Shown: piece after piece, positions 1 through 64,000 of the stretch
Numbering within the stretch: position 1 is the first letter of the stretch
Layout: every line of letters begins with the position of its first letter
From: Halopseudomonas pelagia
Lineage (GTDB): Bacteria; Pseudomonadota; Gammaproteobacteria; Pseudomonadales; Pseudomonadaceae
Assembly: GCF_009497895.1 (NCBI RefSeq)
Contig: NZ_CP033116.1
Coordinates: forward strand, 3,410,001 to 3,474,000
Length of the DNA stretch: 64,000 bases
Direction of reading: 5' to 3'
Position numbers and translations under genes: made by a program
The notes under the pieces: generated by a model
Told to the model about the DNA's origin: nothing
The model's database searches: none
What the model saw: the letters and a program-made list of their open reading frames with translations, nothing else

Positions 1-572
1 CCTTTATTCAGCCAGTTCATCATGCTGCGGAAGTTGGCTTTTACACCTGGTCCGTATACCAATACTGGGCGAATGATGACCACTTCCATACCGGTCTCTT
101 GAGCAATCAGCCTCAGCCCCTGCTCAGCCTCCATCTTGGAGATGCCGTAGGGGTCCTGCGGAGTGGGAGTGTCTGCTGCGGTGTACGGCCGGCCATTATC
201 CGTACCTTCACCATTGACCTTGATCGAGCTGATGAAGACAAATCGACGCACTCCCGCGGCGGCAGCCTGACGGGACAAGCACAAGGTGCCATCGACATTG
301 ACCTTGCGAAACTCGGTCAACGGGTCTGCTGACTGGTCATTCATAACGTGAACACGTGCGGCGCTGTGAATTACCGTGTCGATATTCGTGAGCACACCAC
401 TCCAATCAGCTGCGGCGTCCAGGTCAGGGACTTGGCAGCTACTGACTCCTGCCTGCTGGTTTTGGACCTCACTTCTGTAACCTGCCACCAGTTGGTGTTC
501 AGAGCTGATGGACAAGCGCTCTACAATCGCCCTACCAACAAAACCGTTTGCGCCCGTCAGAAAAACCTTCAT
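1..572 (-). CDS. SDR-family NAD-dependent epimerase/reductase (3' truncated by window edge)
   Basis: Only the first 190 or so codons are in the window; the gene runs off the left edge. The N-terminus carries the Rossmann motif TGANGFVGRA, followed by an HSAARVHV segment and a YGISK active-site motif (YxxxK), the arrangement of extended short-chain dehydrogenases. In Pseudomonas O-antigen loci an SDR of this kind (WbpV/Gne-like) acts on a UDP-4-keto-6-deoxy or UDP-N-acetylhexosamine sugar and lies just before the initiating transferase wbpL and the dehydratase wbpM; those would lie beyond the edge. It starts 3 bases after the stop of the 2-epimerase gene and so ends the visible operon. Whether it is an epimerase or a 4-keto reductase cannot be told from the part seen. 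Confidence 0.85.
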   Translation of the reverse strand, partial: MKVFLTGANGFVGRAIVERLSISSEHQLVAGYRSEVQNQQAGVSSCQVPDLDAAADWSGVLTNIDTVIHSAARVHVMNDQSADPLTEFRKVNVDGTLCLSRQAAAAGVRRFVFISSIKVNGEGTDNGRPYTAADTPTPQDPYGISKMEAEQGLRLIAQETGMEVVIIRPVLVYGPGVKANFRSMMNWLNK

Positions 573-574
573 CG

Positions 575-1702
575 TCAATCCTTACGCCACACAGTACGGT
601 TCACGTAGTCGGTGTAGCTGAGCACTACGCGCACTACCTGCAAGGAGACCGGGCCGCCTTCATAGTCCGGCACCAAAGGCGTGGTTCGCTTCCCTGCCAC
701 GTGCTGGCTGGTAATGACTTTGACCGCCGCCAGCACCGATTCCTTCTTCAGACCGCTCATGATCAGCGTGCCCTGGTCCATACCCTCTGGCCGCTCATGG
801 GCGTTGCGCAGCGTTACTGCAGGCAGGTTGAGCAGCGAGGCTTCCTCGGTGATAGTGCCGCTATCGGAGAGGACGCAAAATGCGGACATCTGCAACTTGA
901 TGTAATCCAGCAGGCCATAGGGTTTGACGAAGCGGATAAGGGGGTGATCCAACGACTCCCCCAGTGCTTCCAACCGTTTGCGGGTGCGCGGATGGGTGGA
1001 AACGATTACCGGATAGCCGTATTCGTCTGCCAACCCATTCAGCGTTGCGAGGAGGTCACGCAGGTTACTGGGCGTATCCACGTTTTCTTCGCGGTGAGTG
1101 CTGATAACGAAGTATTTGCCCTCACTCAGACCTTCTCGGGCCAGTACATCGGAACGCTCAATCTTTGGCATGTAGTACTCAAGCACTTCCTGCATATGCG
1201 AGCCGGTCTTGATGATGGTCTCAGGCCGTATGCCTTCGGCGATGAGATAGCGACGGGCATGCTCGGTAAGCACCATGTTGATGTCAGAGAGATGGTCCAG
1301 CACCTTCCTATTGAGCTCTTCCGGTACCCGCTGATCAAAGCAGCGATTGCCTGCTTCCATATGGAAAACCGGGATCTTGCGACGCTTGGCAGAAATAACC
1401 GCCAAACAGGTGTTGGTATCGCCGTATAACAGAAGAGCATCAGGTTGCTCGAGCTCAAACACCTCATCCGCCTTGGCGATCACTTCTGCGATGGTCTTCG
1501 CTGCGGTATCTCCGGCAGCACCGAGAAAGTGATCTGGCTTTCGAATTTCCAGATCGTCGAAGAACACCTGATTGAGTTCGAAGTCGTAGTTTTGCCCTGA
1601 ATGTACGAGGACGTGGTTAACCTGCTTATCCAGCTCGGCGATCACACGGCTCATCTTGATCAGCTCAGGGCGGGTGCCGACCAATGTCATAACTTTAAGC
1701 AC
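575..1702 (-). CDS. UDP-N-acetylhexosamine 2-epimerase, non-hydrolysing (WbjD/FnlC/QnlB type)
   Basis: A 375-residue protein of the WecB/Epimerase_2 fold, the usual length of the family. It opens with GTRPELIKMSRVIAEL and contains HMEAGNRCFDQRVPEELNR and the STHREEN segment typical of UDP-GlcNAc 2-epimerases. Placed with a 5-epimerising 4,6-dehydratase and a reductase, the expected reaction is C2 epimerisation of a UDP-2-acetamido-2,6-dideoxy-L-hexose, the last step of L-FucNAc or L-QuiNAc nucleotide synthesis in the cytoplasm. Its start overlaps the end of the dehydratase gene by 8 bases, so the two are probably translationally coupled. Which sugar results depends on the reductase (see 2736-3593). 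Confidence 0.9.
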   Translation of the reverse strand: MLKVMTLVGTRPELIKMSRVIAELDKQVNHVLVHSGQNYDFELNQVFFDDLEIRKPDHFLGAAGDTAAKTIAEVIAKADEVFELEQPDALLLYGDTNTCLAVISAKRRKIPVFHMEAGNRCFDQRVPEELNRKVLDHLSDINMVLTEHARRYLIAEGIRPETIIKTGSHMQEVLEYYMPKIERSDVLAREGLSEGKYFVISTHREENVDTPSNLRDLLATLNGLADEYGYPVIVSTHPRTRKRLEALGESLDHPLIRFVKPYGLLDYIKLQMSAFCVLSDSGTITEEASLLNLPAVTLRNAHERPEGMDQGTLIMSGLKKESVLAAVKVITSQHVAGKRTTPLVPDYEGGPVSLQVVRVVLSYTDYVNRTVWRKD

Positions 1703-2705
1703 TGAGCTGCTCCTGAATGTAATCCAGTTTTAGCAGCACATCTTTGATGCCCTGAACGCTCAAGCGCTCGGTGTTGTGCGAGGTATAGTCATCCTGCGCA
1801 GATATATCCAACTCACCTTCCACAAAAAATTTCTTGTAGTTCAAGTCGCGGTTGTCTGCCGGAATGCGGTAATAACGATCCATATCTTCGGCCTTGGCCA
1901 TCTCCTCGCGAGAAATCAGCGACTCATACAATTTCTCGCCATGCCGGGTGCCGATAATATTGATCGGGTTATCAAAGGAGAACAGCTCTTTGAGCGCCTG
2001 AGCCAGATCAGCCACCGTGGAGGCGGGCGCCTTTTGCACAAAGATATCGCCTTGCTCTGCGTGCTCAAACGCATGCAATACCAGATCGACTGAATCTTCC
2101 AGCGACATTAGAAAGCGGGTCATGTTCGGGTCGGTGACCGTGAGCGGCTCGCCGCTCTGGAGCTGGCTGACGAACAGTGGAATTACCGAGCCGCGCGAAG
2201 CCATCACGTTCCCGTAGCGAGTCGCACAAATAACGGGGCCTGACTCTGGGATCATGCGCGATTTAGCAACTACGAGCTTCTCAGACATCGCTTTGGAGAT
2301 GCCCATGGCATTGATCGGATATACGGCCTTATCGGTACTGAGTACCACTACTCGCTTGACACCGGTGGCAATCGCCGCGTTCAGCACATTCTCAGTCCCT
2401 AGAATATTGGTTTTGACCGCTTCCATCGGATAAAACTCGCAGGAAGGCACCTGCTTCAGTGCTGCGGCATGAAATATATAATCAACACCGACCATAGCCT
2501 GGGACACACTGGTGTAATCACGCACATCGCCTATGTAGAACTTGACCTTGTCGTTGGCCAGAGCGATGCGCATGTCTTCCTGCTTCTTCTCGTCCCGGCT
2601 GAATACCCGAATTTCCTTCACATCGGTATCGAGAAAGCGCTTTAACACGGTATTACCAAAGGAGCCGGTGCCACCGGTAATCATTAATACTTTGTTATCG
2701 AACAT
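1695..2705 (-). CDS. UDP-GlcNAc 4,6-dehydratase, 5-epimerising (WbjB/FnlA/CapE type)
   Basis: First enzyme of the L-FucNAc/L-QuiNAc branch: it converts UDP-GlcNAc to a 4-keto-6-deoxy sugar and inverts C5. The protein has the Rossmann motif TGGTGSFGNTV near its start and the STDKAVYPINAMGISKAMSEK region (written here as STDKAVYPINAMGISK plus AMSEK), in which Met replaces the usual catalytic Tyr before the Lys, a hallmark of the FnlA/CapE/PseB subgroup. I chose the ATG at 2705 over a GTG 15 bases upstream, because that GTG sits inside the GGTGGG stretch that would serve as ribosome binding site, and family members begin MFDNK. It follows the reductase gene by 30 bases and overlaps the 2-epimerase gene. 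Confidence 0.9.
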   Translation of the reverse strand: MFDNKVLMITGGTGSFGNTVLKRFLDTDVKEIRVFSRDEKKQEDMRIALANDKVKFYIGDVRDYTSVSQAMVGVDYIFHAAALKQVPSCEFYPMEAVKTNILGTENVLNAAIATGVKRVVVLSTDKAVYPINAMGISKAMSEKLVVAKSRMIPESGPVICATRYGNVMASRGSVIPLFVSQLQSGEPLTVTDPNMTRFLMSLEDSVDLVLHAFEHAEQGDIFVQKAPASTVADLAQALKELFSFDNPINIIGTRHGEKLYESLISREEMAKAEDMDRYYRIPADNRDLNYKKFFVEGELDISAQDDYTSHNTERLSVQGIKDVLLKLDYIQEQLSA

Positions 2706-2735
2706 AAATAGCCCACCCACTAGAAAAATAGAAAA

Positions 2736-3593
2736 TCAACGTTGCTCGCGCATTAATCTGACCAACTCAGGCCAGGTCGGAGGTACATAACCGGTAGCTT
2801 GACGAAATCGTGATGAGTCCAGTGAGCGATCAATCCGGACCTTATCATCTGCCGAAATCTGAATATCATGCTCATAAACCTCAGCAACCAGCCTGAGCAA
2901 CGACAGTTTGTCGATGGGCTCTACCGACACATGGTAAAGCCCCTGTAACTCAGGGTGAGGAATCACATAGTCCTTCATTACTCGCGCCATTTCGACTGTT
3001 GGCAACCCAGAAAAAATCGCTTTCGCATATCCTTTGACTGGCCCCGCCTGGGCGAGAAACCAGTCAATCAAAGAGAAATGGGTGCCCTGCTCATGGCCAA
3101 TAATTGATGTGCGCAAAGTGACTGCATGGGGTATCTCATGGAGTTCACCAATAAATTTGGATTTGCCATAAAGATCCTCTGCGTCCGAGACATCAGATTC
3201 AACGTACCCACCCTCTTTGCCGGAAAACACACAATCTGTGCTCACATGAATCAGCCGAGCGCCTGCCAATCCGCAGAGTTTGGCTAAACGATGTGGCAGC
3301 ATGGCATTAATCGGCAAAGCCGAAAGCGGATCTTTAGCATCAGACAGCTGCTTGATCAGGCCTACACAGTTAATGACGACCTCTGGCCGGACACGCGTAA
3401 GCACATGCACCAGCGCATCCTGGTCCAGAACATCCACCCCCTGAAGCAGACGCTGCCGGTGCGGCTCGGCAAAATGTCCAAGCCCACTGGCACTGCGCAG
3501 CGTGCCCCATACTTCGAACTCAGGATCCTGGCTAAAGGTCCTGAATACTGCACTGCCGAGCATTCCCGTAACGCCTAATATCAATACACGCAC
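2736..3593 (-). CDS. RmlD-like SDR sugar reductase (WbvR/QnlA-like)
   Basis: A 285-residue protein of the RmlD substrate-binding family: Rossmann motif GVTGMLGSAV at residues 7-16, STDCVFSGKEGG around residue 117 and the YGKSK active-site motif around residue 142. In the L-FucNAc pathway the matching enzyme (FnlB/WbjC/CapF) is a roughly 370-residue SDR with a C-terminal cupin domain that performs C3 epimerisation. This protein stops after the SDR part. In Vibrio cholerae O37 and some E. coli O types a short RmlD-like reductase (WbvR/QnlA) leads to UDP-L-RhaNAc and then UDP-L-QuiNAc. I therefore favour an L-QuiNAc or L-RhaNAc pathway. The gene begins 2 bases after the stop of the glycosyltransferase gene. 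Confidence 0.82.
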   Translation of the reverse strand: MRVLILGVTGMLGSAVFRTFSQDPEFEVWGTLRSASGLGHFAEPHRQRLLQGVDVLDQDALVHVLTRVRPEVVINCVGLIKQLSDAKDPLSALPINAMLPHRLAKLCGLAGARLIHVSTDCVFSGKEGGYVESDVSDAEDLYGKSKFIGELHEIPHAVTLRTSIIGHEQGTHFSLIDWFLAQAGPVKGYAKAIFSGLPTVEMARVMKDYVIPHPELQGLYHVSVEPIDKLSLLRLVAEVYEHDIQISADDKVRIDRSLDSSRFRQATGYVPPTWPELVRLMREQR

Positions 3594-3595
3594 AA

Positions 3596-4825
3596 CTAGC
3601 GCTCCTTACGTTGCGTATCAAGAATTTCAACCAGGCGTGTTACCTGACTGCTCATCTCGAAGTTTTCATAAAAATAGGCTTTACCCGCCTCGCCCATGGC
3701 TTGCAATTCTGCGGCTGGTAAATTCTTCATAGTGTAGATAAGCGCTGCAAGTGCGGACGGATCCTCAGGCTCGCAGGCTCTGCCCGCCCCCGCCTCAATC
3801 ACCACGTGCGCGCCCTCTCCCCGCAGCGATGCGATAATCGGCCGGCCCGCGGCAAGATAAGCCTGGATCTTGCTGGGTATTGTCTGAGCGAAAATAGCCT
3901 CATCTTTCAGCGACACCAGTAGCGCACCCGCACGTGCAAATATGAGGGGCATCGCCTCTATGGGGAAGCGTCCGGGCAGGAGTAAATTGTCTAGTCGATG
4001 CAATGTCTTTTGCTCTTGCAACCAGGCCAGGCGGCTACCGCTGCCAACCAGAACTAAACGGATACCTTCGTATTGTTCAAGTTTTTTGGCTGTTTCAACC
4101 AACGTCTCGAGTGACTGGGCTGTACCTAGGTTACCAGCGAACACAACACAGAAATTCTGCTCCAGCTCTACTAATAAATCTGCGGGGAGCTGTGCCACTG
4201 CCGAAGATAGCGCCTCTACGTCTATTGAATTGGGGTAATAAACAATCTTCTCCCGCCGCGTATACCGCGCAATCGGCTCGACGAACGCTTTGGATTGAAC
4301 CAGCAGCGTGTCGCAGTTAGCGTATATGGCTTTCACCAACTGGCCAATTCCTTTGAGGAGATAAGGTTGTTTAACAAAACCAGTGGCTGACAGGCTTTCT
4401 GGCCACAGATCTTGAACCCAGACAGCAAGATGAGCTTTCTTGAGCCATTTGAGTGGGATGGCCGGAATCACTTGGGTAATGGGAGAGGGAGCGAAAACCA
4501 ATATGGCGTCGAACTCCCGGTTCCTGAGCAACCATGGGCAAAAGACGAGCCCCGAGATAACAAACGAAAGGTAATTGAAAATCAGGTTTTTCGCGCCGCC
4601 TTTACCTCGCGGCCAAAGCGGGACCCGCAAAAGCTCCACGCCCCCCTCGAACAAGTCGTGCTGAACTCCACCGGCCTGATACCCCGAAAAAATCTGTCCG
4701 TCAGGATAATTTGGCTTTCCTGTTACAACCAGGACCTCATGGCCCTGCTTGACCAGCTCTCGCACGACGTCACTAATAATGAAACTCTCAGGCCAAAAGT
4801 ATTGGGTAACAAGCAGTATCCTCAC
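3596..4825 (-). CDS. Glycosyltransferase family 4, WbuB-like (L-FucNAc/L-QuiNAc transferase)
   Basis: A 409-residue GT-B glycosyltransferase. The start MRILLVTQYFWPESF and the segments VWVQDLWPESLSATGF, VFAGNLGTAQSLETL and YLAAGRPIIASLRGEG match the WbuB/WcaI-like branch of family 4, which in E. coli follows fnlABC or qnlAB and transfers the L-sugar made by the adjacent enzymes to the lipid-linked O-unit at the inner face of the cytoplasmic membrane. The tight link (2-base gap) to the RmlD-like reductase gene fits that role. Codon and base use are closer to the genome average than in the AT-rich genes upstream, so the pathway block and the variable block may have separate histories. The exact acceptor is not known. 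Confidence 0.85.
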   Translation of the reverse strand: MRILLVTQYFWPESFIISDVVRELVKQGHEVLVVTGKPNYPDGQIFSGYQAGGVQHDLFEGGVELLRVPLWPRGKGGAKNLIFNYLSFVISGLVFCPWLLRNREFDAILVFAPSPITQVIPAIPLKWLKKAHLAVWVQDLWPESLSATGFVKQPYLLKGIGQLVKAIYANCDTLLVQSKAFVEPIARYTRREKIVYYPNSIDVEALSSAVAQLPADLLVELEQNFCVVFAGNLGTAQSLETLVETAKKLEQYEGIRLVLVGSGSRLAWLQEQKTLHRLDNLLLPGRFPIEAMPLIFARAGALLVSLKDEAIFAQTIPSKIQAYLAAGRPIIASLRGEGAHVVIEAGAGRACEPEDPSALAALIYTMKNLPAAELQAMGEAGKAYFYENFEMSSQVTRLVEILDTQRKER

Positions 4826-4914
4826 AGAGCACCGACCAGGTATTTTAATAAAATACGTTTATTTATTGTTTTCCGACCAAACAGAAGAATTGCTCGGGAC
4901 ATAATACTTATAGC

Positions 4915-5979
4915 TCAATTATCCAAGCGCTTCAGCGCTTGCGTGTAGATTTCCAAATATTTGCCAACCATTGCATTGATCGAAAAAATTTCTTTGGCTT
5001 TTTTCTTTGCTAACCCTTGCTGATTGGTACCCGCCCTAATCTCATCTATTATTGTAAGCAGGCCTTCGATATCATCCAACTTAAAGAAGGCAACCTCAGA
5101 TCCATCAAACATCTCGCGGAAAACAGGAATATCTGAACAAATAAGTACTGCATCTGATAAAGCCGCTTCAACTAGCGAAATACCAAACCCTTCACGTCGG
5201 GAAGGGATAATATACGCATCAAAATATTGATTATACGCGTACGCATAAACTGTGAATGGTATAAAAATGCAACGCAATTCAACGTCTAGTTCCTTAGCAA
5301 GCGACATTAACGACTCGGTCTCTGGCCCAGAGCCTATAATAACCGCACCTAGCTCTTTGCTTCGGTGTACAAGCCGAACAATTTGATCCAGCCCTTTACC
5401 CTTAGTCTGATTACAATAGGTGCCCAACACAAAAAGATTATTTTGTTTAAGCAATGCTGCAGCATTGACAACTTTCGCATCCAACTGCATGAGGGATACA
5501 TCGGCTAAAGCCACACCATTATATACAAACTCGACAGTAGAGCCGGGCAACAGCTTCTTATAATAATTAGCTGCATCACGTGTTAAACAAACAACTCTGT
5601 CCTGTTTTCGCCACGCCCACAACCAAAGCCGAGTAACAAAAAATGAAGCTAGTTTGCCGTGATAGTTTTCAAGCTCCTCTTTAACATAATTATGCACTGT
5701 AGAAACACACACACACTTTATTCGCTTACGATTAACAGCAACATATAGGTCCGGGCGCAAATTATGGGAGTGCAACACGTCGTACTTGGAAAAATCTATC
5801 TTATCAAAAAAGTTAACTTTAAATACAGCGCACCCAATAGGCGCCGGGCGCTCCACCAGATCGTCAAAATAAAGAATATCGACTTCGTGCCCTGCAGATA
5901 CCAAACCATCAGCGATATTAAATGCAACTGTTATCGTGGCTGAACGACTAAGCGAAGGTAACAAAACAGCGATTTTCAC
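4915..5979 (-). CDS. Glycosyltransferase family 4
   Basis: A 354-residue GT-B enzyme with an N-terminal MKIAVLLPSLSRSA strand, a GTYCNQTKGKGLDQIV donor-domain entry and the EX7E-type motif in SRREGFGISLVEA near residues 258-270. It should add one sugar to the undecaprenyl-linked O-unit from a nucleotide-sugar donor in the cytoplasm. It is AT-rich compared with the genes on both sides of the cluster, as usual for horizontally exchanged O-antigen genes. An 89-base AT-rich spacer separates it from the WbuB-like gene downstream, and 38 bases separate it from the family 2 gene upstream. Donor and acceptor cannot be read from the sequence. Confidence 0.85.
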   Translation of the reverse strand: MKIAVLLPSLSRSATITVAFNIADGLVSAGHEVDILYFDDLVERPAPIGCAVFKVNFFDKIDFSKYDVLHSHNLRPDLYVAVNRKRIKCVCVSTVHNYVKEELENYHGKLASFFVTRLWLWAWRKQDRVVCLTRDAANYYKKLLPGSTVEFVYNGVALADVSLMQLDAKVVNAAALLKQNNLFVLGTYCNQTKGKGLDQIVRLVHRSKELGAVIIGSGPETESLMSLAKELDVELRCIFIPFTVYAYAYNQYFDAYIIPSRREGFGISLVEAALSDAVLICSDIPVFREMFDGSEVAFFKLDDIEGLLTIIDEIRAGTNQQGLAKKKAKEIFSINAMVGKYLEIYTQALKRLDN

Positions 5980-6017
5980 AAGCCCACCCTAGTCAATAGC
6001 AAAATTAAAAACAATAT

Positions 6018-6908
6018 TCATTTGTACCGCATTAACGAAGTACATGACGACAGTATGCGCTTTATTGAATAGCCACTTATAACAGTCACGAAAGACAATG
6101 CGAATGCCTTGAGTAAGCGTCTCGTCCCTACCGAAACACGGCCCGACCTAAGATGCAGGCAGCCCGAAAATATATATGCTGACGCTAGAAAGCGATTATA
6201 TCGAAAGCCTTCTACAGCCCCAGACTTTTTAAGCGATACTGCCACATTAATCGACTCGTCAGCTTTGACAGAATCTGAGACAGCATGAGTTGTTGAATTG
6301 GCGTGAACTCTAAATGAAGCAAGAACTTCATCATGAAACACAAAATTTGCCTTGTTAATCAGCCGAAGCCAAAATTCAAAATCCGGTATTTGCCTGATGT
6401 CAGTGCGCCAACCACCCGAGCGATCAAATAGACCTCTTGAAAAAATTGCACCTGGACCCACAGGACAATAAAACCGCTCAACAATACTGTGCTTGTCAGT
6501 AAAAAGTGGGCTTACATTCTTTATTGGCGCACCTTTAAAATCAATCAACTTGTACTTCGGATATATGACCAAGTCCCCGTTAAATCTCTCCGCCTCATCC
6601 AGCAGAATTCTAATAGCGTTTCTATCCAAAAGATCGTCAGCACTTAAGTAAGACAAGTACTTTCCAGTAGCTTTACTCCAGCCGAAATTTAGTGCATCGG
6701 ACTGTCCGCCGTTGGCCTTACTGAAAACAGTAATCCTGTTTGAGAACTCATTACAGACTTCGACGGTACGATCTATTGAGCCATCATCAACGACGATGCA
6801 CTCAACATGCTCGTAACTTTGATCAAGTATGGACACTAAAGTATCACGGATATATTGCTCTCCGTTATATACAGGCACGACTATGGTCACAACGACAGGT
6901 GAAATCAT
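6018..6908 (-). CDS. Glycosyltransferase family 2
   Basis: A 296-residue GT-A enzyme. The N-terminal VTIVVPVYNGEQYI and VDDGSIDRT segments, the SKANGGQSDALNFG segment and the metal-binding SADD (in place of DXD, near residue 93) are standard for family 2 inverting transferases, and PDFEFWLRL near residue 170 resembles the ED/QxxRW-type catalytic region. The C-terminal 40 residues are hydrophobic and may bind the membrane. It lies 3 bases downstream of wzy and is AT-rich, so it belongs to the strain-specific part of the O-antigen cluster. The sugar it transfers is unknown. Confidence 0.85.
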   Translation of the reverse strand: MISPVVVTIVVPVYNGEQYIRDTLVSILDQSYEHVECIVVDDGSIDRTVEVCNEFSNRITVFSKANGGQSDALNFGWSKATGKYLSYLSADDLLDRNAIRILLDEAERFNGDLVIYPKYKLIDFKGAPIKNVSPLFTDKHSIVERFYCPVGPGAIFSRGLFDRSGGWRTDIRQIPDFEFWLRLINKANFVFHDEVLASFRVHANSTTHAVSDSVKADESINVAVSLKKSGAVEGFRYNRFLASAYIFSGCLHLRSGRVSVGTRRLLKAFALSFVTVISGYSIKRILSSCTSLMRYK

Positions 6909-6911
6909 ATT

Positions 6912-7994
6912 CTAATCACTATATCGATTAAACTGCTCAAGTTGGTCTTGACTCATATTATCATAAGGAATTGACTGCCAATCATAAACCAAGTCCATAC
7001 GCGTATTATTTTTAATCGCCAAGTTAGCAAAAAGCAAAATGTATATAAAAACAAAACCACAGCGCACGACCAAGCTTCTATTAGACTTGAATATCGCCGC
7101 TACTATAAATGGATACACACTGGTATAAAACTCGAGCACCCTCAAAGGAATAATAGGTACGAAGAAGAATAACAAGTAAAAACTCACACCGAAAAGAACA
7201 GCTTTAATACATAAACGATCAAATCCAACAATTTCGCTATCCTTCTGTCTCATGGCGAACAACGCTGTTAACAGCATGACGATTGCATATAGATTTAGTT
7301 GCTTAGCGGTCAACGATTCAGACCCCATTGCCGCTAAATAGACATCAATCCTTTCAAAACCAAACCGCATGAGTGGAATTGAAGTACTTGCAGCAACAAG
7401 ATAACCAAGCACCGCTGAAAAGCACACCACTACCACCAGGGTTTTTATTTTAATGAGCTTCAGAAGCGGTATAACTAACGCCAGAACGGAGGAGACATGA
7501 AAAAACGTGGCCAATGCCAGCAATAGAGCTGCATGAACCCTTTTCCCGGATGAGTACTCGGAAAGCGACCACCAGCATATTGCGATTGCCATGGATGCTC
7601 TTAGCTGCGTCATCTCTCCTAAAAAAAACCCGTAACAGGCATAGCTAAATATGGAGACGCCAACCCATGCGGAATGCTTATAAAATAATTTGAACTTAAT
7701 AATAATACTTAAAGTTACATAAAGCAGGATAACCGCCTCAAATGCGTAATCTCCTAACAACTTGCCTGCCGCGAGAGAAACAAGCGAAAAACTTTTTTCG
7801 AAACTACCCTCTGCACAATTTGACTCTATCGCACACAAAAAATATTTTTGATACCCGTAGTAATCCCAAGAACCTTCTTTTGTAAAAAAAGAAAACAATA
7901 TGAAGGCTATCGCCACTACAAAAACGATATCGAGCTTTGATCGTCGAACAAATGAAAGCAGCGATGCAATCAAAATAAATACTATATACTGCAC
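6912..7994 (-). CDS. wzy: O-antigen polymerase, EpsG-like (Wzy)
   Basis: A 360-residue integral membrane protein with about ten hydrophobic segments and no soluble catalytic domain. The early FFTKEGSWDYYGYQKYF loop, the GEMTQLRASMAIAICWWSL stretch and TFFHVSSVLAL (a histidine after a membrane segment) are the pattern of the EpsG/Wzy polymerase family. Located between the flippase gene and the glycosyltransferase genes, it is the best candidate for the enzyme that polymerises O-units in the periplasm. Its start overlaps the end of wzx by 13 bases. Wzy proteins diverge so strongly that the assignment rests on topology and context as much as on motifs. The gene is among the most AT-rich in the window. 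Confidence 0.78.
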   Translation of the reverse strand: MQYIVFILIASLLSFVRRSKLDIVFVVAIAFILFSFFTKEGSWDYYGYQKYFLCAIESNCAEGSFEKSFSLVSLAAGKLLGDYAFEAVILLYVTLSIIIKFKLFYKHSAWVGVSIFSYACYGFFLGEMTQLRASMAIAICWWSLSEYSSGKRVHAALLLALATFFHVSSVLALVIPLLKLIKIKTLVVVVCFSAVLGYLVAASTSIPLMRFGFERIDVYLAAMGSESLTAKQLNLYAIVMLLTALFAMRQKDSEIVGFDRLCIKAVLFGVSFYLLFFFVPIIPLRVLEFYTSVYPFIVAAIFKSNRSLVVRCGFVFIYILLFANLAIKNNTRMDLVYDWQSIPYDNMSQDQLEQFNRYSD

Positions 7995-9442
7995 TTAGAA
8001 CTCTCTGTCTTTCTAACAAATTCTTTATATTCACGAAAAGCAACAAGAGCAACACACAAACCCACCATTGCCACTACAATTATTCGTGTACTTATGCTTT
8101 CAATAATGCCAGAGCCAAAAGCAATTGCAGTTACTAACACGCAAATATAAATGCGAGCGCCAGTGAACGACTTTAAAGACCATTTCTGCAAATATATACA
8201 GGCGCCAAACATTAGCGCCGTATCAACTATCATTCTAATCAACCAAGCAATAGCCGCCCCCAACAAGCCGAACTCTGATGTCATAAACCAAACCATTATG
8301 ATAAAAAAGGGAAATTGAAGACAATGTATCAGCGCTGTTACCCGCGGAGAGCCTGCGCTTTGTATCAATGTGTATGGAATATGCGCCAGGCAATTTATAA
8401 GTATGCCAAACGTGAAGATTTGCATGATAATGGAGCTTTCAACAGCGAAGCGTTCTCCAACCCATAAGTTTAGAATCTCAGGTGTAAAATTAAAAATAAA
8501 TGCCGTTATGGGCAACATAACCAAAAATAAATAATATATCGCCCTAGAGAACATATCCCTTACCTGACTGCCATCTACTGCAATTTGTGCAGCAAAGGCC
8601 GGGAAGAGAACAGCCGTTAGAGCTCCAGGCACAATCCATAATCTTAAGATAATTTCCTGCGGAGTAGTGTAATAAGCAACGGCGGCCGCTGAAACGACGC
8701 CACCTATAATGAAACGGTCCACATACCCCATAAAAGGACTGATCACGTTACTCAGTGTCATCCACCCTCCCGATATACAAAGAGGCCTCAAGTAATCTTT
8801 ACTAATTTTGAGTTTGCCATGGGAGTCAGGAAGAACACGCCACGCAAACCAGGCATGTACTAGACATGCTGCGATACGGCCGAACGCTAAAACGCCGGTA
8901 ATCATATCCAGTCGGGTCGAGCCATAAAGTAATACGCAAACAGGACCTAAAAAGGTGAATAGCCCCATTGGCAATCGAATCAAATTTATAATACCAAACG
9001 CATTTTTCGCCTCTAGAATTCCTCGAAAGCCAGAGGTTAAGACTATGGCCGGCATGGCAAACGCCATAATCAGAACTGCGTTAATAGCCTCCTGCCGGTC
9101 AGGTACCGACTGTATTAGCCCGACGCCCCAAGGCGCTAATAAAAACATTACACCACCAGCGACCACGCCCAGCGCCGCCATTAAAACCGTAGCAGTTGCT
9201 ACTAACGCCCCCACTTTCTTACTGTCGCCTTCAGTAAGAGCGACGGCCAGTAACTGTGTCAGCGCACGCCCCAATCCTAGGTCAAATAACCCAAAATAAC
9301 TAACCACGGCCCATATCAAAGTCAACAGGCCAAATCGGGCGGCACCTAACTCGCTTATAAGAATAGGTATACAAAACACGGCTACAATCAGAGGCAGACC
9401 GAGACCTAACAGGTTATATATGGTGTGCCTTGCAAATTTCAT
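7982..9442 (-). CDS. wzx: O-antigen flippase (Wzx), MOP/polysaccharide transporter family
   Basis: A 486-residue membrane protein with about 12-14 hydrophobic segments. The N-terminus (GLGLPLIVAVFCIPILI followed by LGAARFGLLTLIW and the FDLGLGRALTQ segment) is characteristic of the Wzx/RfbX branch of the MOP superfamily. It should move undecaprenyl-diphosphate-linked O-units from the cytoplasmic to the periplasmic face, before Wzy polymerisation. It is the first gene after wzz, from which a 108-base AT-rich spacer separates it, and it overlaps wzy. AT-rich composition agrees with its position in the variable block. Confidence 0.88.
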   Translation of the reverse strand: MKFARHTIYNLLGLGLPLIVAVFCIPILISELGAARFGLLTLIWAVVSYFGLFDLGLGRALTQLLAVALTEGDSKKVGALVATATVLMAALGVVAGGVMFLLAPWGVGLIQSVPDRQEAINAVLIMAFAMPAIVLTSGFRGILEAKNAFGIINLIRLPMGLFTFLGPVCVLLYGSTRLDMITGVLAFGRIAACLVHAWFAWRVLPDSHGKLKISKDYLRPLCISGGWMTLSNVISPFMGYVDRFIIGGVVSAAAVAYYTTPQEIILRLWIVPGALTAVLFPAFAAQIAVDGSQVRDMFSRAIYYLFLVMLPITAFIFNFTPEILNLWVGERFAVESSIIMQIFTFGILINCLAHIPYTLIQSAGSPRVTALIHCLQFPFFIIMVWFMTSEFGLLGAAIAWLIRMIVDTALMFGACIYLQKWSLKSFTGARIYICVLVTAIAFGSGIIESISTRIIVVAMVGLCVALVAFREYKEFVRKTESSKCSI

Positions 9443-9550
9443 ATCAAACCCGTTGTTTTAGTCACGTTACCTAAACCGCCGCACAATAATTTAAATCAAC
9501 TATTAATTTGAAAACCTAAACGTCTGGCTTGTGCACAGAAAAGACTGAAA

Positions 9551-10636
9551 TTAACGCTCACCAGTTTGTACTTCATGTTTGCGCCGCCGAATCGCGGCTC
9601 GAAATAATGCAACCAGACCAGCTAGCCCTCCACCCACTGTGATTCCGATCATCACGATATTTGCTTTTTGTGGTTTGACGGGGTTTTCAGATACCTCAGC
9701 AGCGCTATCCAGCGTGAATAACTGCACGAACTCCGGGATCGGATCGACCAGATTCAGCATGGCTATCTTCTGTTGAATGTCACGAAGTTCGCTTATAAAA
9801 GGATCATCATTTTCGCGAGCCTTAAGCAACGCAAGTTCGGCCCCAATTGCCTTTATTCCGTTAAGGAAAAGCATACTTCCATCGGAGACCTGAGCCGAGC
9901 CGGAAGAGCCGACTGATATCTGGGTGCGTCCACCCGTCACCTCGGGGCTTTGCAGCCCTATTGCTTCTGCGACCTTCAATGCTTCTTCCAACCGCGCGAC
10001 TCTATCAAGCCGTTCAGCTTTCGCCGTCATGCGGAGAGCGTGAATGTGCTCTTCAAACGCCCGGAGCTTGTTCGCTACCTGCGCACGCGTGTCCAGCTCC
10101 AAGTCACGGATAGAGCGTTTTGAAACCTCGGCTACGAAATCATTGGCAAACTTTGCCGCTAACTCAGGATCGCTCAAATGGACTCGGACCACGTAATTAT
10201 CTGGATTATTGCGCGCATCAGGCAGGTTAACCCTTAACACTCCACCCATACGTTCCATGAGGTTATCGCGTGTCCCGGTGATGCCCAACTGTTCGAGATA
10301 CGGTCTGTAGCGCTCTTCAAAAAACCACCGCCGGCTGGTCTGTGAATTTAGATTGCGGGTAAAGATCGAATAGGCTTCTTTGATATCTAATTCGTCGATT
10401 TCAGCTCTTTCCCTGCCCAAATTGACCGGAGCGATATCAGCTGCACGGGGCGGTATAACGCTAACAGTTGACTGATAAACCGGCGTTGCAAGAAACGCAT
10501 AACCAACCGCGATCAGCATAACTGCGACTGTAATGACTGCGATCAGGTACTTTTGTTGCCATAAATCCTGAGCCACGTCTAATAAATCGAGTTCATCATT
10601 ACTACTGTGTGGCGGCGTTTTCTTGATGGTCGTCAC
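9551..10636 (-). CDS. wzz: O-antigen chain length determinant Wzz
   Basis: A 361-residue inner-membrane polysaccharide co-polymerase. It has a first membrane segment at about residues 34-52 (YLIAVITVAVMLIAVGYAF), a large periplasmic part rich in charged helices (residues 60-310) and a second membrane segment preceded by the proline-rich ENPVKPQKANIVMIG motif, which is the Wzz signature. It sets the modal length of O-antigen chains with Wzy. As the first gene of the O-antigen operon it lies directly behind the ops-like element at 10677-10689, and its GC content is near the genome norm. Confidence 0.93.
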   Translation of the reverse strand: MTTIKKTPPHSSNDELDLLDVAQDLWQQKYLIAVITVAVMLIAVGYAFLATPVYQSTVSVIPPRAADIAPVNLGRERAEIDELDIKEAYSIFTRNLNSQTSRRWFFEERYRPYLEQLGITGTRDNLMERMGGVLRVNLPDARNNPDNYVVRVHLSDPELAAKFANDFVAEVSKRSIRDLELDTRAQVANKLRAFEEHIHALRMTAKAERLDRVARLEEALKVAEAIGLQSPEVTGGRTQISVGSSGSAQVSDGSMLFLNGIKAIGAELALLKARENDDPFISELRDIQQKIAMLNLVDPIPEFVQLFTLDSAAEVSENPVKPQKANIVMIGITVGGGLAGLVALFRAAIRRRKHEVQTGER

Positions 10637-10676
10637 ATTGGCTCCGATATGGTTGCAATAAATTATTCGTTCACAA

Positions 10677-10700
10677 GTACGCTACCGCCCCAAGATTAAT
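10677..10700 (-). promoter_or_regulatory. JUMPstart/ops-like element in the wzz leader
   Basis: Read on the minus strand the leader contains TTAATCTTGGGGCGGTAGCG followed by TAC. The 11-base core GGCGGTAGCGT is exactly the enterobacterial ops element, and the preceding bases match the 3' half of the JUMPstart sequence (TTAAGCCAGGGGCGGTAGCG) at about 18 of 21 positions. In enterobacteria this site pauses RNA polymerase and recruits RfaH, which allows transcription to continue through long polysaccharide operons. It is about 40 bases upstream of the wzz start, in the expected orientation. Whether this organism encodes RfaH cannot be seen here. Confidence 0.75.
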
Positions 10701-10784
10701 TGTCTGATTCTTGAAAACGGACATAACTGTGCGGTCATCCACCCGCACGTGGCGACCAAGGTGCGATCCACTTCAGCTTATTTC

Positions 10785-10814
10785 ACTATAGCGGATCACC
10801 TTGGCTTAACCCAA
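10785..10814 (-). promoter_or_regulatory. Candidate sigma-70 promoter of the O-antigen operon
   Basis: On the minus strand TTGGGT (10814-10809) and TATAGT (10790-10785) are separated by 18 bases. Initiation near 10778 would give a leader of about 140 bases that carries the ops-like element roughly 90 bases downstream of the start, a layout like that of enterobacterial JUMPstart operons. The -35 hexamer is imperfect, so this is tentative. Apart from this and the ops-like element, I see no gene in 10637-11208; short frames there have no coding character. Confidence 0.35.
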
Positions 10815-11310
10815 AATTCTGGCGGTCAATGGCCGACTGACTTTGTATGGATGAATCGGGTGCAGATCGATAGGCGAGCGCCGTATGGAATGTCCTTTTC
10901 CGTTAGATCTTGTGTTAAGGCATGCAGCATGAAAGTAGGCATGCGTGGTGAAGTGCATCAGGGGGCGATTCTAACGACCGTGTACCAGCGACACAAGGAC
11001 AGACGTGGCGTTTTTACGACTAAAGAATGACAACTTCGTGACGTTGCATTGTGCAGGAGATTTAATGGCACTATGGCTTAATAGGACGGAAATTGATCGA
11101 TTATTGACGCTCTGATTATCCGTCCATGAAACGTGCCCCTCCTTCCCCTTCGTCAATGACCAAAATCATTTCCCCTTCCAACTCTCGGATTCGCGAAAAC
11201 TTCGGGTTATGATTCGCCCCTATGAAAACTCTCAATCGCTCCAGACAGCTAAGACTCCCCTCCAAGCCCCGCATAATCATCGCTTCCATGCTCCAACGGA
11301 TTGGGGGCGT

Positions 11311-11691
11311 ATGCGAGTGAGCTTTGCACGCAGATGGGCGCAGTGGCGCCCTGTATTAAAGATTATCTTTTTTGCCGTGTTGCTCCTGGCGCTGTACCTG
11401 GGGCTTCGCCCGTCCCCTACCCCAGCCGCCTATAGCTGGGTGAGCGATCTGTATCATGCGGGTGGGCTGTTTGTTTTGATGTTACTGAGCTATCTGAGCT
11501 TCCCACGCTGGCGTTGGTGGGCGCGCGGACTAATGATCTTCGCGCTCGGTGTAGGCATCGAATATGTTCAGTCCTTTCATCCGCTGCGCGTAGCTGACTG
11601 GTCTGACCTTGGGGCAAATGGGGCGGGCGTATTGAGCGGGTGGGTCGTGATTTTTCTGTTTCGTCAGGGTAGTAAAGGGACGGACGATTGA
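11311..11691 (+). CDS. VanZ-like small membrane protein
   Basis: A small inner-membrane protein (126 residues from this ATG) with four hydrophobic segments: around KIIFFAVLLLALYLGL, GLFVLMLLSYLSF, RGLMIFALGVGIEY and GAGVLSGWVVIFLF. The motif GVGIEYVQSFHPLRVADWSD is the conserved core of the VanZ-like family (GxxxExxQ...R..D..D). Its biochemical role is unsettled; VanZ itself gives modest teicoplanin resistance. I preferred the ATG at 11311, preceded closely by GGGGG, to one at 11209 that would add 34 residues without a hydrophobic or conserved character, but the shorter form has a tight 3-base spacing. A hairpin repeat follows at 11714. Confidence 0.7.
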   Translation: MRVSFARRWAQWRPVLKIIFFAVLLLALYLGLRPSPTPAAYSWVSDLYHAGGLFVLMLLSYLSFPRWRWWARGLMIFALGVGIEYVQSFHPLRVADWSDLGANGAGVLSGWVVIFLFRQGSKGTDD

Positions 11692-11713
11692 TCTAAGCGG
11701 TATGCGGACCTTA

Positions 11714-11743
11714 GATGGATCCCCGCGTTCGCGAGGATGACAG
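11714..11743. repeat. Single copy of the ATTCCCGC hairpin repeat
   Basis: A diverged copy of the palindromic repeat seen throughout the window (consensus GGATTCCCGC, 4-5 base loop, GCGGGAATGAC), here in the GGATCCCCGC...GCGAGGATGAC form, between the VanZ-like gene and the end of the helicase gene. Confidence 0.8.
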
Positions 11744-11847
11744 GAAAGGTGCGCGGATGTCGGGAATGGTGCGGGAATACTGGGCACAGTGCGGGGTGGG
11801 TGGAGTACATGACACCCCGCTTTCGCAGGGCATCAATGAGGCAGTAA

Positions 11848-13164
11848 TCAGCTGCGTTTTTTCGGCGGGCCGAATCCGTCTGAGCTGGTCACGACCTGCC
11901 CTGCTGGCGCCGCGGGTTTACGCTTTGCAGCCGGTTTGGATTTGGGCCGCTTCTTGCCGTCTTTCTTGTCGTCTTTCTTTTTCTTGCTGCCCACCGGCTT
12001 GCCGGATGACTTGGTCTTTTTTGGTCCCTTGTAACTACCGGGTAGCTCCTTGATAGCTCGGCGCTCAAACTGCCGGCGCAAGTAGCGCTCAATGCTCGAC
12101 ATCAAATTCCACTCGTGTGGCGCTACAAGCGAAATAGCGACGCCCTCCGCCCCTGCCCTACCGGTACGGCCAACACGGTGTAAGTAGTCATCGCCACTGC
12201 GTGGCATGTCGAAGTTGATCACCAGGTCCAGTTCATCGATATCCAGACCGCGTGCGGCGACGTCGGTAGCGACCAACACGCCGACATGGCCCTGCTTCAA
12301 GCGTTCGATGGCCAGTTTTCGGTCTTTCTGATCTTTTTCGCCGTGCAGCACATAAACCCGCAGATCCATGGCTCGCAATACGCCGTTGAGGCGGTCGGCC
12401 ATGACTCGGGTATTAGTGAACACAATGGCCTTACCGGGGCTCTCGTTGATTAGCAGCCACTTGAGCAGCGCCTCCTTATGCGTCTGGTCGTCGGCGGCGA
12501 TGACTTGCTGAGTGATCGCTGGGGTGTCGTCTCGGACGGTGCTGAGTTGCAGCAGGCGTGGCGTGCGCTGCACCTCTTCTACGACGCGCTTGAGCGCGGC
12601 ACTGCCTTTGGTCGCGGAGAACAGCATGGTCTGCCGTTCAGGCGGGCAGGCATTAGCCAGCTTCATGACATCTTCGGTGAAGCCCATATCCAGCATGCGG
12701 TCGGCTTCGTCCAGTACCAGCACCTGGATAGAGGACAGGATCAGGCTGTTGGCGGCCAGATGCTCCAGTGCGCGCCCGGGGGTGGCGATGATGATGTCCG
12801 GGTTTTTGCGCATTTTCGCTGACTGGACTTTGAAGTCTTCGCCGCCGGTGATCAGCTCGGCTTTGATAAAGGTGAACTTGGCGAAGCGTTGTACTTCGCT
12901 GAGGATCTGCCTGGCCAGTTCGCGGGTGGGCAGCAGGATCAATGCACGTGGCTCGAGGGCCTGGCTTTCTTCAGTCATTAACCGTTGCAGCAAAGGCAGC
13001 ACGAAAGCGCCGGTTTTGCCGCTGCCGGTCTGGGCGATGACGTGCAGATCGTTGCCTTCGATGGCCAGGGGGATGGCGGCTTCCTGGACCTGGGTCGGGG
13101 TGTCGAACTTGAGTTCTTCAAGACCTTTGAGCAGACGTTCGTGCAGGGCAAATTCGCTAAACAA
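11848..13164 (-). CDS. DEAD-box ATP-dependent RNA helicase (SrmB-like)
   Basis: A 438-residue cytoplasmic helicase that unwinds RNA using ATP, probably in ribosome assembly or RNA turnover. Seen in order: the Q motif FDTPTQVQ (19-26), Walker A AQTGSGKT (about 43-50), PTRELA, TPGR, DEAD, the SAT motif in LLFSATKG, and HRVGRTGRAG in the second RecA domain. The last 65 or so residues are a lysine-rich disordered tail, as in SrmB and RhlE-type enzymes. The NFDMPRSGDDYLHRVGRTGR neighbourhood resembles E. coli SrmB most, but the subfamily is not certain. It stands alone, with the repeat array at 13241 upstream. Confidence 0.92.
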   Translation of the reverse strand: MFSEFALHERLLKGLEELKFDTPTQVQEAAIPLAIEGNDLHVIAQTGSGKTGAFVLPLLQRLMTEESQALEPRALILLPTRELARQILSEVQRFAKFTFIKAELITGGEDFKVQSAKMRKNPDIIIATPGRALEHLAANSLILSSIQVLVLDEADRMLDMGFTEDVMKLANACPPERQTMLFSATKGSAALKRVVEEVQRTPRLLQLSTVRDDTPAITQQVIAADDQTHKEALLKWLLINESPGKAIVFTNTRVMADRLNGVLRAMDLRVYVLHGEKDQKDRKLAIERLKQGHVGVLVATDVAARGLDIDELDLVINFDMPRSGDDYLHRVGRTGRAGAEGVAISLVAPHEWNLMSSIERYLRRQFERRAIKELPGSYKGPKKTKSSGKPVGSKKKKDDKKDGKKRPKSKPAAKRKPAAPAGQVVTSSDGFGPPKKRS

Positions 13165-13240
13165 GGATGCTTACCTCGGGGGACGGCGGTGATTGGGCTG
13201 AATGGTGGGTAGTGTAACACCCTGATGCCGGGGGGAAGGT

Positions 13241-13335
13241 CAAAATGGGTTCCCGCGTTCGCGGGAATGACGGTGTGGGGGCGGGAATGACGGTGTGGAC
13301 GGGAATGACGGTGTGGGACGGGAATGACGGTGTGG
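13241..13335. repeat. Hairpin repeat with tandem half-repeat expansion
   Basis: A full palindrome (GGGTTCCCGCG, loop, GCGGGAATGACGG) is followed by three more copies of its right half only, GGGAATGACGGTGTGG, at spacings of about 17-20 bases. The stretch 13165-13417 upstream of the helicase gene holds only this array and the edge of the insertion sequence; I see no gene. Confidence 0.8.
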
Positions 13336-13417
13336 CGCAGTAACGGCCCAGGTGGAGGACGGGAAGCCGTTATGATTTTCCGTTTGGGCTGCGATGTGTG
13401 GTTTGTGCGTTGGTTGT

Positions 13418-14704
13418 TGAGCCGGTCACATAGGTAACACCGCAAACCGGCCACATAGGTAACACCTATGCTGGCCGTATCACCCGCCCGCGGCGCTCAT
13501 CAACAACGCCCAGACAGACTCCGCCAAAATACAATTGCCAACGATCAAACTCCAGCGGCTCCAGCCCAATATATTCCCCAACCAACTGGCGGGTTGTGTA
13601 AATCGGTTCGCCGTGCAACTTGATATAGCCGCCGTGTTTTACCTTTCTCACTGCGTATCCAGATGGATATTCGATCTCAGGTATGACCTCAGGGAACGCC
13701 CGTGGTGAATAGCTATGAACATCTACCGGACAGACTCCTAGACCAAGGCTCTGGTGTGGTCTCTCGTAGTTATGTTCCCGCACGAACTGATCAAACGCCC
13801 TTTGCTGAGCCTGCATATCTTGCCTCGGTGGCTTGGCAGTAGCTGCTTTCAGCGTGCGATGCATGCGCTCATGACGACCATTTTGCTGCGGTTTTCCTGA
13901 AGCGATCCGTTCAGGGTAAATACCGAGTTTGATCAGCCAGATCGATAACGGGGTAAGCCCGCCCAAGCTGCTCATAGCGAACGGCCAGCCGTTATCTGTG
14001 CGTATCGCACGCGGCAGTCCATAGTCGCGGAAAGCTTGTTGATACAACGCGATAGAAGGCTCAAGCTTAGGGCTTGTAAGGCCTTGGCAGGTGATTAGCA
14101 AACGACTGTAATTATCTGAAATGGTCAGCGGATAGCAGAGCTGGCCGTTGCCCAGGCGAAACTGGCCTTTGAAATCGGCACTCCACACTTCATTTGGACC
14201 TGACGCATGGCTTAACGGGTGCGTTTGAGGCGGCGTCTTACGACGCGGTCGACGCTGCTTGACCAGCCCATGGGCCTTGAGTATTTCACCCACTGTGCTT
14301 GCTGCGGGCCAGTGAGCGGATGGATCCTCACGATAGAGTGCTGATCGGATAGTGACGGGTCCCCAGTCCGGATATTGATTCTTCAGTTCCAGTATCCGAG
14401 CAACTACTGCAGCAGCTGTTTGATGGCTCTGGCTATGCCGGGCACGGCTGTCGTCTTCAAGTCCGGTCATCCCCAAGGCTTTGAAGCGGTTAATCCACTT
14501 ATGCCCGGTTTTGCGTGACACACCGAAGCGTAAACACAGCTCTGTAGTGGTAAATCGGCGGCTGAGCCAAGCCTCGATAAAAGCAGTTCTCTCGCTCATG
14601 GTACAGGTCGCTTTCCAGTTCATTGGCCCCTCCTTATCGAGGCCAATACGCTATCACCTGTTACCTATGTGCCCGGTTTGATCTGTAACCCATGTGCCCG
14701 GTCA
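13418..14704 (-). mobile_element. IS481-family insertion sequence with doubled terminal repeats
   Basis: One transposase gene fills the element. Each end carries two 19-base repeats on a 25-base period. On the left CCGGTCACATAGGTAACAC lies at 13422-13440 and CCGGCCACATAGGTAACAC at 13447-13465. On the right, inverted, copies at 14658-14676 and 14683-14701 read CCGGGCACAT(A/G)GGT(A/T)ACAG. The outermost matching base pair puts the ends near 13418 and 14704. No clear target-site duplication is seen in the flanks. It sits between two hairpin-repeat arrays, which may have been the landing site. Confidence 0.85.
13466..14623 (-). CDS. IS481-family DDE transposase
   Basis: A 385-residue integrase-core transposase. 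Residues 1-60 form a helix-turn-helix of the Mu/IS481 type (TTTELCLRFGVSRKTGHKWI). The catalytic domain has the three acidic residues in WSADFKG, RTDNGWPF and NGRHERMHRTLK, and the tail includes NYERPHQSLG, typical of IS481/IS3 members. The reading frame is intact, so the element may be active. Its stop codon abuts the inner left end repeat exactly. A fragment of the same end, with the last codons of a related transposase, survives at 40479-40521. Confidence 0.93.
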   Translation of the reverse strand: MNWKATCTMSERTAFIEAWLSRRFTTTELCLRFGVSRKTGHKWINRFKALGMTGLEDDSRARHSQSHQTAAAVVARILELKNQYPDWGPVTIRSALYREDPSAHWPAASTVGEILKAHGLVKQRRPRRKTPPQTHPLSHASGPNEVWSADFKGQFRLGNGQLCYPLTISDNYSRLLITCQGLTSPKLEPSIALYQQAFRDYGLPRAIRTDNGWPFAMSSLGGLTPLSIWLIKLGIYPERIASGKPQQNGRHERMHRTLKAATAKPPRQDMQAQQRAFDQFVREHNYERPHQSLGLGVCPVDVHSYSPRAFPEVIPEIEYPSGYAVRKVKHGGYIKLHGEPIYTTRQLVGEYIGLEPLEFDRWQLYFGGVCLGVVDERRGRVIRPA

Positions 14705-14715
14705 GTACCGGTCAG

Positions 14716-14889
14716 CTTGGATTCCCGCCTGCGCGGGAATGACGGAGGGGGGGCGGGAATGACGGAGGGGGCGGGAATGGCGGCTTGGGCTGGGGATGAC
14801 GGTGTGGGATGGGGACGACGGTGTGAGGCGGTGGGAATGGCGGCGTGGGCTGGGTATGACGGTGTGAGGCGATAACAACGGTGGGGATG
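14716..14889. repeat. Hairpin repeat with degenerate tandem half-repeats
   Basis: A complete palindrome GGATTCCCGCCTGCGCGGGA at 14719 is followed by a run of about seven imperfect copies of the right half (GGGAATGACGG and decayed forms such as GGGGATGACGG and GGGAATGGCGG). The gap 14705-14987 holds this array and the terminator of the downstream DUF1329 gene; no gene is seen. Confidence 0.78.
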
Positions 14890-14920
14890 GGGTGGTGGTA
14901 TGTAGGGGTAGGTGTCAGGC

Positions 14921-14951
14921 ATAAAAAAAAAGGGGCATCCGAGGATGCCCC
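14921..14951 (-). terminator. Rho-independent terminator after DUF1329 gene 1
   Basis: On the minus strand GGGGCATCC pairs with GGATGCCCC and is followed by a run of nine T residues. It lies 36 bases beyond the stop of the DUF1329 gene at 14988 and should end the DUF1302-DUF1329 transcript. Confidence 0.88.
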
Positions 14952-14987
14952 TTAAAACCCAAACAATTACTTGAGCAGCACTATGAC

Positions 14988-16361
14988 TTAACGAACACCC
15001 GATGCGCGCAGCGCGGCAGGAGTGAACTGGTTGTAGGTCGGTGTGAAGTCAAACTGCGGAGCAGAGACTTCTTCGGTGTACATGCCCAGGGCAATGTAGC
15101 GACCAGCCAGCAAGTCATACAGCGTTTCAATAGCGTAGCCTGGCAGTTTGACGTTGTAGTTGAAGGCGATGTGACCTTCACCAACGCGCCACAGGGTGCC
15201 ACGACCGTCGTAGTGATCAGCCAGGTTGATCATCCACGAATCTTCGTCCATGAAGAAGTTACGCTGAGCGTAAATGTGACGCTGACCGGCTTTCACGTTG
15301 CCCTGAACTTCCCACACACGGTGAAGCTCGAAGCGGGTGTGCTCGGGGTTGATGTGGCCAGCTTTCAGCACGTCGTCATACTTCACTTCGCGCTGGGTCA
15401 TCTTGTAGCTGTTGTACGGTACGTAGATTTCCTTCTTGCCAACCAGTTTCCAGTCATAACGGTCAGGTGCACCGTTGTACATGGCGAAGTTGTCAGAAGT
15501 ACGCATACCGTCCGAAGCAGTACCTGGGCCGTCATACGCTACCTGAGGTGCGCGACGTACGCGACGCTGACCGGCGTTGTAAACCCACGCCATGCGCGGC
15601 TCTTTCAACTGATCCAGTGTGTCGTGTACCAGCAGTACGTTACCCGCCAGACGTGAAGGCGCATTTACACGCTGCTTGAAGAACAACAGGGTGTTAGGAA
15701 TGGTCGACTCGTCGACGTCATCCATTTGCTGTGGGTAGCCTACTTCCTCTTCCAGCTTGATGAGGGTGTAGGAGCCATTGGTTTGCGGCATTGCTTGCAT
15801 GTACCAACGCTTGGTGTTGATGCGATACCGAGTGTTGTGGTTCCAGACTACTTCCGCACCCGATTTTGGAATCGGGAAAGCAAAGGTGCCGTGGGAGAAG
15901 TTGTCGATACCGTCGCCGCCGTTAACCAGCTTGGCCTCGCCTGCAGTGGCCTTGACCTGGTCATACACGGACTGCGGATAGCCCACAGTACGGTGCGACT
16001 TGTAGACCGGCATCTGGAAAGTTTCCGGATAACGTTCAAACAAGGCGATTTGGCCAGGGGTCAGGTTTTCACTGTGCTCCTGATAGTTTTGTGCAGTGAT
16101 GACAAACTCGGGCTGCTCGTCCGGAAACGGGTTGCTAGAGAAGTTATCGCCCAATTTGCTGCCTGCATCCGGGCCGATACCACCGGTCCACTCAGGAATA
16201 GTACCAGCAGCGTTGCCGGACTTCTCGGCACCAATCGGGGTCAAAGTGTCGCCCAGGCTATCGATTTCGGCTTGTGTCAGGGTTTGCGCCATAACACCGG
16301 ATGCCAACAGGCTTAGAGCCAGACCACCAGCACCCAATAGGGTTTTTTGCATACGCATCAT
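14988..16361 (-). CDS. DUF1329 domain protein (copy 1)
   Basis: A 457-residue exported protein. The signal peptide MRMQKTLLGAGGLALSLLAS ends in GVMAQ, so the mature part should be periplasmic or attached to the outer membrane. DUF1329 proteins have a LolA/LolB-like beta fold and are nearly always encoded next to a DUF1302 protein, as here; a role in handling a hydrophobic ligand at the outer membrane is plausible but unproven. An Arg/Gly/Tyr-rich segment (VYNAGQRRVRRAPQVAYDGP) is well conserved between this copy and the second copy at 19928. It lies 24 bases after the DUF1302 gene. Translation could start at either of two adjacent ATG codons; GGAG lies 9 bases upstream. Confidence 0.9.
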   Translation of the reverse strand: MMRMQKTLLGAGGLALSLLASGVMAQTLTQAEIDSLGDTLTPIGAEKSGNAAGTIPEWTGGIGPDAGSKLGDNFSSNPFPDEQPEFVITAQNYQEHSENLTPGQIALFERYPETFQMPVYKSHRTVGYPQSVYDQVKATAGEAKLVNGGDGIDNFSHGTFAFPIPKSGAEVVWNHNTRYRINTKRWYMQAMPQTNGSYTLIKLEEEVGYPQQMDDVDESTIPNTLLFFKQRVNAPSRLAGNVLLVHDTLDQLKEPRMAWVYNAGQRRVRRAPQVAYDGPGTASDGMRTSDNFAMYNGAPDRYDWKLVGKKEIYVPYNSYKMTQREVKYDDVLKAGHINPEHTRFELHRVWEVQGNVKAGQRHIYAQRNFFMDEDSWMINLADHYDGRGTLWRVGEGHIAFNYNVKLPGYAIETLYDLLAGRYIALGMYTEEVSAPQFDFTPTYNQFTPAALRASGVR

Positions 16362-16385
16362 ATTTTTATTCTCCAGTTGCCAGTC

Positions 16386-18203
16386 TTAGAAGTTGACGCT
16401 GACGCTTGCCGACAGGAAGTCGCGATCTACGTTGGTGTTGTACTTACCATCGAAGAAATCGGTATAGCTCAGGCTGGCGCTGTATTTGTTAGCGAAATCG
16501 GCGTTCAAACCGAGGCTTACGGCTTTGGCATTTTCAGTAAAGTTCGGGCCATAACCATCAACGTCGTGTGACCAGGTCACGCTTGGGCTCAGGTTGATAC
16601 CAGCGAACACGTTGCTGTAATCCAGAGCAGCGCGCAGGCGGTAGCCAGAGGACCATTCGGTGTAGAAGCCATCGTTTTCACACCAGCTTTCTGCGTTGGG
16701 TGAACCACCGACCGGGGTGCCCTGGAAGGACGAACACTGGCCAGCTACTACACCCGGAGGACCTTCGTCACCTTCAACGTAGGGGCTTTGGCCAAACAGT
16801 GAGTCACGACCAAACTTGGTAGTGTCGCCCAGACCACCGATGTAGTTCACACCAGCTTCACCCACCAACGACAAACGGCTTGCGCCAAGTACGCGTTCGA
16901 TAAAGTGAATGGCGGTAACCTGCGCCTGGTAGAACTCCTTACGTACGTAACCGGGAACTTCGTCGCCAATACTGCCCAGGCCCAAAGCCAATCCACGGTG
17001 CGTGTTGTCCTGACCAGTGGCCGGGTTGACCAGTGCCATACGGCTTTGGTCACCGGTGCTGATCTGCATTGGCATGTTTGGACGGTAGCTGACCTCACCG
17101 CTCAGCGCAGTACCACCAACGTTGGTAGCAAAGCTCACGCCGTACAGGCGAATGTCTTCAGGATATTCGAAGAAATAACCTGCTGGACCAGAGCCTTGAC
17201 CATCGTAACCGGCAATCGGGGTACCCGCACCCGGTGGAAGACCAACAACGCTGGAGTAGAACGGAGCGCGGCTATGGTAGTTCATGGCATAGAAGCCGAA
17301 CTCGGTATCATTCAGAGCCGCCGCGTAATAACGGAATGCCACACCAAATTGACCGCTGTCACTCGCATCTTCATCTTTCTTGGCACGAACAATGGTTAGA
17401 GCCGATGGCTGCTCACCTTGAGGATTATCCACGCCGGCCACTACCAGACGATCGTTACAACCTGTCGCCAGGGTGTCTGAACCGTAGAAAGTACCGCAGT
17501 TGTCGATCGCGAATGGAGCCCATTTCAACTGGTAGAAAGCTTCCATGGACAGGTTGTCTGTCAGGCCCTGGGAGATGTACAACATCTCGACAGGCAGCAG
17601 ACCTTCCTTGATTTCCGCGCCTGGGCGACGGAAAGCGGCTACGTCAACAGGGTTGATCGAGTTGATGGAGTTCTGGATGAAAGTACTTTCACCCCAGCTC
17701 ACCACCTGACGACCCAAACGGACGTTACCTGGGTTAGTACCGATGGTGTAGTTGTGATAAACGAAAGCATCGAGCAAAGCAGTGCCCGCGCCTTTTACCA
17801 ACGGTGGGCGGCCGGAATCGTCGATATCATAGAAACGCTGGCTGCCGTCTTTGGTTTCAAAGTCGTACCAGTACTTGCCACGGAAGAACGCGCCCGAGTC
17901 GCCGTAGCTCAGTTCAAGGTCATGAACACCACGGAAAATTTTGGAGAAAACGTCACCGGCTTCGTAGTTCTGACGGCCGTCATCTGACGTCCTGGCTGCA
18001 GCCTCGCCGCCATTGGCAACACCAATGAAGCGCTTGTCAGCACTCTGGGTCGACATGCTGGCGCCTACCGAAAGCTGGGAGTCAAATTGGGCTTGAACAT
18101 CACCGATATTGAAACTTACTGCGTTAGCTGAACCAGCGAAGCTGGCTAGTCCGATGGCCAGCGGCAATGCCGCGAGGGACCAAGCATGCATTTTTTTTGT
18201 CAT
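16386..18203 (-). CDS. DUF1302 domain protein, outer-membrane beta-barrel-like (copy 1)
   Basis: A 605-residue exported protein with a signal peptide (MTKKMHAWSLAALPLAIGLA, cleavage after SANA). The body has alternating beta strands rich in Gly, Tyr and Asn and ends in the terminal aromatic residue of SASVSVNF, as in outer-membrane barrels. DUF1302 proteins are distant relatives of FadL/porin-type barrels and occur with DUF1329 proteins. Together the pair may form an envelope uptake or export route for a hydrophobic compound; the substrate is unknown. The second copy at 21325 shares the same signal peptide nearly residue for residue. A divergent AraC-type regulator gene lies upstream. Confidence 0.9.
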   Translation of the reverse strand: MTKKMHAWSLAALPLAIGLASFAGSANAVSFNIGDVQAQFDSQLSVGASMSTQSADKRFIGVANGGEAAARTSDDGRQNYEAGDVFSKIFRGVHDLELSYGDSGAFFRGKYWYDFETKDGSQRFYDIDDSGRPPLVKGAGTALLDAFVYHNYTIGTNPGNVRLGRQVVSWGESTFIQNSINSINPVDVAAFRRPGAEIKEGLLPVEMLYISQGLTDNLSMEAFYQLKWAPFAIDNCGTFYGSDTLATGCNDRLVVAGVDNPQGEQPSALTIVRAKKDEDASDSGQFGVAFRYYAAALNDTEFGFYAMNYHSRAPFYSSVVGLPPGAGTPIAGYDGQGSGPAGYFFEYPEDIRLYGVSFATNVGGTALSGEVSYRPNMPMQISTGDQSRMALVNPATGQDNTHRGLALGLGSIGDEVPGYVRKEFYQAQVTAIHFIERVLGASRLSLVGEAGVNYIGGLGDTTKFGRDSLFGQSPYVEGDEGPPGVVAGQCSSFQGTPVGGSPNAESWCENDGFYTEWSSGYRLRAALDYSNVFAGINLSPSVTWSHDVDGYGPNFTENAKAVSLGLNADFANKYSASLSYTDFFDGKYNTNVDRDFLSASVSVNF

Positions 18204-18294
18204 TGTGCTGCTCCGTTAGATTGAATCATGGACACCAGCAGGCCGGGAGGCGTCTGGCATCGGGGATAAGTCTGTCACGGAGAATGATTTTGAT

Positions 18295-18332
18295 TTGTCC
18301 GAAAAGGACGAATGCTTTGACCGTGTAGGACA
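18295..18332. promoter_or_regulatory. Candidate AraC operator, module 1
   Basis: TTGTCCGAAAAGGAC (18295-18309) and AGGACA (18327-18332) lie in the divergent region 18204-18478. The same pair, TTGTCC...AGGACA, recurs at 23229-23275 in module 2, at nearly the same distance (about 90 bases) from the DUF1302 start, although the flanking DNA has diverged. This suggests a bound site. The binding protein is inferred. Confidence 0.4.
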
Positions 18333-18478
18333 TTCATAAGCTGAATGGCCACTATCTAGTAGCCGCAATTATCTGTTGCGCGGTTTTGCATAATAGGCTG
18401 ATTTGAATTATGTTGTCTTCAAGCGAGACAGATTTCCGCACTCAATAAAAAGAATAAATACAGAGAGAGTTCTGCCAC

Positions 18479-19525
18479 ATGAACCAGATACTCTATCCGC
18501 TGCCCTGTGCGCGGTTGCAAGAAAGAGCTTTTTGGGCCCAGGGAATCGGCCAGACGCTGAAAGAATACGGTAAGTCAGTCGGCGATCTACCCGCTGAACT
18601 TCAGGCTTTTTGCTCACCCGCCGACCTTAGCATGTCAAAAATCAGCCAGACCGATATGAACCGGCTTTGGCATGCTGCAGCTCAGCTTTCCCAGGATGAT
18701 TGCTTTGGCCTGAGAATGGGTGAGGTGTACTGCTCCAATACGCTCAAGGTATTGGCCCTAGCGGCCATTTCCAGCGAGACGATTGGCCAGGCAGTGCAAC
18801 GCATCATTCGTTACTTCCCGGTTTTCAGCACCCAGGTGCAAATCTATTCGGTTGAAGACGACCAGCACATCACGGTTTATTTCCAACCCAAGGGCTCGCC
18901 CCACCCCCTGCATATGGAAGCACTGGTCGCCCACTGCCGCAACATCTGGCAGGCGCTGGAAACCGGGACCATACCTCTGGTGCTGGAAACGCGTCTGATT
19001 GCGGACCATGAAAAAACCCGATCGCATTGCGAGCAACTTTTCGGCAAGCGTGTGCGCCTGGGCGCCAAGCGCATTGCAGTGCGCCTGAATCGGCAAGCGA
19101 TGGCCACTCCCCTGCCGAGTGCGGATGCGTTTCTGCGCAAACGCCTGGATGCTTCGCTGGAAGATATGCTTAACGAAATGCCCAACGTTGATTTCGCCGA
19201 ACAGGTGAAGCAGCGTATTCGGGTTCTGGTGGCTGAACGTGAGGTCTCTGAAGAGCTGGTAGCGACACCTTTCAATATGAGCCCGCGGCACCTGCGCCGT
19301 AAGCTCAGCGAAACCAAAACTACCTATGAAAAGCTGTTGGATGAAGTGCGTATGGAGCTGGCGATTCGGCTGATTCAGGATGGCAAGTTGAATCTGGGGC
19401 GTATTGCCTTCGAACTGGGCTTCCTGGATCCGAGCAGCTTCACACGGGCATTTCGTCGCTGGACCAATATGAGCCCGACCGCGTTCCGTGATCAGTTTCG
19501 GCAGAGTGAGAGCACGGCGCTTTAA
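18479..19525 (+). CDS. AraC-family transcriptional regulator (copy 1)
   Basis: A 348-residue regulator. The N-terminal 200 residues are an Arabinose_bd-type effector domain (LWHAAAQLSQDDCFGLRMG and the LGLA-like VLALAAISSETIGQAVQRI), and the C-terminus has two helix-turn-helices, with MSPRHLRRKLSETKTTYEKL and IAFELGFLDPSSFTRAFRRW. It is transcribed away from the DUF1302/DUF1329 pair, the usual layout for a local activator, and most probably controls that pair. GAGAGAG 9 bases upstream supports the ATG at 18479. The homologue at 23634 is clearly related but more diverged than the structural genes are, so the two may respond to different effectors. Confidence 0.92.
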   Translation: MNQILYPLPCARLQERAFWAQGIGQTLKEYGKSVGDLPAELQAFCSPADLSMSKISQTDMNRLWHAAAQLSQDDCFGLRMGEVYCSNTLKVLALAAISSETIGQAVQRIIRYFPVFSTQVQIYSVEDDQHITVYFQPKGSPHPLHMEALVAHCRNIWQALETGTIPLVLETRLIADHEKTRSHCEQLFGKRVRLGAKRIAVRLNRQAMATPLPSADAFLRKRLDASLEDMLNEMPNVDFAEQVKQRIRVLVAEREVSEELVATPFNMSPRHLRRKLSETKTTYEKLLDEVRMELAIRLIQDGKLNLGRIAFELGFLDPSSFTRAFRRWTNMSPTAFRDQFRQSESTAL

Positions 19526-19557
19526 CTACGTAGGTGGAGTACCCCGAAAACCGTCAA

Positions 19558-19870
19558 GGTCAAAATGGATTCCCGCGTTCGCGGGAATGACGAGGTGGGT
19601 GTGGGAATGACGGGATGGGTATGGGTATGACTGGGTTGGGCGTGGTGATAAGACCGGGGAAGGTATAGATCTATCGTTTAGGGGTAGTCTGGTGGTGTAG
19701 GCGACTCCGCTTGGATTCCCGCCTGCGCGGGAATGACGGTGAGGAGGCGGGAAAGACGGTGGGAAGCGGGAATGGTTTTGGGGAGGCGGGAATGATTGTG
19801 GGGAGGCGGGAATGACGGTGCGGCGCGGCGCGAAAATGACGCTGGAGGAGTGGGAATAACGGTGGAGTGG
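19558..19870. repeat. Hairpin-repeat cluster between the duplicated modules
   Basis: Two full palindromes (at about 19566 and 19711) each start a run of decaying right-half copies (GGGAATGAC, GGGAAAGAC, GGGAATGATTG). The whole gap 19526-19927 consists of this material plus the terminator at 19874; no gene is seen. Confidence 0.78.
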
Positions 19871-19873
19871 GAA

Positions 19874-19904
19874 TAAAAAAAGGAGCCCTAGGGCTCCTTT
19901 TTTT
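19874..19904. terminator. Bidirectional terminator between modules 1 and 2
   Basis: AGGAGCCC and GGGCTCCT form an 8-base-pair stem with A7 before it and T7 after it, so it can work in both directions: for the DUF1329 gene at 19928 (minus) and the AraC gene ending at 19525 (plus). Confidence 0.9.
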
Positions 19905-19927
19905 GTGATTACCCGAAGGTGATCAGA

Positions 19928-21301
19928 TCAACGCACGCCAGAGGCCCGCAGGGCTGCCGGAGTGAATTGGTTGTAGCTGGGGTTGTAGTCGAAATCAGGG
20001 GCGGAAGCCTCTTCAGTGTACATGCCCAGGGCGATGTACCGACCAGCCAGCAGGTCATACAGGGTTTCAATGGTGTAACCCGGAATCTTCTCTTTGTAGT
20101 TGTAGGCCAGGTGACCTTCACCTACGCGCCACAATGTGCCGCGGCCGTCATAGTGATCAGCCAGAGTGATCATCCAGGTGTCTTCGTCCATAAAGAAGTT
20201 ACGCTGAGCGTAAATATGGCGCTGACCATCCTTGACCTTACCCTGCACTTCCCATACGCGGTGAAGCTCGAAACGGGTGTGCTCAGGATTGATGTGACCC
20301 GCTTTCAGTACATCCTCATACTTCACATCACGGCTGGCCATCTTGCCGCTGTTGTAAGGAATGTAGACTTCCTTCTTGCCTACCAACTCCCAGTTGTAAC
20401 GGTCAGGTGCACCGTTATACATGGAGAAGTTATCGGAAGTACGCATGCCGTCAGAGGCGGTACCTGGACCGTCATAGGCTACCTGCGGTGCGCGACGTAC
20501 GCGACGCTGGCCAGCGTTGTAAACCCACGCCATACGTGGCTCTTTCAGCTGATCCAGGGAGTCGTGTACCAGCAGCACGTTACCCGCCAGACGCGACGGT
20601 GCGTTTACACGCTGCTTGAAGTACAACAGGGTGTTAGGCACGGTGGAGGCGTCCACATCGTCCATCTGCGCAGGGTAGCCTACTTCCTCTTCCATCTTGA
20701 TCAGCGTGTAGGAGCCATTGGCCTGCGGCATGGCCTGCATGTACAAACGCTTGACGTTCAGACGGTGACGGGTGTTGTGGTTCCAGACCACTTCAGCGCC
20801 AGACTTGGGAATCGGGAAGGCGAATGTACCGTGAGAGAAGTTCTCGATACCGTCGCCGCCATTGACCAGCTTGGCCTGGCCAGCGGTTTCCTTGACCTGG
20901 TCATAGACTTCCTGCGGGTAACCCACAGTACGATGGCTCTTGTAGATCGGCATCTGGAACGTTTCCGGATAGCGTTCAAACAAGGCGATCTGGCCTGGGG
21001 TCAGGTTCTCGTTGTGCTCCTGGTAGTTCTGAGCGGTGATAACAAACTCAGGCTGCTCATCAGCAAAGGGGTCTTCCTGAAAACCGTCTGCCAGGGACTG
21101 ACCTGCGTCAGTTCCCAGGCCACCAGTCCACTCGGGAATAGTGCCTGCAGCGTTGCCGGCTTTCTCGGCGCCGATTGGAGTCAGGGTGTTACCCAGGCTG
21201 TTGATTTCTTCTTGCGTCAGGCTCTGGGCCATAACGCTGGACGCCAGCAGGCTTAACGCCAGACCACCAGCACCCAATAGAGTTTTTTGCATACGGATCA
21301 T
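19928..21301 (-). CDS. DUF1329 domain protein (copy 2)
   Basis: A 457-residue paralogue of the protein at 14988, identical in length and near-identical over long stretches, with the same signal peptide core (KTLLGAGGLALSLLAS, cleavage after VMA). Differences concentrate in the first 100 residues after the signal peptide (SLADGFQEDPFADEQPEF against KLGDNFSSNPFPDEQPEF) and in scattered sites. Like copy 1 it should act in the envelope together with its DUF1302 partner, 23 bases upstream. GGAG precedes the ATG. The high similarity indicates a recent or gene-converted duplication; the biochemical function remains unknown. Confidence 0.9.
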   Translation of the reverse strand: MIRMQKTLLGAGGLALSLLASSVMAQSLTQEEINSLGNTLTPIGAEKAGNAAGTIPEWTGGLGTDAGQSLADGFQEDPFADEQPEFVITAQNYQEHNENLTPGQIALFERYPETFQMPIYKSHRTVGYPQEVYDQVKETAGQAKLVNGGDGIENFSHGTFAFPIPKSGAEVVWNHNTRHRLNVKRLYMQAMPQANGSYTLIKMEEEVGYPAQMDDVDASTVPNTLLYFKQRVNAPSRLAGNVLLVHDSLDQLKEPRMAWVYNAGQRRVRRAPQVAYDGPGTASDGMRTSDNFSMYNGAPDRYNWELVGKKEVYIPYNSGKMASRDVKYEDVLKAGHINPEHTRFELHRVWEVQGKVKDGQRHIYAQRNFFMDEDTWMITLADHYDGRGTLWRVGEGHLAYNYKEKIPGYTIETLYDLLAGRYIALGMYTEEASAPDFDYNPSYNQFTPAALRASGVR

Positions 21302-21324
21302 TATTTTTATCTCCTGTTGCCTGT

Positions 21325-23139
21325 TTAGAAGTTCATACCAACGCTGACGGCGGCAAAGTCGCGATCAACCAGGGTGTTGTACTTGCCATCAAAGAAGTTG
21401 GTGTAGCTCAGGCTGGCGTTGTACTTGTTGGCGTAATCGGCTGCGAGGCCGAGGCTGACAGACTTGGCATCTTCTTGGAAGCTTGGGCCATAACCTTCAA
21501 CGTCATGTGACCAGGCGACGCTTGGGCTCAAGTTGACACCGGCAAAGACGTTGCTGTATTCCAGAGCGGCGCGTGCGCGATAGCCCCAGGAGAAGTCAGT
21601 GTAAAAGCCGTCGGTCTCACACCAGCTATTTGCTTTTGAGCTGTTGGCTGCATCCGCTTGGGAAGAGCAGCTGCCATCGGCAAATGGGCTTTGACCGAAC
21701 AGTGAATCACGACCGTACTTGGTCTCGCCCGGAGCACTGCTGATGCCACCAATATGCGCTGCACCAATCTCACCTACGAGTGACAGACGGCTAGCACCCA
21801 GAACGCGATCAATGAAGTGAACAGCAGTCATTTGAGCCTGGACATATTCCTTGCGGTCATAGCCCTGGATGTAATCGCCGGCGCTGTACACCACATCACG
21901 ATGGATGTTGTTGGAGTTCAACAGTGCGTTACGGCTCATGTCGCCGGTGTTGATCTGCATCGGCATATTGGGACGGTAGCTGATTTCGCCGGCCAGAGTT
22001 GCCGGGCCAACCATGGTCTGGAAGCTCATGCCATAAAGACGGATATCTTCCGGGTATTCAAAGAAATAACCGGCGGCACCCTGGGCGCCATCAATACCCT
22101 GGACCGGACCGCCCTGACCCGTCAAAAGACCGGCAAAACGGTTGGAGTAGTTTGGCGAGCGGCTATGGTAGTTCATAGCGTAGAAGCCGAACTCTGTATC
22201 GTTCAGCGCCGCTGCGTAATAACGCATCGCTACACCGAACTGACCATCGTCACGGGCGTCCTTATCTTTCTCTGAACGCACAATATAGTTGGCGATGCCG
22301 GGTACGCCGAACCCACCAGTAAGTGCGTCACCCTGTGGAAAATCGCTTTGATTCACGACCAGACGGTCAGTACAGCCCTTCGCAACAGTATCGCTACCAA
22401 AGAAGGTGCCACAGTTATCAACAACGGTAGGTGCCCATTTCAGCTGATAGAAGGCTTCCATGGTCAGGTTTTCGGTCAAACCCTGAGAGAAATACAACAT
22501 CTCTACCGGGATCAGACCTTCCTTGATTTCCGCGCCAGGGCGGCGGAATGCTGAGACGTCTACCGGGTTGATGGAGTTGATTGAGTTCTGAATAAAGGTA
22601 CTTTCACCCCAGCTCACAACCTGACGACCCAAACGCACGTTGCCTGGGTTATTGCCGATGGAGTAGTTGTGATAAACGAACGCGTCCAGCAGTTCTACGC
22701 CGGAACCTTTTTGCAACGGGTTACGACCGGAATCGTCGATATCATAGAAACGCTGGCTGCCGTCTTTGGTTTCAAAGTCGTACCAGTAGTTGCCACGGAA
22801 GAACGCACCGGAGTCGCCGTAACGCAGCTCAAGATCATGCGAACCTTTGAAAATCTTGGAGAAGATATCGCCGCTTTCATAGTTCAGACGGCCGTCATCT
22901 GAAGTACGAGCTACGGCCTGCCCACCTTGGTTCACACCATCGATAGAAGTGCCGTAATGGATGAATCGCTTGTCCGCATCAGTGGTCGACATGCTGGCGC
23001 CAATCGACATCTGCGAATCAAACTGACCCTGTATTTCGCCGATATTAAAGTTAGCTGCGTTTGCAGAACCTGTGAAACTGGCCAGGCCGATAGCCAGTGG
23101 CAAGGCCGCGAGCGACCAAGCATGCATTTTTTTTGTCAT
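21325..23139 (-). CDS. DUF1302 domain protein, outer-membrane beta-barrel-like (copy 2)
   Basis: A 604-residue paralogue of the protein at 16386, with the same exported N-terminus (MTKKMHAWSLAALPLAIGLA) and a terminal aromatic residue (SVGMNF). Variable spots fall in the loops, for example around residues 45-65 and 480-510, while strand segments such as YDFETKDGSQRFYDIDDSGR are kept. Loop divergence on a conserved barrel is what one expects if the two copies handle different ligands; that is inference. It is divergently transcribed from the AraC gene at 23634 across a 494-base gap that contains the shared inverted motif but no evident gene. Confidence 0.9.
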   Translation of the reverse strand: MTKKMHAWSLAALPLAIGLASFTGSANAANFNIGEIQGQFDSQMSIGASMSTTDADKRFIHYGTSIDGVNQGGQAVARTSDDGRLNYESGDIFSKIFKGSHDLELRYGDSGAFFRGNYWYDFETKDGSQRFYDIDDSGRNPLQKGSGVELLDAFVYHNYSIGNNPGNVRLGRQVVSWGESTFIQNSINSINPVDVSAFRRPGAEIKEGLIPVEMLYFSQGLTENLTMEAFYQLKWAPTVVDNCGTFFGSDTVAKGCTDRLVVNQSDFPQGDALTGGFGVPGIANYIVRSEKDKDARDDGQFGVAMRYYAAALNDTEFGFYAMNYHSRSPNYSNRFAGLLTGQGGPVQGIDGAQGAAGYFFEYPEDIRLYGMSFQTMVGPATLAGEISYRPNMPMQINTGDMSRNALLNSNNIHRDVVYSAGDYIQGYDRKEYVQAQMTAVHFIDRVLGASRLSLVGEIGAAHIGGISSAPGETKYGRDSLFGQSPFADGSCSSQADAANSSKANSWCETDGFYTDFSWGYRARAALEYSNVFAGVNLSPSVAWSHDVEGYGPSFQEDAKSVSLGLAADYANKYNASLSYTNFFDGKYNTLVDRDFAAVSVGMNF

Positions 23140-23228
23140 TGTGCTGCTCCGTTTGGGTGACGTGAACCTGTGTATCTGAAGACACGTTCAGGACAGCGGC
23201 AGTCTGGCACGCACTCCACAGTCAAGAC

Positions 23229-23275
23229 TTGTCCCAGAAGGCCAATTTAATTAACTTTTCCGGCCATTCAGGACA
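23229..23275. promoter_or_regulatory. Candidate AraC operator, module 2
   Basis: TTGTCCCAGAAGGCC (23229-23243) and AGGACA (23270-23275) repeat the arrangement seen in module 1, with 41 instead of 32 bases between the starts of the two half-sites, a difference of close to one helical turn. The rest of the gap 23140-23633 shows no further structure I can support. Confidence 0.4.
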
Positions 23276-23633
23276 TGAATTCGCATTATGGTTATGCTGC
23301 CAGTTGGAGATACGGAGAGCCGCGGACAAACTCTGTTACATGAGGTTGCCTGCACACAATGCATCAGAGCGTCTATTCCGGCATTATCCCCCTGGCTTTC
23401 AATATTATCTTGCGCAATGTGGGTGGTGCGCAGGTAGATACCGAATGTTGCGTCAGCGCTCTCACCCAAATGGGTGATAAACAACCTTCACACAATCGCC
23501 TGCTGTATTATGTATCGCACTGCGAAATCCCGTTTCATGAATTATCAGAGCTTTCCGTCGAAAGGGTTTTTGGCGGCTCGCAACAATACAACGTCCTATA
23601 AAAGGTCGGATCCTGACATGTGCCAGGTAGTCA

Positions 23634-24662
23634 ATGAAGACTGAAGGTTTCAAAGCGGCAACCGGCTCGCGGCTTGGCGAACGGATTTTCTGGGTCCCCG
23701 TGATCAATCAGGCGTTAAAGCAGTACGAGCGCAGCCTGGAACACTCGAACCTGATACAAAACCTGCTCGGTAGCAGTCAACCGGGCAGTGGCTTTATAGA
23801 TCAGGCTTCCTGCTCTTTGCTCTGGGATGAAGCTGCCCGACTATCCGACGACCCGTTTTTTGGGCTGCGGTTACATCGCCTGTTCTGCCCAACACCGTTG
23901 AATGCTATTGCACTCACTGCCCAGGCCTGCCCAAATCTGGGGGCCGCGGTGAATAATATGACGCGCTTCTTTTCCATCGTCAGCACGCAGGTGAAGCTTG
24001 AAGTGCGAGCGCTGGATGACCTGGTCGAGATCGTTCTCAAGCCTCAAGGCTCGCCTCATATACAACATTTCGAGGCTCTGACCGGCTATATGAGCAAGCT
24101 GCTCAACCAGTTGGATCTGGACGATGAGGGACTGTTAAAGAGCGTGACGCTGTGCCGGCCGGATCTGGACCCAGAGTTTTACGCTCGGGTCCTGGATGTG
24201 CCGTCCGTCAGTGTGGGCGAGCACTACAGCTTGCAGCTGGAACGCCGCCTGATGGACAAGCCACTGGCGACTGCCGACAACTTTCTGCTGCCGCGTTTCA
24301 CCGAAGCCATGCAGGACCTGCTGGCCACTATGCCCAGCCAGGATCTGGTTGAACAGGTAAAGCGCCGCATTCATATTTTGCTCGGCTCTGGCGACATGTC
24401 CGAGGACCGGGTGGCCGGGCCGATGAACATCAGCCCGCGCCATTTGCGCCGTAAATTGAGCCAGGAAGGCACTTCGTACGAGCAGTTGGTTGACGAAGTG
24501 CGGCGTGAATCAGCCATTCGCATGATTGGTGAGGGCCAGCTGTCGTTGACCAGTATCGCTTATGAGTTGGGGTTTCTGGATCCCAGTAGTTTTACTCGGG
24601 CTTTTCGGCGCTGGACGGATATGAGCCCGACTGCGTTTAAAAGGCAGTTGGGGAAGCCTTAG
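23634..24662 (+). CDS. AraC-family transcriptional regulator (copy 2)
   Basis: A 342-residue paralogue of the regulator at 18479: an N-terminal Arabinose_bd-type domain (SCSLLWDEAARLSDDPFFGL) and C-terminal helix-turn-helices (ISPRHLRRKLSQEGTSYEQL and IAYELGFLDPSSFTRAFRRW). The DNA-recognition helices are almost the same in the two copies while the effector domain has drifted, which suggests that both could bind related sites but respond to different signals. It faces away from the DUF1302/DUF1329 copy 2 genes. A hairpin-repeat array follows the stop codon. Confidence 0.92.
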   Translation: MKTEGFKAATGSRLGERIFWVPVINQALKQYERSLEHSNLIQNLLGSSQPGSGFIDQASCSLLWDEAARLSDDPFFGLRLHRLFCPTPLNAIALTAQACPNLGAAVNNMTRFFSIVSTQVKLEVRALDDLVEIVLKPQGSPHIQHFEALTGYMSKLLNQLDLDDEGLLKSVTLCRPDLDPEFYARVLDVPSVSVGEHYSLQLERRLMDKPLATADNFLLPRFTEAMQDLLATMPSQDLVEQVKRRIHILLGSGDMSEDRVAGPMNISPRHLRRKLSQEGTSYEQLVDEVRRESAIRMIGEGQLSLTSIAYELGFLDPSSFTRAFRRWTDMSPTAFKRQLGKP

Positions 24663-24685
24663 GTAGATGCGAGTGAGTTCTGAAA

Positions 24686-24948
24686 GTCAGCATGGATTCC
24701 CGCCTGCGCGGGAATGACGGGGGCGGGAATGACGGGGTGGCGGTGGGAGTCGCGGGATTAAGTCGGGAAGCCGGGCCGAGCCTGGGAAGGCTGACCGGGG
24801 TAGGGATTGAGGGGTGAGAGAGCTCCCCAGAGGCTCCAATCGTCACCCCTGCCCCACCGCCGTCATTCCCGTCCCCCGTCATTCCCGACCCACTCCGTCA
24901 TTCCCGCCCCGTCCGTCATTCCCGCGAAGGCGGGAATCCATTCTAGGC
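24686..24948. repeat. Hairpin-repeat cluster, two opposed arrays
   Basis: A forward palindrome with tandem half-repeats (24690-24745) faces an inverted set at 24858-24948 (CCGTCATTCCCG repeated four to five times, ending in a full palindrome). The gap 24663-25006 between the convergent regulator and methyltransferase-like genes contains nothing else. Confidence 0.78.
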
Positions 24949-25006
24949 TCCAGCAAACTCAGCGCTCAGAACTGACACTAAGCCTGCCCAAACCGCTCGC
25001 CCCGCA

Positions 25007-25861
25007 CTACTCCGGCTTCACAAACAACAACGTCATCCGGTCACTTTCACCGATACCCATATACCGGGCGCGGTCTTCAGTGCCACCGCGCAAGGTCGGC
25101 GGCAGGCTCCAGACGCCGTGCGGGTGGTCGGCCAGGTCCTGGGGGTTCTGGTTAACCGGGCTGCGGGAGACCAGTTCGAAGCCAGCTTCCAGCGCCAGAT
25201 CAACAATCAGTTGTTCATCGACATAGCCGGTTTTGACCATCTCCTCCAGCGACGTCCCAGGCCGCGCGCGATGCTCTACCAGGCCGAGCATGCCGCCGGG
25301 TTTGAGTACTGCGTACATCTTGGCAAACACTACCTTGGTTTCATCCATTCCATCCGCCAGCCAATTGTGCACATTGCGGAAGGTCACCACTCGGTCGGCC
25401 GAGTTGGCTGCAGTGATAGGTTGTTCCGGGTCGTAGTTGAGGGTGGCCATCTCGACGCGGTCATAGACGTTGGCGCGGCTTTGCAGCTTGCGCTCATAGT
25501 CGCTGCGGGATTTGGCGAAGTAATCGGGACCGCCTTCCGGATCGAAATGGGCGGCGATCAGCTTGCCGTCCTCGCGCAGCAACGGGGCGAGAATTTCGGT
25601 GTACCAACCCGCGCCAGGCCAGATCTCAACGACCGTCTGGTCCGGTGCCAATGCAAAGAAACTGAGCGTTTGCGCCGGGTTACGATGGGCGTCGCGCATG
25701 ATACTGGAGATGGTCCGCGACGAACTGGCGACTGCCTGGCGGATGACGTCCTGCTCTTCATACTCAAGTACCGGCGGTGCGGTCTCCGAGTCGGGCGCAA
25801 CCTGCGCATGGGCTGCACAGGCCGCAGCCAGGCAGGCAACTCCAATCAACAAAGGGCGCAT
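25007..25861 (-). CDS. Exported methyltransferase-fold protein (COG4798-like)
   Basis: A 284-residue protein with a clear signal peptide (MRPLLIGVACLAAACAAHAQ, cleavage after AHA) before a class I SAM methyltransferase fold. The motif I equivalent reads VVEIWPGAGWYTEIL, followed by IAAHFDPEGG and, later, VVTFRNVHNW. This matches predicted methyltransferases that many proteobacteria export. SAM is not expected in the periplasm, so the activity in place is an open question. It is divergent from the arsS-like gene with 148 bases between them, so co-regulation is possible. It is not an ArsM homologue: the conserved cysteines of arsenite methyltransferases are absent. Confidence 0.82.
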   Translation of the reverse strand: MRPLLIGVACLAAACAAHAQVAPDSETAPPVLEYEEQDVIRQAVASSSRTISSIMRDAHRNPAQTLSFFALAPDQTVVEIWPGAGWYTEILAPLLREDGKLIAAHFDPEGGPDYFAKSRSDYERKLQSRANVYDRVEMATLNYDPEQPITAANSADRVVTFRNVHNWLADGMDETKVVFAKMYAVLKPGGMLGLVEHRARPGTSLEEMVKTGYVDEQLIVDLALEAGFELVSRSPVNQNPQDLADHPHGVWSLPPTLRGGTEDRARYMGIGESDRMTLLFVKPE

Positions 25862-26009
25862 GGCCTCTCCTCATGTTGGTAGAAATCTGACATTACCCTA
25901 ACAGTTGGATACATAAGGGTCATGTTCTTGATGGGTTTTTTCTCGGCGAACTGTAACAATCAACCTTTGCCTGACTCAAATCAGCAAATAGCCAGAGAGG
26001 ACGCCTACT

Positions 26010-26972
26010 GTGCGCGATACCCTACCCCTGCTGGACAATCTGTCGTTCCCTGCCATTGCACGCAGCGGGCTGCAAACCCTGCAGGTCAACCTTACCTATA
26101 CCTGCAATCAACGCTGCCTGCATTGCCATGTGAATGCCGGGCCTACGCGCACCGAAGCAATGAGCGATGCAGTATTGGCCACTCTGTATGACGTTATTGA
26201 TGCTCATTCGGTTCAAATACTGGACCTGACCGGTGGTGCACCGGAAATGCATCCGCGCTTTCGCGAGATCGTCATGCACGCCAGAGAGCAGGGATTGGAG
26301 GTGATCGACCGCTGCAATCTGACCATTCTCAGCGAACCGGGTTATGAAGGTCTAGCCGAGTTTTTGGCAGAGCAGCGGGTGCATGTGTCGGCGTCCCTGC
26401 CCTGTTACTCACGCGACAATGTCGACAAACAACGCGGCGATGGCGTGTTTGTGCGCAGCATTCAAGGCCTGCAGATGCTCAACGAATTGGGCTATGGCCA
26501 ACCTGACTCAGAGCTTGAGCTGAATCTGGTCTACAACCCCCAGGGCCCCAACCTGCCTCCACCCCAGGCCGCTTTGCAGGCAGATTACAAGAGCCACCTG
26601 GCGGAAGACTTCGGCATCGTCTTCAATCAATTGCACACCATTACCAACCAACCGATTGCGCGCTTCGGCAGCACTTTGGTGAGCAAGGGTCAGTTCAACG
26701 ATTATATGGCGCTGCTGAGGGACAGTTTCAGCGAAGCCAACATGGCGGGCTTGATGTGTCGCAGCATGGTCAGCGTCGATTGGCAGGGCTATCTGTATGA
26801 CTGCGACTTCAACCAGATGCTGGACCTGCCGATGAGCGTGCTGGCCAAGGATCGCAGCCATCTGCGGGATTTGCTCGGCGCGGACCTGGAAAACAACCCG
26901 ATTGTGACCCGGGATCATTGTTTTGCCTGTACTGCGGGCCAGGGATCGAGTTGCGGTGGGGCTTTGGGCTGA
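26010..26972 (+). CDS. arsS: Radical SAM/Cys-rich protein, ArsS-like (arsenosugar-type)
   Basis: A 320-residue radical SAM enzyme with the iron-sulfur motif CNQRCLHC (Cys32, 36, 39), the glycine-rich LDLTGGAPEMH segment and the DUF3641-type C-terminal domain with further cysteines, ending HCFACTAGQGSSCGGAL. In some bacteria this family carries selenocysteine in the C-terminal motif; here it is all cysteine. Cyanobacterial ArsS is linked to arsenosugar synthesis from methylated arsenic, but the substrate in this locus is unproven. The start is a GTG at 26010, supported by AGAGAGGA 7 bases upstream. It heads a same-strand run with the symporter and phosphoesterase-like genes. Confidence 0.88.
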   Translation: MRDTLPLLDNLSFPAIARSGLQTLQVNLTYTCNQRCLHCHVNAGPTRTEAMSDAVLATLYDVIDAHSVQILDLTGGAPEMHPRFREIVMHAREQGLEVIDRCNLTILSEPGYEGLAEFLAEQRVHVSASLPCYSRDNVDKQRGDGVFVRSIQGLQMLNELGYGQPDSELELNLVYNPQGPNLPPPQAALQADYKSHLAEDFGIVFNQLHTITNQPIARFGSTLVSKGQFNDYMALLRDSFSEANMAGLMCRSMVSVDWQGYLYDCDFNQMLDLPMSVLAKDRSHLRDLLGADLENNPIVTRDHCFACTAGQGSSCGGALG

Positions 26973-26973
26973 A

Positions 26974-27058
26974 CCCCGTTCGCGGCCAGGCGGCCGCTCC
27001 CACCGAGCATGAGTTGAGCTTGACCACTGGTAGGAGCGACGGCCCCGTCGCGAAAGGG
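26974..27058. repeat. REP pair, RAYT-type
   Basis: Two opposed REP sequences (TTCGCGGCCAGGCGGCCGCTCC and, inverted, GTAGGAGCGACGGCCCCGTCGC) between the arsS-like and symporter genes. They belong to the same family as those flanking the RAYT gene at 53144. Confidence 0.8.
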
Positions 27059-27152
27059 TTTATCACTGAACGATCGAGCCCACTCGATTGCCAATAACGC
27101 AAAAAACGGCCAAAAGAAGTCGGTTTCAACAACTCATTCAGAAGAGATGGAC

Positions 27153-28550
27153 ATGCAAGTAACCAGTTGGATGGGCGCGTTTTTCTGGGGTTTCCTGGTG
27201 CTCTACGGCCTGATGATGTATTGCCTTTCACCGCGCACCGTCACGCTCGGCAGCTTCTTCCAGGGTGAAGACAGCCGAGGCCGCAAGGCTTCTCCGTTTC
27301 TACTGACCACGAGTATTTTCATCAGTTGGATCTTTGCCAAGTCGGTCACCAATGCGGCCAACCTGGGGGCGGAATATGGCCTGGTCGGCGGCCTGGCCTA
27401 TGCCACTTACTGGCTGTCTATTCCGCTCTGCGGCCTGGTTATCTACCGCCTGCGGCGGCGCTTCGGCGCGACCGGACTGGTGAGTTTTCTCACCTCGCAC
27501 TATGGCCGCGCCGCGGCGCTGGCCTTTTCTGCCGCTATTCTGATTCGTCTGTTCAACGAGGTGTGGAGCAATACCGCCGTGGTCGGTGGCTATTATGGCG
27601 ATACCGGCACCCCGGCCTTTATTGGTTCTGCGCTGCTGTTCACCGCCGTCACCCTCGCGTATAGCCTGCGCGGCGGGCTGCGTAGCTCGATTCTGACCGA
27701 TGCGGCGCAAGCGGCGATCTTTGTTATTGCGCTGGTCTGGGTGCTGGGCCTGGTCTTACCCCAGCATTCGCCGGCGGAGCTGATGAGCACCAGCCACTGG
27801 GCAATGGATGCCGGCGTGGACCTATTGCTGGTCGCCGCACTGCAGATGGTCAGCTACCCGTTTCACGATCCGGTACTGACCGATCGTGGCTTTATTACCG
27901 AGGAACGCAGCATGGTCAAGGCATTCACCTTGGCTGGCTTATTGGGCTTTGTGGCGATACTCGCGTTCAGCCTGATTGGTGTGCATGCCGATCTGGTGGG
28001 CGTCGGCGTATCGGGCAACGTCCCTGCCGCACTGGCAAAAACCCTGGGCATCGGCGCGTTGCTGGTGATGACCATTGTGATGATCTCCGCCGCGGGCTCG
28101 ACGCTGGATTCGACCTTTTCCAGCCTGGCCAAGCTGGTCGGCCGCGAACTGCCGGCCATGGCGGGAAAGGATCTGGGCAAAAAGGCCATTGGTATCGGCA
28201 TGGCGACCATGGTGATCTTCGCCCTGTTCGGCAATCTGCCCATGCTGGCGGGCACCGATATTCTCAAGGCGACGACCATCAGCGGCACCATGGTGATTGG
28301 TATAGCGCCTGTGTTCCTGCTGCACGGCCTGGTCACCCCTACCCGCCTGGGGTTTCATCTGAGCTTCTGGACCGGCCTGGCGCTAGGCATAGCGCTAACG
28401 CTGGGCTGGATACCGGCAAGCTGGGCTATCGGTGATGGCAAGTACGCCCTGCTATTGGGTACCAATCTGTATGGCCTGATGCTTTGCACCGCAGGTTACG
28501 TTGGCGCCGGACGGCTGAATCGGAGCGTGCCCCATGCAAGCAGGACGTAA
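27153..28550 (+). CDS. Sodium:solute symporter family protein
   Basis: A 465-residue inner-membrane transporter with about 12-13 hydrophobic segments, of the SSS (LeuT-fold) type; SLRGGLRSSILTDAAQ matches the conserved 'GG..a...tD..Q' signature of the family, and SAAGSTLDSTFSSLAK the sodium-site region. Several same-strand neighbours belong to 'rSAM/selenodomain-associated' families, so its substrate is probably tied to the product of the radical SAM protein. I used the ATG at 27153, which has AGAAGAG at a proper 6-base spacing; an ATG at 27147 lies within that sequence. It overlaps the following phosphoesterase-like gene by 17 bases. Confidence 0.85.
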   Translation: MQVTSWMGAFFWGFLVLYGLMMYCLSPRTVTLGSFFQGEDSRGRKASPFLLTTSIFISWIFAKSVTNAANLGAEYGLVGGLAYATYWLSIPLCGLVIYRLRRRFGATGLVSFLTSHYGRAAALAFSAAILIRLFNEVWSNTAVVGGYYGDTGTPAFIGSALLFTAVTLAYSLRGGLRSSILTDAAQAAIFVIALVWVLGLVLPQHSPAELMSTSHWAMDAGVDLLLVAALQMVSYPFHDPVLTDRGFITEERSMVKAFTLAGLLGFVAILAFSLIGVHADLVGVGVSGNVPAALAKTLGIGALLVMTIVMISAAGSTLDSTFSSLAKLVGRELPAMAGKDLGKKAIGIGMATMVIFALFGNLPMLAGTDILKATTISGTMVIGIAPVFLLHGLVTPTRLGFHLSFWTGLALGIALTLGWIPASWAIGDGKYALLLGTNLYGLMLCTAGYVGAGRLNRSVPHASRT

Positions 28551-29496
28551 TTGCCCACTGGATTATCGGCTGCCCGCTGACAGCTTTGCCGGCGAGCCGT
28601 TGTTCGACTGCCAGACGCTCTATGTGGTGGGCGGCCTTTACGGCAATTGCCAGGCGCTGCACGCGCTGGAAAAGCGCTTGGCCGCCGAGCCTGGTGCCAG
28701 AGCCGTATTCAATGGCGATGCGCACTGGTTCGACCTGGACCCAGACGTATTTGCCGATATCGAAGCGCGCTTGGCAGCGCATACCTTGTTGCGCGGCAAT
28801 GTTGAGACTGAACTCGGTCGCCCAGGCAATGACGATGCCGGTTGCGGCTGCGCCTACCCGGACAGCGTTGACGATCAAACGGTGGCGCGCTCCAATCAGA
28901 TCCATGCCCGGCTAACCGGTACCGCAGCGCAATTACCTGGAATGGCTGCACAGTTGGCTGACCGACCTGCAACTGCGCTGGTCAGCGTTGCCGGGCGCCG
29001 CATAGCTATTACCCACGGCGATGAGGAGTCGCTGGCAGGCTGGCAATGTGCGCGGACTGCACTGGCCACTGCTGCGCGGCAACAGGCGTTGCAAGCGTGG
29101 ATGGCGGCCAACCGCCTGAGCGTATTGGCTACCAGCCACACCTGCGCGGCTGCGGCTTTGTGCAAACCAGGCTTTGCAGTGATCAACAATGGCGCCGCCG
29201 GCATGCCGAACTTCAATAACGGCCGCTATGGGCTGGTAACGCGCATCGCCACGCAGGCTCACCCCTCGGCGTTATATCGTGCGGAGCTGGACGGATTGGT
29301 AATCGAAGCGGTGCCGCTGAACTATAACCACGCGCAGTTTATTGGCGAATTCGACCGCCAATGGCCTGCCGATAGCCCGGCCGCCCTTTCTTACCGAGAG
29401 CGAGTAATGCGCGGTGGTGAAGACGCGCCTCAGGCAGCGCTGCTGGGCGGCTTTGCTTTGGCGCAAACCTTGTGCGCGATGGGCGCTATTGATTGA
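28534..29496 (+). CDS. Metallophosphoesterase-like protein with altered metal motifs
   Basis: A 320-residue protein with the block order of calcineurin-like phosphoesterases: VVGGLYGNCQAL (where GDxHG is usual), FNGDAHWFD, LLRGNVE, ITHGDEES and SHTCAAAA. The first metal motif lacks the expected Asp-x-His (GGLYGN), so the metal site may be incomplete or different, while the GD, GN and GD/GH-like blocks remain. It overlaps the symporter gene and ends 11 bases inside the convergent OhrR-like gene. Association with the radical SAM cluster suggests a hydrolytic step on its product, but that is inference. Confidence 0.75.
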   Translation: MQAGRNCPLDYRLPADSFAGEPLFDCQTLYVVGGLYGNCQALHALEKRLAAEPGARAVFNGDAHWFDLDPDVFADIEARLAAHTLLRGNVETELGRPGNDDAGCGCAYPDSVDDQTVARSNQIHARLTGTAAQLPGMAAQLADRPATALVSVAGRRIAITHGDEESLAGWQCARTALATAARQQALQAWMAANRLSVLATSHTCAAAALCKPGFAVINNGAAGMPNFNNGRYGLVTRIATQAHPSALYRAELDGLVIEAVPLNYNHAQFIGEFDRQWPADSPAALSYRERVMRGGEDAPQAALLGGFALAQTLCAMGAID

Positions 29497-29983
29497 TGCT
29501 GTCAGAGCTGGGCGCCTGACGCAGAACATCCTGATAGATCTGCTCAGCCGCGACTTTTAAAGCCTGGGCTTGTTCGAGTGTAAGGCTGGTCATGCAGAAC
29601 AGCTTCAGCGGAATATCGCTGGCTTTTTCACGCAGCGAATGGCCGGCGACGGACAGATCGATCAGCCACTGGCGTTCATCCTCGACGCCCTTGCGGCGGA
29701 GGACCAGCTCCTTTTGCTCAAGGCGCTTGAGTATGGGTGTAAGGGTGCCTGAGTCCAGGCGGGTGTCCTCGACTAGTTGCTTGATGGGCACACCGTCATG
29801 CTCCCAGAGCGCCAGCATCACCAGGTATTGCGGATAGGTCAGACCCAGCGGCTCAAGTAACGGCCGATAAGCACGCACCATCGCGTTGCTGGCACTGTAT
29901 AACGAGTGGCAGAGCTGGTTACGCAGCAACAGCTGCATGCTGGGATCAGTAGCGGTTGAAAGCGACAAAGGGGGCTGGGACAT
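29486..29983 (-). CDS. MarR-family regulator, OhrR-like
   Basis: A winged-helix regulator of 165 residues from the ATG at 29983 (a TTG 15 bases upstream is an alternative). The segment NQLCHSLYSASNAMVRAYRP contains the N-terminal cysteine that OhrR proteins use to sense organic peroxides, and LTYPQYLVMLALWEHDG and DSGTLTPILKRLEQK are the OhrR-type dimer and DNA-binding parts. Oxidation of that cysteine would release it from DNA. Two 18-base operators with the same core lie at 30012 and 30056, upstream of its own gene and around the promoter of the divergent genes. There is no ohr gene next to it, which is unusual. Confidence 0.9.
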   Translation of the reverse strand: MSQPPLSLSTATDPSMQLLLRNQLCHSLYSASNAMVRAYRPLLEPLGLTYPQYLVMLALWEHDGVPIKQLVEDTRLDSGTLTPILKRLEQKELVLRRKGVEDERQWLIDLSVAGHSLREKASDIPLKLFCMTSLTLEQAQALKVAAEQIYQDVLRQAPSSDSINQ

Positions 29984-30011
29984 AACCGTACTCGGCAAAT
30001 CAGTGGAGGTT

Positions 30012-30073
30012 TATTTTGCGCACAAGGTATTGACCCGTCAAGCGGTCACACCTACTATCTTGCGCACAAGATA
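30012..30073 (+). promoter_or_regulatory. Promoter with twin OhrR-like operators
   Basis: TATTTTG-CGCA-CAAGGTA (30012-30029) and TATCTTG-CGCA-CAAGATA (30056-30073) are inverted repeats with an identical CGCA centre; the second has perfect 7-base arms. Their centres are 44 bases apart, about four helical turns. Between them lies a near-consensus sigma-70 promoter, TTGACC (30030-30035), 17 bases, TACTAT (30053-30058), reading towards the DUF1499 gene. One operator touches the -35, the other covers the -10 and start point, so binding should repress. The same sites could autoregulate the divergent OhrR-like gene. Confidence 0.8.
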
Positions 30074-30107
30074 TTCCCCATTACTACTGCATCAAGGAAG
30101 TCGCACC

Positions 30108-30554
30108 ATGAAAACCATATTTATCGTCATTGTTGCGCTGGTGATCGCCGGTTTTGCCTTTATTTATTGGCAGAACAGCCAAATTCCCGAGCTGGGTCAT
30201 CAGGCTGGCCAACTTACGCCGTTGAGCGACAAGCCCAATGGGGTTTCAACCCAAACGGCCGATCCGGCAAAGCTGGTGATGCCCTGGCAGTTCAAAGCGG
30301 ACCAGGCCACGACCCTGAGTGCGATCAAGGATGCGGTAGCAGCCTATGGCGGCGCCGAGCTGGTAAGCGAAGACGCGGACTACCTGCGCTATGTATTCGT
30401 TACCGAGAAAATGCGCTTTCGCGACGATGCCGAGTTCTATCTGGATGCACAGACAAAAGAGGTGCATTTCCGTTCGGCCAGCCGCGCCGGCAAATCGGAC
30501 CTGGGTCTGAATCGCAAGCGTTACGAGCGCCTGACCGAGCTGTATAACCGCTGA
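30108..30554 (+). CDS. DUF1499 family protein
   Basis: A 148-residue protein with one N-terminal membrane anchor (MKTIFIVIVALVIAGFAFIYW) and a soluble domain exposed to the periplasm. NGVSTQTAD near the start of the domain and the end RSASRAGKSDLGLNRKRYE are the DUF1499 hallmarks (Cys/Val-S...; SRvGysDlGvNrkRie). Function unknown for the family. AAGGAA precedes the ATG at a normal distance. It is the first gene behind the twin OhrR-like operators, 26 bases ahead of the TVP38-flavoprotein gene, so it is probably induced with it under peroxide or electrophile stress. This regulation is inferred. Confidence 0.85.
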   Translation: MKTIFIVIVALVIAGFAFIYWQNSQIPELGHQAGQLTPLSDKPNGVSTQTADPAKLVMPWQFKADQATTLSAIKDAVAAYGGAELVSEDADYLRYVFVTEKMRFRDDAEFYLDAQTKEVHFRSASRAGKSDLGLNRKRYERLTELYNR

Positions 30555-30580
30555 GACCCGACACTGGAGTACCTGGCACC

Positions 30581-32728
30581 ATGAAAGCCGGAAAAATCAT
30601 CGTTGTTCTGCTGATCGCTGCGCTGGTAGCGAGCTTCTTTGTGTTCGACCTTAACCAGTACTTCAGTCTGGAATGGTTGAAGAGCCAGCAGGAAAACCTC
30701 AATGTCCAGGTAGCGGCTAACCCTTATCTGGCGGCGGCGATTTTCTTCGGCGTTTATGTGGTGGTAACGGCTCTGTCGTTACCCGGTGCAGCACTGATGA
30801 CGCTGGTAGGTGGTGCGCTGTTCGGCCTGGGTTGGGGCTTGCTGCTGGTGTCCTTCGCTTCGGTCACGGGCGCCACGGTGGCGATGATCATCAGCCGCTT
30901 TCTGTTGCAAAGCTGGGTGCAGAAACGATTCGGCAAACGCCTGAAGGCGATCAACCAGGGCGTGGACAGCGAAGGCGCGTTCTACCTGTTCGCTCTGCGC
31001 CTGGTGCCGGTATTCCCGTTTTTCCTGATTAACCTGGCGATGGGTCTGACGCGGTTGAAGGTCACCACTTTCTGGTGGGTCAGCCAGATCGGTATGCTGC
31101 CGGGTACTCTGGTATATGTGAATGCGGGGCGGGAACTGGGCCAACTTGATTCGTTAGGCGGCATTCTCTCTCCAGGCCTGATTGGCGCTTTCGTGTTGCT
31201 TGGTGTATTCCCGTTGATCGCGCGCAAGATCCTCGATGTGGTCAAGGCTCGGCGGGTTTACAAAGGCTGGAACAAACCGGAGAGCTTTGATCGCAATCTG
31301 GTGGTGATCGGCGCCGGCAGCGGCGGACTGGTCAGCGCTTATATCGCCGCCGCGGTAAAAGCCAATGTCACGCTGATCGAGAAGCACGCGATGGGCGGCG
31401 ACTGCCTGAACACCGGCTGCGTGCCCTCAAAGGCACTGATTCGCTCGGCCAAACTGGCGGCAGAGGTCAATAAGGCGCATGAGCTGGGGTTCAATACCGC
31501 CAGCGCCGAGGTCAACTTTGCGCGGGTGATGGATCGTATCCAGCGGGTGATTAGTGATATTGAGCCGCATGATTCGGTCGAGCGCTACACCGAGCTGGGT
31601 GTGGAAGTGATCCAGGGCGAAGCGCGCATTACCAGCCCATGGCAAATCGAGGTCAATGGCCGGGCGCTGACCACGCGCAATATCATTATTGCTGCTGGCG
31701 CCAAGCCGCTGATGCCGAACATCCCCGGGCTGGATCAGGTCACCGCTTACAATTCCGACACTTTATGGAGCCTGCGTGAGCAACCCAAGCGTTTGCTGGT
31801 ACTGGGCGGCGGGCCTATCGGTTGTGAGCTGGCTCAAGCTTTCCAGAGACTGGGCAGCCAGGTTACTCAGGTGGAGATGAGCTCTCGACTGCTGGCCCGG
31901 GAAGATAGCGATGCCAGCGATATCGTCATGCAGCATCTGCGCAGCGAAGGGGTGGATCTGCGCCTGCGGCATCAGGCCGAACGTTTCGAGATACTCGAAG
32001 ACGGCCAGCAGCAGTTGATTGCCAAGCAGCTGGACGATGACGAATACACGGTTATCCCGTTCGACGCCGTGCTGGTAGCGGTGGGGCGTAAACCCAACAC
32101 CACCGGCTACGGCGCCGAAGAGCTTGAACTGACGCTGCGTGACAACGGTACGCTGCAGACCAATGAATATCTGGCGACGCGCTTCCCGAATATTTACGCC
32201 GTCGGCGATGTTACCGGCCCTTACCAGTTCACCCATGTGTCCGCTCACCAAGCCTGGTATGCGGCGGTCAACGCCCTGTTCGGTACCTTCAAACGCTTCA
32301 AGGTTGATTACCGGGTGATTCCGCGCGTGACCTTTACCGATCCTGAAGTCGCCAGCGTCGGACTCACCGAAGCAGAGGCGCGCGCGGAGGAAATCGATTT
32401 TGAAGTGACCCGCTATGGCATCGACGATCTGGATCGGGCTATTGCCGACCAGGCGGCGGTGGGCTTCGTCAAAGTGCTGACCGTACCTGGCAAGGACCGC
32501 ATTATCGGCGTGACCATTGTTGGCCAGCATGCCGGCGAGCTGTTGGCCGAGTACGTGCTGGCGATGAAGCACAACCTGGGGTTGAACAAGATTCTGGGCA
32601 CCATCCATAGTTACCCGACCATGGCCGAAGCCAACAAATATGCAGCCGGCGAATGGAAGCGTGCGCATGCTCCGGCTGGCGTATTGCGTTGGGTTGAACG
32701 CCTGCACCGTTGGCGGCTGGGCCGCTGA
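30581..32728 (+). CDS. TVP38/DedA-like membrane domain fused to a pyridine nucleotide-disulfide oxidoreductase
   Basis: A 715-residue two-part protein. Residues 1-225 are hydrophobic and match the TVP38/TMEM64 (VTT) family, with LPGAALMTLVGGALFG and FPFFLINLAMGLT. From residue 238 a class I flavoprotein follows: FAD motif VVIGAGSGGL, redox pair C275xxxxC280 (MGGDCLNTGCVPSK), NAD motif LVLGGGPIGCELA, the FAD-binding YAVGDVTG and the C-terminal catalytic HSYPTMAE. It resembles mercuric reductases but lacks their C-terminal vicinal cysteines and the N-terminal heavy-metal domain, so a mercury role is unlikely. It is followed without a gap by the glycosyltransferase gene. Confidence 0.88.
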   Translation: MKAGKIIVVLLIAALVASFFVFDLNQYFSLEWLKSQQENLNVQVAANPYLAAAIFFGVYVVVTALSLPGAALMTLVGGALFGLGWGLLLVSFASVTGATVAMIISRFLLQSWVQKRFGKRLKAINQGVDSEGAFYLFALRLVPVFPFFLINLAMGLTRLKVTTFWWVSQIGMLPGTLVYVNAGRELGQLDSLGGILSPGLIGAFVLLGVFPLIARKILDVVKARRVYKGWNKPESFDRNLVVIGAGSGGLVSAYIAAAVKANVTLIEKHAMGGDCLNTGCVPSKALIRSAKLAAEVNKAHELGFNTASAEVNFARVMDRIQRVISDIEPHDSVERYTELGVEVIQGEARITSPWQIEVNGRALTTRNIIIAAGAKPLMPNIPGLDQVTAYNSDTLWSLREQPKRLLVLGGGPIGCELAQAFQRLGSQVTQVEMSSRLLAREDSDASDIVMQHLRSEGVDLRLRHQAERFEILEDGQQQLIAKQLDDDEYTVIPFDAVLVAVGRKPNTTGYGAEELELTLRDNGTLQTNEYLATRFPNIYAVGDVTGPYQFTHVSAHQAWYAAVNALFGTFKRFKVDYRVIPRVTFTDPEVASVGLTEAEARAEEIDFEVTRYGIDDLDRAIADQAAVGFVKVLTVPGKDRIIGVTIVGQHAGELLAEYVLAMKHNLGLNKILGTIHSYPTMAEANKYAAGEWKRAHAPAGVLRWVERLHRWRLGR

Positions 32729-34294
32729 ATGGTATGGCTGTCGGTGGTCGTTCCGGTCCGCAATGAAAGCAGCGGCATTGCACAAGCGCTGGCGCCGTTA
32801 CAGGCGCTGCGCGGCGAGCTAGAAGTGATTGTGGTCGATGGGGGGAGCACCGACGACACTGCAGACCAGGCCATGCCGCTGGCCGATCAGCTCATCGCCT
32901 CCCGGCCAGGGCGCGCCCGCCAGATGAATGCCGGCGCAGCGCAGGCCAAGGGTGAGGTTCTACTGTTTCTGCATGCGGATACGCGATTGCCGACAGGGTT
33001 CGAGAGCTTGCTCAGGGAGGCGCTGCAGATTGGCGCACCCTCCCCCACCATACCCGTAATCGCCTCTGTCAGGCCCATACTCCCTCCCGTCATTCCCGCG
33101 GGAATCCATTCTGACTTGCCGGCAGCACCCAGCCCCGACCAAGAGCAATCGGTGCTTCCCGACCCAACAATGGATCCCCGCCTGCGCGAGGATGACGGTG
33201 GGGGGGAGCGCCGGGGCAAGAGGATCAACACTGCGCCTCCCGCAACCCTAGTCATTCCCGCGAACGCGGGAAACCATTTTGACCTTGCCTGCCGCTCGCA
33301 ATGGGGACGTTTCGACGTGCGGTTCTCGCCCTCCTCTCCAATCCTGAATCTGGTCGCCTGGATGATGAACCAACGCTCACGTCTCACCGGCATCTGCACC
33401 GGTGACCAGGCCATCTTTGTGCGCCGCAACCTGTTCGACCGACTGGGCGGCTATGCGGATATTACACTGATGGAAGATATCGAACTCAGCCGTCGCCTGC
33501 GGAGAATCGCCCGCCCCGCCTGCCTGCGCCCGGCACTGACCACCTCAAGCCGCAAATGGCAAAAACACGGCGTCTGGCGAACCATCGGCCTGATGTGGTG
33601 GATCCGCTTGCAATACTGGGCTGGGGTCTCGCCAGACCGACTGGTGCGTCAGTACTATGGCGATAAATCTGAGGCCGCTTCCCTGCCGCAGACAACACGC
33701 CCGCTGCTAATCTTCGCCAAAGCACCGATCCCCGGCACTGTCAAAACCCGCCTGATACCCGCGCTTGGGGCTGACGGGGCCTGCAGCCTGTACCGGCAAT
33801 TGCTGCTGCACACCTTGCATCAGACGCAAGACTGGCCGGGGTCGCGCTACCTGTACTGCGCTCCGGATACCAGCCATCCGCTTTTCGCGCGCCTCGCCTC
33901 GGAGCACCATCTGCAACTGCGCCAACAGCACGGCGATGACCTGGGTTCGCGCATGGCACAGGCGTTGGCCGAACACGCTGATGGTGCGCTGCTGATCGGC
34001 ACCGATTGCCCGCTGATCAGCACGGCAGTATTACAAGAAGCGGATCAGGCGCTGCAAACGCATGACACCGCCATCATCCCCAGCGAAGACGGCGGCTACG
34101 TCATGATTGGCCAACGCCGGCCTGATCCGGCCACGTTCGTCGGTATGAGCTGGAGCCATTCCCAGGTTATGGCCGACACCCGGGGGCGGCTGGAGGCTGC
34201 CGGCAAAAGCCTGTGGGAAGGCGCTACCCTGTGGGACCTGGATGAGCCGGAAGACCTACCCCGCCTTGCTGCAATATCGCTGCCTCCGCTCTAG
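32729..34294 (+). CDS. Two-domain rSAM-associated glycosyltransferase (TIGR04283-like + DUF2064/TIGR04282-like), with repeat-derived insert
   Basis: Residues 1-100 and 189-310 form a GT-A transferase (VVVPVRNESS, VDGGSTDDT, LLFLHADTRLP, then WGRFDVRF, GDQAIFVRR, LMEDIELSRRL), as in rSAM/selenodomain-associated transferase 2. Residues 325-521 are a DUF2064 domain (LLIFAKAPIPGTVKTRL, IGTDCPL, PSEDGGYVMIG), the partner usually called transferase 1. Between residues 101 and 188 lies a Pro/Gly-rich stretch absent from the family and encoded by intergenic hairpin repeats at 33089, 33170 and 33251, all in frame. The ATG directly follows the flavoprotein stop. It is unclear whether the first domain is still active. 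Confidence 0.82.
   Translation: MVWLSVVVPVRNESSGIAQALAPLQALRGELEVIVVDGGSTDDTADQAMPLADQLIASRPGRARQMNAGAAQAKGEVLLFLHADTRLPTGFESLLREALQIGAPSPTIPVIASVRPILPPVIPAGIHSDLPAAPSPDQEQSVLPDPTMDPRLREDDGGGERRGKRINTAPPATLVIPANAGNHFDLACRSQWGRFDVRFSPSSPILNLVAWMMNQRSRLTGICTGDQAIFVRRNLFDRLGGYADITLMEDIELSRRLRRIARPACLRPALTTSSRKWQKHGVWRTIGLMWWIRLQYWAGVSPDRLVRQYYGDKSEAASLPQTTRPLLIFAKAPIPGTVKTRLIPALGADGACSLYRQLLLHTLHQTQDWPGSRYLYCAPDTSHPLFARLASEHHLQLRQQHGDDLGSRMAQALAEHADGALLIGTDCPLISTAVLQEADQALQTHDTAIIPSEDGGYVMIGQRRPDPATFVGMSWSHSQVMADTRGRLEAAGKSLWEGATLWDLDEPEDLPRLAAISLPPL
33089..33281. repeat. Three hairpin repeats inside a coding sequence
   Basis: Copies at 33089-33114 (with the loop lost: CATTCCCGCGGGAATCC), 33170-33197 (GGATCCCCGC...GCGAGGATGAC) and 33251-33281 (CATTCCCGCGAACGCGGGAA). 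They are the same family as the intergenic clusters, in both orientations, and keep the glycosyltransferase frame open. Confidence 0.85.
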
Positions 34295-34503
34295 CACAGG
34301 GCTTTTCACAGTCCGTTACACGGGCGAAAAATGCGAACCCGGTCACTCCCCACTTATAGTTCCATGCGGGTAACATCACAGTTGTTTATGCAGATCCATT
34401 CCATCCTGGCGACATAGTTTCGCCTGCGTTCAGCTGACTATATGGTCACATCCATGCAGCAACAGCTGCCTGACCTATCACCAGAATCAGCAAGGAATGT
34501 CCC

Positions 34504-35700
34504 ATGTTTGAACTCAGCCCGCGCGTGCAAGACCTGAAACAGCAAATCGAAGCCTTTATGGATGAGCATATCTATCCGAACGAAGCGCTGTTCTACCAAC
34601 AGGTAAAAGAGAACAAGTGGGGCGCGCCGCCGATTCAGGAAGAGCTGAAAGCCAAGGCCAAGAGCATGGGTCTGTGGAACCTGTTCTTGCCACACAGTGA
34701 ACGCGGCGCCGGGCTGAATAATGAAGAATACGGGCACCTGTGTGAAATCATGGGCCGCTCTTCCATCGCGCCGGAAGTGTTCAACTGCAGCGCGCCGGAC
34801 ACTGGCAATATGGAAACCATCGAGCGTTACGGCAGCGAAGAGCACAAGGAAACCTGGCTCAAGCCGCTGCTGGCCGGCGAGATTCGCTCGTGCTTCTCCA
34901 TGACCGAGCCTGATGTTGCTTCTTCCGACGCGACCAATATCGAGTGCGAAATCCGCCGTGACGGTGACGAGTATGTGATCAACGGCACCAAGTGGTGGTC
35001 CTCCGGAGCCATGGCCGACAGCTGCAAAATCGCTATTGTCATGGGCAAGACTGACGCCAACGCGCCCAAGCATTTGCAGCAGAGCATGATCCTGGTGCCG
35101 CTGAACACCCCCGGCGTGACCATCGTGCGTGATCTGCATGTGTTCGGTTACGACCATGCACCGCATGGCCACGCTGAAATTAAATACGAAAACGTCCGGG
35201 TTCCGGTATCCAATATTCTGTTGGGTGAAGGCCGCGGTTTCGAGATCGCCCAGGGTCGCCTTGGGCCAGGCCGGATTCACCACTGCATGCGCTCCATCGG
35301 TGTTGCCGAGCGCGCACTGGAAGCCATGTGCCGCCGCGCCGCCAGCCGCGTTGCCTTTGGCAAGCCGCTGTACAAGCACGGCAGCACCTCGGAAAACATC
35401 GCCAAGTCCCGTTGCGAGATTGACCAGGCACGCCTGCTGACCATCATGGCTGCCCGCAGCATGGATCAGTTCGGTAACAAGGTGGCGCGTCAGCAGATCG
35501 CGATGATCAAGGCGGTCGCTCCGACCATGCTCTGCAACGTACTGGACCGGGCGATTCAGGTTCACGGCGCTGCCGGCGTGTGCCAGGACACCTTCCTCGC
35601 CTCCGCCTACGCCAAAGCCCGCACCCTGCGCCTGGCCGACGGCCCGGATGAAGTGCACTTGGGCACGATTGCCAAGCTGGAAATGAGCCGGTATTTGTAA
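34504..35700 (+). CDS. Acyl-CoA dehydrogenase, ACAD10/ACAD11-like
   Basis: A 398-residue flavoenzyme of the acyl-CoA dehydrogenase fold: ACSMTEP-like [16 protein letters not shown] for FAD contact, WWSSGA, the arginine-rich [19 protein letters not shown] and the C-terminal [14 protein letters not shown]. It is followed by an SDR and by an aminoglycoside-phosphotransferase-fold kinase. In animals the ACAD10/ACAD11 proteins join just such a kinase and a dehydrogenase and convert 4-hydroxyacyl-CoAs through a 4-phospho intermediate into enoyl-CoAs for beta-oxidation. A similar two-gene task is likely here, but levulinate-type LvaC relatives are an alternative. AAGGAA precedes the ATG. The 209-base gap upstream has no gene. 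Confidence 0.87.
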
Positions 35701-35727
35701 GGCTGGTTTTTGGTAATCGGCAAGTCC

Positions 35728-36152
35728 GCTTGGATTCCCGCCTGCGCGGGAATGACGGAGCTAGGACGGAATGCCAAGGTTAACCCGCAATGGCGGGGCT
35801 GAGCAGGAATGACGGTTTAGTGGGTAGCCAGGAGATGTGACAAAACCGGCTATCCCCCCTTCACCGTCATCCTCGCGAACGCGGGGATCCATTGTTGGGT
35901 TTGGGCTCCACGCTGGCAGGGAATCCGCTAAGGCCAAAATGGATTCCCGCGTGCGCGGGAATGACGGGGTTGGGGAGAATGACGAGGTTCACCCCAGTGG
36001 CAGGGTTGGGTTGGGTTGGTGGAGAGCTCGGCGCTGCGACAGTGGCCGCTGCGCCCCTCGCCGTCATCCTCGCGAACGCGGGGATCCATTTTGGCTATGA
36101 GCACAGTACCTCCTCCCCCCGTCATCCCCGCGCAGGCGGGGATCCAAGCGGT
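35728..36152. repeat. Hairpin-repeat cluster, five copies
   Basis: Complete palindromes near 35731, 35865 (inverted), 35939, 36062 (inverted) and 36119 (inverted), plus half-repeats. The gap 35701-36199 between the acyl-CoA dehydrogenase and SDR genes is made of these and short unique spacers; no gene is seen. Confidence 0.8.
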
Positions 36153-36199
36153 CTATCATTATTACGAACAGTCAGACAAAACCAAGGACCACAGACACC

Positions 36200-36964
36200 A
36201 TGAGCACACTCTTTGATCTGACCGGCAAGGTCGCCATCATCACCGGTTCCACCAAGGGCATCGGTAAGGCTATCGCCGAGGAATACGCCAAGGCGGGTGC
36301 CAAGGTGGTTATCTCCAGCCGTAAGGCTGACGTTTGCGAGCAGGTCGCCAATGACCTGAAAGCCCAGGGTTTCGATGCCATCCCCGTGGCCTGCCACGTC
36401 GGTGACAAGGCGCAGCTGCAAAACCTGGTCGACAAGACCCTGGAAGCCTACGGCAAGATCGACATTCTGGTCTGCAACGCAGCCACCAACCCGGTTTATG
36501 GCCCCACCCACAATGTCAGTGACGAAGCCTTCGACAAGATCATGGGCACCAACGTCAAGGGCACTTTCTGGCTATGCAATATGGTTATCCCGGAGATGGT
36601 CAGGCAAGGCGGCGGTGCCATCGTGCTGCTATCGAGCATCGCCGGCCTGCGCGCCAGTGCCAATATCGGCGTCTATGGCATGTCCAAGGCGGCCGAAGCA
36701 GGCCTGGCACGCAATCTGTCGCTGGAGTGGGGACCGAATAACATCCGCGTCAACAGCATCGCGCCCGGTCTGATTCGTACCGACTTCGCCCAAGCGTTGC
36801 TGGAAGATCCGGATCGCCTGCAAAAAATAGAAGAAAAACTGCCCCTGCGTCGTGTTGGTGAGCCGGTGGATATCGCTGGTGTAGCGCTTTTCCTGGCCTC
36901 CTCTGCGGGTGCTTACGTAACCGGCCAGACCATCGTTGCCGACGGCGGCGATACTATTGCCTGA
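36200..36964 (+). CDS. Short-chain dehydrogenase/reductase (SDR)
   Basis: A 254-residue classical SDR: cofactor motif TGSTKGIGKAIAEEYAK (17-33), NAATNPVYGP in place of NNAG, catalytic Ser in LLSSIAGLRAS and YGMSK (Tyr-x3-Lys), and the C-terminal GAYVTGQTIVADGG. It oxidises or reduces a secondary alcohol/ketone with NAD(P). It sits between the ACAD11-like dehydrogenase and the kinase-like gene, a combination found in several Pseudomonas genomes, so a hydroxy- or keto-acyl intermediate is the likely substrate. A very stable hairpin lies between it and the next gene. Confidence 0.88.
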   Translation: MSTLFDLTGKVAIITGSTKGIGKAIAEEYAKAGAKVVISSRKADVCEQVANDLKAQGFDAIPVACHVGDKAQLQNLVDKTLEAYGKIDILVCNAATNPVYGPTHNVSDEAFDKIMGTNVKGTFWLCNMVIPEMVRQGGGAIVLLSSIAGLRASANIGVYGMSKAAEAGLARNLSLEWGPNNIRVNSIAPGLIRTDFAQALLEDPDRLQKIEEKLPLRRVGEPVDIAGVALFLASSAGAYVTGQTIVADGGDTIA

Positions 36965-37019
36965 ATGTTTTACCGAGCACCGGCCGGCTGAGCGTGATGG
37001 CGGTTGATTCACCGGCTTG

Positions 37020-37051
37020 CTATCACGCCAGACTTCGGTCTGGCGTGATAG
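37020..37051. other. Perfect 14-bp hairpin with UUCG loop
   Basis: CTATCACGCCAGAC, loop TTCG, GTCTGGCGTGATAG: 14 uninterrupted pairs closed by C(UUCG)G, an extra-stable tetraloop. No U-tract follows on the plus strand, so it may protect or process the mRNA between the SDR and kinase genes, or act as a weak terminator. Confidence 0.75.
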
Positions 37052-37091
37052 GTTATCAACCTGACAATTCCAATAGCACAGGACCTTCTAG

Positions 37092-38141
37092 ATGAGTGAA
37101 GCAACCCTGATCGACGTACTACCTGCCCACCGTTTTGATGAAGCCCGCCTGCTTTCCTACCTCAATGGCCGCCTGGCCGGCGCCGAACAGGGTATGCAGG
37201 TGAAGCAGTTCCAGGGTGGCCAGTCCAACCCGACCTATCTGTTGACCGTGGGCGAACACCGCTATGTGCTGCGCAAGAAGCCACCGGGCAAACTGCTGCC
37301 GTCTGCGCACATGGTTGAGCGTGAGTACCAGGTGATCAACGCCTTGGGCAGCACTGATGTACCCGTGCCCACCGCGCGCCTGCTGTGCGAAGACCCGGAG
37401 ATAATCGGTACTGCGTTCTACATCATGGATTACGTTGAAGGCAGGGTGCACACCCAGCCTTTGCTGAGCGACGTGGAGCAAAGCCAGCGTCTGCCTATCT
37501 ACCGCTCGATGATCGAAACCATGGCGCAGTTGCACAATGTCGACTGGAAAGCCGTGGGGTTGGAAAGTTATGGCAAGGCCGAAGGCTACATTCCGCGCCA
37601 GATCAAGCGCTGGAGCGGCCAGTTCGAAGCCAGCCGCACCGGCGACATGCCAGCCATGGATGCGCTGATGGCCTGGCTGCCAGACAATATGCCCACGGAC
37701 GATCACACTACCATCGCCCATGGCGACTTCCGCATCGGCAATCTGATTCTGCATCCGACCGAACCCAAGGTCGTGTCGATTCTGGACTGGGAGCTGGCGA
37801 CTTTGGGCCACCCGCTATCGGATCTCGCCTACTGCTGCCTGCCCTACCATCTGCCTTCCGGGGTGAATGGGGTGAAGGGCATGCTCGGAGCCGACCTCAA
37901 GGGCATGGGCTTGCCTGAGGAACAGCAAGTGTTGGACTGGTACTGCCAGTACAGCGGCCGCAGCGAAGTGCCGGACTGGAATTTCTTCCTGGCTTTCTCG
38001 CTGTTCCGACTGGCGGCGATTCTGCAGGGCGTGTATCACCGCGCCGTGCAGGGTAATGCGAGTAATGCCGATGCATTGGAAGTGGGCAAGCGCGCGGGGC
38101 TATTGGCCGAGCGGGGTTGGGAGATAGCACAGAGCAAGTAG
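37092..38141 (+). CDS. Phosphotransferase family protein (APH fold, ACAD10/11 kinase-like)
   Basis: A 349-residue kinase of the aminoglycoside phosphotransferase/choline kinase fold. Seen: the N-lobe lysine region YVLRKKPPGKLLPSAH, the Brenner motif HGDFRIGN and the DFG-equivalent ILDWELATLGHPLSDLAY. RKKPPG and SAHMVEREY are typical of the ACAD10/ACAD11 kinase domain, which phosphorylates 4-hydroxyacyl-CoA. Together with the dehydrogenase at 34504 it probably channels 4-hydroxy fatty acids, or levulinate-like acids, into beta-oxidation. It acts in the cytoplasm with ATP. A REP pair directly follows its stop codon. Confidence 0.87.
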   Translation: MSEATLIDVLPAHRFDEARLLSYLNGRLAGAEQGMQVKQFQGGQSNPTYLLTVGEHRYVLRKKPPGKLLPSAHMVEREYQVINALGSTDVPVPTARLLCEDPEIIGTAFYIMDYVEGRVHTQPLLSDVEQSQRLPIYRSMIETMAQLHNVDWKAVGLESYGKAEGYIPRQIKRWSGQFEASRTGDMPAMDALMAWLPDNMPTDDHTTIAHGDFRIGNLILHPTEPKVVSILDWELATLGHPLSDLAYCCLPYHLPSGVNGVKGMLGADLKGMGLPEEQQVLDWYCQYSGRSEVPDWNFFLAFSLFRLAAILQGVYHRAVQGNASNADALEVGKRAGLLAERGWEIAQSK

Positions 38142-38223
38142 CCCTTCGCGACGAGGCCGTCGCTCCCACCGGAGGCAAGGCTCACCCTCGGTGGTGGGAG
38201 CCGCGGCCTCGCGGCGAAGGGTT
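38141..38223. repeat. REP pair, RAYT-type
   Basis: Two opposed REPs (CCTTCGCGACGAGGCCGTCGC and, inverted, GTGGGAGCCGCGGCCTCGCGGC) separate the kinase-like gene from surE; a BIME of the family found beside the RAYT gene. Confidence 0.85.
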
Positions 38224-38256
38224 ACGCCATTCGATTCAATAACAGATGGAGACTCC

Positions 38257-39096
38257 ATGTCCAAACCAATCAAGCGCGTGCTGCTCACCAACGATGACGG
38301 CTGGCGCGGCCCAGGTTTGAAAATCCTGGAAGACATTGCCGAACAGATCGCCGAGGAAGTGTGGATCATATCGCCGGATCTGGACCAGAGCGGCGTATCC
38401 ATGTCCATCACCCTGCACTCCCCGCTGCGCGTACACCAGTTCGAGGAGCGTCGCTTCAGCATCAGCGGCACACCGAGCGACTGCGTGTTGCTGGCCGTTG
38501 GCGAACTGATGCCGGTGCCGCCGGATCTGGTGTTGTCCGGCGTCAACGCCGGGGCCAATATAAGTGACTCGGTCGCCTACTCAGGCACCATTGGCGGTGC
38601 GTTGACCGCTACGCTGATGGGCATACCGTCGATTGCGCTGTCCCAGGCCTACCACAAGGGCAACGACATTCACTGGGAAACCGCCAGCCAATTTGGTGCG
38701 GGCATTGTTCGGCAACTGCTGGAGAAAGGCTGGCCGACCGACTGCGCGATGAACGTCAACTTCCCTGCCACCCCGCCAGGCGAAGTGACGGGCGTAGCCA
38801 CCTGCAGGGCACGGGCAGGCAGCATTGGCGGCATCAATATCGAAAGCCGCCGCGATACCCGCGACGTGCCCTACTACTGGCTGGGCTTTCAACGTCAGAC
38901 CGAACGCATCATCGGCCTGGATACCGATGTAGGCGCGCTGCGCGCCGGACGCATCAGCATCTCGCCACTGCGCTTCGAGCGCGACATCGCCAGTTGGCAA
39001 GTCGACAACCAGGCCATGTCGGAAAAGCTGGGCATCGTCTACCAGACTGATGACGAACTGGCCGGCGCCGGTCAGGATCCCAGTATCGATCATTGA
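38257..39096 (+). CDS. surE: SurE-family 5'/3'-nucleotidase, orphan copy
   Basis: A 279-residue member of the SurE phosphatase fold: metal-binding LLTNDDG near residue 10, the SPDLDQSGVSMSIT loop, SGTPSDCV, SGVNAGANISDSVAYSGT and ALSQ. SurE removes phosphate from nucleoside monophosphates with a divalent metal. In pseudomonads the housekeeping surE usually sits with pcm, nlpD and rpoS; none of these is near, so this may be a second copy with another role, perhaps on a phosphorylated metabolite of the adjacent kinase. I took the ATG at 38257, where GGAGACT gives a proper site. Confidence 0.85.
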   Translation: MSKPIKRVLLTNDDGWRGPGLKILEDIAEQIAEEVWIISPDLDQSGVSMSITLHSPLRVHQFEERRFSISGTPSDCVLLAVGELMPVPPDLVLSGVNAGANISDSVAYSGTIGGALTATLMGIPSIALSQAYHKGNDIHWETASQFGAGIVRQLLEKGWPTDCAMNVNFPATPPGEVTGVATCRARAGSIGGINIESRRDTRDVPYYWLGFQRQTERIIGLDTDVGALRAGRISISPLRFERDIASWQVDNQAMSEKLGIVYQTDDELAGAGQDPSIDH

Positions 39097-39100
39097 CCCA

Positions 39101-39209
39101 GCTTCAAGCTTCAAGCTTCAAGCTTCAAACAAAATCATAGTCCGGCGTAGCTGCCTGACGAACTGAGTTGATCTTAATCTTGCAGCTTGAAGCTTGCCGC
39201 TTGAAGCTC
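39101..39209. repeat. Inverted GCTTCAA/TTGAAGC repeat
   Basis: GCTTCAAGCTTCAAGCTTCA (39101-39120 and on to 39129) faces an inverted set TTGCAGCTTGAAGCTTGCCG (39180-39209) across about 50 bases of spacer, just ahead of the SDR gene. The words are shared with the repeat at 43315-43413. Confidence 0.7.
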
Positions 39210-39227
39210 AAAAACAAGGAGAACACC

Positions 39228-40016
39228 ATGCAACGATTTCTCGACAAGGTTGTACTGATCACCGGCGCCGGTAGTGGTATCGGGCGCGCTACGGCCAAAC
39301 GCATGGCCGCTGAGGGCGCGCGTTTGATGTTGGTCGATCGCAATGAAGACGGCCTCAAGGGCACCCTTGATGAGCTGCCCGCAGGTGCCGAGATTCAGAC
39401 CCGTACGGTGGATGTGGCTGATGAGGCGGCGGTCGAGGAGTGCGTTAACGAGACCATTGCGCACTATGGCCAACTGGATGTGCTGTGCAACAACGCCGGG
39501 ATCGCCGGCGGGGATTACAATATCGCCACCGAGCAGAGCCTGGAAACCTGGCAGAAGATCATTGGCGTGAATCTTTATGGCGTGATGCTGTTCACCAAGT
39601 ACGCCGCGCGGCAGATGCAGACGCAGGGCCAGGGCGCCATCGTCAACACCGCCTCCGTGGCCGGCATCCGCTCTGGCGCGGGTGGCAACGCCTACAGCGC
39701 GTCGAAGGCCGGGGTGATCAACTTCACCATGACCTCGGCCTGTGATCTGGGCCAGTTCAATATCCGTGTCAATGCTGTGTGCCCGGGCCTGATTGAGACC
39801 GGCATGACCAAGCCGGTGTTTGATTATGCTCGCTCCAACAACAAGGAGCAGAAGCTTGGCGCTCGCTGCGAACTGCGCCGCTATGGCCGGCCGGATGAAA
39901 TTGCTGGGGCGATTGCGTTTCTAGCTAGTGATGATGCGAGCTATGTGACGGGTCAGGCGTTGGCGGTGGACGGTGGTAATACTGCGTCGCTGAATTTGCC
40001 GGGGATGAAGGTTTAA
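39228..40016 (+). CDS. Short-chain dehydrogenase/reductase (SDR)
   Basis: A 262-residue classical SDR with TGAGSGIGRATAKRM (13-27), CNNAGIAG, NTASVAG, YSASK (catalytic Tyr/Lys) and YVTGQALAVDGG at the C-terminus. The Asp in LVDRNEDG at the end of the second strand favours NAD(H) over NADP(H). It stands alone on the plus strand after the inverted repeat; the neighbours suggest a hydroxyacyl or alcohol substrate, but none can be named. AAGGAG seven bases upstream supports the ATG at 39228. Confidence 0.88.
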   Translation: MQRFLDKVVLITGAGSGIGRATAKRMAAEGARLMLVDRNEDGLKGTLDELPAGAEIQTRTVDVADEAAVEECVNETIAHYGQLDVLCNNAGIAGGDYNIATEQSLETWQKIIGVNLYGVMLFTKYAARQMQTQGQGAIVNTASVAGIRSGAGGNAYSASKAGVINFTMTSACDLGQFNIRVNAVCPGLIETGMTKPVFDYARSNNKEQKLGARCELRRYGRPDEIAGAIAFLASDDASYVTGQALAVDGGNTASLNLPGMKV

Positions 40017-40019
40017 GTT

Positions 40020-40560
40020 TCATTGCTAGATGCATCCCGCGTTTACGAGGATGATGGGATTGAGGGCACTGGCTGAGCAGTGCGTGATGAGCACGAGTCC
40101 GCTTGGATTCCCGCCTGCGCGGGAATGACGAAGTGGGCTACACGTCACCCTCGCGAAGGTGGGATCCAGGGTGTGTTGGGTTAGTCGGTTTGAGGGAGAG
40201 CCTGAAACCTTACCGACTCTTCGCCAAAGTCAAAATGGATTCCCGCTTTCGCGGGAATGACGAGGCTGGGGGTTGTGGTGGGACTGGCAGCTACAAAAGT
40301 CCGCCTGGATTCCCGCCTGCGCGGGAATGACGAGGGACCGCGCGGTGGCGTCATCCTCGCGAACGCGGGGATCCATGTTGAATTTCAGGCGTTGACTCCT
40401 CGCGCTGCCTGAAAGCGCACCTTCAGCACCAACGTCAAAATGGATTCCCGCTTGCGCGGGAATGACGGGACTTGGGGTACTAACCGGGCACATGGGTAAC
40501 ACTTATGCGGGCGGTATTACTCCTCGTCATTCCCGCGCAGGCGGGAATCCAAGCGGTGGT
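40020..40560. repeat. Dense hairpin-repeat cluster
   Basis: At least seven palindrome copies or halves in both orientations, near 40030, 40106, 40145, 40235, 40309, 40352, 40441 and 40526. The gap 40017-40679 holds these, an insertion-sequence remnant (40479) and the alkB leader; no gene is seen. Confidence 0.8.
40479..40521 (-). mobile_element. Remnant of an IS481-family left end
   Basis: CCGGGCACATGGGTAACAC (40484-40502) is a match to the 19-base end repeat of the element at 13418. It is followed at once by bases that translate, on the minus strand, as V-I-P-P-A-stop, against V-I-R-P-A-stop in the intact transposase. The match then breaks off into a hairpin repeat. Confidence 0.75.
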
Positions 40561-40679
40561 TCGCCAAGCGCTGCACCGACCAAATCCACCATTTCCGTTT
40601 ATGAAACCAATCTTCCCTCCGTGAGCCCAATCAGCATCCGAGGTAAAATCCCTTCCAGCAAGCCAAGCGGAGCCCATGA

Positions 40680-41336
40680 ATGCCTACCACCGACGACCTG
40701 TTCGCCGACTCGACCCCTGCCGCGCCCGAGCAGATAGCTGAGGGCGCCTGGTTACTCCGTGGCTTCGTATTGAGTGACGCGGACCGGTTACTGGACGCCA
40801 TTAGCCAAGTCGCCAGCCAGGCGCCCTTCCGCCACCAGATCACGCCCGGGGGCTACAGCATGTCCGCCGCGATGAGCAGCTGCGGTGAATGGGGTTGGGT
40901 GACTGATCGCCAGGGCTACCGTTATAGCACCAAGGATCCGCTGACGGACCAACCCTGGCCCGCCATGCCGGACCTGCTGCGACAAGTAGCGATCGATGCG
41001 GCAGCCGCGAGCGGATACGAGGGTTTCAATCCGGACGCCTGCCTGATCAACCGCTATGAAACCGGCGCCAAGATGGGCTTGCATCAGGACAAGGACGAAG
41101 CGGACTTCAGCGCACCTATCGTGTCCATATCACTGGGCGCCCCTATCACCTTCATGTTTGGAGGCTTGGCGCGCACCGACAAAACATCGCGCTGGAAGCT
41201 GGAACACGGGGATGTGGTGGTATGGGGCGGAAAAAGCCGGTTGTTTTTCCATGGCGTTGCGCCGCTGGGTAAACGCTCCGAACATCCTCAGACGGGACCA
41301 ATGCGCTATAACCTGACGTTTAGAAAGGTTACCTGA
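40680..41336 (+). CDS. alkB: AlkB-family alpha-ketoglutarate-dependent dioxygenase
   Basis: A 218-residue DNA/RNA repair dioxygenase, close to the length of E. coli AlkB, which removes methyl groups from 1-methyladenine and 3-methylcytosine using Fe(II), oxygen and 2-oxoglutarate. Seen: NRYETGAKMGLHQDKDE with the HxD iron ligands, the distal His in LFFHGVAPL, and RYNLTFRK with the 2-oxoglutarate-binding arginine. WGWVTDRQGYRYS matches the substrate lid. No ada gene is near. The start ATG at 40680 overlaps an out-of-frame ATG at 40676; AAGCGGAG lies upstream. Confidence 0.93.
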   Translation: MPTTDDLFADSTPAAPEQIAEGAWLLRGFVLSDADRLLDAISQVASQAPFRHQITPGGYSMSAAMSSCGEWGWVTDRQGYRYSTKDPLTDQPWPAMPDLLRQVAIDAAAASGYEGFNPDACLINRYETGAKMGLHQDKDEADFSAPIVSISLGAPITFMFGGLARTDKTSRWKLEHGDVVVWGGKSRLFFHGVAPLGKRSEHPQTGPMRYNLTFRKVT

Positions 41337-41363
41337 TTATCTGTCAGGTTGAGCCTGACTGAA

Positions 41364-41395
41364 GAACCTTCGCGCCCAGGCGGGCGCTCCCACAA
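41364..41395. repeat. Single REP, RAYT-type
   Basis: CCTTCGCGCCCAGGCGGGCG followed by CTCCCAC lies between the convergent alkB and acyl-CoA dehydrogenase genes. The 160-base gap contains no other structure. Confidence 0.7.
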
Positions 41396-41496
41396 GGATG
41401 CAAACGAGCCCCACCTGTCCAACGGAGTCGGCAAAGACTCCACTGTTGAGGTGAAACTCGATCATCCTGGATCAGCCTTTGATGGCCGGCATGCGC

Positions 41497-43296
41497 TTAG
41501 AAACACTCCGCCGGCATATCCAGCGTGGTTCGGTCGGCATCCCGCAATACCGCTGCCAACGCCAATGGCTTGGGAAGCTCGTAGCGCAGGAAGTACTCAC
41601 AGGCCGCCAGCTTGCCCTGATAGAACGCCTTCGGCCGCTCTCCACCCTGCTGCAATCCCTTGAGCGCCGTTTCCGCCTGACGCAGCCAGAGCCAACCCAC
41701 CACCACATGGCCGAAGCACTCCATATACAGATAGGCATTGGCCAGCGCCCGCTCCGGATCGCTCTTGCGCAGTGCCTGCAACGCGTCGGTGACCTCTTCC
41801 AGGGTCGCCAGTGCATCGCTCAGCAGTTTGGCCTGGGCAGCCAGTTCAGTCGCCGAGCCGCAGCTGTCCAGTGTGGCGCGAATCCGGCCCAGCAGCGCTT
41901 GGTAGAAGCGCCCGTCCTGCATGGCAACCTTGCGGCCGAGCAGGTCCTGACCCTGAATGCCATGCGTGCCTTCGTGGATCGGATTCAGGCGGTTGTCCCG
42001 GTAGAACTGTTCGACCGGGTATTCGCGGGTATAGCCGTAGCCGCCGTGCACCTGAATCGCCAGGCTGTTGGCTTCCAGGCAGAACTGCGAGGGCCAGGAT
42101 TTGACGATGGGGGTGAGCAGGTCGTTCAGCCCTGCGGCTTCCTCGCGCACCAGCGGATCATCCGCGTGCTTCTTCTCATCGATCAACGTGGAGGTGAACA
42201 GGCATAGCGCCAGCCCGCCTTCCACAAAGGCCTTCTGCGCCAGCAGCATGCGCCGCACATCGGCATGTTCGATCAGCGGAATCATCGGCGAGGCGGGATC
42301 GCGCTCCTTGAGCGACCGACCCTGACGACGGTCACGGGCGTATTCCAGGGCATGCAGGTAACCGGTGTAGCCGAGCATCACTGACCCCAGACCCACGCCA
42401 ATACGCGCCTCATTCATCATATGGAACATCTGTGCCAGACCCTGGTGTGGCTCGCCGACCAGATAACCTACCGCCCCGCCCTTCTCGCCAAAATTGAGCA
42501 TGGTCGAGGTAGTGCCGCGATAGCCCATCTTGTGAATCAGGCCGGCCAATTGCACGTCGTTGCGCTCGCCCAGGCTGCCGTCTTCATTGACCAGAAATTT
42601 CGGCACGATAAATAGCGAGATACCTTTAACACCGGGTGGCGCATCCGGCAGCTTGGCCAACATCAGGTGCACGATGTTCTCGCTCAACTCGTGATCGCCG
42701 GCGGAGATGAAGATCTTGTTGCCGGTAATTCGGTAGCTGCCGTCCTCCGCCGGAATCGCGCGGCTCTTGATATCGGCCAATGAGGAACCCGCGTGCGGCT
42801 CAGTCAGGCACATGGTGCCGAAGAAACGCCCGGCCATCATCGGTTCGGCAAAGCGCTGCTTATACTCTTCGCTACCGTGGGCCATGATCAGGTTGCATGC
42901 GGCGATGGTCAGCCCGGCATAGGCCTGGGTGCTGACGTTGGCACCCTTGATGATGCCGATACAGGTCTGCGCGACCACCGAGGGCAACTGCATGCCGCCG
43001 CGCTCGTAATCCTGCGACGCGGCCATAAGGCCAGTGTCACGCAGCACAGCCAGAGCGGCGGCCACTTCAGGGCGGATGATGACTTTGCCATCTTCGAAGC
43101 GCGGCTCGTTGGCGTCACAGAGTGCGTTATGCGGTGCGAAGGTTTCGGCACCGACCTTGAGTGCCAGTTCAATCGCGGCGTCAAAAGTGTCGCGGCTGTG
43201 GTCGGCGTAACGGGGAAACTGGGTAAAGCGTTCGATATCCAGCAGTTCATAGAGCAGAAAGGCCAGATCGTCGGTATTGATGATTTTCTGAGACAT
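41497..43296 (-). CDS. Acyl-CoA dehydrogenase, long form with C-terminal extension
   Basis: A 599-residue acyl-CoA dehydrogenase of the DmdC/AidB-like long class, about 200 residues longer than the standard enzyme because of a C-terminal helical domain. Seen: MCLTEPHAGSSLADIKS and ITGNKIFISAGDHE for FAD and substrate contact, ARIGVGLGSVMLGYTGYL, VHGGYGYTREYPVEQFYRD and the catalytic Glu in NPIHEGTHGIQ. It introduces a 2,3 double bond into an acyl-CoA, passing electrons to ETF. It follows the thiolase gene in the same direction, separated by 120 bases containing a hairpin and a long inverted repeat, so the two probably serve one beta-oxidation route. Confidence 0.9.
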   Translation of the reverse strand: MSQKIINTDDLAFLLYELLDIERFTQFPRYADHSRDTFDAAIELALKVGAETFAPHNALCDANEPRFEDGKVIIRPEVAAALAVLRDTGLMAASQDYERGGMQLPSVVAQTCIGIIKGANVSTQAYAGLTIAACNLIMAHGSEEYKQRFAEPMMAGRFFGTMCLTEPHAGSSLADIKSRAIPAEDGSYRITGNKIFISAGDHELSENIVHLMLAKLPDAPPGVKGISLFIVPKFLVNEDGSLGERNDVQLAGLIHKMGYRGTTSTMLNFGEKGGAVGYLVGEPHQGLAQMFHMMNEARIGVGLGSVMLGYTGYLHALEYARDRRQGRSLKERDPASPMIPLIEHADVRRMLLAQKAFVEGGLALCLFTSTLIDEKKHADDPLVREEAAGLNDLLTPIVKSWPSQFCLEANSLAIQVHGGYGYTREYPVEQFYRDNRLNPIHEGTHGIQGQDLLGRKVAMQDGRFYQALLGRIRATLDSCGSATELAAQAKLLSDALATLEEVTDALQALRKSDPERALANAYLYMECFGHVVVGWLWLRQAETALKGLQQGGERPKAFYQGKLAACEYFLRYELPKPLALAAVLRDADRTTLDMPAECF

Positions 43297-43314
43297 GGAA
43301 ATTCCTCGGGAATT

Positions 43315-43413
43315 TCAGCGGCAAGCTGTAAGCCTCAAGCGGCAAGTAGAAAAGCAAAACCCGAGCAGGGGCTCGGGCTTGCTTGTGGCTTGCAGCTTGT
43401 AGCTTGCCGCTGA
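43315..43413. repeat. Long inverted repeat enclosing a hairpin
   Basis: Arms at 43315-43347 (TCAGCGGCAAGCTGTAAGCC and on) and 43382-43413 (inverse complement, imperfect) pair over about 32 bases. They enclose CCCGAGC-AGGG-GCTCGGG at 43360-43377. The words resemble those at 39101-39209. Confidence 0.78.
43360..43377 (-). terminator. Hairpin between thiolase and acyl-CoA dehydrogenase genes
   Basis: A 7-base-pair GC-rich stem (CCCGAGC/GCTCGGG) with a 4-base loop, followed on the minus strand by GGTTTTGCTTTTC, a moderate T-tract. It may terminate or attenuate transcription downstream of the thiolase gene. Confidence 0.6.
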
Positions 43414-43416
43414 GCT

Positions 43417-44601
43417 TTACAGTACTTCGAACAGGCCGGCTGCGCCCTGGCCACCACCGATACACATGGTGACGACAACGAACTTGGCGCCGCGACGCTT
43501 GCCTTCGATCAGCGCATGGCCGGTCAAACGCGAGCCGGTCACACCGTAGGGGTGGCCAATGGCGATGGAGCCGCCGTTGACGTTGAGGTTTTCCATCGGG
43601 ATGCCCAGCTTGTCACGGCAGTAAACTACCTGGGAGGCGAAGGCTTCGTTCAGTTCCCACAGGCCGATATCGTCCATGGTCAGGCCGTTGCGCTTGAGCA
43701 GTTGCGGAATGGCAAATACCGGGCCGATACCCATTTCATCAGGCTCGCAACCGGCAACGCTGAAACCGCGGAAGATGCCCATGGGCTCAATGTTCTGCTG
43801 CTCGGCAACGGTGCTGTTCATTACCACGCAAACAGAGGCGCCGTCAGACAACTGGCTGGCGTTACCGGCAGTGATGAAGTGCTCAGGTCCACGTACCGGT
43901 TGCAGACCTTGCAGCGCTTCCAGCGTGGTGCTTGGACGGTTGCACTCGTCCTTGACCAGGTTGACTTCCTTCTCGCTGATGTTGCCGGTCTCCTTGTCCT
44001 GAACCATCATCTTGACCAGGTAAGGCACGATCTCATCATCGAACTTGCCGCTTTCCTGACCGGCCGCAGTGCGCTGCTGACTGATCAGCGCGTACTCGTC
44101 CTGGGACTCGCGGCTGATGTTGTAGCGGGCTGCAACGATGTCCGCAGTCTCGATCATGGACATGTACAGATCGGGCTTGTTTTCCTTGATCCACTGGTTA
44201 ACACCGTGGAAATTGTTCAGCTTGTCGTTCTGGCACAGGCTGATGGACTCGACGCCGCCAGCAACGATGGCCGGAATCTTTTCACTGACAACGCGCTGGG
44301 CGGCAATCGCGATGGACTGCAGACCGGAGCTGCAGAAACGGTTGATCGACATACCGGCGGTAGTCACCGGCAGACCGCCACGGATCGCGGCCAGACGGGC
44401 CATGTTCTTGCCCTGGGCACCTTCGTGGAAGGTCGCACCGAGGATCACGTCTTCAACCAGTGATGGATCGATACCCGCGCGCTTGACCGCGTGTTCAATC
44501 ACATAGCCGGCCATGTCGACACTGTGCGTGTTGTTCAGGGCGCCACGATAGGATTTGCCCAGTGCGGTACGGGCCGTGGATACAATAACTGCGTCAGACA
44601 T
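43417..44601 (-). CDS. Acetyl-CoA C-acyltransferase (thiolase)
   Basis: A 394-residue degradative thiolase, which splits 3-ketoacyl-CoA with CoA to give acetyl-CoA and a shortened acyl-CoA. The nucleophilic Cys90 lies in [11 protein letters not shown], the catalytic His in [16 protein letters not shown] and the second Cys in [12 protein letters not shown]. It precedes the long acyl-CoA dehydrogenase gene and follows the MFS transporter gene, all on the minus strand. No enoyl-CoA hydratase is encoded in the group, so the pathway must draw on genes elsewhere. Chain-length preference cannot be read from the sequence. Confidence 0.93.
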
Positions 44602-44653
44602 GATGTCGCTCCTCTCAAGTATTCAGATGACCATTGTTCAAATGACAATAAGT

Positions 44654-44674
44654 GCGCCAGGCGAAACCTGGCGC
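44654..44674 (-). terminator. Hairpin after the MFS gene
   Basis: GCGCCAGG-CGAAA-CCTGGCGC forms an 8-base-pair stem 18 bases beyond the MFS stop codon, with only a short T-rich tail on the minus strand (ACTTATTGTCATT). It probably ends the MFS transcript or reduces readthrough into the thiolase gene. Confidence 0.6.
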
Positions 44675-44691
44675 GGATTCAGATCAGGTTA

Positions 44692-46035
44692 TCAGACCGG
44701 CTGAGCCTGCTTGTCACCCCAGCGAACCAATGTTTCGCGGGCTTCACGATAGGGTTTCAAGCCCATCCATAGCAGCACGACCGAGGCCATGGTGATGATA
44801 CTGGCTACCCAGAATATCGAGTAGCGCACGGCCATATCGTCCATAAATACGTAGTCAGTCACCAGCGCTACCGCGGTCGGCCCAATACCCAGACCGATCA
44901 GAGTGACAGTAAACAGATAGATGGCTGACGCCTGTCCGCGCATGGAATTGGGCATGACTTCCTGAATCGCCGCTGGTGCTACACCAAAAGGCATGGCTAC
45001 GGTAAAGACGTTAAAGAACATCACGAACCAGACGATGGTCAGATTATCGATCAGGAAAACCACGTTGCAACCCAGCGTCAGTACCGCAGCCAACACGCCC
45101 ACTCGCATGTTCGAGTCAGTGTAGCCGCGCTTGGCCAGATAATCTGCCAACCGGCCGCCAAATACGATACCCAGCGAGCCGGCGACCATCACAATGCTGC
45201 CGTAGTACATACCCACTTCGCCAGGGGTCAAGCCGTGGTTACGGATAAAGAAGGTCGGGATCCAGGCCGAGGCGCCATAGGACGCGAACGACAGACAGGC
45301 AAACCCGAAGTTGTGGCAGAGCACGGTTTTACGGATGCTCATCAGATAGGCGCCCACGTCTTTCAGCGGTACCGCGACACCCGCACCGACGCCTTTACGC
45401 ACGGGCTCCTTGAGCGCCATAAGCACAAAACAGAAGGCTATGCCCGCAGCGCCGAGAATCAGGAAAATGAGCTGCCAGGGACGTACCATACCCACAATCG
45501 GCAACAACACGTCACCCTTGGCCGAAGCGAAAGTCACGACCATGCCGCCGAGCAGAAAGGCCATACCAGCGCCCAGGTAAATACCCATGGAATAAACGCT
45601 GATCGCTGTAGCGCGCTTTTCCGGCGGAAAGCTGTCGGCCATCAACGAATAAGCGGCCGGAGAAAGAGCCGCTTCACCGGCGCCGACACCGATACGGAAC
45701 AGCACGAAGTGCCAATATGTTTGCGCCAAACCACAGGCTGCAGTCATCAGACTCCAGATAAACACGCCGAAGCCGATCAAGCCCTTGCGGCTTTTACTGT
45801 CAGCGATGCGGCCCATGGGGATACCGCAAATAACGTAGAAAATGGCAAACGACAGGCCCATCAGCAGGCTCATCTGGGTATCGTTGATATCAAGATCGCG
45901 ACGAATCGGAGCTACCAGCAGGTTGAGAATTTGCCGATCAATAAAAGACAACACGTAGCACAACAACAGAATGGAGACAGTGCCCCAGGCTCGGGCGGTT
46001 GTTGGGTACAAACTATTATTGTGGGGCACGATCAA
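44692..46035 (-). CDS. MFS transporter, Spinster-like
   Basis: A 447-residue inner-membrane transporter with 12 predicted segments. LLCYVLSFIDRQILNLLVAPI in the first segment and the signature GRIADSKSRKGLI between segments 2 and 3 match the Spinster-type branch of the major facilitator superfamily, which in proteobacteria often lies next to genes for breaking down lipids, sterols or aromatic acids. Given the thiolase and acyl-CoA dehydrogenase genes behind it, an acidic or lipid-like nutrient is the likely cargo. It is divergent from the flavoprotein gene at 46262 over 226 bases in which I see no further gene. Confidence 0.87.
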   Translation of the reverse strand: MIVPHNNSLYPTTARAWGTVSILLLCYVLSFIDRQILNLLVAPIRRDLDINDTQMSLLMGLSFAIFYVICGIPMGRIADSKSRKGLIGFGVFIWSLMTAACGLAQTYWHFVLFRIGVGAGEAALSPAAYSLMADSFPPEKRATAISVYSMGIYLGAGMAFLLGGMVVTFASAKGDVLLPIVGMVRPWQLIFLILGAAGIAFCFVLMALKEPVRKGVGAGVAVPLKDVGAYLMSIRKTVLCHNFGFACLSFASYGASAWIPTFFIRNHGLTPGEVGMYYGSIVMVAGSLGIVFGGRLADYLAKRGYTDSNMRVGVLAAVLTLGCNVVFLIDNLTIVWFVMFFNVFTVAMPFGVAPAAIQEVMPNSMRGQASAIYLFTVTLIGLGIGPTAVALVTDYVFMDDMAVRYSIFWVASIITMASVVLLWMGLKPYREARETLVRWGDKQAQPV

Positions 46036-46261
46036 CTCCGTTCGGGCGAGGAATATTTAGTATCCAAAAAAGGTTATCAGGTTCGCAGTGCGAAAGTCGA
46101 TTCCGAAAACGATCGATTGACCAGTTACATGCGGGTCCATTAGCGCCAGCTATAACCCTGTTGCGGTATCGCCCGCCCAGTAGCCGCGACCGTCAGCTAA
46201 TAGAGGCTGTAGAGGGTCTGGAAAACAGGCTAAGCTGACGCCACTGCACACAGGACAGACA

Positions 46262-47353
46262 ATGAATCGACCGCTTGTTTTGGCCGGAGCGGGTCACGCG
46301 CATCTAGTGACACTGCGGCGCTGGATAGATATCGGATTTCGCCCGCCGCCAGGCACTCTGCTGCTCAATCCTACGCCGGCAGCCTGGTATTCGGGAATGA
46401 TGCCCGGGCTGTTGGCCGGGCGGTTTGACGCGGCTGATTGTGCTATTGAACTTGCCCCGCTCTGCCATGCCTGCGGCATTGAATTGCAGCTGGGTCAGAT
46501 AAGCATGCTGGATGCGGATCAACGCATCTTGCAGCTCACCGGCGGCAGCCAGATGAGTTTTGCCCTGCTGTCGTTGAATACCGGGTCGATCCCGCCGCTA
46601 CCCGATTCAGTCGATGACAGTGTCAGGGTACTGCCAGCCAAACCCTTCCCCGCCCTGCATGAGGCCTGGAGAACCTGGCACCAGCATGCGGAAACAGCAC
46701 CAACATCCATTGCCGTATTGGGCGGCGGACCGGCGGCGTTCGAATTGGCCCTCGCCGTGCGCGCCAGCCTGCCGCCTACCGAGGTGACGTTGGTCTGCGC
46801 GTCCAGCTTGCTTGCAACGCATCCGCCGGCGTTGCGCGATCGCGCCTGCCGGCTGTTAGAGCAACGTGGTATCCCGCTGATTGAACAGCAGAGCGTCAGC
46901 CGCATCGCGGACGGGCAATTGTTCAATAGAGATCAGCCGTTGCTGCGATGCGAGGCGGTTATAGCCGCCACCGGAGCCAGTGCACCCGAATGGCTGCGCG
47001 ACAGCGGACTTGAGGTAGACGGTGGCGGCTTTGCCCGTATCAATCCGAGCTTGCTGAGCACCAGCCACTCCGGGATTTTCGCCTCGGGCGACTGCGCTAG
47101 CCTGCCAGGCGCGCTGCGCTCGGGCGTGTATGCGGTGCGCCAGGGCTCGTTTCTCGCCGACAATATCATCAACCTACTCCAACGCCAGCCGATGCGGGAC
47201 TATCAGCCTCAGCCACAGGCTTTGGCCCTGCTGGCCAGTGCCGACGGCGGCGCACTGATGAGTTACGGCCGCTGGACTGCATCAGGGCGTGTGCTGGGCT
47301 GGTGGAAAGACCGTTTGGATATCGGCTTTATGAAGCGTCATCGTTTGGGATAA
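46262..47353 (+). CDS. FAD-dependent oxidoreductase of the SelD-associated type
   Basis: A 363-residue flavoprotein related to type 2 NADH dehydrogenases. It starts LVLAGAGHAHLVTLRRW, the GxGHAH variant of the FAD motif that characterises the 'N-terminal to SelD' family, has the second dinucleotide motif IAVLGGGPAAFELAL near residue 150 and the FAD-binding IFASGDCASL near residue 278. In many bacteria this domain is fused to or encoded beside selenophosphate synthetase SelD. Here it stands alone, with no selD or selA visible in the window. The electron acceptor is unknown. It is probably membrane-associated through the C-terminus. Confidence 0.85.
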   Translation: MNRPLVLAGAGHAHLVTLRRWIDIGFRPPPGTLLLNPTPAAWYSGMMPGLLAGRFDAADCAIELAPLCHACGIELQLGQISMLDADQRILQLTGGSQMSFALLSLNTGSIPPLPDSVDDSVRVLPAKPFPALHEAWRTWHQHAETAPTSIAVLGGGPAAFELALAVRASLPPTEVTLVCASSLLATHPPALRDRACRLLEQRGIPLIEQQSVSRIADGQLFNRDQPLLRCEAVIAATGASAPEWLRDSGLEVDGGGFARINPSLLSTSHSGIFASGDCASLPGALRSGVYAVRQGSFLADNIINLLQRQPMRDYQPQPQALALLASADGGALMSYGRWTASGRVLGWWKDRLDIGFMKRHRLG

Positions 47354-47511
47354 ACGTCATCTGCGCGGGACGGTCTGCGGTAGACCAAAGGCGGATGGTC
47401 AATCCGGCTGGGTGCCGCGCATAATCAGCCTTTGAGTCGTGATTGGTTGCGTTGCGACAGCATCGCCGAGTCACCTGCTCCACCATGATGTACTGGCCAA
47501 GGAAGAGCGCC

Positions 47512-49059
47512 ATGCTGAAAGGTTCGAATAATAAGATATTTTGCCTCATCGCCCAGTTGCTGATCCTCGTCGCTGGCGCTGTCTACCTGGGCCCGCAGAT
47601 CCTCTGGTTTGCCGTGCCCTTGTCTGTGCTGCCCTGGTTAACCCAGCTGCGCCGCTCGGACGCCAACGCAGCCACGAGCAACGCTAACAGCCTGGAAGAG
47701 CTGGCCAGAAAGTTATCCCAGTCCACCTGCCGTAACGCCATTGCAGCAGCCGAGGTGTCCTTCTCGGTCGAGCAATTGGCAGGCCGTATATCTTCGCAGC
47801 TCGCCGCGACCACACAGGCCGCCAGCAACGCCGGCGCGATCGCGCAACAGGTAGAACAAACCGCGAGCTACGCCGATAATGCCGATCATGCCGCAGAAGC
47901 GGCGCTAGCCAGCAGTGCTTCGGGCAAACAGGCCCTGGACGCCACTACCGCCCTGATGCAGCAGCTGGCGAGCAAGGCCGATGACAGCCTGACCATGCTT
48001 GCGCAGCTGAACGAGCGCGCAGCCAAGATAGTGCAGGTGACCCAGGTCATCGAAGGCATCGCCAGCCAGACCAACCTATTGGCCCTCAACGCCGCCATCG
48101 AAGCGGCGAGGGCCGGCGACATGGGTCGGGGCTTTGCGGTGGTGGCGGACGAGGTTCGCGCCCTGGCCAGCCGCACCAGCCAGTCGACCTCCGAGGTTTC
48201 GATCATTATCGACGAGATGCACCAGCAAGCCGGACGCGTCACCGCCAGCATCAATGACCTGACCGGGCAGATCCAGGCTGGCGTGCAGCTGATTCAGCAG
48301 GCTGACGGACAATTGGCCGGCATCAATCAACAGGGTGCTGCAGTCAAACAGGCCACCACGCTGATTGCCCACAGCAGTGCAGCCAATCGCGATCAACTGG
48401 ACAGCCTGTCCGCAGCGGTCGAGCAGGTCAGGTCCGATCTGGCCGGCAGTGATGAGCAAACACGCCTGCTCGGCAATGAAGCCAACCATCTGGTGGAAAT
48501 TGCCGAACAGGTCAGTGAGGTGCTGGCCGAGGTGGCGCTGGATCCTTACCACCAGCGCTGTTTCGAAGCCGCGCAGGCGGCGGCCAAGGCGATAGAGGAA
48601 CGTTTCGAGGCGGATATTCAAAGTGGCGATTTGAGCCTGGAGCAGTTGTTCAATACAACGCTCAAACCCATCCAGGGCACCCAGCCGCAGCAATACACCA
48701 GCCAGTTCGATGCTTACACCGATCAGGTACTGCCCGCGATCCAGGAGCCGCTGCTGCGCGACAACCCTGCGCTGGTCTACGCCATAGCCACCACCATCGC
48801 CGGCTACGTACCGACCCACAACAGCGCCTTCTGCGCCCGCCCGAATGGCAACCTGCAGCACGATACCCAACACTGCCGAACCAAACGCCTATTCAATGAC
48901 CGCACCGGCTCGCGCTGCGGTAGCCATGAAAAAAACCTGCTACTGCAGACCTATAAGCGCGATACCGGCGAGATCATGCATGACCTGTCAGTGCCGATTC
49001 GCGTGCGCGGGCGGCATTGGGGTGGGATCAGGTTGGGGTATCGGCCGGAGGTGGTGTGA
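47512..49059 (+). CDS. Methyl-accepting chemotaxis protein with C-terminal sensor domain
   Basis: A 515-residue chemoreceptor. Two short hydrophobic segments at residues 9-45 anchor it with almost no periplasmic part, and there is no clear HAMP domain. The signalling hairpin tip is [21 protein letters not shown] (21 residues, read as [16 protein letters not shown] plus IEAAR), followed by [13 protein letters not shown]. After the signalling domain comes a 130-residue module with [25 protein letters not shown] and [15 protein letters not shown], seen at the C-terminus of other cytoplasmic-facing receptors. It should sense an internal signal and act on CheA. The ATG at 47512 is chosen for GGAAGAG upstream. 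Confidence 0.9.
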
Positions 49060-49085
49060 GCCGGGCTTAGGTGTAGTAGGCAACA

Positions 49086-49475
49086 CCGCTTGGATTCCCG
49101 CCTGCGCGGGAATGACGTAAGAGGAAAACACTGTGTTCGCCTCTTCCCCGGCGTTGCCACAGCCGAAAATGGATCCCCGCGTTCGCGAGGATGACGACAA
49201 AAACACCACCGCACTCCGTCCCCCTACCCCGTCATTCCCGCGCAGGCGGGAATCCATGCGGACCCTGACATCCAGCATCGGGCCGTCCAGCACAAGTGCC
49301 AATGCCAAAATCAACCCTAACAATGGATCCCCGCCTTCGCCAGGATGACTGCGAGAAAGCCAGCGCACTCCTATCTCCACCCGTCATTCCCGTGTTCGCG
49401 AGAATGGGACCAGAACACCGCGGCACTCCCCCACACACACCGTCATTCCCGCGCAGGCGGGAATCCATTTTGACC
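49086..49475. repeat. Dense hairpin-repeat cluster, six copies
   Basis: Palindromes near 49090, 49170, 49233 (inverted), 49324, 49382 (inverted) and 49442 (inverted), in GGATTCCCGC and GGATCCCCGC variants. The gap 49060-49535 between the chemoreceptor and dusC genes is filled by these and short unique spacers; no gene is seen. Confidence 0.82.
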
Positions 49476-49535
49476 TTGGTGTTGATGTTCGGGAGGAGAA
49501 TAACGGCATGCCGTTGTGCAGAGCGACCCGCGAGT

Positions 49536-52972
<3,437 letters not shown>

Positions 52973-52974
52973 TT

Positions 52975-53057
52975 AACGCCAGCCCGCTTTCGCGGCGAGG
53001 CCGCCGCTCCTACCAGAGCGGATAACCGGTGGGAGCGGCGGCCTCGCCGCGAAAGAT
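52975..53057. repeat. REP pair upstream of the RAYT gene
   Basis: Two opposed REPs (TTTCGCGGCGAGGCCGCCGC and, inverted, GGAGCGGCGGCCTCGCCGCG) form a BIME between ligA and the RAYT gene. Confidence 0.9.
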
Positions 53058-53143
53058 GTGCAATGACTCACAAATCCATCATGCGACCCTCAACGCCACC
53101 CATAAACGCTCTAGGCTTACTGGCAGCATCAAAGAGGACAGCT

Positions 53144-53590
53144 ATGGATACACAAGAAAAAGCTAGGAGCCACCGACTTCGGCTCGGCCGAAGCTCGGAG
53201 TCAGACAGGTTTTACTTGCTGACGACAGTCACGCAAAAGCGCGAGCCAATCTTCGCCGACACCCGTGCAGCTCGAACCTTGATCCACATACTTTCCCGTC
53301 AACAAGAAATGGGCAAAGTCGTCAGCCACGCCTTTGTGGTCATGCCAGATCATTTGCACTGGTTGGTGCAATTGCAGAACGATCAACTTAACCTGCTAAT
53401 GGGTAGGGTGAAATCTATATCGGCGCGCCAGATCGGCGCGCTCAGGTGGCAAGCGGGTTTTCATGATCATGCGTTGAGGCGCGAGGAAGATATCAAGAAG
53501 ATCGCTCGCTACATCATTGCCAACCCATTGAGAGCGGGTCTGGTTGATAGTGTGGGCGATTATCCGCATTGGGATGCGATCTGGTTGTAG
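53144..53590 (+). CDS. REP-associated tyrosine transposase (RAYT)
   Basis: A 148-residue Y1_Tnp/TnpA-REP protein. It has the metal-binding histidine pair in VVMPDHLHWLVQL (HLH, the HUH equivalent) and the catalytic tyrosine in YIIANPLRAGLV, with HDHALRREEDI before it; SESDRFYLLTTVTQKREPIF is the typical N-terminus. RAYTs cut and join single-stranded DNA at REP hairpins and are thought to spread REP sequences. The gene is flanked on both sides by REPs and lies on the opposite strand to zipA and ligA. AGAGGA at 53133 supports the ATG at 53144. The frame is intact. Confidence 0.92.
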   Translation: MDTQEKARSHRLRLGRSSESDRFYLLTTVTQKREPIFADTRAARTLIHILSRQQEMGKVVSHAFVVMPDHLHWLVQLQNDQLNLLMGRVKSISARQIGALRWQAGFHDHALRREEDIKKIARYIIANPLRAGLVDSVGDYPHWDAIWL

Positions 53591-53717
53591 AGCGATTCGC
53601 GGCGAGGCCGCCGCTCCCACCAGGCCAGCTCCGTGCAATCCTCCCTTCGCGGCGGGGCCGCCGCTCCTACCTGAGCTGATGACGGTGGGAGCGGCGGCCT
53701 CGCCGCGAAGGGTTAGA
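53590..53717. repeat. REP triplet downstream of the RAYT gene
   Basis: Two direct and one inverted REP (TTCGCGGCGAGGCCGCCGCT, TTCGCGGCGGGGCCGCCGCT and GAGCGGCGGCCTCGCCGCGA) begin directly after the RAYT stop and end beside the zipA stop. Confidence 0.9.
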
Positions 53718-53724
53718 GCCTGGC

Positions 53725-54606
53725 TCAGCGGCGCATGCCGTAGTGCTTGCGCTCGAATTCGGCAATACGCAGGCGGTAGTGCTCAATGGTCTGGGCGGTG
53801 AGAACGCTGCGTTGATCGTCCTTCAGATCGCCGCCCAGCTCGTGAGCCAGCTTACGCGCCGCGGCAATCATCAGATCCAGCGCCTGCTTGGGATGCCGCG
53901 GACCGGGCAAGCCCATGAAGAAGCTGACGGCGCGCACGCGGGTGTGATCCATCTCGTCCAGATCAAACACACCCGGCTTCAGCGCGTTGGCCATGGAGAA
54001 CAGCACATCGCCATTGCCGCTCATGCTTTCATGGCGATGGAAGATATTCATTTCACCGTGACGCAAGCCGCTTTCAAGGATGCTTTGCAGTAGCGCCGAG
54101 CCGGCAAAGCCGTCTTCGTCTCGGGCGATGACATTGATCACCAGCACTTCTTCAACCGGCGCTGCTTCCTTGGCGGGTTCTGGCTCTTTCGGCTGAATCG
54201 GCGCTTTGGGTTCGCGTGACTTCACCGGCTTGGACGGTTTGCCGGTAACGCCGCTGGCGGCCAGAGGATCAAGCAGCACCGGCACAGGCTCTTCCAGATC
54301 CAGGCCTACCTGTTCTGGCTGGCGTTTTTCCGCAGGCATCTGCAACGCCGGATCCGGATCGAAATCATCTTCATCAAAAGACGGCTCCTCACGTTCGAAA
54401 CGCTCCTGGCGTTCGTGCCGCCCCACTATGCGGGGCGGCCCCAGCAGGTCATTGCCTTCTTCGGGATCGGGCAGGTCTTTGACGCTGCGATCCAGCTTGA
54501 AGCGGATTTTCGACCGACCGCCCATACGCCGCCAGCCGTCGAATAGAATGCCGGCGATTACCAGTAGGCCGATAATGATGAGCCACTCACGCAAACCGAA
54601 ATCCAT
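53725..54606 (-). CDS. zipA: Cell division protein ZipA
   Basis: A 293-residue division protein that anchors FtsZ to the cytoplasmic membrane. It has an N-out membrane anchor at residues 5-23 ([20 protein letters not shown]), a charged, Pro-rich linker (residues 45-150, with repeated [15 protein letters not shown] segments) and a C-terminal FtsZ-binding domain ([21 protein letters not shown] to the end). It lies 103 bases downstream of smc, the standard order smc-zipA-ligA in Pseudomonas, though the link to ligA is interrupted by the RAYT unit. Confidence 0.95.
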
Positions 54607-54709
54607 GAATATTCTGACCCTGTTCTTCAGATTCTGTTCTGGCTCAAGCCCTTGGGCGCGAACCTTAAAGTAAGTTGATGCGCTGACATTAACATGCCCG
54701 CGCGCAGCT

Positions 54710-57700
54710 TTACACTGCTGCCAGCGCTGCAGCCTCTTCCACGTCTACTGTGACCAGCCTGGAGCAACCAGGTTCATGCATAGTCACGCCGAGCAATTGG
54801 TCGGCCATTTCCATCGCGATCTTGTTATGCGTAATGTAAATGAATTGCACTCGCTTCGACATCTCTTTAACAATCCGTGCATAACGCCCCACGTTGGCGT
54901 CGTCCAGCGGCGCGTCTACCTCATCAAGCATGCAGAACGGCGACGGGTTGAGCTGGAAGATGGAAAACACCAGAGCAATGGCCGTCAGGGCCTTTTCCCC
55001 ACCCGACAGCAAATGGATGGTGCTGTTCTTTTTGCCCGGTGGCCGGGCCATGATAGTCACGCCGGTGTCCAGCAGATCGTCGCCGGTCAGTTCCAGATAG
55101 GCATGCCCGCCGCCGAACACCTTGGGAAACAGCGCCTGCAATCCATGATTGATCTTGTCGAAAGTTTCCTTGAAGCGGCTGCGGGTCTCCTTGTCGATCT
55201 TGCGGATCACCTGCTCCAGCGTGCTGAGCGCCTCTTCCAGATCGGCATTCTGCGCATCCAGGTAGCGTTTACGCTCGGACTGCTGCTGATATTCGTCGAT
55301 TGCCGCCAGGTTGATTGCACCCAGGCGCTGGATGCGCGCATCCAATTGGCCTAGCTGCTGCTCCCAGTCGGCTTCCGTCGCATTCTCAGGTAGCAATTCA
55401 AGTACCGCTTTAAGATCGTAGCCTGATTCAAGCAACTGTTCCTGCAGCCCCTGGCGCCGGGTCTGCAGATCACGGGCAAGCAGCCGCTGCTCGTCCAGTT
55501 GCCCACGCAACAGTTGAGCCTGTTGTTCGGCCTGTGCGCGGCGCCGATCCTGTTCGCGCATCTGCTGATCGACTGCTTCCAGCGCTTGCCGCGCCTGACT
55601 CAGATCCTTTTCCGCCTGGATGCGCTGCTCGAGCAACCCCTCCAGCTCCATGCGCTGGTCCTCTTCAGGAGCCTGGCTTTCCTCAATGGTCATCTTCAGC
55701 TGTTCACGGCGCTCGCCCAGGCGTTCGGCTTGCGCAGTCAGACGCTCAAGGCCCTGACTGGTCGAATCTTGCTGAGCGCGCAGGGATTGCACGCGCAATG
55801 CCAGTTGATGCGCCTTGTCCTTGTGTTGCCGGGCGTGCTGGCGCGCATGGTCCAATCCCTCGCGAACCTGATCACGTTGGCGCAGCAGCTCTTCACGCTG
55901 ACCGGCATCGGCGGCCATATGATCCAGCGCCGCCTGCAAGGTCATCCGTGCTTCGCCGATCTGCTCCTGCTCGTCACTGCGCTGCGCCTTGATGTCTTCA
56001 AGGTCGTCGGTAATCCGCTGGCGCCGCGCGTTGACCTGCTCCAGGCGTACCTGGCGGGCCGACCACTGGGCTTTGAGATCGCCCTGCTCGCGGCTCTGAC
56101 TGGCGAGCCCCTGCTGCAGGCCGTCGCGTTGTTGTTCAAGCTGACGAATACGTTCGCGCAAGGCGTCAACGCGTTTGTTGTCCTCTTCCAGCGCAGCTTC
56201 CTGCTCGGCAGTACGCGCTTCCAGAGTGTCGATTTCCTGCTGACGCGCGAGCACACCCGCTTCGTTGGCTTCACCACGCTGGTAACGCAACCAGTTCGGC
56301 CCCAGCCAGTAGCCCTCAAGGGTAATCACCGATTCATGCGCGGCCAGCTCACCACGCATGCCCAGCGCCTGCTCGAGGCTATCGGCGGTGCGTACTGCGC
56401 CCAGCCAGGCGCGCAGGTCGACCGGGCAGCGCACCTTGTCAAACAGGCTGGCCGGCGCATTCTCCATAGCAGTGTTGGTGCTCGGGCGAGTATCCAGCAA
56501 GCGCAAACTGCCTTGATCAAAAGCACCCAGGGTTTCGGCAAGACTGTCGAGATTGTCCAGACTCACTGCTTGTAGATCATCACCGAGCACCGTCTCCACC
56601 GCGCGCTCCCAACCAGCCTCGACCTGCAACTGCTCCGCCAGGTGTGGCAGGCCCTGCAAGCCCTGTTCCTGCAGCCATTGCTGCACACCCTGGCCGTGAT
56701 CAAGTGCCGCCTGCTGCAGCGCCTCCAGGGATGCCAGCCGACCGCTGCTGCGCTGGATTTCGCCACGGCGGATATCCCGTTCCTGGTGCAGCGCGTTAAG
56801 GGTTTCGCGCTCTTGCTGAAGCCCCTCGGATAACTCCTCCAGTTGTTGTTGCTCGCTCTCGCTACGCAGTTCAAGTTCGGCCAGTTGCTCGCCGAGCTCG
56901 GCCAGTTCGTCGTCCAGCGGCCCGGAAGTCAGGCCGCTGCGCTCATCCTCAAGCCGCTGAATGCGCTCGCTGAGACGCTCGATGGCCTGTTCAAGGTGGC
57001 GAATACGCGACTGTTCAACTTCCGCCTGTTGCCGTGGAGCTGCAGCCTGCTGATTGAACTGATCCCAGGCCGACTGCCAACTTTGCATGGCCTCTTCGGC
57101 GGTCTGCAATGCACCGCTGGTGTCTTCGTCCGCGGCGCTGGCCATTTCCAGCTCAGGTTCGATTTCGGCCAGTTCGCTCTGCAGGTCAGCGAGCAGGGCC
57201 TGATCCTGACTCAGATGGCTTTGCGCTTCCTGCCAGGCCTGCTCGGTCTGCTCCATGTCGTCATACAGCTGACGCTGGCGATCACGGTTGAATTGCAGCA
57301 CCTGCTCGATACGGCTGATATCCGCGCCAACACTGTAATAGCGCGCCTGCGCCTGGTTGAAGGATTCGGTCAGATCGGCATGCTGGTCGCGCTGCTTTTC
57401 CACTTCGCTGTCGGCATTGCGCTGCTCGGCGATCAGTGCTTCCATGCCGATCTCCAGCTCGCGCACGCGATGCTCACGCTCCACCGTCTGGGCGTCCATC
57501 GCGCGCCAGCGCAGCGCCTGCAGCTGGGCCTTGAGCTGACGCTCTTCGGCTTTGAATTCCTTGTACTTCTCCGCGGACTGGGCCTGGCGCTGCAGGTGCG
57601 CCAATTGGCGCTCCAGCTCTTCACGCAAATCGGTCAGGCGCGCCAGGTTCTCGTGGGTACGGCGAATACGATTTTCGGTTTCGCGACGGCGCTCCTTGTA

Positions 57701-58216
57701 TTTGGAGATGCCGGCGGCTTCCTCGATAAACAGCCGCAACTCATCGGGCTTGGCCTCGATCAGTTTGGAGATCATGCCCTGTTCGATAATCGAGTAGCTG
57801 CGCGGGCCCAGACCGGTACCCAGGAAAATATCGGTAATATCCCGGCGCCGGCACTTGGTGCCGTTCAGGTAGTACTGATTCTGCGCTTCGCGGGTGACCT
57901 TGCGGCGGATGGAGATTTCGTTATAGCCGGCATACTCGCCCTTGAGGGTACCGTCGCTATTGTCGAAGATCAGCTCGATGGATGCCTGACTCACCGGCTT
58001 ACGCGAGTTTGAGCCATTGAAGATGACATCGGTCATCGACTCACCACGCAGATTCTTCGCCGAACTCTCACCCATGACCCAACGCACTGCATCAATGATG
58101 TTCGACTTCCCACAACCATTCGGGCCGACTACTGCGCCCATGTTGGTCGGAAAGAACACCGTAGTGGGGTCCACAAAGGACTTGAACCCCGCCAATTTGA
58201 TGCATTTCAATCGCAT
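54710..58216 (-). CDS. smc: Chromosome segregation protein SMC
   Basis: A 1168-residue SMC ATPase that, with ScpA and ScpB, compacts and helps separate chromosomes. Walker A GPNGCGKS at residues 31-38, two long coiled-coil arms (about 170-500 and 670-1000), a hinge near 515-640 ([19 protein letters not shown]), and a C-terminal head with signature [16 protein letters not shown] and Walker [14 protein letters not shown]. The coiled coils are Gln-rich (runs such as [14 protein letters not shown]). First gene of the smc-zipA group; a divergent MFS gene starts 190 bases away. Confidence 0.97.
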
Positions 58217-58405
58217 TGAATCATCTGTCCTTGAGGATTGTCGCTTAAACCCGCATTTTTACCCACAAGCCAGGCAATGAGAAGCCCCAGTGCCGAAATA
58301 CCCTGCGCGCAGGCATGCCAAGGGTGGTCAAGCAGTACCGGGTGCGGCAAAATTGCGGACACCCCGAAGCATCCCATTGACTACCTCGTTTAAGCGAACA
58401 CCTGC

Positions 58406-59719
58406 ATGCCCTTGCCCGCGGATATGGATCAGCTCTACAGCAGCCTGATGGAAGAAGAGGATACCCGCGTTTGCAAGGATATCCCCGAGAGTGCCTGCAG
58501 CAACGTCCCACAGAACTTTTTCCGTCAGGTCGCGGCCACTACCCTGACCAGCCTGGGCGATACTCTTACCAATCCGAAGACTACCTTGGCCTGGTTGATG
58601 GGCATTGTCGGCGCACCCGTGGCGCTGGTGGCCTGGCTGGTACCGATCCGCGAATCGGGCTCCATGCTGCCACAGTTATTCATAGCTGCTTATGTCAGGC
58701 AGATGCAAAAGCGCAAGAGGGTATGGATCGTCGGCAGCCTGATACAGGCCGCCGCCCTGCTGGCGATGGGCGCTGCCGCATGGCTCAGCACCGGCTTGCT
58801 GGCCGGGTTGCTGATCCTCGGCTGTCTGGTGGTGTTCAGCCTGGCGCGTGGCTTGTGTTCGGTGGCGAGCAAGGATGTGATTGGCAAAACCGTGCCCAAG
58901 ACCCGCCGCGGTCGCTTGAATGGCCTGGCCAGCAGCCTGTCGGGTTGGCTGGCCCTGGCGTTCGGCATCTATTGCATGATCTGGCCGCCAGCCGACGACA
59001 ACACGCTATTCTACGCTGCCTTGCTGGTCATTTCGGCGTTGCTCTGGGTTGCGGCCAGCCTGATCTATACAGTGATAGACGAAGCGCCAGGTGCCACAGA
59101 GGGCGGTGACAACGCCGTGCGCCAGGCCTTGAGCAAGATCAGCCTGCTGCGCGATGACGCGCCGTTCCGGCGTTTTGTGATTACCCGTGCGCTGTTGCTC
59201 TGTTCTGCGCTGTCCGCGCCCTATTACGTGCTGCTCGGGCAGGAACTGAACAGCAGTCTGAGCATGCTCGGCGCCTTTCTGGTCGCCAATGGCCTGGCCA
59301 GTAGCCTGAGCGCCATGTTCTGGGGACGCATGGCTGACAAATCGAGCAAGCAAGTGCTGATCCGCGCGGCCTTCCTTGCCAGCCTGCTTGGTCCGGCAGT
59401 GGTCGCGGTGCACCTGTGGGTCGAGCTGCCGCAGATGATTCACGCCTGGCTATTCCCGGTCGCTTTCTTCGTTCTGGGAATTGCCCATGCCGGCGTGCGC
59501 GTCGGCCGCAAGACCTACGTTCTGGACATGGCCGGTGGCAATAAACGCACCGACTATGTCGCCGTCGGCAACAGCATCATCGGCTTGCTGTTACTCTTTA
59601 CCGGTCTGTTTGGCCTGCTTAGCTCGCTGATTGGCGCGGCCGGGATGCTGGTGTTGTTATCCGCCATCGGTCTGGCCGGTGCCTTGCTATCCTTTACCCT
59701 TAACGACGTTCAATCCTGA
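58406..59719 (+). CDS. MFS transporter
   Basis: A 437-residue membrane protein with about 10-12 hydrophobic segments. Features of a major facilitator protein are the GAPVALVAWLVPIRESGSMLPQLFIAAYVR first segment (read in parts) and the basic loop RQMQKRKRVWIVG; AMFWGRMADKSSKQVLI is the second-half counterpart of the cytoplasmic loop motif. The N-terminal 50 residues are hydrophilic, and translation may start at the ATG at 58424 instead. The substrate is unknown. It is divergent from smc and 31 bases ahead of the DASS gene, with which it may be co-transcribed. Confidence 0.8.
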   Translation: MPLPADMDQLYSSLMEEEDTRVCKDIPESACSNVPQNFFRQVAATTLTSLGDTLTNPKTTLAWLMGIVGAPVALVAWLVPIRESGSMLPQLFIAAYVRQMQKRKRVWIVGSLIQAAALLAMGAAAWLSTGLLAGLLILGCLVVFSLARGLCSVASKDVIGKTVPKTRRGRLNGLASSLSGWLALAFGIYCMIWPPADDNTLFYAALLVISALLWVAASLIYTVIDEAPGATEGGDNAVRQALSKISLLRDDAPFRRFVITRALLLCSALSAPYYVLLGQELNSSLSMLGAFLVANGLASSLSAMFWGRMADKSSKQVLIRAAFLASLLGPAVVAVHLWVELPQMIHAWLFPVAFFVLGIAHAGVRVGRKTYVLDMAGGNKRTDYVAVGNSIIGLLLLFTGLFGLLSSLIGAAGMLVLLSAIGLAGALLSFTLNDVQS

Positions 59720-59750
59720 GCGCCATCACCTCTGTTAGCGGAAGCCTTCC

Positions 59751-61214
59751 ATGTCTATCGATGCATCCTCCGATGCCCCTCAGGGTCTACCAGCCAGCCG
59801 TATCATCGGCCTGATCCTCGGCACCCTGTTCCTTCTGGCCACCCTGGTATTTCCCGCTCCGGGTGGTATGTCCAACGAAGCCTGGCTGGCCCTGGGCATG
59901 ATGCTGTTGATGGCAACCTGGTGGTCCACCGAGGCCATCGCCATTCCCGCTACCGCGTTGCTGCCCATCGTGCTGATTCCAGCGCTCGGCCTGGGCTCGG
60001 TCGCCAGCGCGACCACGCCCTATGCCAACCCGATCATTTTTCTGTTTATGGGCGGTTTTGTACTCGGCCTGGCCATGCAGCGCTGGAACCTGCATAAGCG
60101 CATTGCGCTGATGACCTTGCTCGCGGTGGGCAGCCAGCCCCGTCGGCAGATTGCCGGATTCATGATTGCCACCGCGTTTTTGAGCATGTGGGTGAGCAAT
60201 ACCGCGACGACCATCATGATGCTGCCGATTGGTCTGTCGGTGATCAGCATGATGGGCACCGCCAACCCGGAAGCCGTGCGGCGTTTTGCCACCGCACTGC
60301 TACTGGCGATTGCCTATGCCGCGAGCGTGGGCGGCATTGCCACCTTGATTGGTACCCCGCCGAATGCGCTGCTGGCCGCCTATCTGGCGGAAAATCAGGG
60401 CATTGAGATCGGTTTTGCCCAGTGGATGCTGATCGGCGTGCCGGTATCCGCTTCCATGCTGGTAGCTATCTGGTTCTGGCTGGCGCGCAAGGACTTCGGG
60501 CTTGGCGAGCAGTCCGAGCATAGCGCGCAAGGCCTGCGTGAGCAGTTGCATGCGCTGGGCCCCATGAGCCTGGGCGAGAAGCTGGTGGGCATAGTATTCG
60601 TTGCCACGGCCATGGCCTGGATATTCCAACCCCTGCTGTCGGCCAACCTGATTCCCTGGCTGAACGATACGGTGATTGCGATTGCCGCCGCTATCATCAT
60701 GTTTCTGATACCCGTACGGGCACGAGACCGGGTGTTTCTAATGGACTGGGAGACGGCCAAGGAAATGCCCTGGGGCGTACTGCTGTTGTTCGGTGGTGGC
60801 CTGGCGCTGGCGGGTGCGATCAGCAGCTCCGGCCTGGCAACCTGGATTGCCGAAAGTCTGGGTGTGCTGGATATGCTCTCGGCACTGTTGATGATCGGGC
60901 TGGTGGTTACGGTGATTATCTTCCTCACCGAGGTTACCAGTAACACCGCGACGGCTGCCGCTTTCCTGCCGCTGCTTGGCGCCCTGGCCATGTCCCAGGA
61001 CGTGTCGCCGATCTTCTTCACCGTGCCCGCCGCAATAGCCGCCAGTTGCGCCTTCATGATGCCGGTTGCCACGCCGCCGAACGCGATTGTGTTTGGCAGC
61101 GGGCATATGCATATCAGTGACATGATCAAGGCAGGGTTTGCGTTAAACCTGATCGGCATAGTGCTGGTGACTTTTGCCGGCTACGCGCTGGTGGGCTGGG
61201 TATTCGGGGTCTAG
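59751..61214 (+). CDS. SLC13/DASS family sodium-dependent anion transporter
   Basis: A 487-residue inner-membrane transporter of the DASS family, which takes up C4-dicarboxylates or other anions with sodium. The two SNT motifs that form the sodium and substrate sites are present: WVSNTATTIMML in the first half and EVTSNTATAAAFLPLLG in the second, the latter close to the family signature pattern, and TLIGTPPNA and VATPPNAIVFG are the matching helical-hairpin tips. There are about 11-12 hydrophobic segments. It ends in a bidirectional terminator facing ccmI. The exact anion is not predictable. Confidence 0.9.
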   Translation: MSIDASSDAPQGLPASRIIGLILGTLFLLATLVFPAPGGMSNEAWLALGMMLLMATWWSTEAIAIPATALLPIVLIPALGLGSVASATTPYANPIIFLFMGGFVLGLAMQRWNLHKRIALMTLLAVGSQPRRQIAGFMIATAFLSMWVSNTATTIMMLPIGLSVISMMGTANPEAVRRFATALLLAIAYAASVGGIATLIGTPPNALLAAYLAENQGIEIGFAQWMLIGVPVSASMLVAIWFWLARKDFGLGEQSEHSAQGLREQLHALGPMSLGEKLVGIVFVATAMAWIFQPLLSANLIPWLNDTVIAIAAAIIMFLIPVRARDRVFLMDWETAKEMPWGVLLLFGGGLALAGAISSSGLATWIAESLGVLDMLSALLMIGLVVTVIIFLTEVTSNTATAAAFLPLLGALAMSQDVSPIFFTVPAAIAASCAFMMPVATPPNAIVFGSGHMHISDMIKAGFALNLIGIVLVTFAGYALVGWVFGV

Positions 61215-61245
61215 AGAGGGTCGATTGAGAGGGTAGATTAAGAGG

Positions 61246-61278
61246 CCGATTGCGCCGTGTAAGACAGGGCGCAATCGG
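61246..61278. terminator. Bidirectional terminator between DASS gene and ccmI
   Basis: CCGATTGCGCC and GGCGCAATCGG form an 11-base-pair stem with an 11-base loop midway between two convergent stop codons. No long T-run follows on either side, so efficiency is uncertain. Confidence 0.7.
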
Positions 61279-61283
61279 GGATT

Positions 61284-62504
61284 TCAGGGAGCCGGCTTCA
61301 GGGCTTGATCAATCGTCAGCAGCACTGCCTGCTGGTTACCTACGGTAACCTCATCTACCTGCCCCTGATGCGTACCCTGCAGCGCGTCGCCGGTCGGCGA
61401 CAGGCGCGCAGTCAATTGCAATATCTGCCCCTGGCTGAGTTCAACGTCAGGCAGCATTGCATCAGCACTGCTGAGCACCACATCCACCGGCAGATCCGCC
61501 ACGCTAAAACGCCGCGCTACCAGCGGCATCGGTGGGCCGGCAGGGTCACGGGCGAACACGAACACGACCGCATCAGGGTCGGCCTGCGCAGCTACCTCTG
61601 CGCTCAACTCAAGGCGCAGCGTGATCACTTCACCGGCTTTTTGCTCCGCCTGTGCCGGTAGTTCACCGCCTGCGGCAGTGATTCGCTGACGCGCCCGGTC
61701 AATACCGCCCTGGATGGCCAGCGCTCCGTCGCTACCCGGACGCATGCCGGTCAACAGCCGCTGCCAGTATTCGATGGCGCCTGGGTAGTCGGCACTTTCA
61801 AAAGCAGCTATGCCGAGCAAACCCAATGCCGTGGGCTCGTTGGGCTCCAGTTCCAACGCCTTGTCCAGAGCCGCTACCGCAGCGCTGTCCAGCTCGTTAC
61901 CGGCGGCGAAATAGCGTGCCTGGGCTAGCTGTGCCAGTACCTCCGGGCGCTCGCCAAGACGTTCCAGGCTTTGGCCGAAGGCGTCCACTGCCAGATCCGG
62001 TTGCTGCGCAGAGAGATACGCCCTACCGAGCATATACCAGGCCTCGCCATTTTCCGGCTGCACCTCGGTAATACGTTGCATGCGATCAATCATCGCTTCC
62101 AGACTCTCCGGCTGCGGGCTGGTTTGCATTTCCCGATAGAGGCTCAGGCCTGCAGGGTTACCCCAGGCGAAGTACAAACCGACCACGATAACCGGTAGCA
62201 GACCAGCGGAGACGATCAGCAGCCAAGGGCCGCCACGACGCCTGGGGCGCTCGGCGCTCTCATCCCGCGCCGTGTCCTCAAGCAGCAGGCGACTGGCTTC
62301 TTCCAGGGCCGAATCGCGTTCCGCCACCGTGAGATCACCGGCGGCCACCTGTGCGTCGAGTTCAGACATGCGCTCCTGATAGAGCGCGACGTTCAGCGCA
62401 GTACGGTCGACCCGCTTGTATTGACGATGTTTCCACAGCGGCCAGATGACCGCCAGTACAGCCACTACCAGCAACACCACACTCAATAGCCAAAAATCAG
62501 TCAT
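61284..62504 (-). CDS. ccmI: Cytochrome c maturation protein CcmI
   Basis: A 406-residue membrane protein with two N-terminal membrane segments (residues 4-22 and about 95-115), a cytoplasmic loop with ALNVALYQERMSELDAQVAAGDL between them, and periplasmic TPR repeats (EAWYMLGRAYLSAQQPDLAVDAF and others, read in parts). CcmI binds apocytochrome c and delivers it to the CcmF/CcmH haem ligation complex. Its start overlaps the end of ccmH by 8 bases. It is the last visible gene of the ccm operon. Confidence 0.93.
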   Translation of the reverse strand: MTDFWLLSVVLLVVAVLAVIWPLWKHRQYKRVDRTALNVALYQERMSELDAQVAAGDLTVAERDSALEEASRLLLEDTARDESAERPRRRGGPWLLIVSAGLLPVIVVGLYFAWGNPAGLSLYREMQTSPQPESLEAMIDRMQRITEVQPENGEAWYMLGRAYLSAQQPDLAVDAFGQSLERLGERPEVLAQLAQARYFAAGNELDSAAVAALDKALELEPNEPTALGLLGIAAFESADYPGAIEYWQRLLTGMRPGSDGALAIQGGIDRARQRITAAGGELPAQAEQKAGEVITLRLELSAEVAAQADPDAVVFVFARDPAGPPMPLVARRFSVADLPVDVVLSSADAMLPDVELSQGQILQLTARLSPTGDALQGTHQGQVDEVTVGNQQAVLLTIDQALKPAP

Positions 62505-62976
62505 GGGGCGACTTCTTCTCCAACAGGGATTTCAACCGTTGCTGCTCATCGGCATTCAGATGCTGATCGCCGGTGCTACGCAGGGCGCGCTGGCGGCGCC
62601 GCAACATGACCACCAGGCCGATAAAACCAGCAAGCAGAAAGACCGCCGGGGCAAACCAGAGCACCGCGGTCTGCGCGGTCAGCGCCGGCTTGTAACGGAC
62701 GAAATCGCCATAACGCATGACCATGAATTCGACGATCTGGTCATTGCTCTGGCCTTCATCGAGCATGCGAAAGATCTCGCGACGCAAGTCATTGGCAATA
62801 GGCGAATTGGAATCGGCGATATTCTGGTTCTGGCACTTGGGGCAACGCAGCTCCCCACTCAATTGATAAAAGCGCGCGCGCTGCTCTTCGGTATCGAACT
62901 CATAGGTATCAATGGCAGCCAGGCCGGCAGGTACAAACGCGAGCATGGCCATTAACAGAAACAGGCGACGGATCAT
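62497..62976 (-). CDS. ccmH: Cytochrome c maturation protein CcmH (CcmL type)
   Basis: A 159-residue thiol-disulfide protein with a signal peptide (cleavage after GLA), the redox motif LRCPKCQNQNI in the periplasm and a C-terminal membrane segment (TAVLWFAPAVFLLAGFIGLVV, read in parts). It reduces the haem-binding cysteines of apocytochrome c. It overlaps dsbE by 4 bases at the start and ccmI by 8 bases at the end. This is the short form without the TPR domain, which is encoded separately as CcmI. Confidence 0.96.
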   Translation of the reverse strand: MIRRLFLLMAMLAFVPAGLAAIDTYEFDTEEQRARFYQLSGELRCPKCQNQNIADSNSPIANDLRREIFRMLDEGQSNDQIVEFMVMRYGDFVRYKPALTAQTAVLWFAPAVFLLAGFIGLVVMLRRRQRALRSTGDQHLNADEQQRLKSLLEKKSPHD

Positions 62977-63512
62977 GGTTGAGCCTCATCGACCAAAGCC
63001 TGATAACGCGGCGCTAGCTCGGATTGCCAGACGCGCTCATCAATCACGCCGATAAATTTATAGCGAATCACGCCCTCGGCATCCACCAGGAAAGTTTCAG
63101 GCGCGCCATACACACCCAGATCCAGCCCCAGACGCCCTTCGGGATCGCTGATATTCAACTGGTAGGGATTGTGCAGATCCTGCAACCACTTGCGCGCCGA
63201 CTCGGTGTCATCCTTGTAGTTGACGCCGTGAATCACCACACCCTGTTCAGCCAGCTTGTTCAGCACCGGATGCTCAACCCGGCAGGCCACACACCAGGTC
63301 GCCCAGACATTGACCAGTGAAGGCTGACCCTTGAGATCTTCCATGCTGATGTCCGGCTCACCTTCCTGCACCGAACTCAGCTGAAAGGCAGGGAAAGGTT
63401 TGCCAATCAGCACTGATGGCAGGTCTTCGTTATCCAGGTAGAGTCCCTTGAACAGGAAGACCAGCAGCAGTAAGAATACGGCCAGCGGTAACAGCATCAA
63501 TGAGCGCTTCAT
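62973..63512 (-). CDS. dsbE: Thiol:disulfide interchange protein DsbE/CcmG
   Basis: A 179-residue membrane-anchored thioredoxin (anchor at residues 6-24). The active site WATWCVACRVEHP carries CxxC with Val-Ala between the cysteines, and GVNYKDD and GVYGAPETFLVD are the CcmG hallmarks (acidic residues near the active site and the cis-proline loop). It keeps apocytochrome c cysteines reduced for haem ligation. Start and stop overlap ccmF and ccmH by 4 bases each. Confidence 0.96.
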   Translation of the reverse strand: MKRSLMLLPLAVFLLLLVFLFKGLYLDNEDLPSVLIGKPFPAFQLSSVQEGEPDISMEDLKGQPSLVNVWATWCVACRVEHPVLNKLAEQGVVIHGVNYKDDTESARKWLQDLHNPYQLNISDPEGRLGLDLGVYGAPETFLVDAEGVIRYKFIGVIDERVWQSELAPRYQALVDEAQP

Positions 63513-64000
63513 GCGTTACCCTCCACAGCCACTGCTGCAGCCTTGCGCTGACGACCGCGCAACCGATAGCGCTTGTCGCTGGCGGCCAGCAGGCCGCCAA
63601 AGGTCATGAACAGCGCACCCAGCCAGATCCAGCGCACAAAAGGTTTGATGTGCACACGCATGGCCCAGGCGTCACCGCCGAGCGGTTCGCCCATGGCGAC
63701 GAACAGGTCGCGAGTCAGACCTGCGTGAATCGCAGCCTCGGTCATCAGCTGATTCTGTACGGTGTACAGGCGTTTCTCCGGACGCAGGGTGGTTATCTGC
63801 CGACCATCCCTGAAGACGTTGACCACCGCTTTATCCGACTCCCAGTTGGAGCCTTCCAGGTGGCGCACGCCTTCAAACTGAAAGCTGTAGCCACCCAGTT
63901 CCAACTGATCACCCGGCACCATGCGCAGGTCGCGCTGGCTGTCGAATAGACTTGCGCCCACAACGCCCACCGCGCATACGGCAATACCGATGTGCGCGAA
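63509..64000 (-). CDS. ccmF: Cytochrome c haem lyase subunit CcmF (5' truncated by window edge)
   Basis: Only the last 163 residues are in the window; the reading frame is open through the right edge, where it reads FAHIGIAVCAVGVVGASLF. This is the C-terminal part of CcmF, with MVPGDQLELGGYSFQF, DGRQITTLRPEKRLYTVQNQLMTEAAIH (read in parts) and the final membrane segment with WIWLGALFMTFGGLLA. CcmF is the core of the haem ligation complex in the inner membrane. It overlaps dsbE by 4 bases. Confidence 0.95.
   Translation of the reverse strand, partial: FAHIGIAVCAVGVVGASLFDSQRDLRMVPGDQLELGGYSFQFEGVRHLEGSNWESDKAVVNVFRDGRQITTLRPEKRLYTVQNQLMTEAAIHAGLTRDLFVAMGEPLGGDAWAMRVHIKPFVRWIWLGALFMTFGGLLAASDKRYRLRGRQRKAAAVAVEGNA

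Follow-up and report, generated by a model that had tools for sequence, protein, structure and literature searches.

The closest described relatives of the element analysed here are the JUMPstart leaders (RF01707) of the rfb and waaQ operons of E. coli K-12. JUMPstart contains a conserved stem-loop (PMC2864571; papers given by PMC number are cited from excerpts, to which all statements about them apply). In the E. coli structure, RfaH contacts ops only via the side chains of K10, H20, R23, and R73, and the validated E. coli ops sites share a G at position 12 (PMC5995543). With regard to the Pseudomonadaceae, RfaH is reported in ~40% of the family, with envelope genes as frequent neighbours (PMC7593976), and it lies beside exopolysaccharide or LPS loci (PMC5532660, PMC4465626). 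The excerpts of these three papers give no ops site for pseudomonads, whereas here the coupling of ops and RfaH was counted. None of the open-licence titles and abstract openings searched describes ops in pseudomonads, and the excerpt of PMC13015549 mentions neither pseudomonads nor integrons. The initial annotation, which called ops/RfaH control little described in pseudomonads, is right for ops but not for RfaH itself, which has been described there (PMC7593976).

The window, which is the whole stretch of 64,000 nucleotides analysed, holds a single copy of the exact 11-nt ops core GGCGGTAGCGT, even when one mismatch is allowed. It is in the sense of wzz, as had been proposed (Table 1). The minus-strand leader reads ...TTTTCAAGAATCAGACAATTAATCTTGGGGCGGTAGCGTACTTGTG... 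and reaches the GTG start of wzz (10636) 42 nt after the core. The flank had been said to match JUMPstart at about 18 of 21 positions, which is nearly right: over the last 21 positions, 17 agree with both E. coli K-12 leaders, and the full 24-nt span matches at 18/24 (rfb) and 19/24 (waaQ). Compared with the 12-nt ops GGCGGTAGCGTG, the window copy matches at 11/12 positions, with an A at position 12. In E. coli, G12C loses the U11 pause and keeps RfaH recruitment (PMC5995543). With its A12, the wzz leader probably supports weaker U11 pausing than a consensus site. Among the 28 JUMPstart-type sites of the genus (class A, below), A12 is unique to the window copy. The wzz-leader site of the nearest relative, G013, also has A12, is preceded by a T, and lies outside the 28-site set.

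The 4.55-Mb chromosome holds 12 exact copies of the 11-mer, against 5 for the reversed control; the count of 12 corresponds to ~0.17 copies per 64 kb. The core with one more upstream G occurs six times in the genome and never in the control. Five of the 12 copies occupy sense-oriented leader positions: before wzz, directly behind rfaH, before glmS, and, twice, before cassette-like genes; the glmS copy (L018) qualifies once the glmS start is reassigned to the MCGIVG codon. Although the bare 11-mer is too common to inform, its placement and flank put the wzz-leader ops beyond chance. A phage collection searched with the leader gave no match.

Table 1. Features of the wzz leader and operon in the window (coordinates are window positions).
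Feature	Position	Strand	Basis or remark
Candidate -10 box TATAGT	10785..10790	-	by eye; ~96 nt upstream of ops
JUMPstart-type hairpin	10688..10716	-	arms 10716..10709 and 10695..10688, 13-nt loop, 8/8 pairs
ops core GGCGGTAGCGT	10679..10689	-	exact 11-mer, read from 10689 to 10679; position 12 (10678) is A
Candidate ribosome binding site GGAG before wzz	10642..10645	-	by eye
wzz, chain-length determinant, 361 aa, first gene after ops	9551..10636	-	PF02706
Flippase-like (Wzx)	7982..9442	-	PF13440/PF01943
EpsG family, polymerase-like (Wzy)	6912..7994	-	PF14897
Glycosyltransferase family 2	6018..6908	-	PF00535
Glycosyltransferase (group 1/4)	4915..5979	-	domain search
Glycosyltransferase (group 1/4)	3596..4825	-	domain search
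RmlD-like sugar reductase	2736..3593	-	PF04321
Polysacc_synt_2 sugar dehydratase	1695..2720	-	PF02719
UDP-GlcNAc 2-epimerase family	575..1702	-	gene run continues past window start

The element shares with those of E. coli K-12 the exact ops core and a place ahead of O-antigen/LPS genes, within the operon leader. Beyond the window start, the same-strand run continues with an NAD epimerase, a PF00953 initiating transferase, and a PglD_N protein, so that it comprises 12 genes over 12.7 kb, from wzz to chromosome position 3407965; we assume that it forms one transcript. After a 185-nt gap follow four sugar-metabolism genes (nucleotidyl transferase, UDP-sugar dehydrogenase, PGI, and phosphomannomutase). 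The initial annotation correctly placed wzz first in the operon, but its extent of 10 kb fell short, and the label Pseudomonas-like agrees with the membership of Halopseudomonas in the Pseudomonadaceae. In the leader, the candidate TATAGT box recurs before wzz of G013, with no matching -35 found by eye, and a promoter scan found no sigma-70-like promoter in the wzz leader.

Two proteins with a NusG domain are encoded in this genome: the housekeeping NusG and one RfaH, which exceeds two curated cut-offs (TIGR01955, 163.2 bits against 144.5; NF006534, 142 against 124). The gene for an RfaH/NusG paralogue that the proposed control calls for is thus present and separate from nusG. Among the nine loci returned, the protein shares 96% identity with the RfaH of Halopseudomonas laoshanensis and 85% with that of H. 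pelagia; an exact ops site follows rfaH in four of the nine (L025, L028, L030, and L033). The type strain of H. laoshanensis carries one site of the polysaccharide kind and one of the integron class. As in E. coli RfaH (PDB 2oug, 5ond, 6c6s), the DNA-contacting residues and most of the autoinhibition residues are kept: the alignment shows K10, R16, H20, R23, Q24, R73, I93, F130, and R138 conserved, while E48, an autoinhibitory contact in E. coli, is replaced by Q. Across 31 aligned RfaH proteins, K10, Q24, R73, F130, and R138 are invariant, whereas N replaces H20 in 21 proteins; at R23, 21 have N and two have K. A second type of RfaH, sharing 38-45% identity with the one encoded here, predominates in the genus; this genome has only the E. 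coli-like type. Genus RfaH proteins with N in place of H20 and R23 nonetheless adjoin exact ops sites.

The rfaH gene is located 2.5 Mb from the wzz operon and has its own ops 261 nt downstream, followed by an outer-membrane and exopolysaccharide operon (BBP2_2, Wza-like, Wzc-like). This position of RfaH beside polysaccharide genes resembles that in P. stutzeri EPS273-M (PMC5532660) and Azotobacter (PMC4465626). E. coli rfaH, in contrast, acts only in trans (PMC7593976). A regulator gene beside its target operon is also typical of the operon-resident NusG paralogues UpxY, TaA, and LoaP, from which this RfaH differs in having putative unlinked targets as well; it scores below the cut-offs of the UpxY (76.5 against 100) and LoaP (57.8 against 125) models and above those for RfaH. 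The ops behind rfaH (L014:13690, minus strand; chromosome 898689) is without the JUMPstart hairpin (5/8 pairs). The third class-A ops of the genome, in the glmS leader (L018:9450, minus strand; chromosome 3391449), is 29 kb from the wzz site, and a second run of polysaccharide genes, with transferases and EpsG, comes after glmS.

In the genus, RfaH exceeds the cut-off in 29 of 37 genomes. All 130 GGGCGGTAGCGT sites were taken with their flanks and assigned to JUMPstart-type leaders (class A, 28), integron platforms (class B, 45), neighbourhoods of a second rfaH (5), coding positions (41), and others (11), by flank patterns that were set after inspecting the list, the class-A sites L014, L150, and L200 being added by name. 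Class-A sites share ~40 nt, roughly GTCCTCAAGAA-N3-GAC-N3-AAATCTTGGGGCGGTAGCGTGCCTGAA. Five sites (L178, L193, L227, L159, and L240) adjoin a second or partial rfaH and have an ORF of 156-159 aa after them, and three of them have AAAGG...CCTTT around ops. A leader-class site is present in 28 of the 29 RfaH-positive genomes; at a completeness of at least 95%, the count is 24/24 with RfaH against 0/4 without. Sites kept where RfaH was not found occur in G004 (two; 350 contigs), G026 (one; 81% complete), and G027 (one; 93% complete).

Matches to wzz below E 1e-15 were obtained in nine genomes including this one, and in eight of them (this genome, G005, G035, G029, G016, G022, G036, and G013) the exact core precedes the matched stretch by 39-74 nt, which bears out the expected conservation in related wzz leaders. 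The ninth, G020 (C21, L256), has a core with two mismatches, GGCGGTGGCGA, although it is RfaH-positive, and represents a natural decayed site. The wzz leader is immediately preceded by rfaH in G035, G016, G022, and G005. Core and hairpin are kept although full-length wzz matches are only 40-62% identical.

As in E. coli K-12, the adjoining hairpin has a G-rich 3' arm; in the window copy, this arm overlaps the first two G of ops. An 8-bp stem abutting ops was counted at 25/28 class-A sites against 0/58 control sites, the latter being all non-class-A sites inside any ORF of at least 80 aa and including some integron-class sites in spurious ORFs. The exceptions are L014 and L150, which represent the site behind the RfaH type of this genome, and L157. 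The same count gives 7/8 pairs in the E. coli rfb and waaQ leaders. An alignment of 24 rows, six of which are shifted by one position, has 93.8% of its stem cells paired, against 22-69% when slid. Covariation was weak, with 139 of 500 shuffles reaching the observed number of doubly changed pairs; RNAalifold did not pick the ops-adjoining hairpin and chose another small one inside ops; and single-strand folding energies are ordinary (z-score -0.46 for the window copy). Consequently, it is the count of 25/28 against 0/58 that carries the case for the hairpin.

The Rfam JUMPstart model (RF01707) gave no match to the window element at E up to 10. It scored 60 and 55.2 bits for the E. coli leaders and 25.6 and 24.7 bits for the class-A sites at L129 and L126 (cut-off 35), and found nothing at the window copy (L007), L018, or L205. 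The element is therefore not filed as a member of RF01707. It differs from the E. coli rfb and waaQ elements in having only 19-22 of 40 positions identical, a longer loop, and A12. The wzz-leader element is of JUMPstart architecture with diverged sequence. The JUMPstart/ops element of the initial annotation is confirmed, with the qualifications that it falls below the Rfam model and departs from the consensus at position 12.

The wzz-leader element is very probably the place where RfaH loads to transcribe the O-antigen operon, and the initial proposal that ops and RfaH control these genes is very likely right. This reading draws on the site and its position, its conserved flank, the cognate gene with its DNA-contacting residues, and the coupling of ops with RfaH across the genome and the family. 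By analogy with E. coli, we infer pausing, recruitment, antitermination, and translation coupling at this leader. RNA polymerase would transcribe ~100 nt of leader, form the hairpin, and reach ops, where the exposed non-template strand would recruit RfaH. RfaH would then displace NusG, shield the elongating complex from Rho, and couple it to ribosomes through wzz, wzx, wzy, and the transferases. We count against this reading A12, the Q in place of E48, the absence of an Rfam match, the decayed core of RfaH-positive G020, the sites kept in G004, G026, and G027, the promoter scan that found no sigma-70 promoter, and the RfaH type of this genome, which differs from the RfaH found beside JUMPstart sites in many relatives. 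It is unlikely, yet the best surviving alternative, that RfaH serves only the exopolysaccharide operon adjacent to rfaH and that the wzz-leader ops is a decaying relic of a horizontally acquired operon. The separate ops and outer-membrane/Wza/Wzc-like operon of rfaH, the A at position 12, and the occurrence of decay, as in G020, would fit such a history. However, every base read by RfaH is intact, core and hairpin persist across wzz proteins as divergent as those described above, and a third operon, that of the glmS leader (L018), carries the element too.

The loading-site reading is also supported by the distribution of ops in the family. In 119 Pseudomonadaceae genomes of at least 95% completeness, 77 with RfaH over the cut-off, GGGCGGTAGCGTG occurs 134 times; the copy in the window, with its A12, does not fit this pattern. 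There are 118 sites against 19 control sites in the 77 RfaH-positive genomes, 14 against 13 in the 40 without RfaH, and 2 against 0 in two genomes with a borderline RfaH. Any site at all is present in 63/77 genomes with and 13/40 without RfaH (Fisher 1.9e-7), and outside the genus in 49/63 and 13/38 (Fisher 1.9e-5), values that serve as guides only because the genomes are related. A same-strand ops lies at most 1 kb downstream of 44 of 97 RfaH matches (three of them below the cut-off), mostly at 76-290 nt and in 42/79 genomes. Around these 97 matches, no site was found on the opposite strand or upstream.

The surprise of the analysis is the set of ops sites before integron platforms, which make up 45 of the 130 genus sites and would be new. 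No open-licence title or abstract opening searched links RfaH or antitermination to integrons. At 17 of the 45 sites, an opposite-strand ORF ends at most 35 nt downstream of ops; compared by hand, 14 of these ORFs exceed the cut-off for the TIGR02249 integron integrase, two are fragments, and one (L164) is neither. Other sites follow housekeeping genes, among them purL (L016), which was identified by search, while valS, dnaE2, and aceB were named by eye. Up to ...AAATGTTA, four leaders of one type share ~80% identity, which falls to ~30% beyond, and nine of another type show the same drop at ...ATCACTGTTA. We take this edge to be the integron insertion point (attI/attC cleavage, G^TTRRRY), which would place ops in the conserved leader, at a distance of 200-330 nt before the G^TTA where cassettes insert, and in sense to whatever is captured.

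The genome studied here has two such platforms, L016:8141 (plus strand; chromosome 1219140) and L022:8069 (minus strand; chromosome 4051068), both with leaders ending at a G^TTA cassette insertion edge; an integron integrase over the cut-off was not found in it. At L016:9411-11540, a captured gene encodes a 709-aa ATPase with 59.3 bits to the anti-phage model NF053860 (cut-off 370) and 51.9 bits to Sll1717 (cut-off 75), perhaps a defence gene under ops. PADLOC returned nothing convincing for the cassette-platform genes (best E 0.00099).

A leader query found the 11-mer kept at 17 of 20 places in RfaH-positive genomes; the exceptions (L307, L292, and L308) keep the promoter-side part and have no ops. 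RfaH-less G018 carries C3G and G5A and G010 carries G5C; G004, where RfaH was not found, keeps the 11-mer. In a core-free census, with a query downstream of the core and 30 of 41 rows examined, the exact core was present at 16/23 platforms in RfaH-positive genomes and at 1/7 (G004) where RfaH was not found. Leaving out the incomplete G004 and G023, the comparison is 16/23 against 0/5 (Fisher 0.008), one of the five RfaH-less platforms (G002) ending at a contig edge. In complete RfaH-less genomes, the platform core is lost or mutated. Exceptions to an integron role of ops are L307, L292, and L308, the seven RfaH-positive platforms of the census that have no exact core, and the cores present in G004, G026, and G027. 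It seems somewhat more probable than the opposite that the Halopseudomonas RfaH regulon includes integron platforms and that the wzz-leader ops is one node of a "foreign gene" antitermination circuit. Such a circuit would consist of polysaccharide operons and captured cassettes, and each newly captured cassette would be read by an RfaH-loaded, Rho-resistant polymerase.

These substitutions also bear on a second alternative, that the wzz-leader element is only a pause site or RNA hairpin, acting together with NusG or ribosomes and independently of RfaH. Of the ops mutants studied in E. coli, G5A no longer recruited RfaH and C3G recruited it ~3-fold less, with the pause unaffected, G5C not being among them, and ops alone is a strong consensus pause (PMC5995543). 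The last point and the conserved hairpin adjoining ops would suit a pause of this kind, which we nevertheless consider very unlikely: sites drop to the control level in genomes without RfaH, and the substitutions in G018 and G010 fall on C3 and G5, two bases that RfaH reads and that pausing can do without. Chance occurrence of the 11-mer, for all its 12 copies against 5 in the reversed control, is ruled out for practical purposes by orthologous placement in 8/9 wzz leaders, the hairpin, and the 12-mer count of 6 against 0.

With RfaH loading at the wzz leader as the preferred reading, ops/RfaH control would turn from a mainly enterobacterial story into a family-wide system in the Pseudomonadaceae, and the pseudomonad O-antigen becomes a directly testable RfaH target. 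Natural losses of RfaH let the ops code be read, as sites disappear in genomes that lack it. Should the integron reading prove right, it would explain how long, polar arrays of promoterless cassettes are transcribed to their ends, and it would link gene capture to a fold-switching elongation factor.
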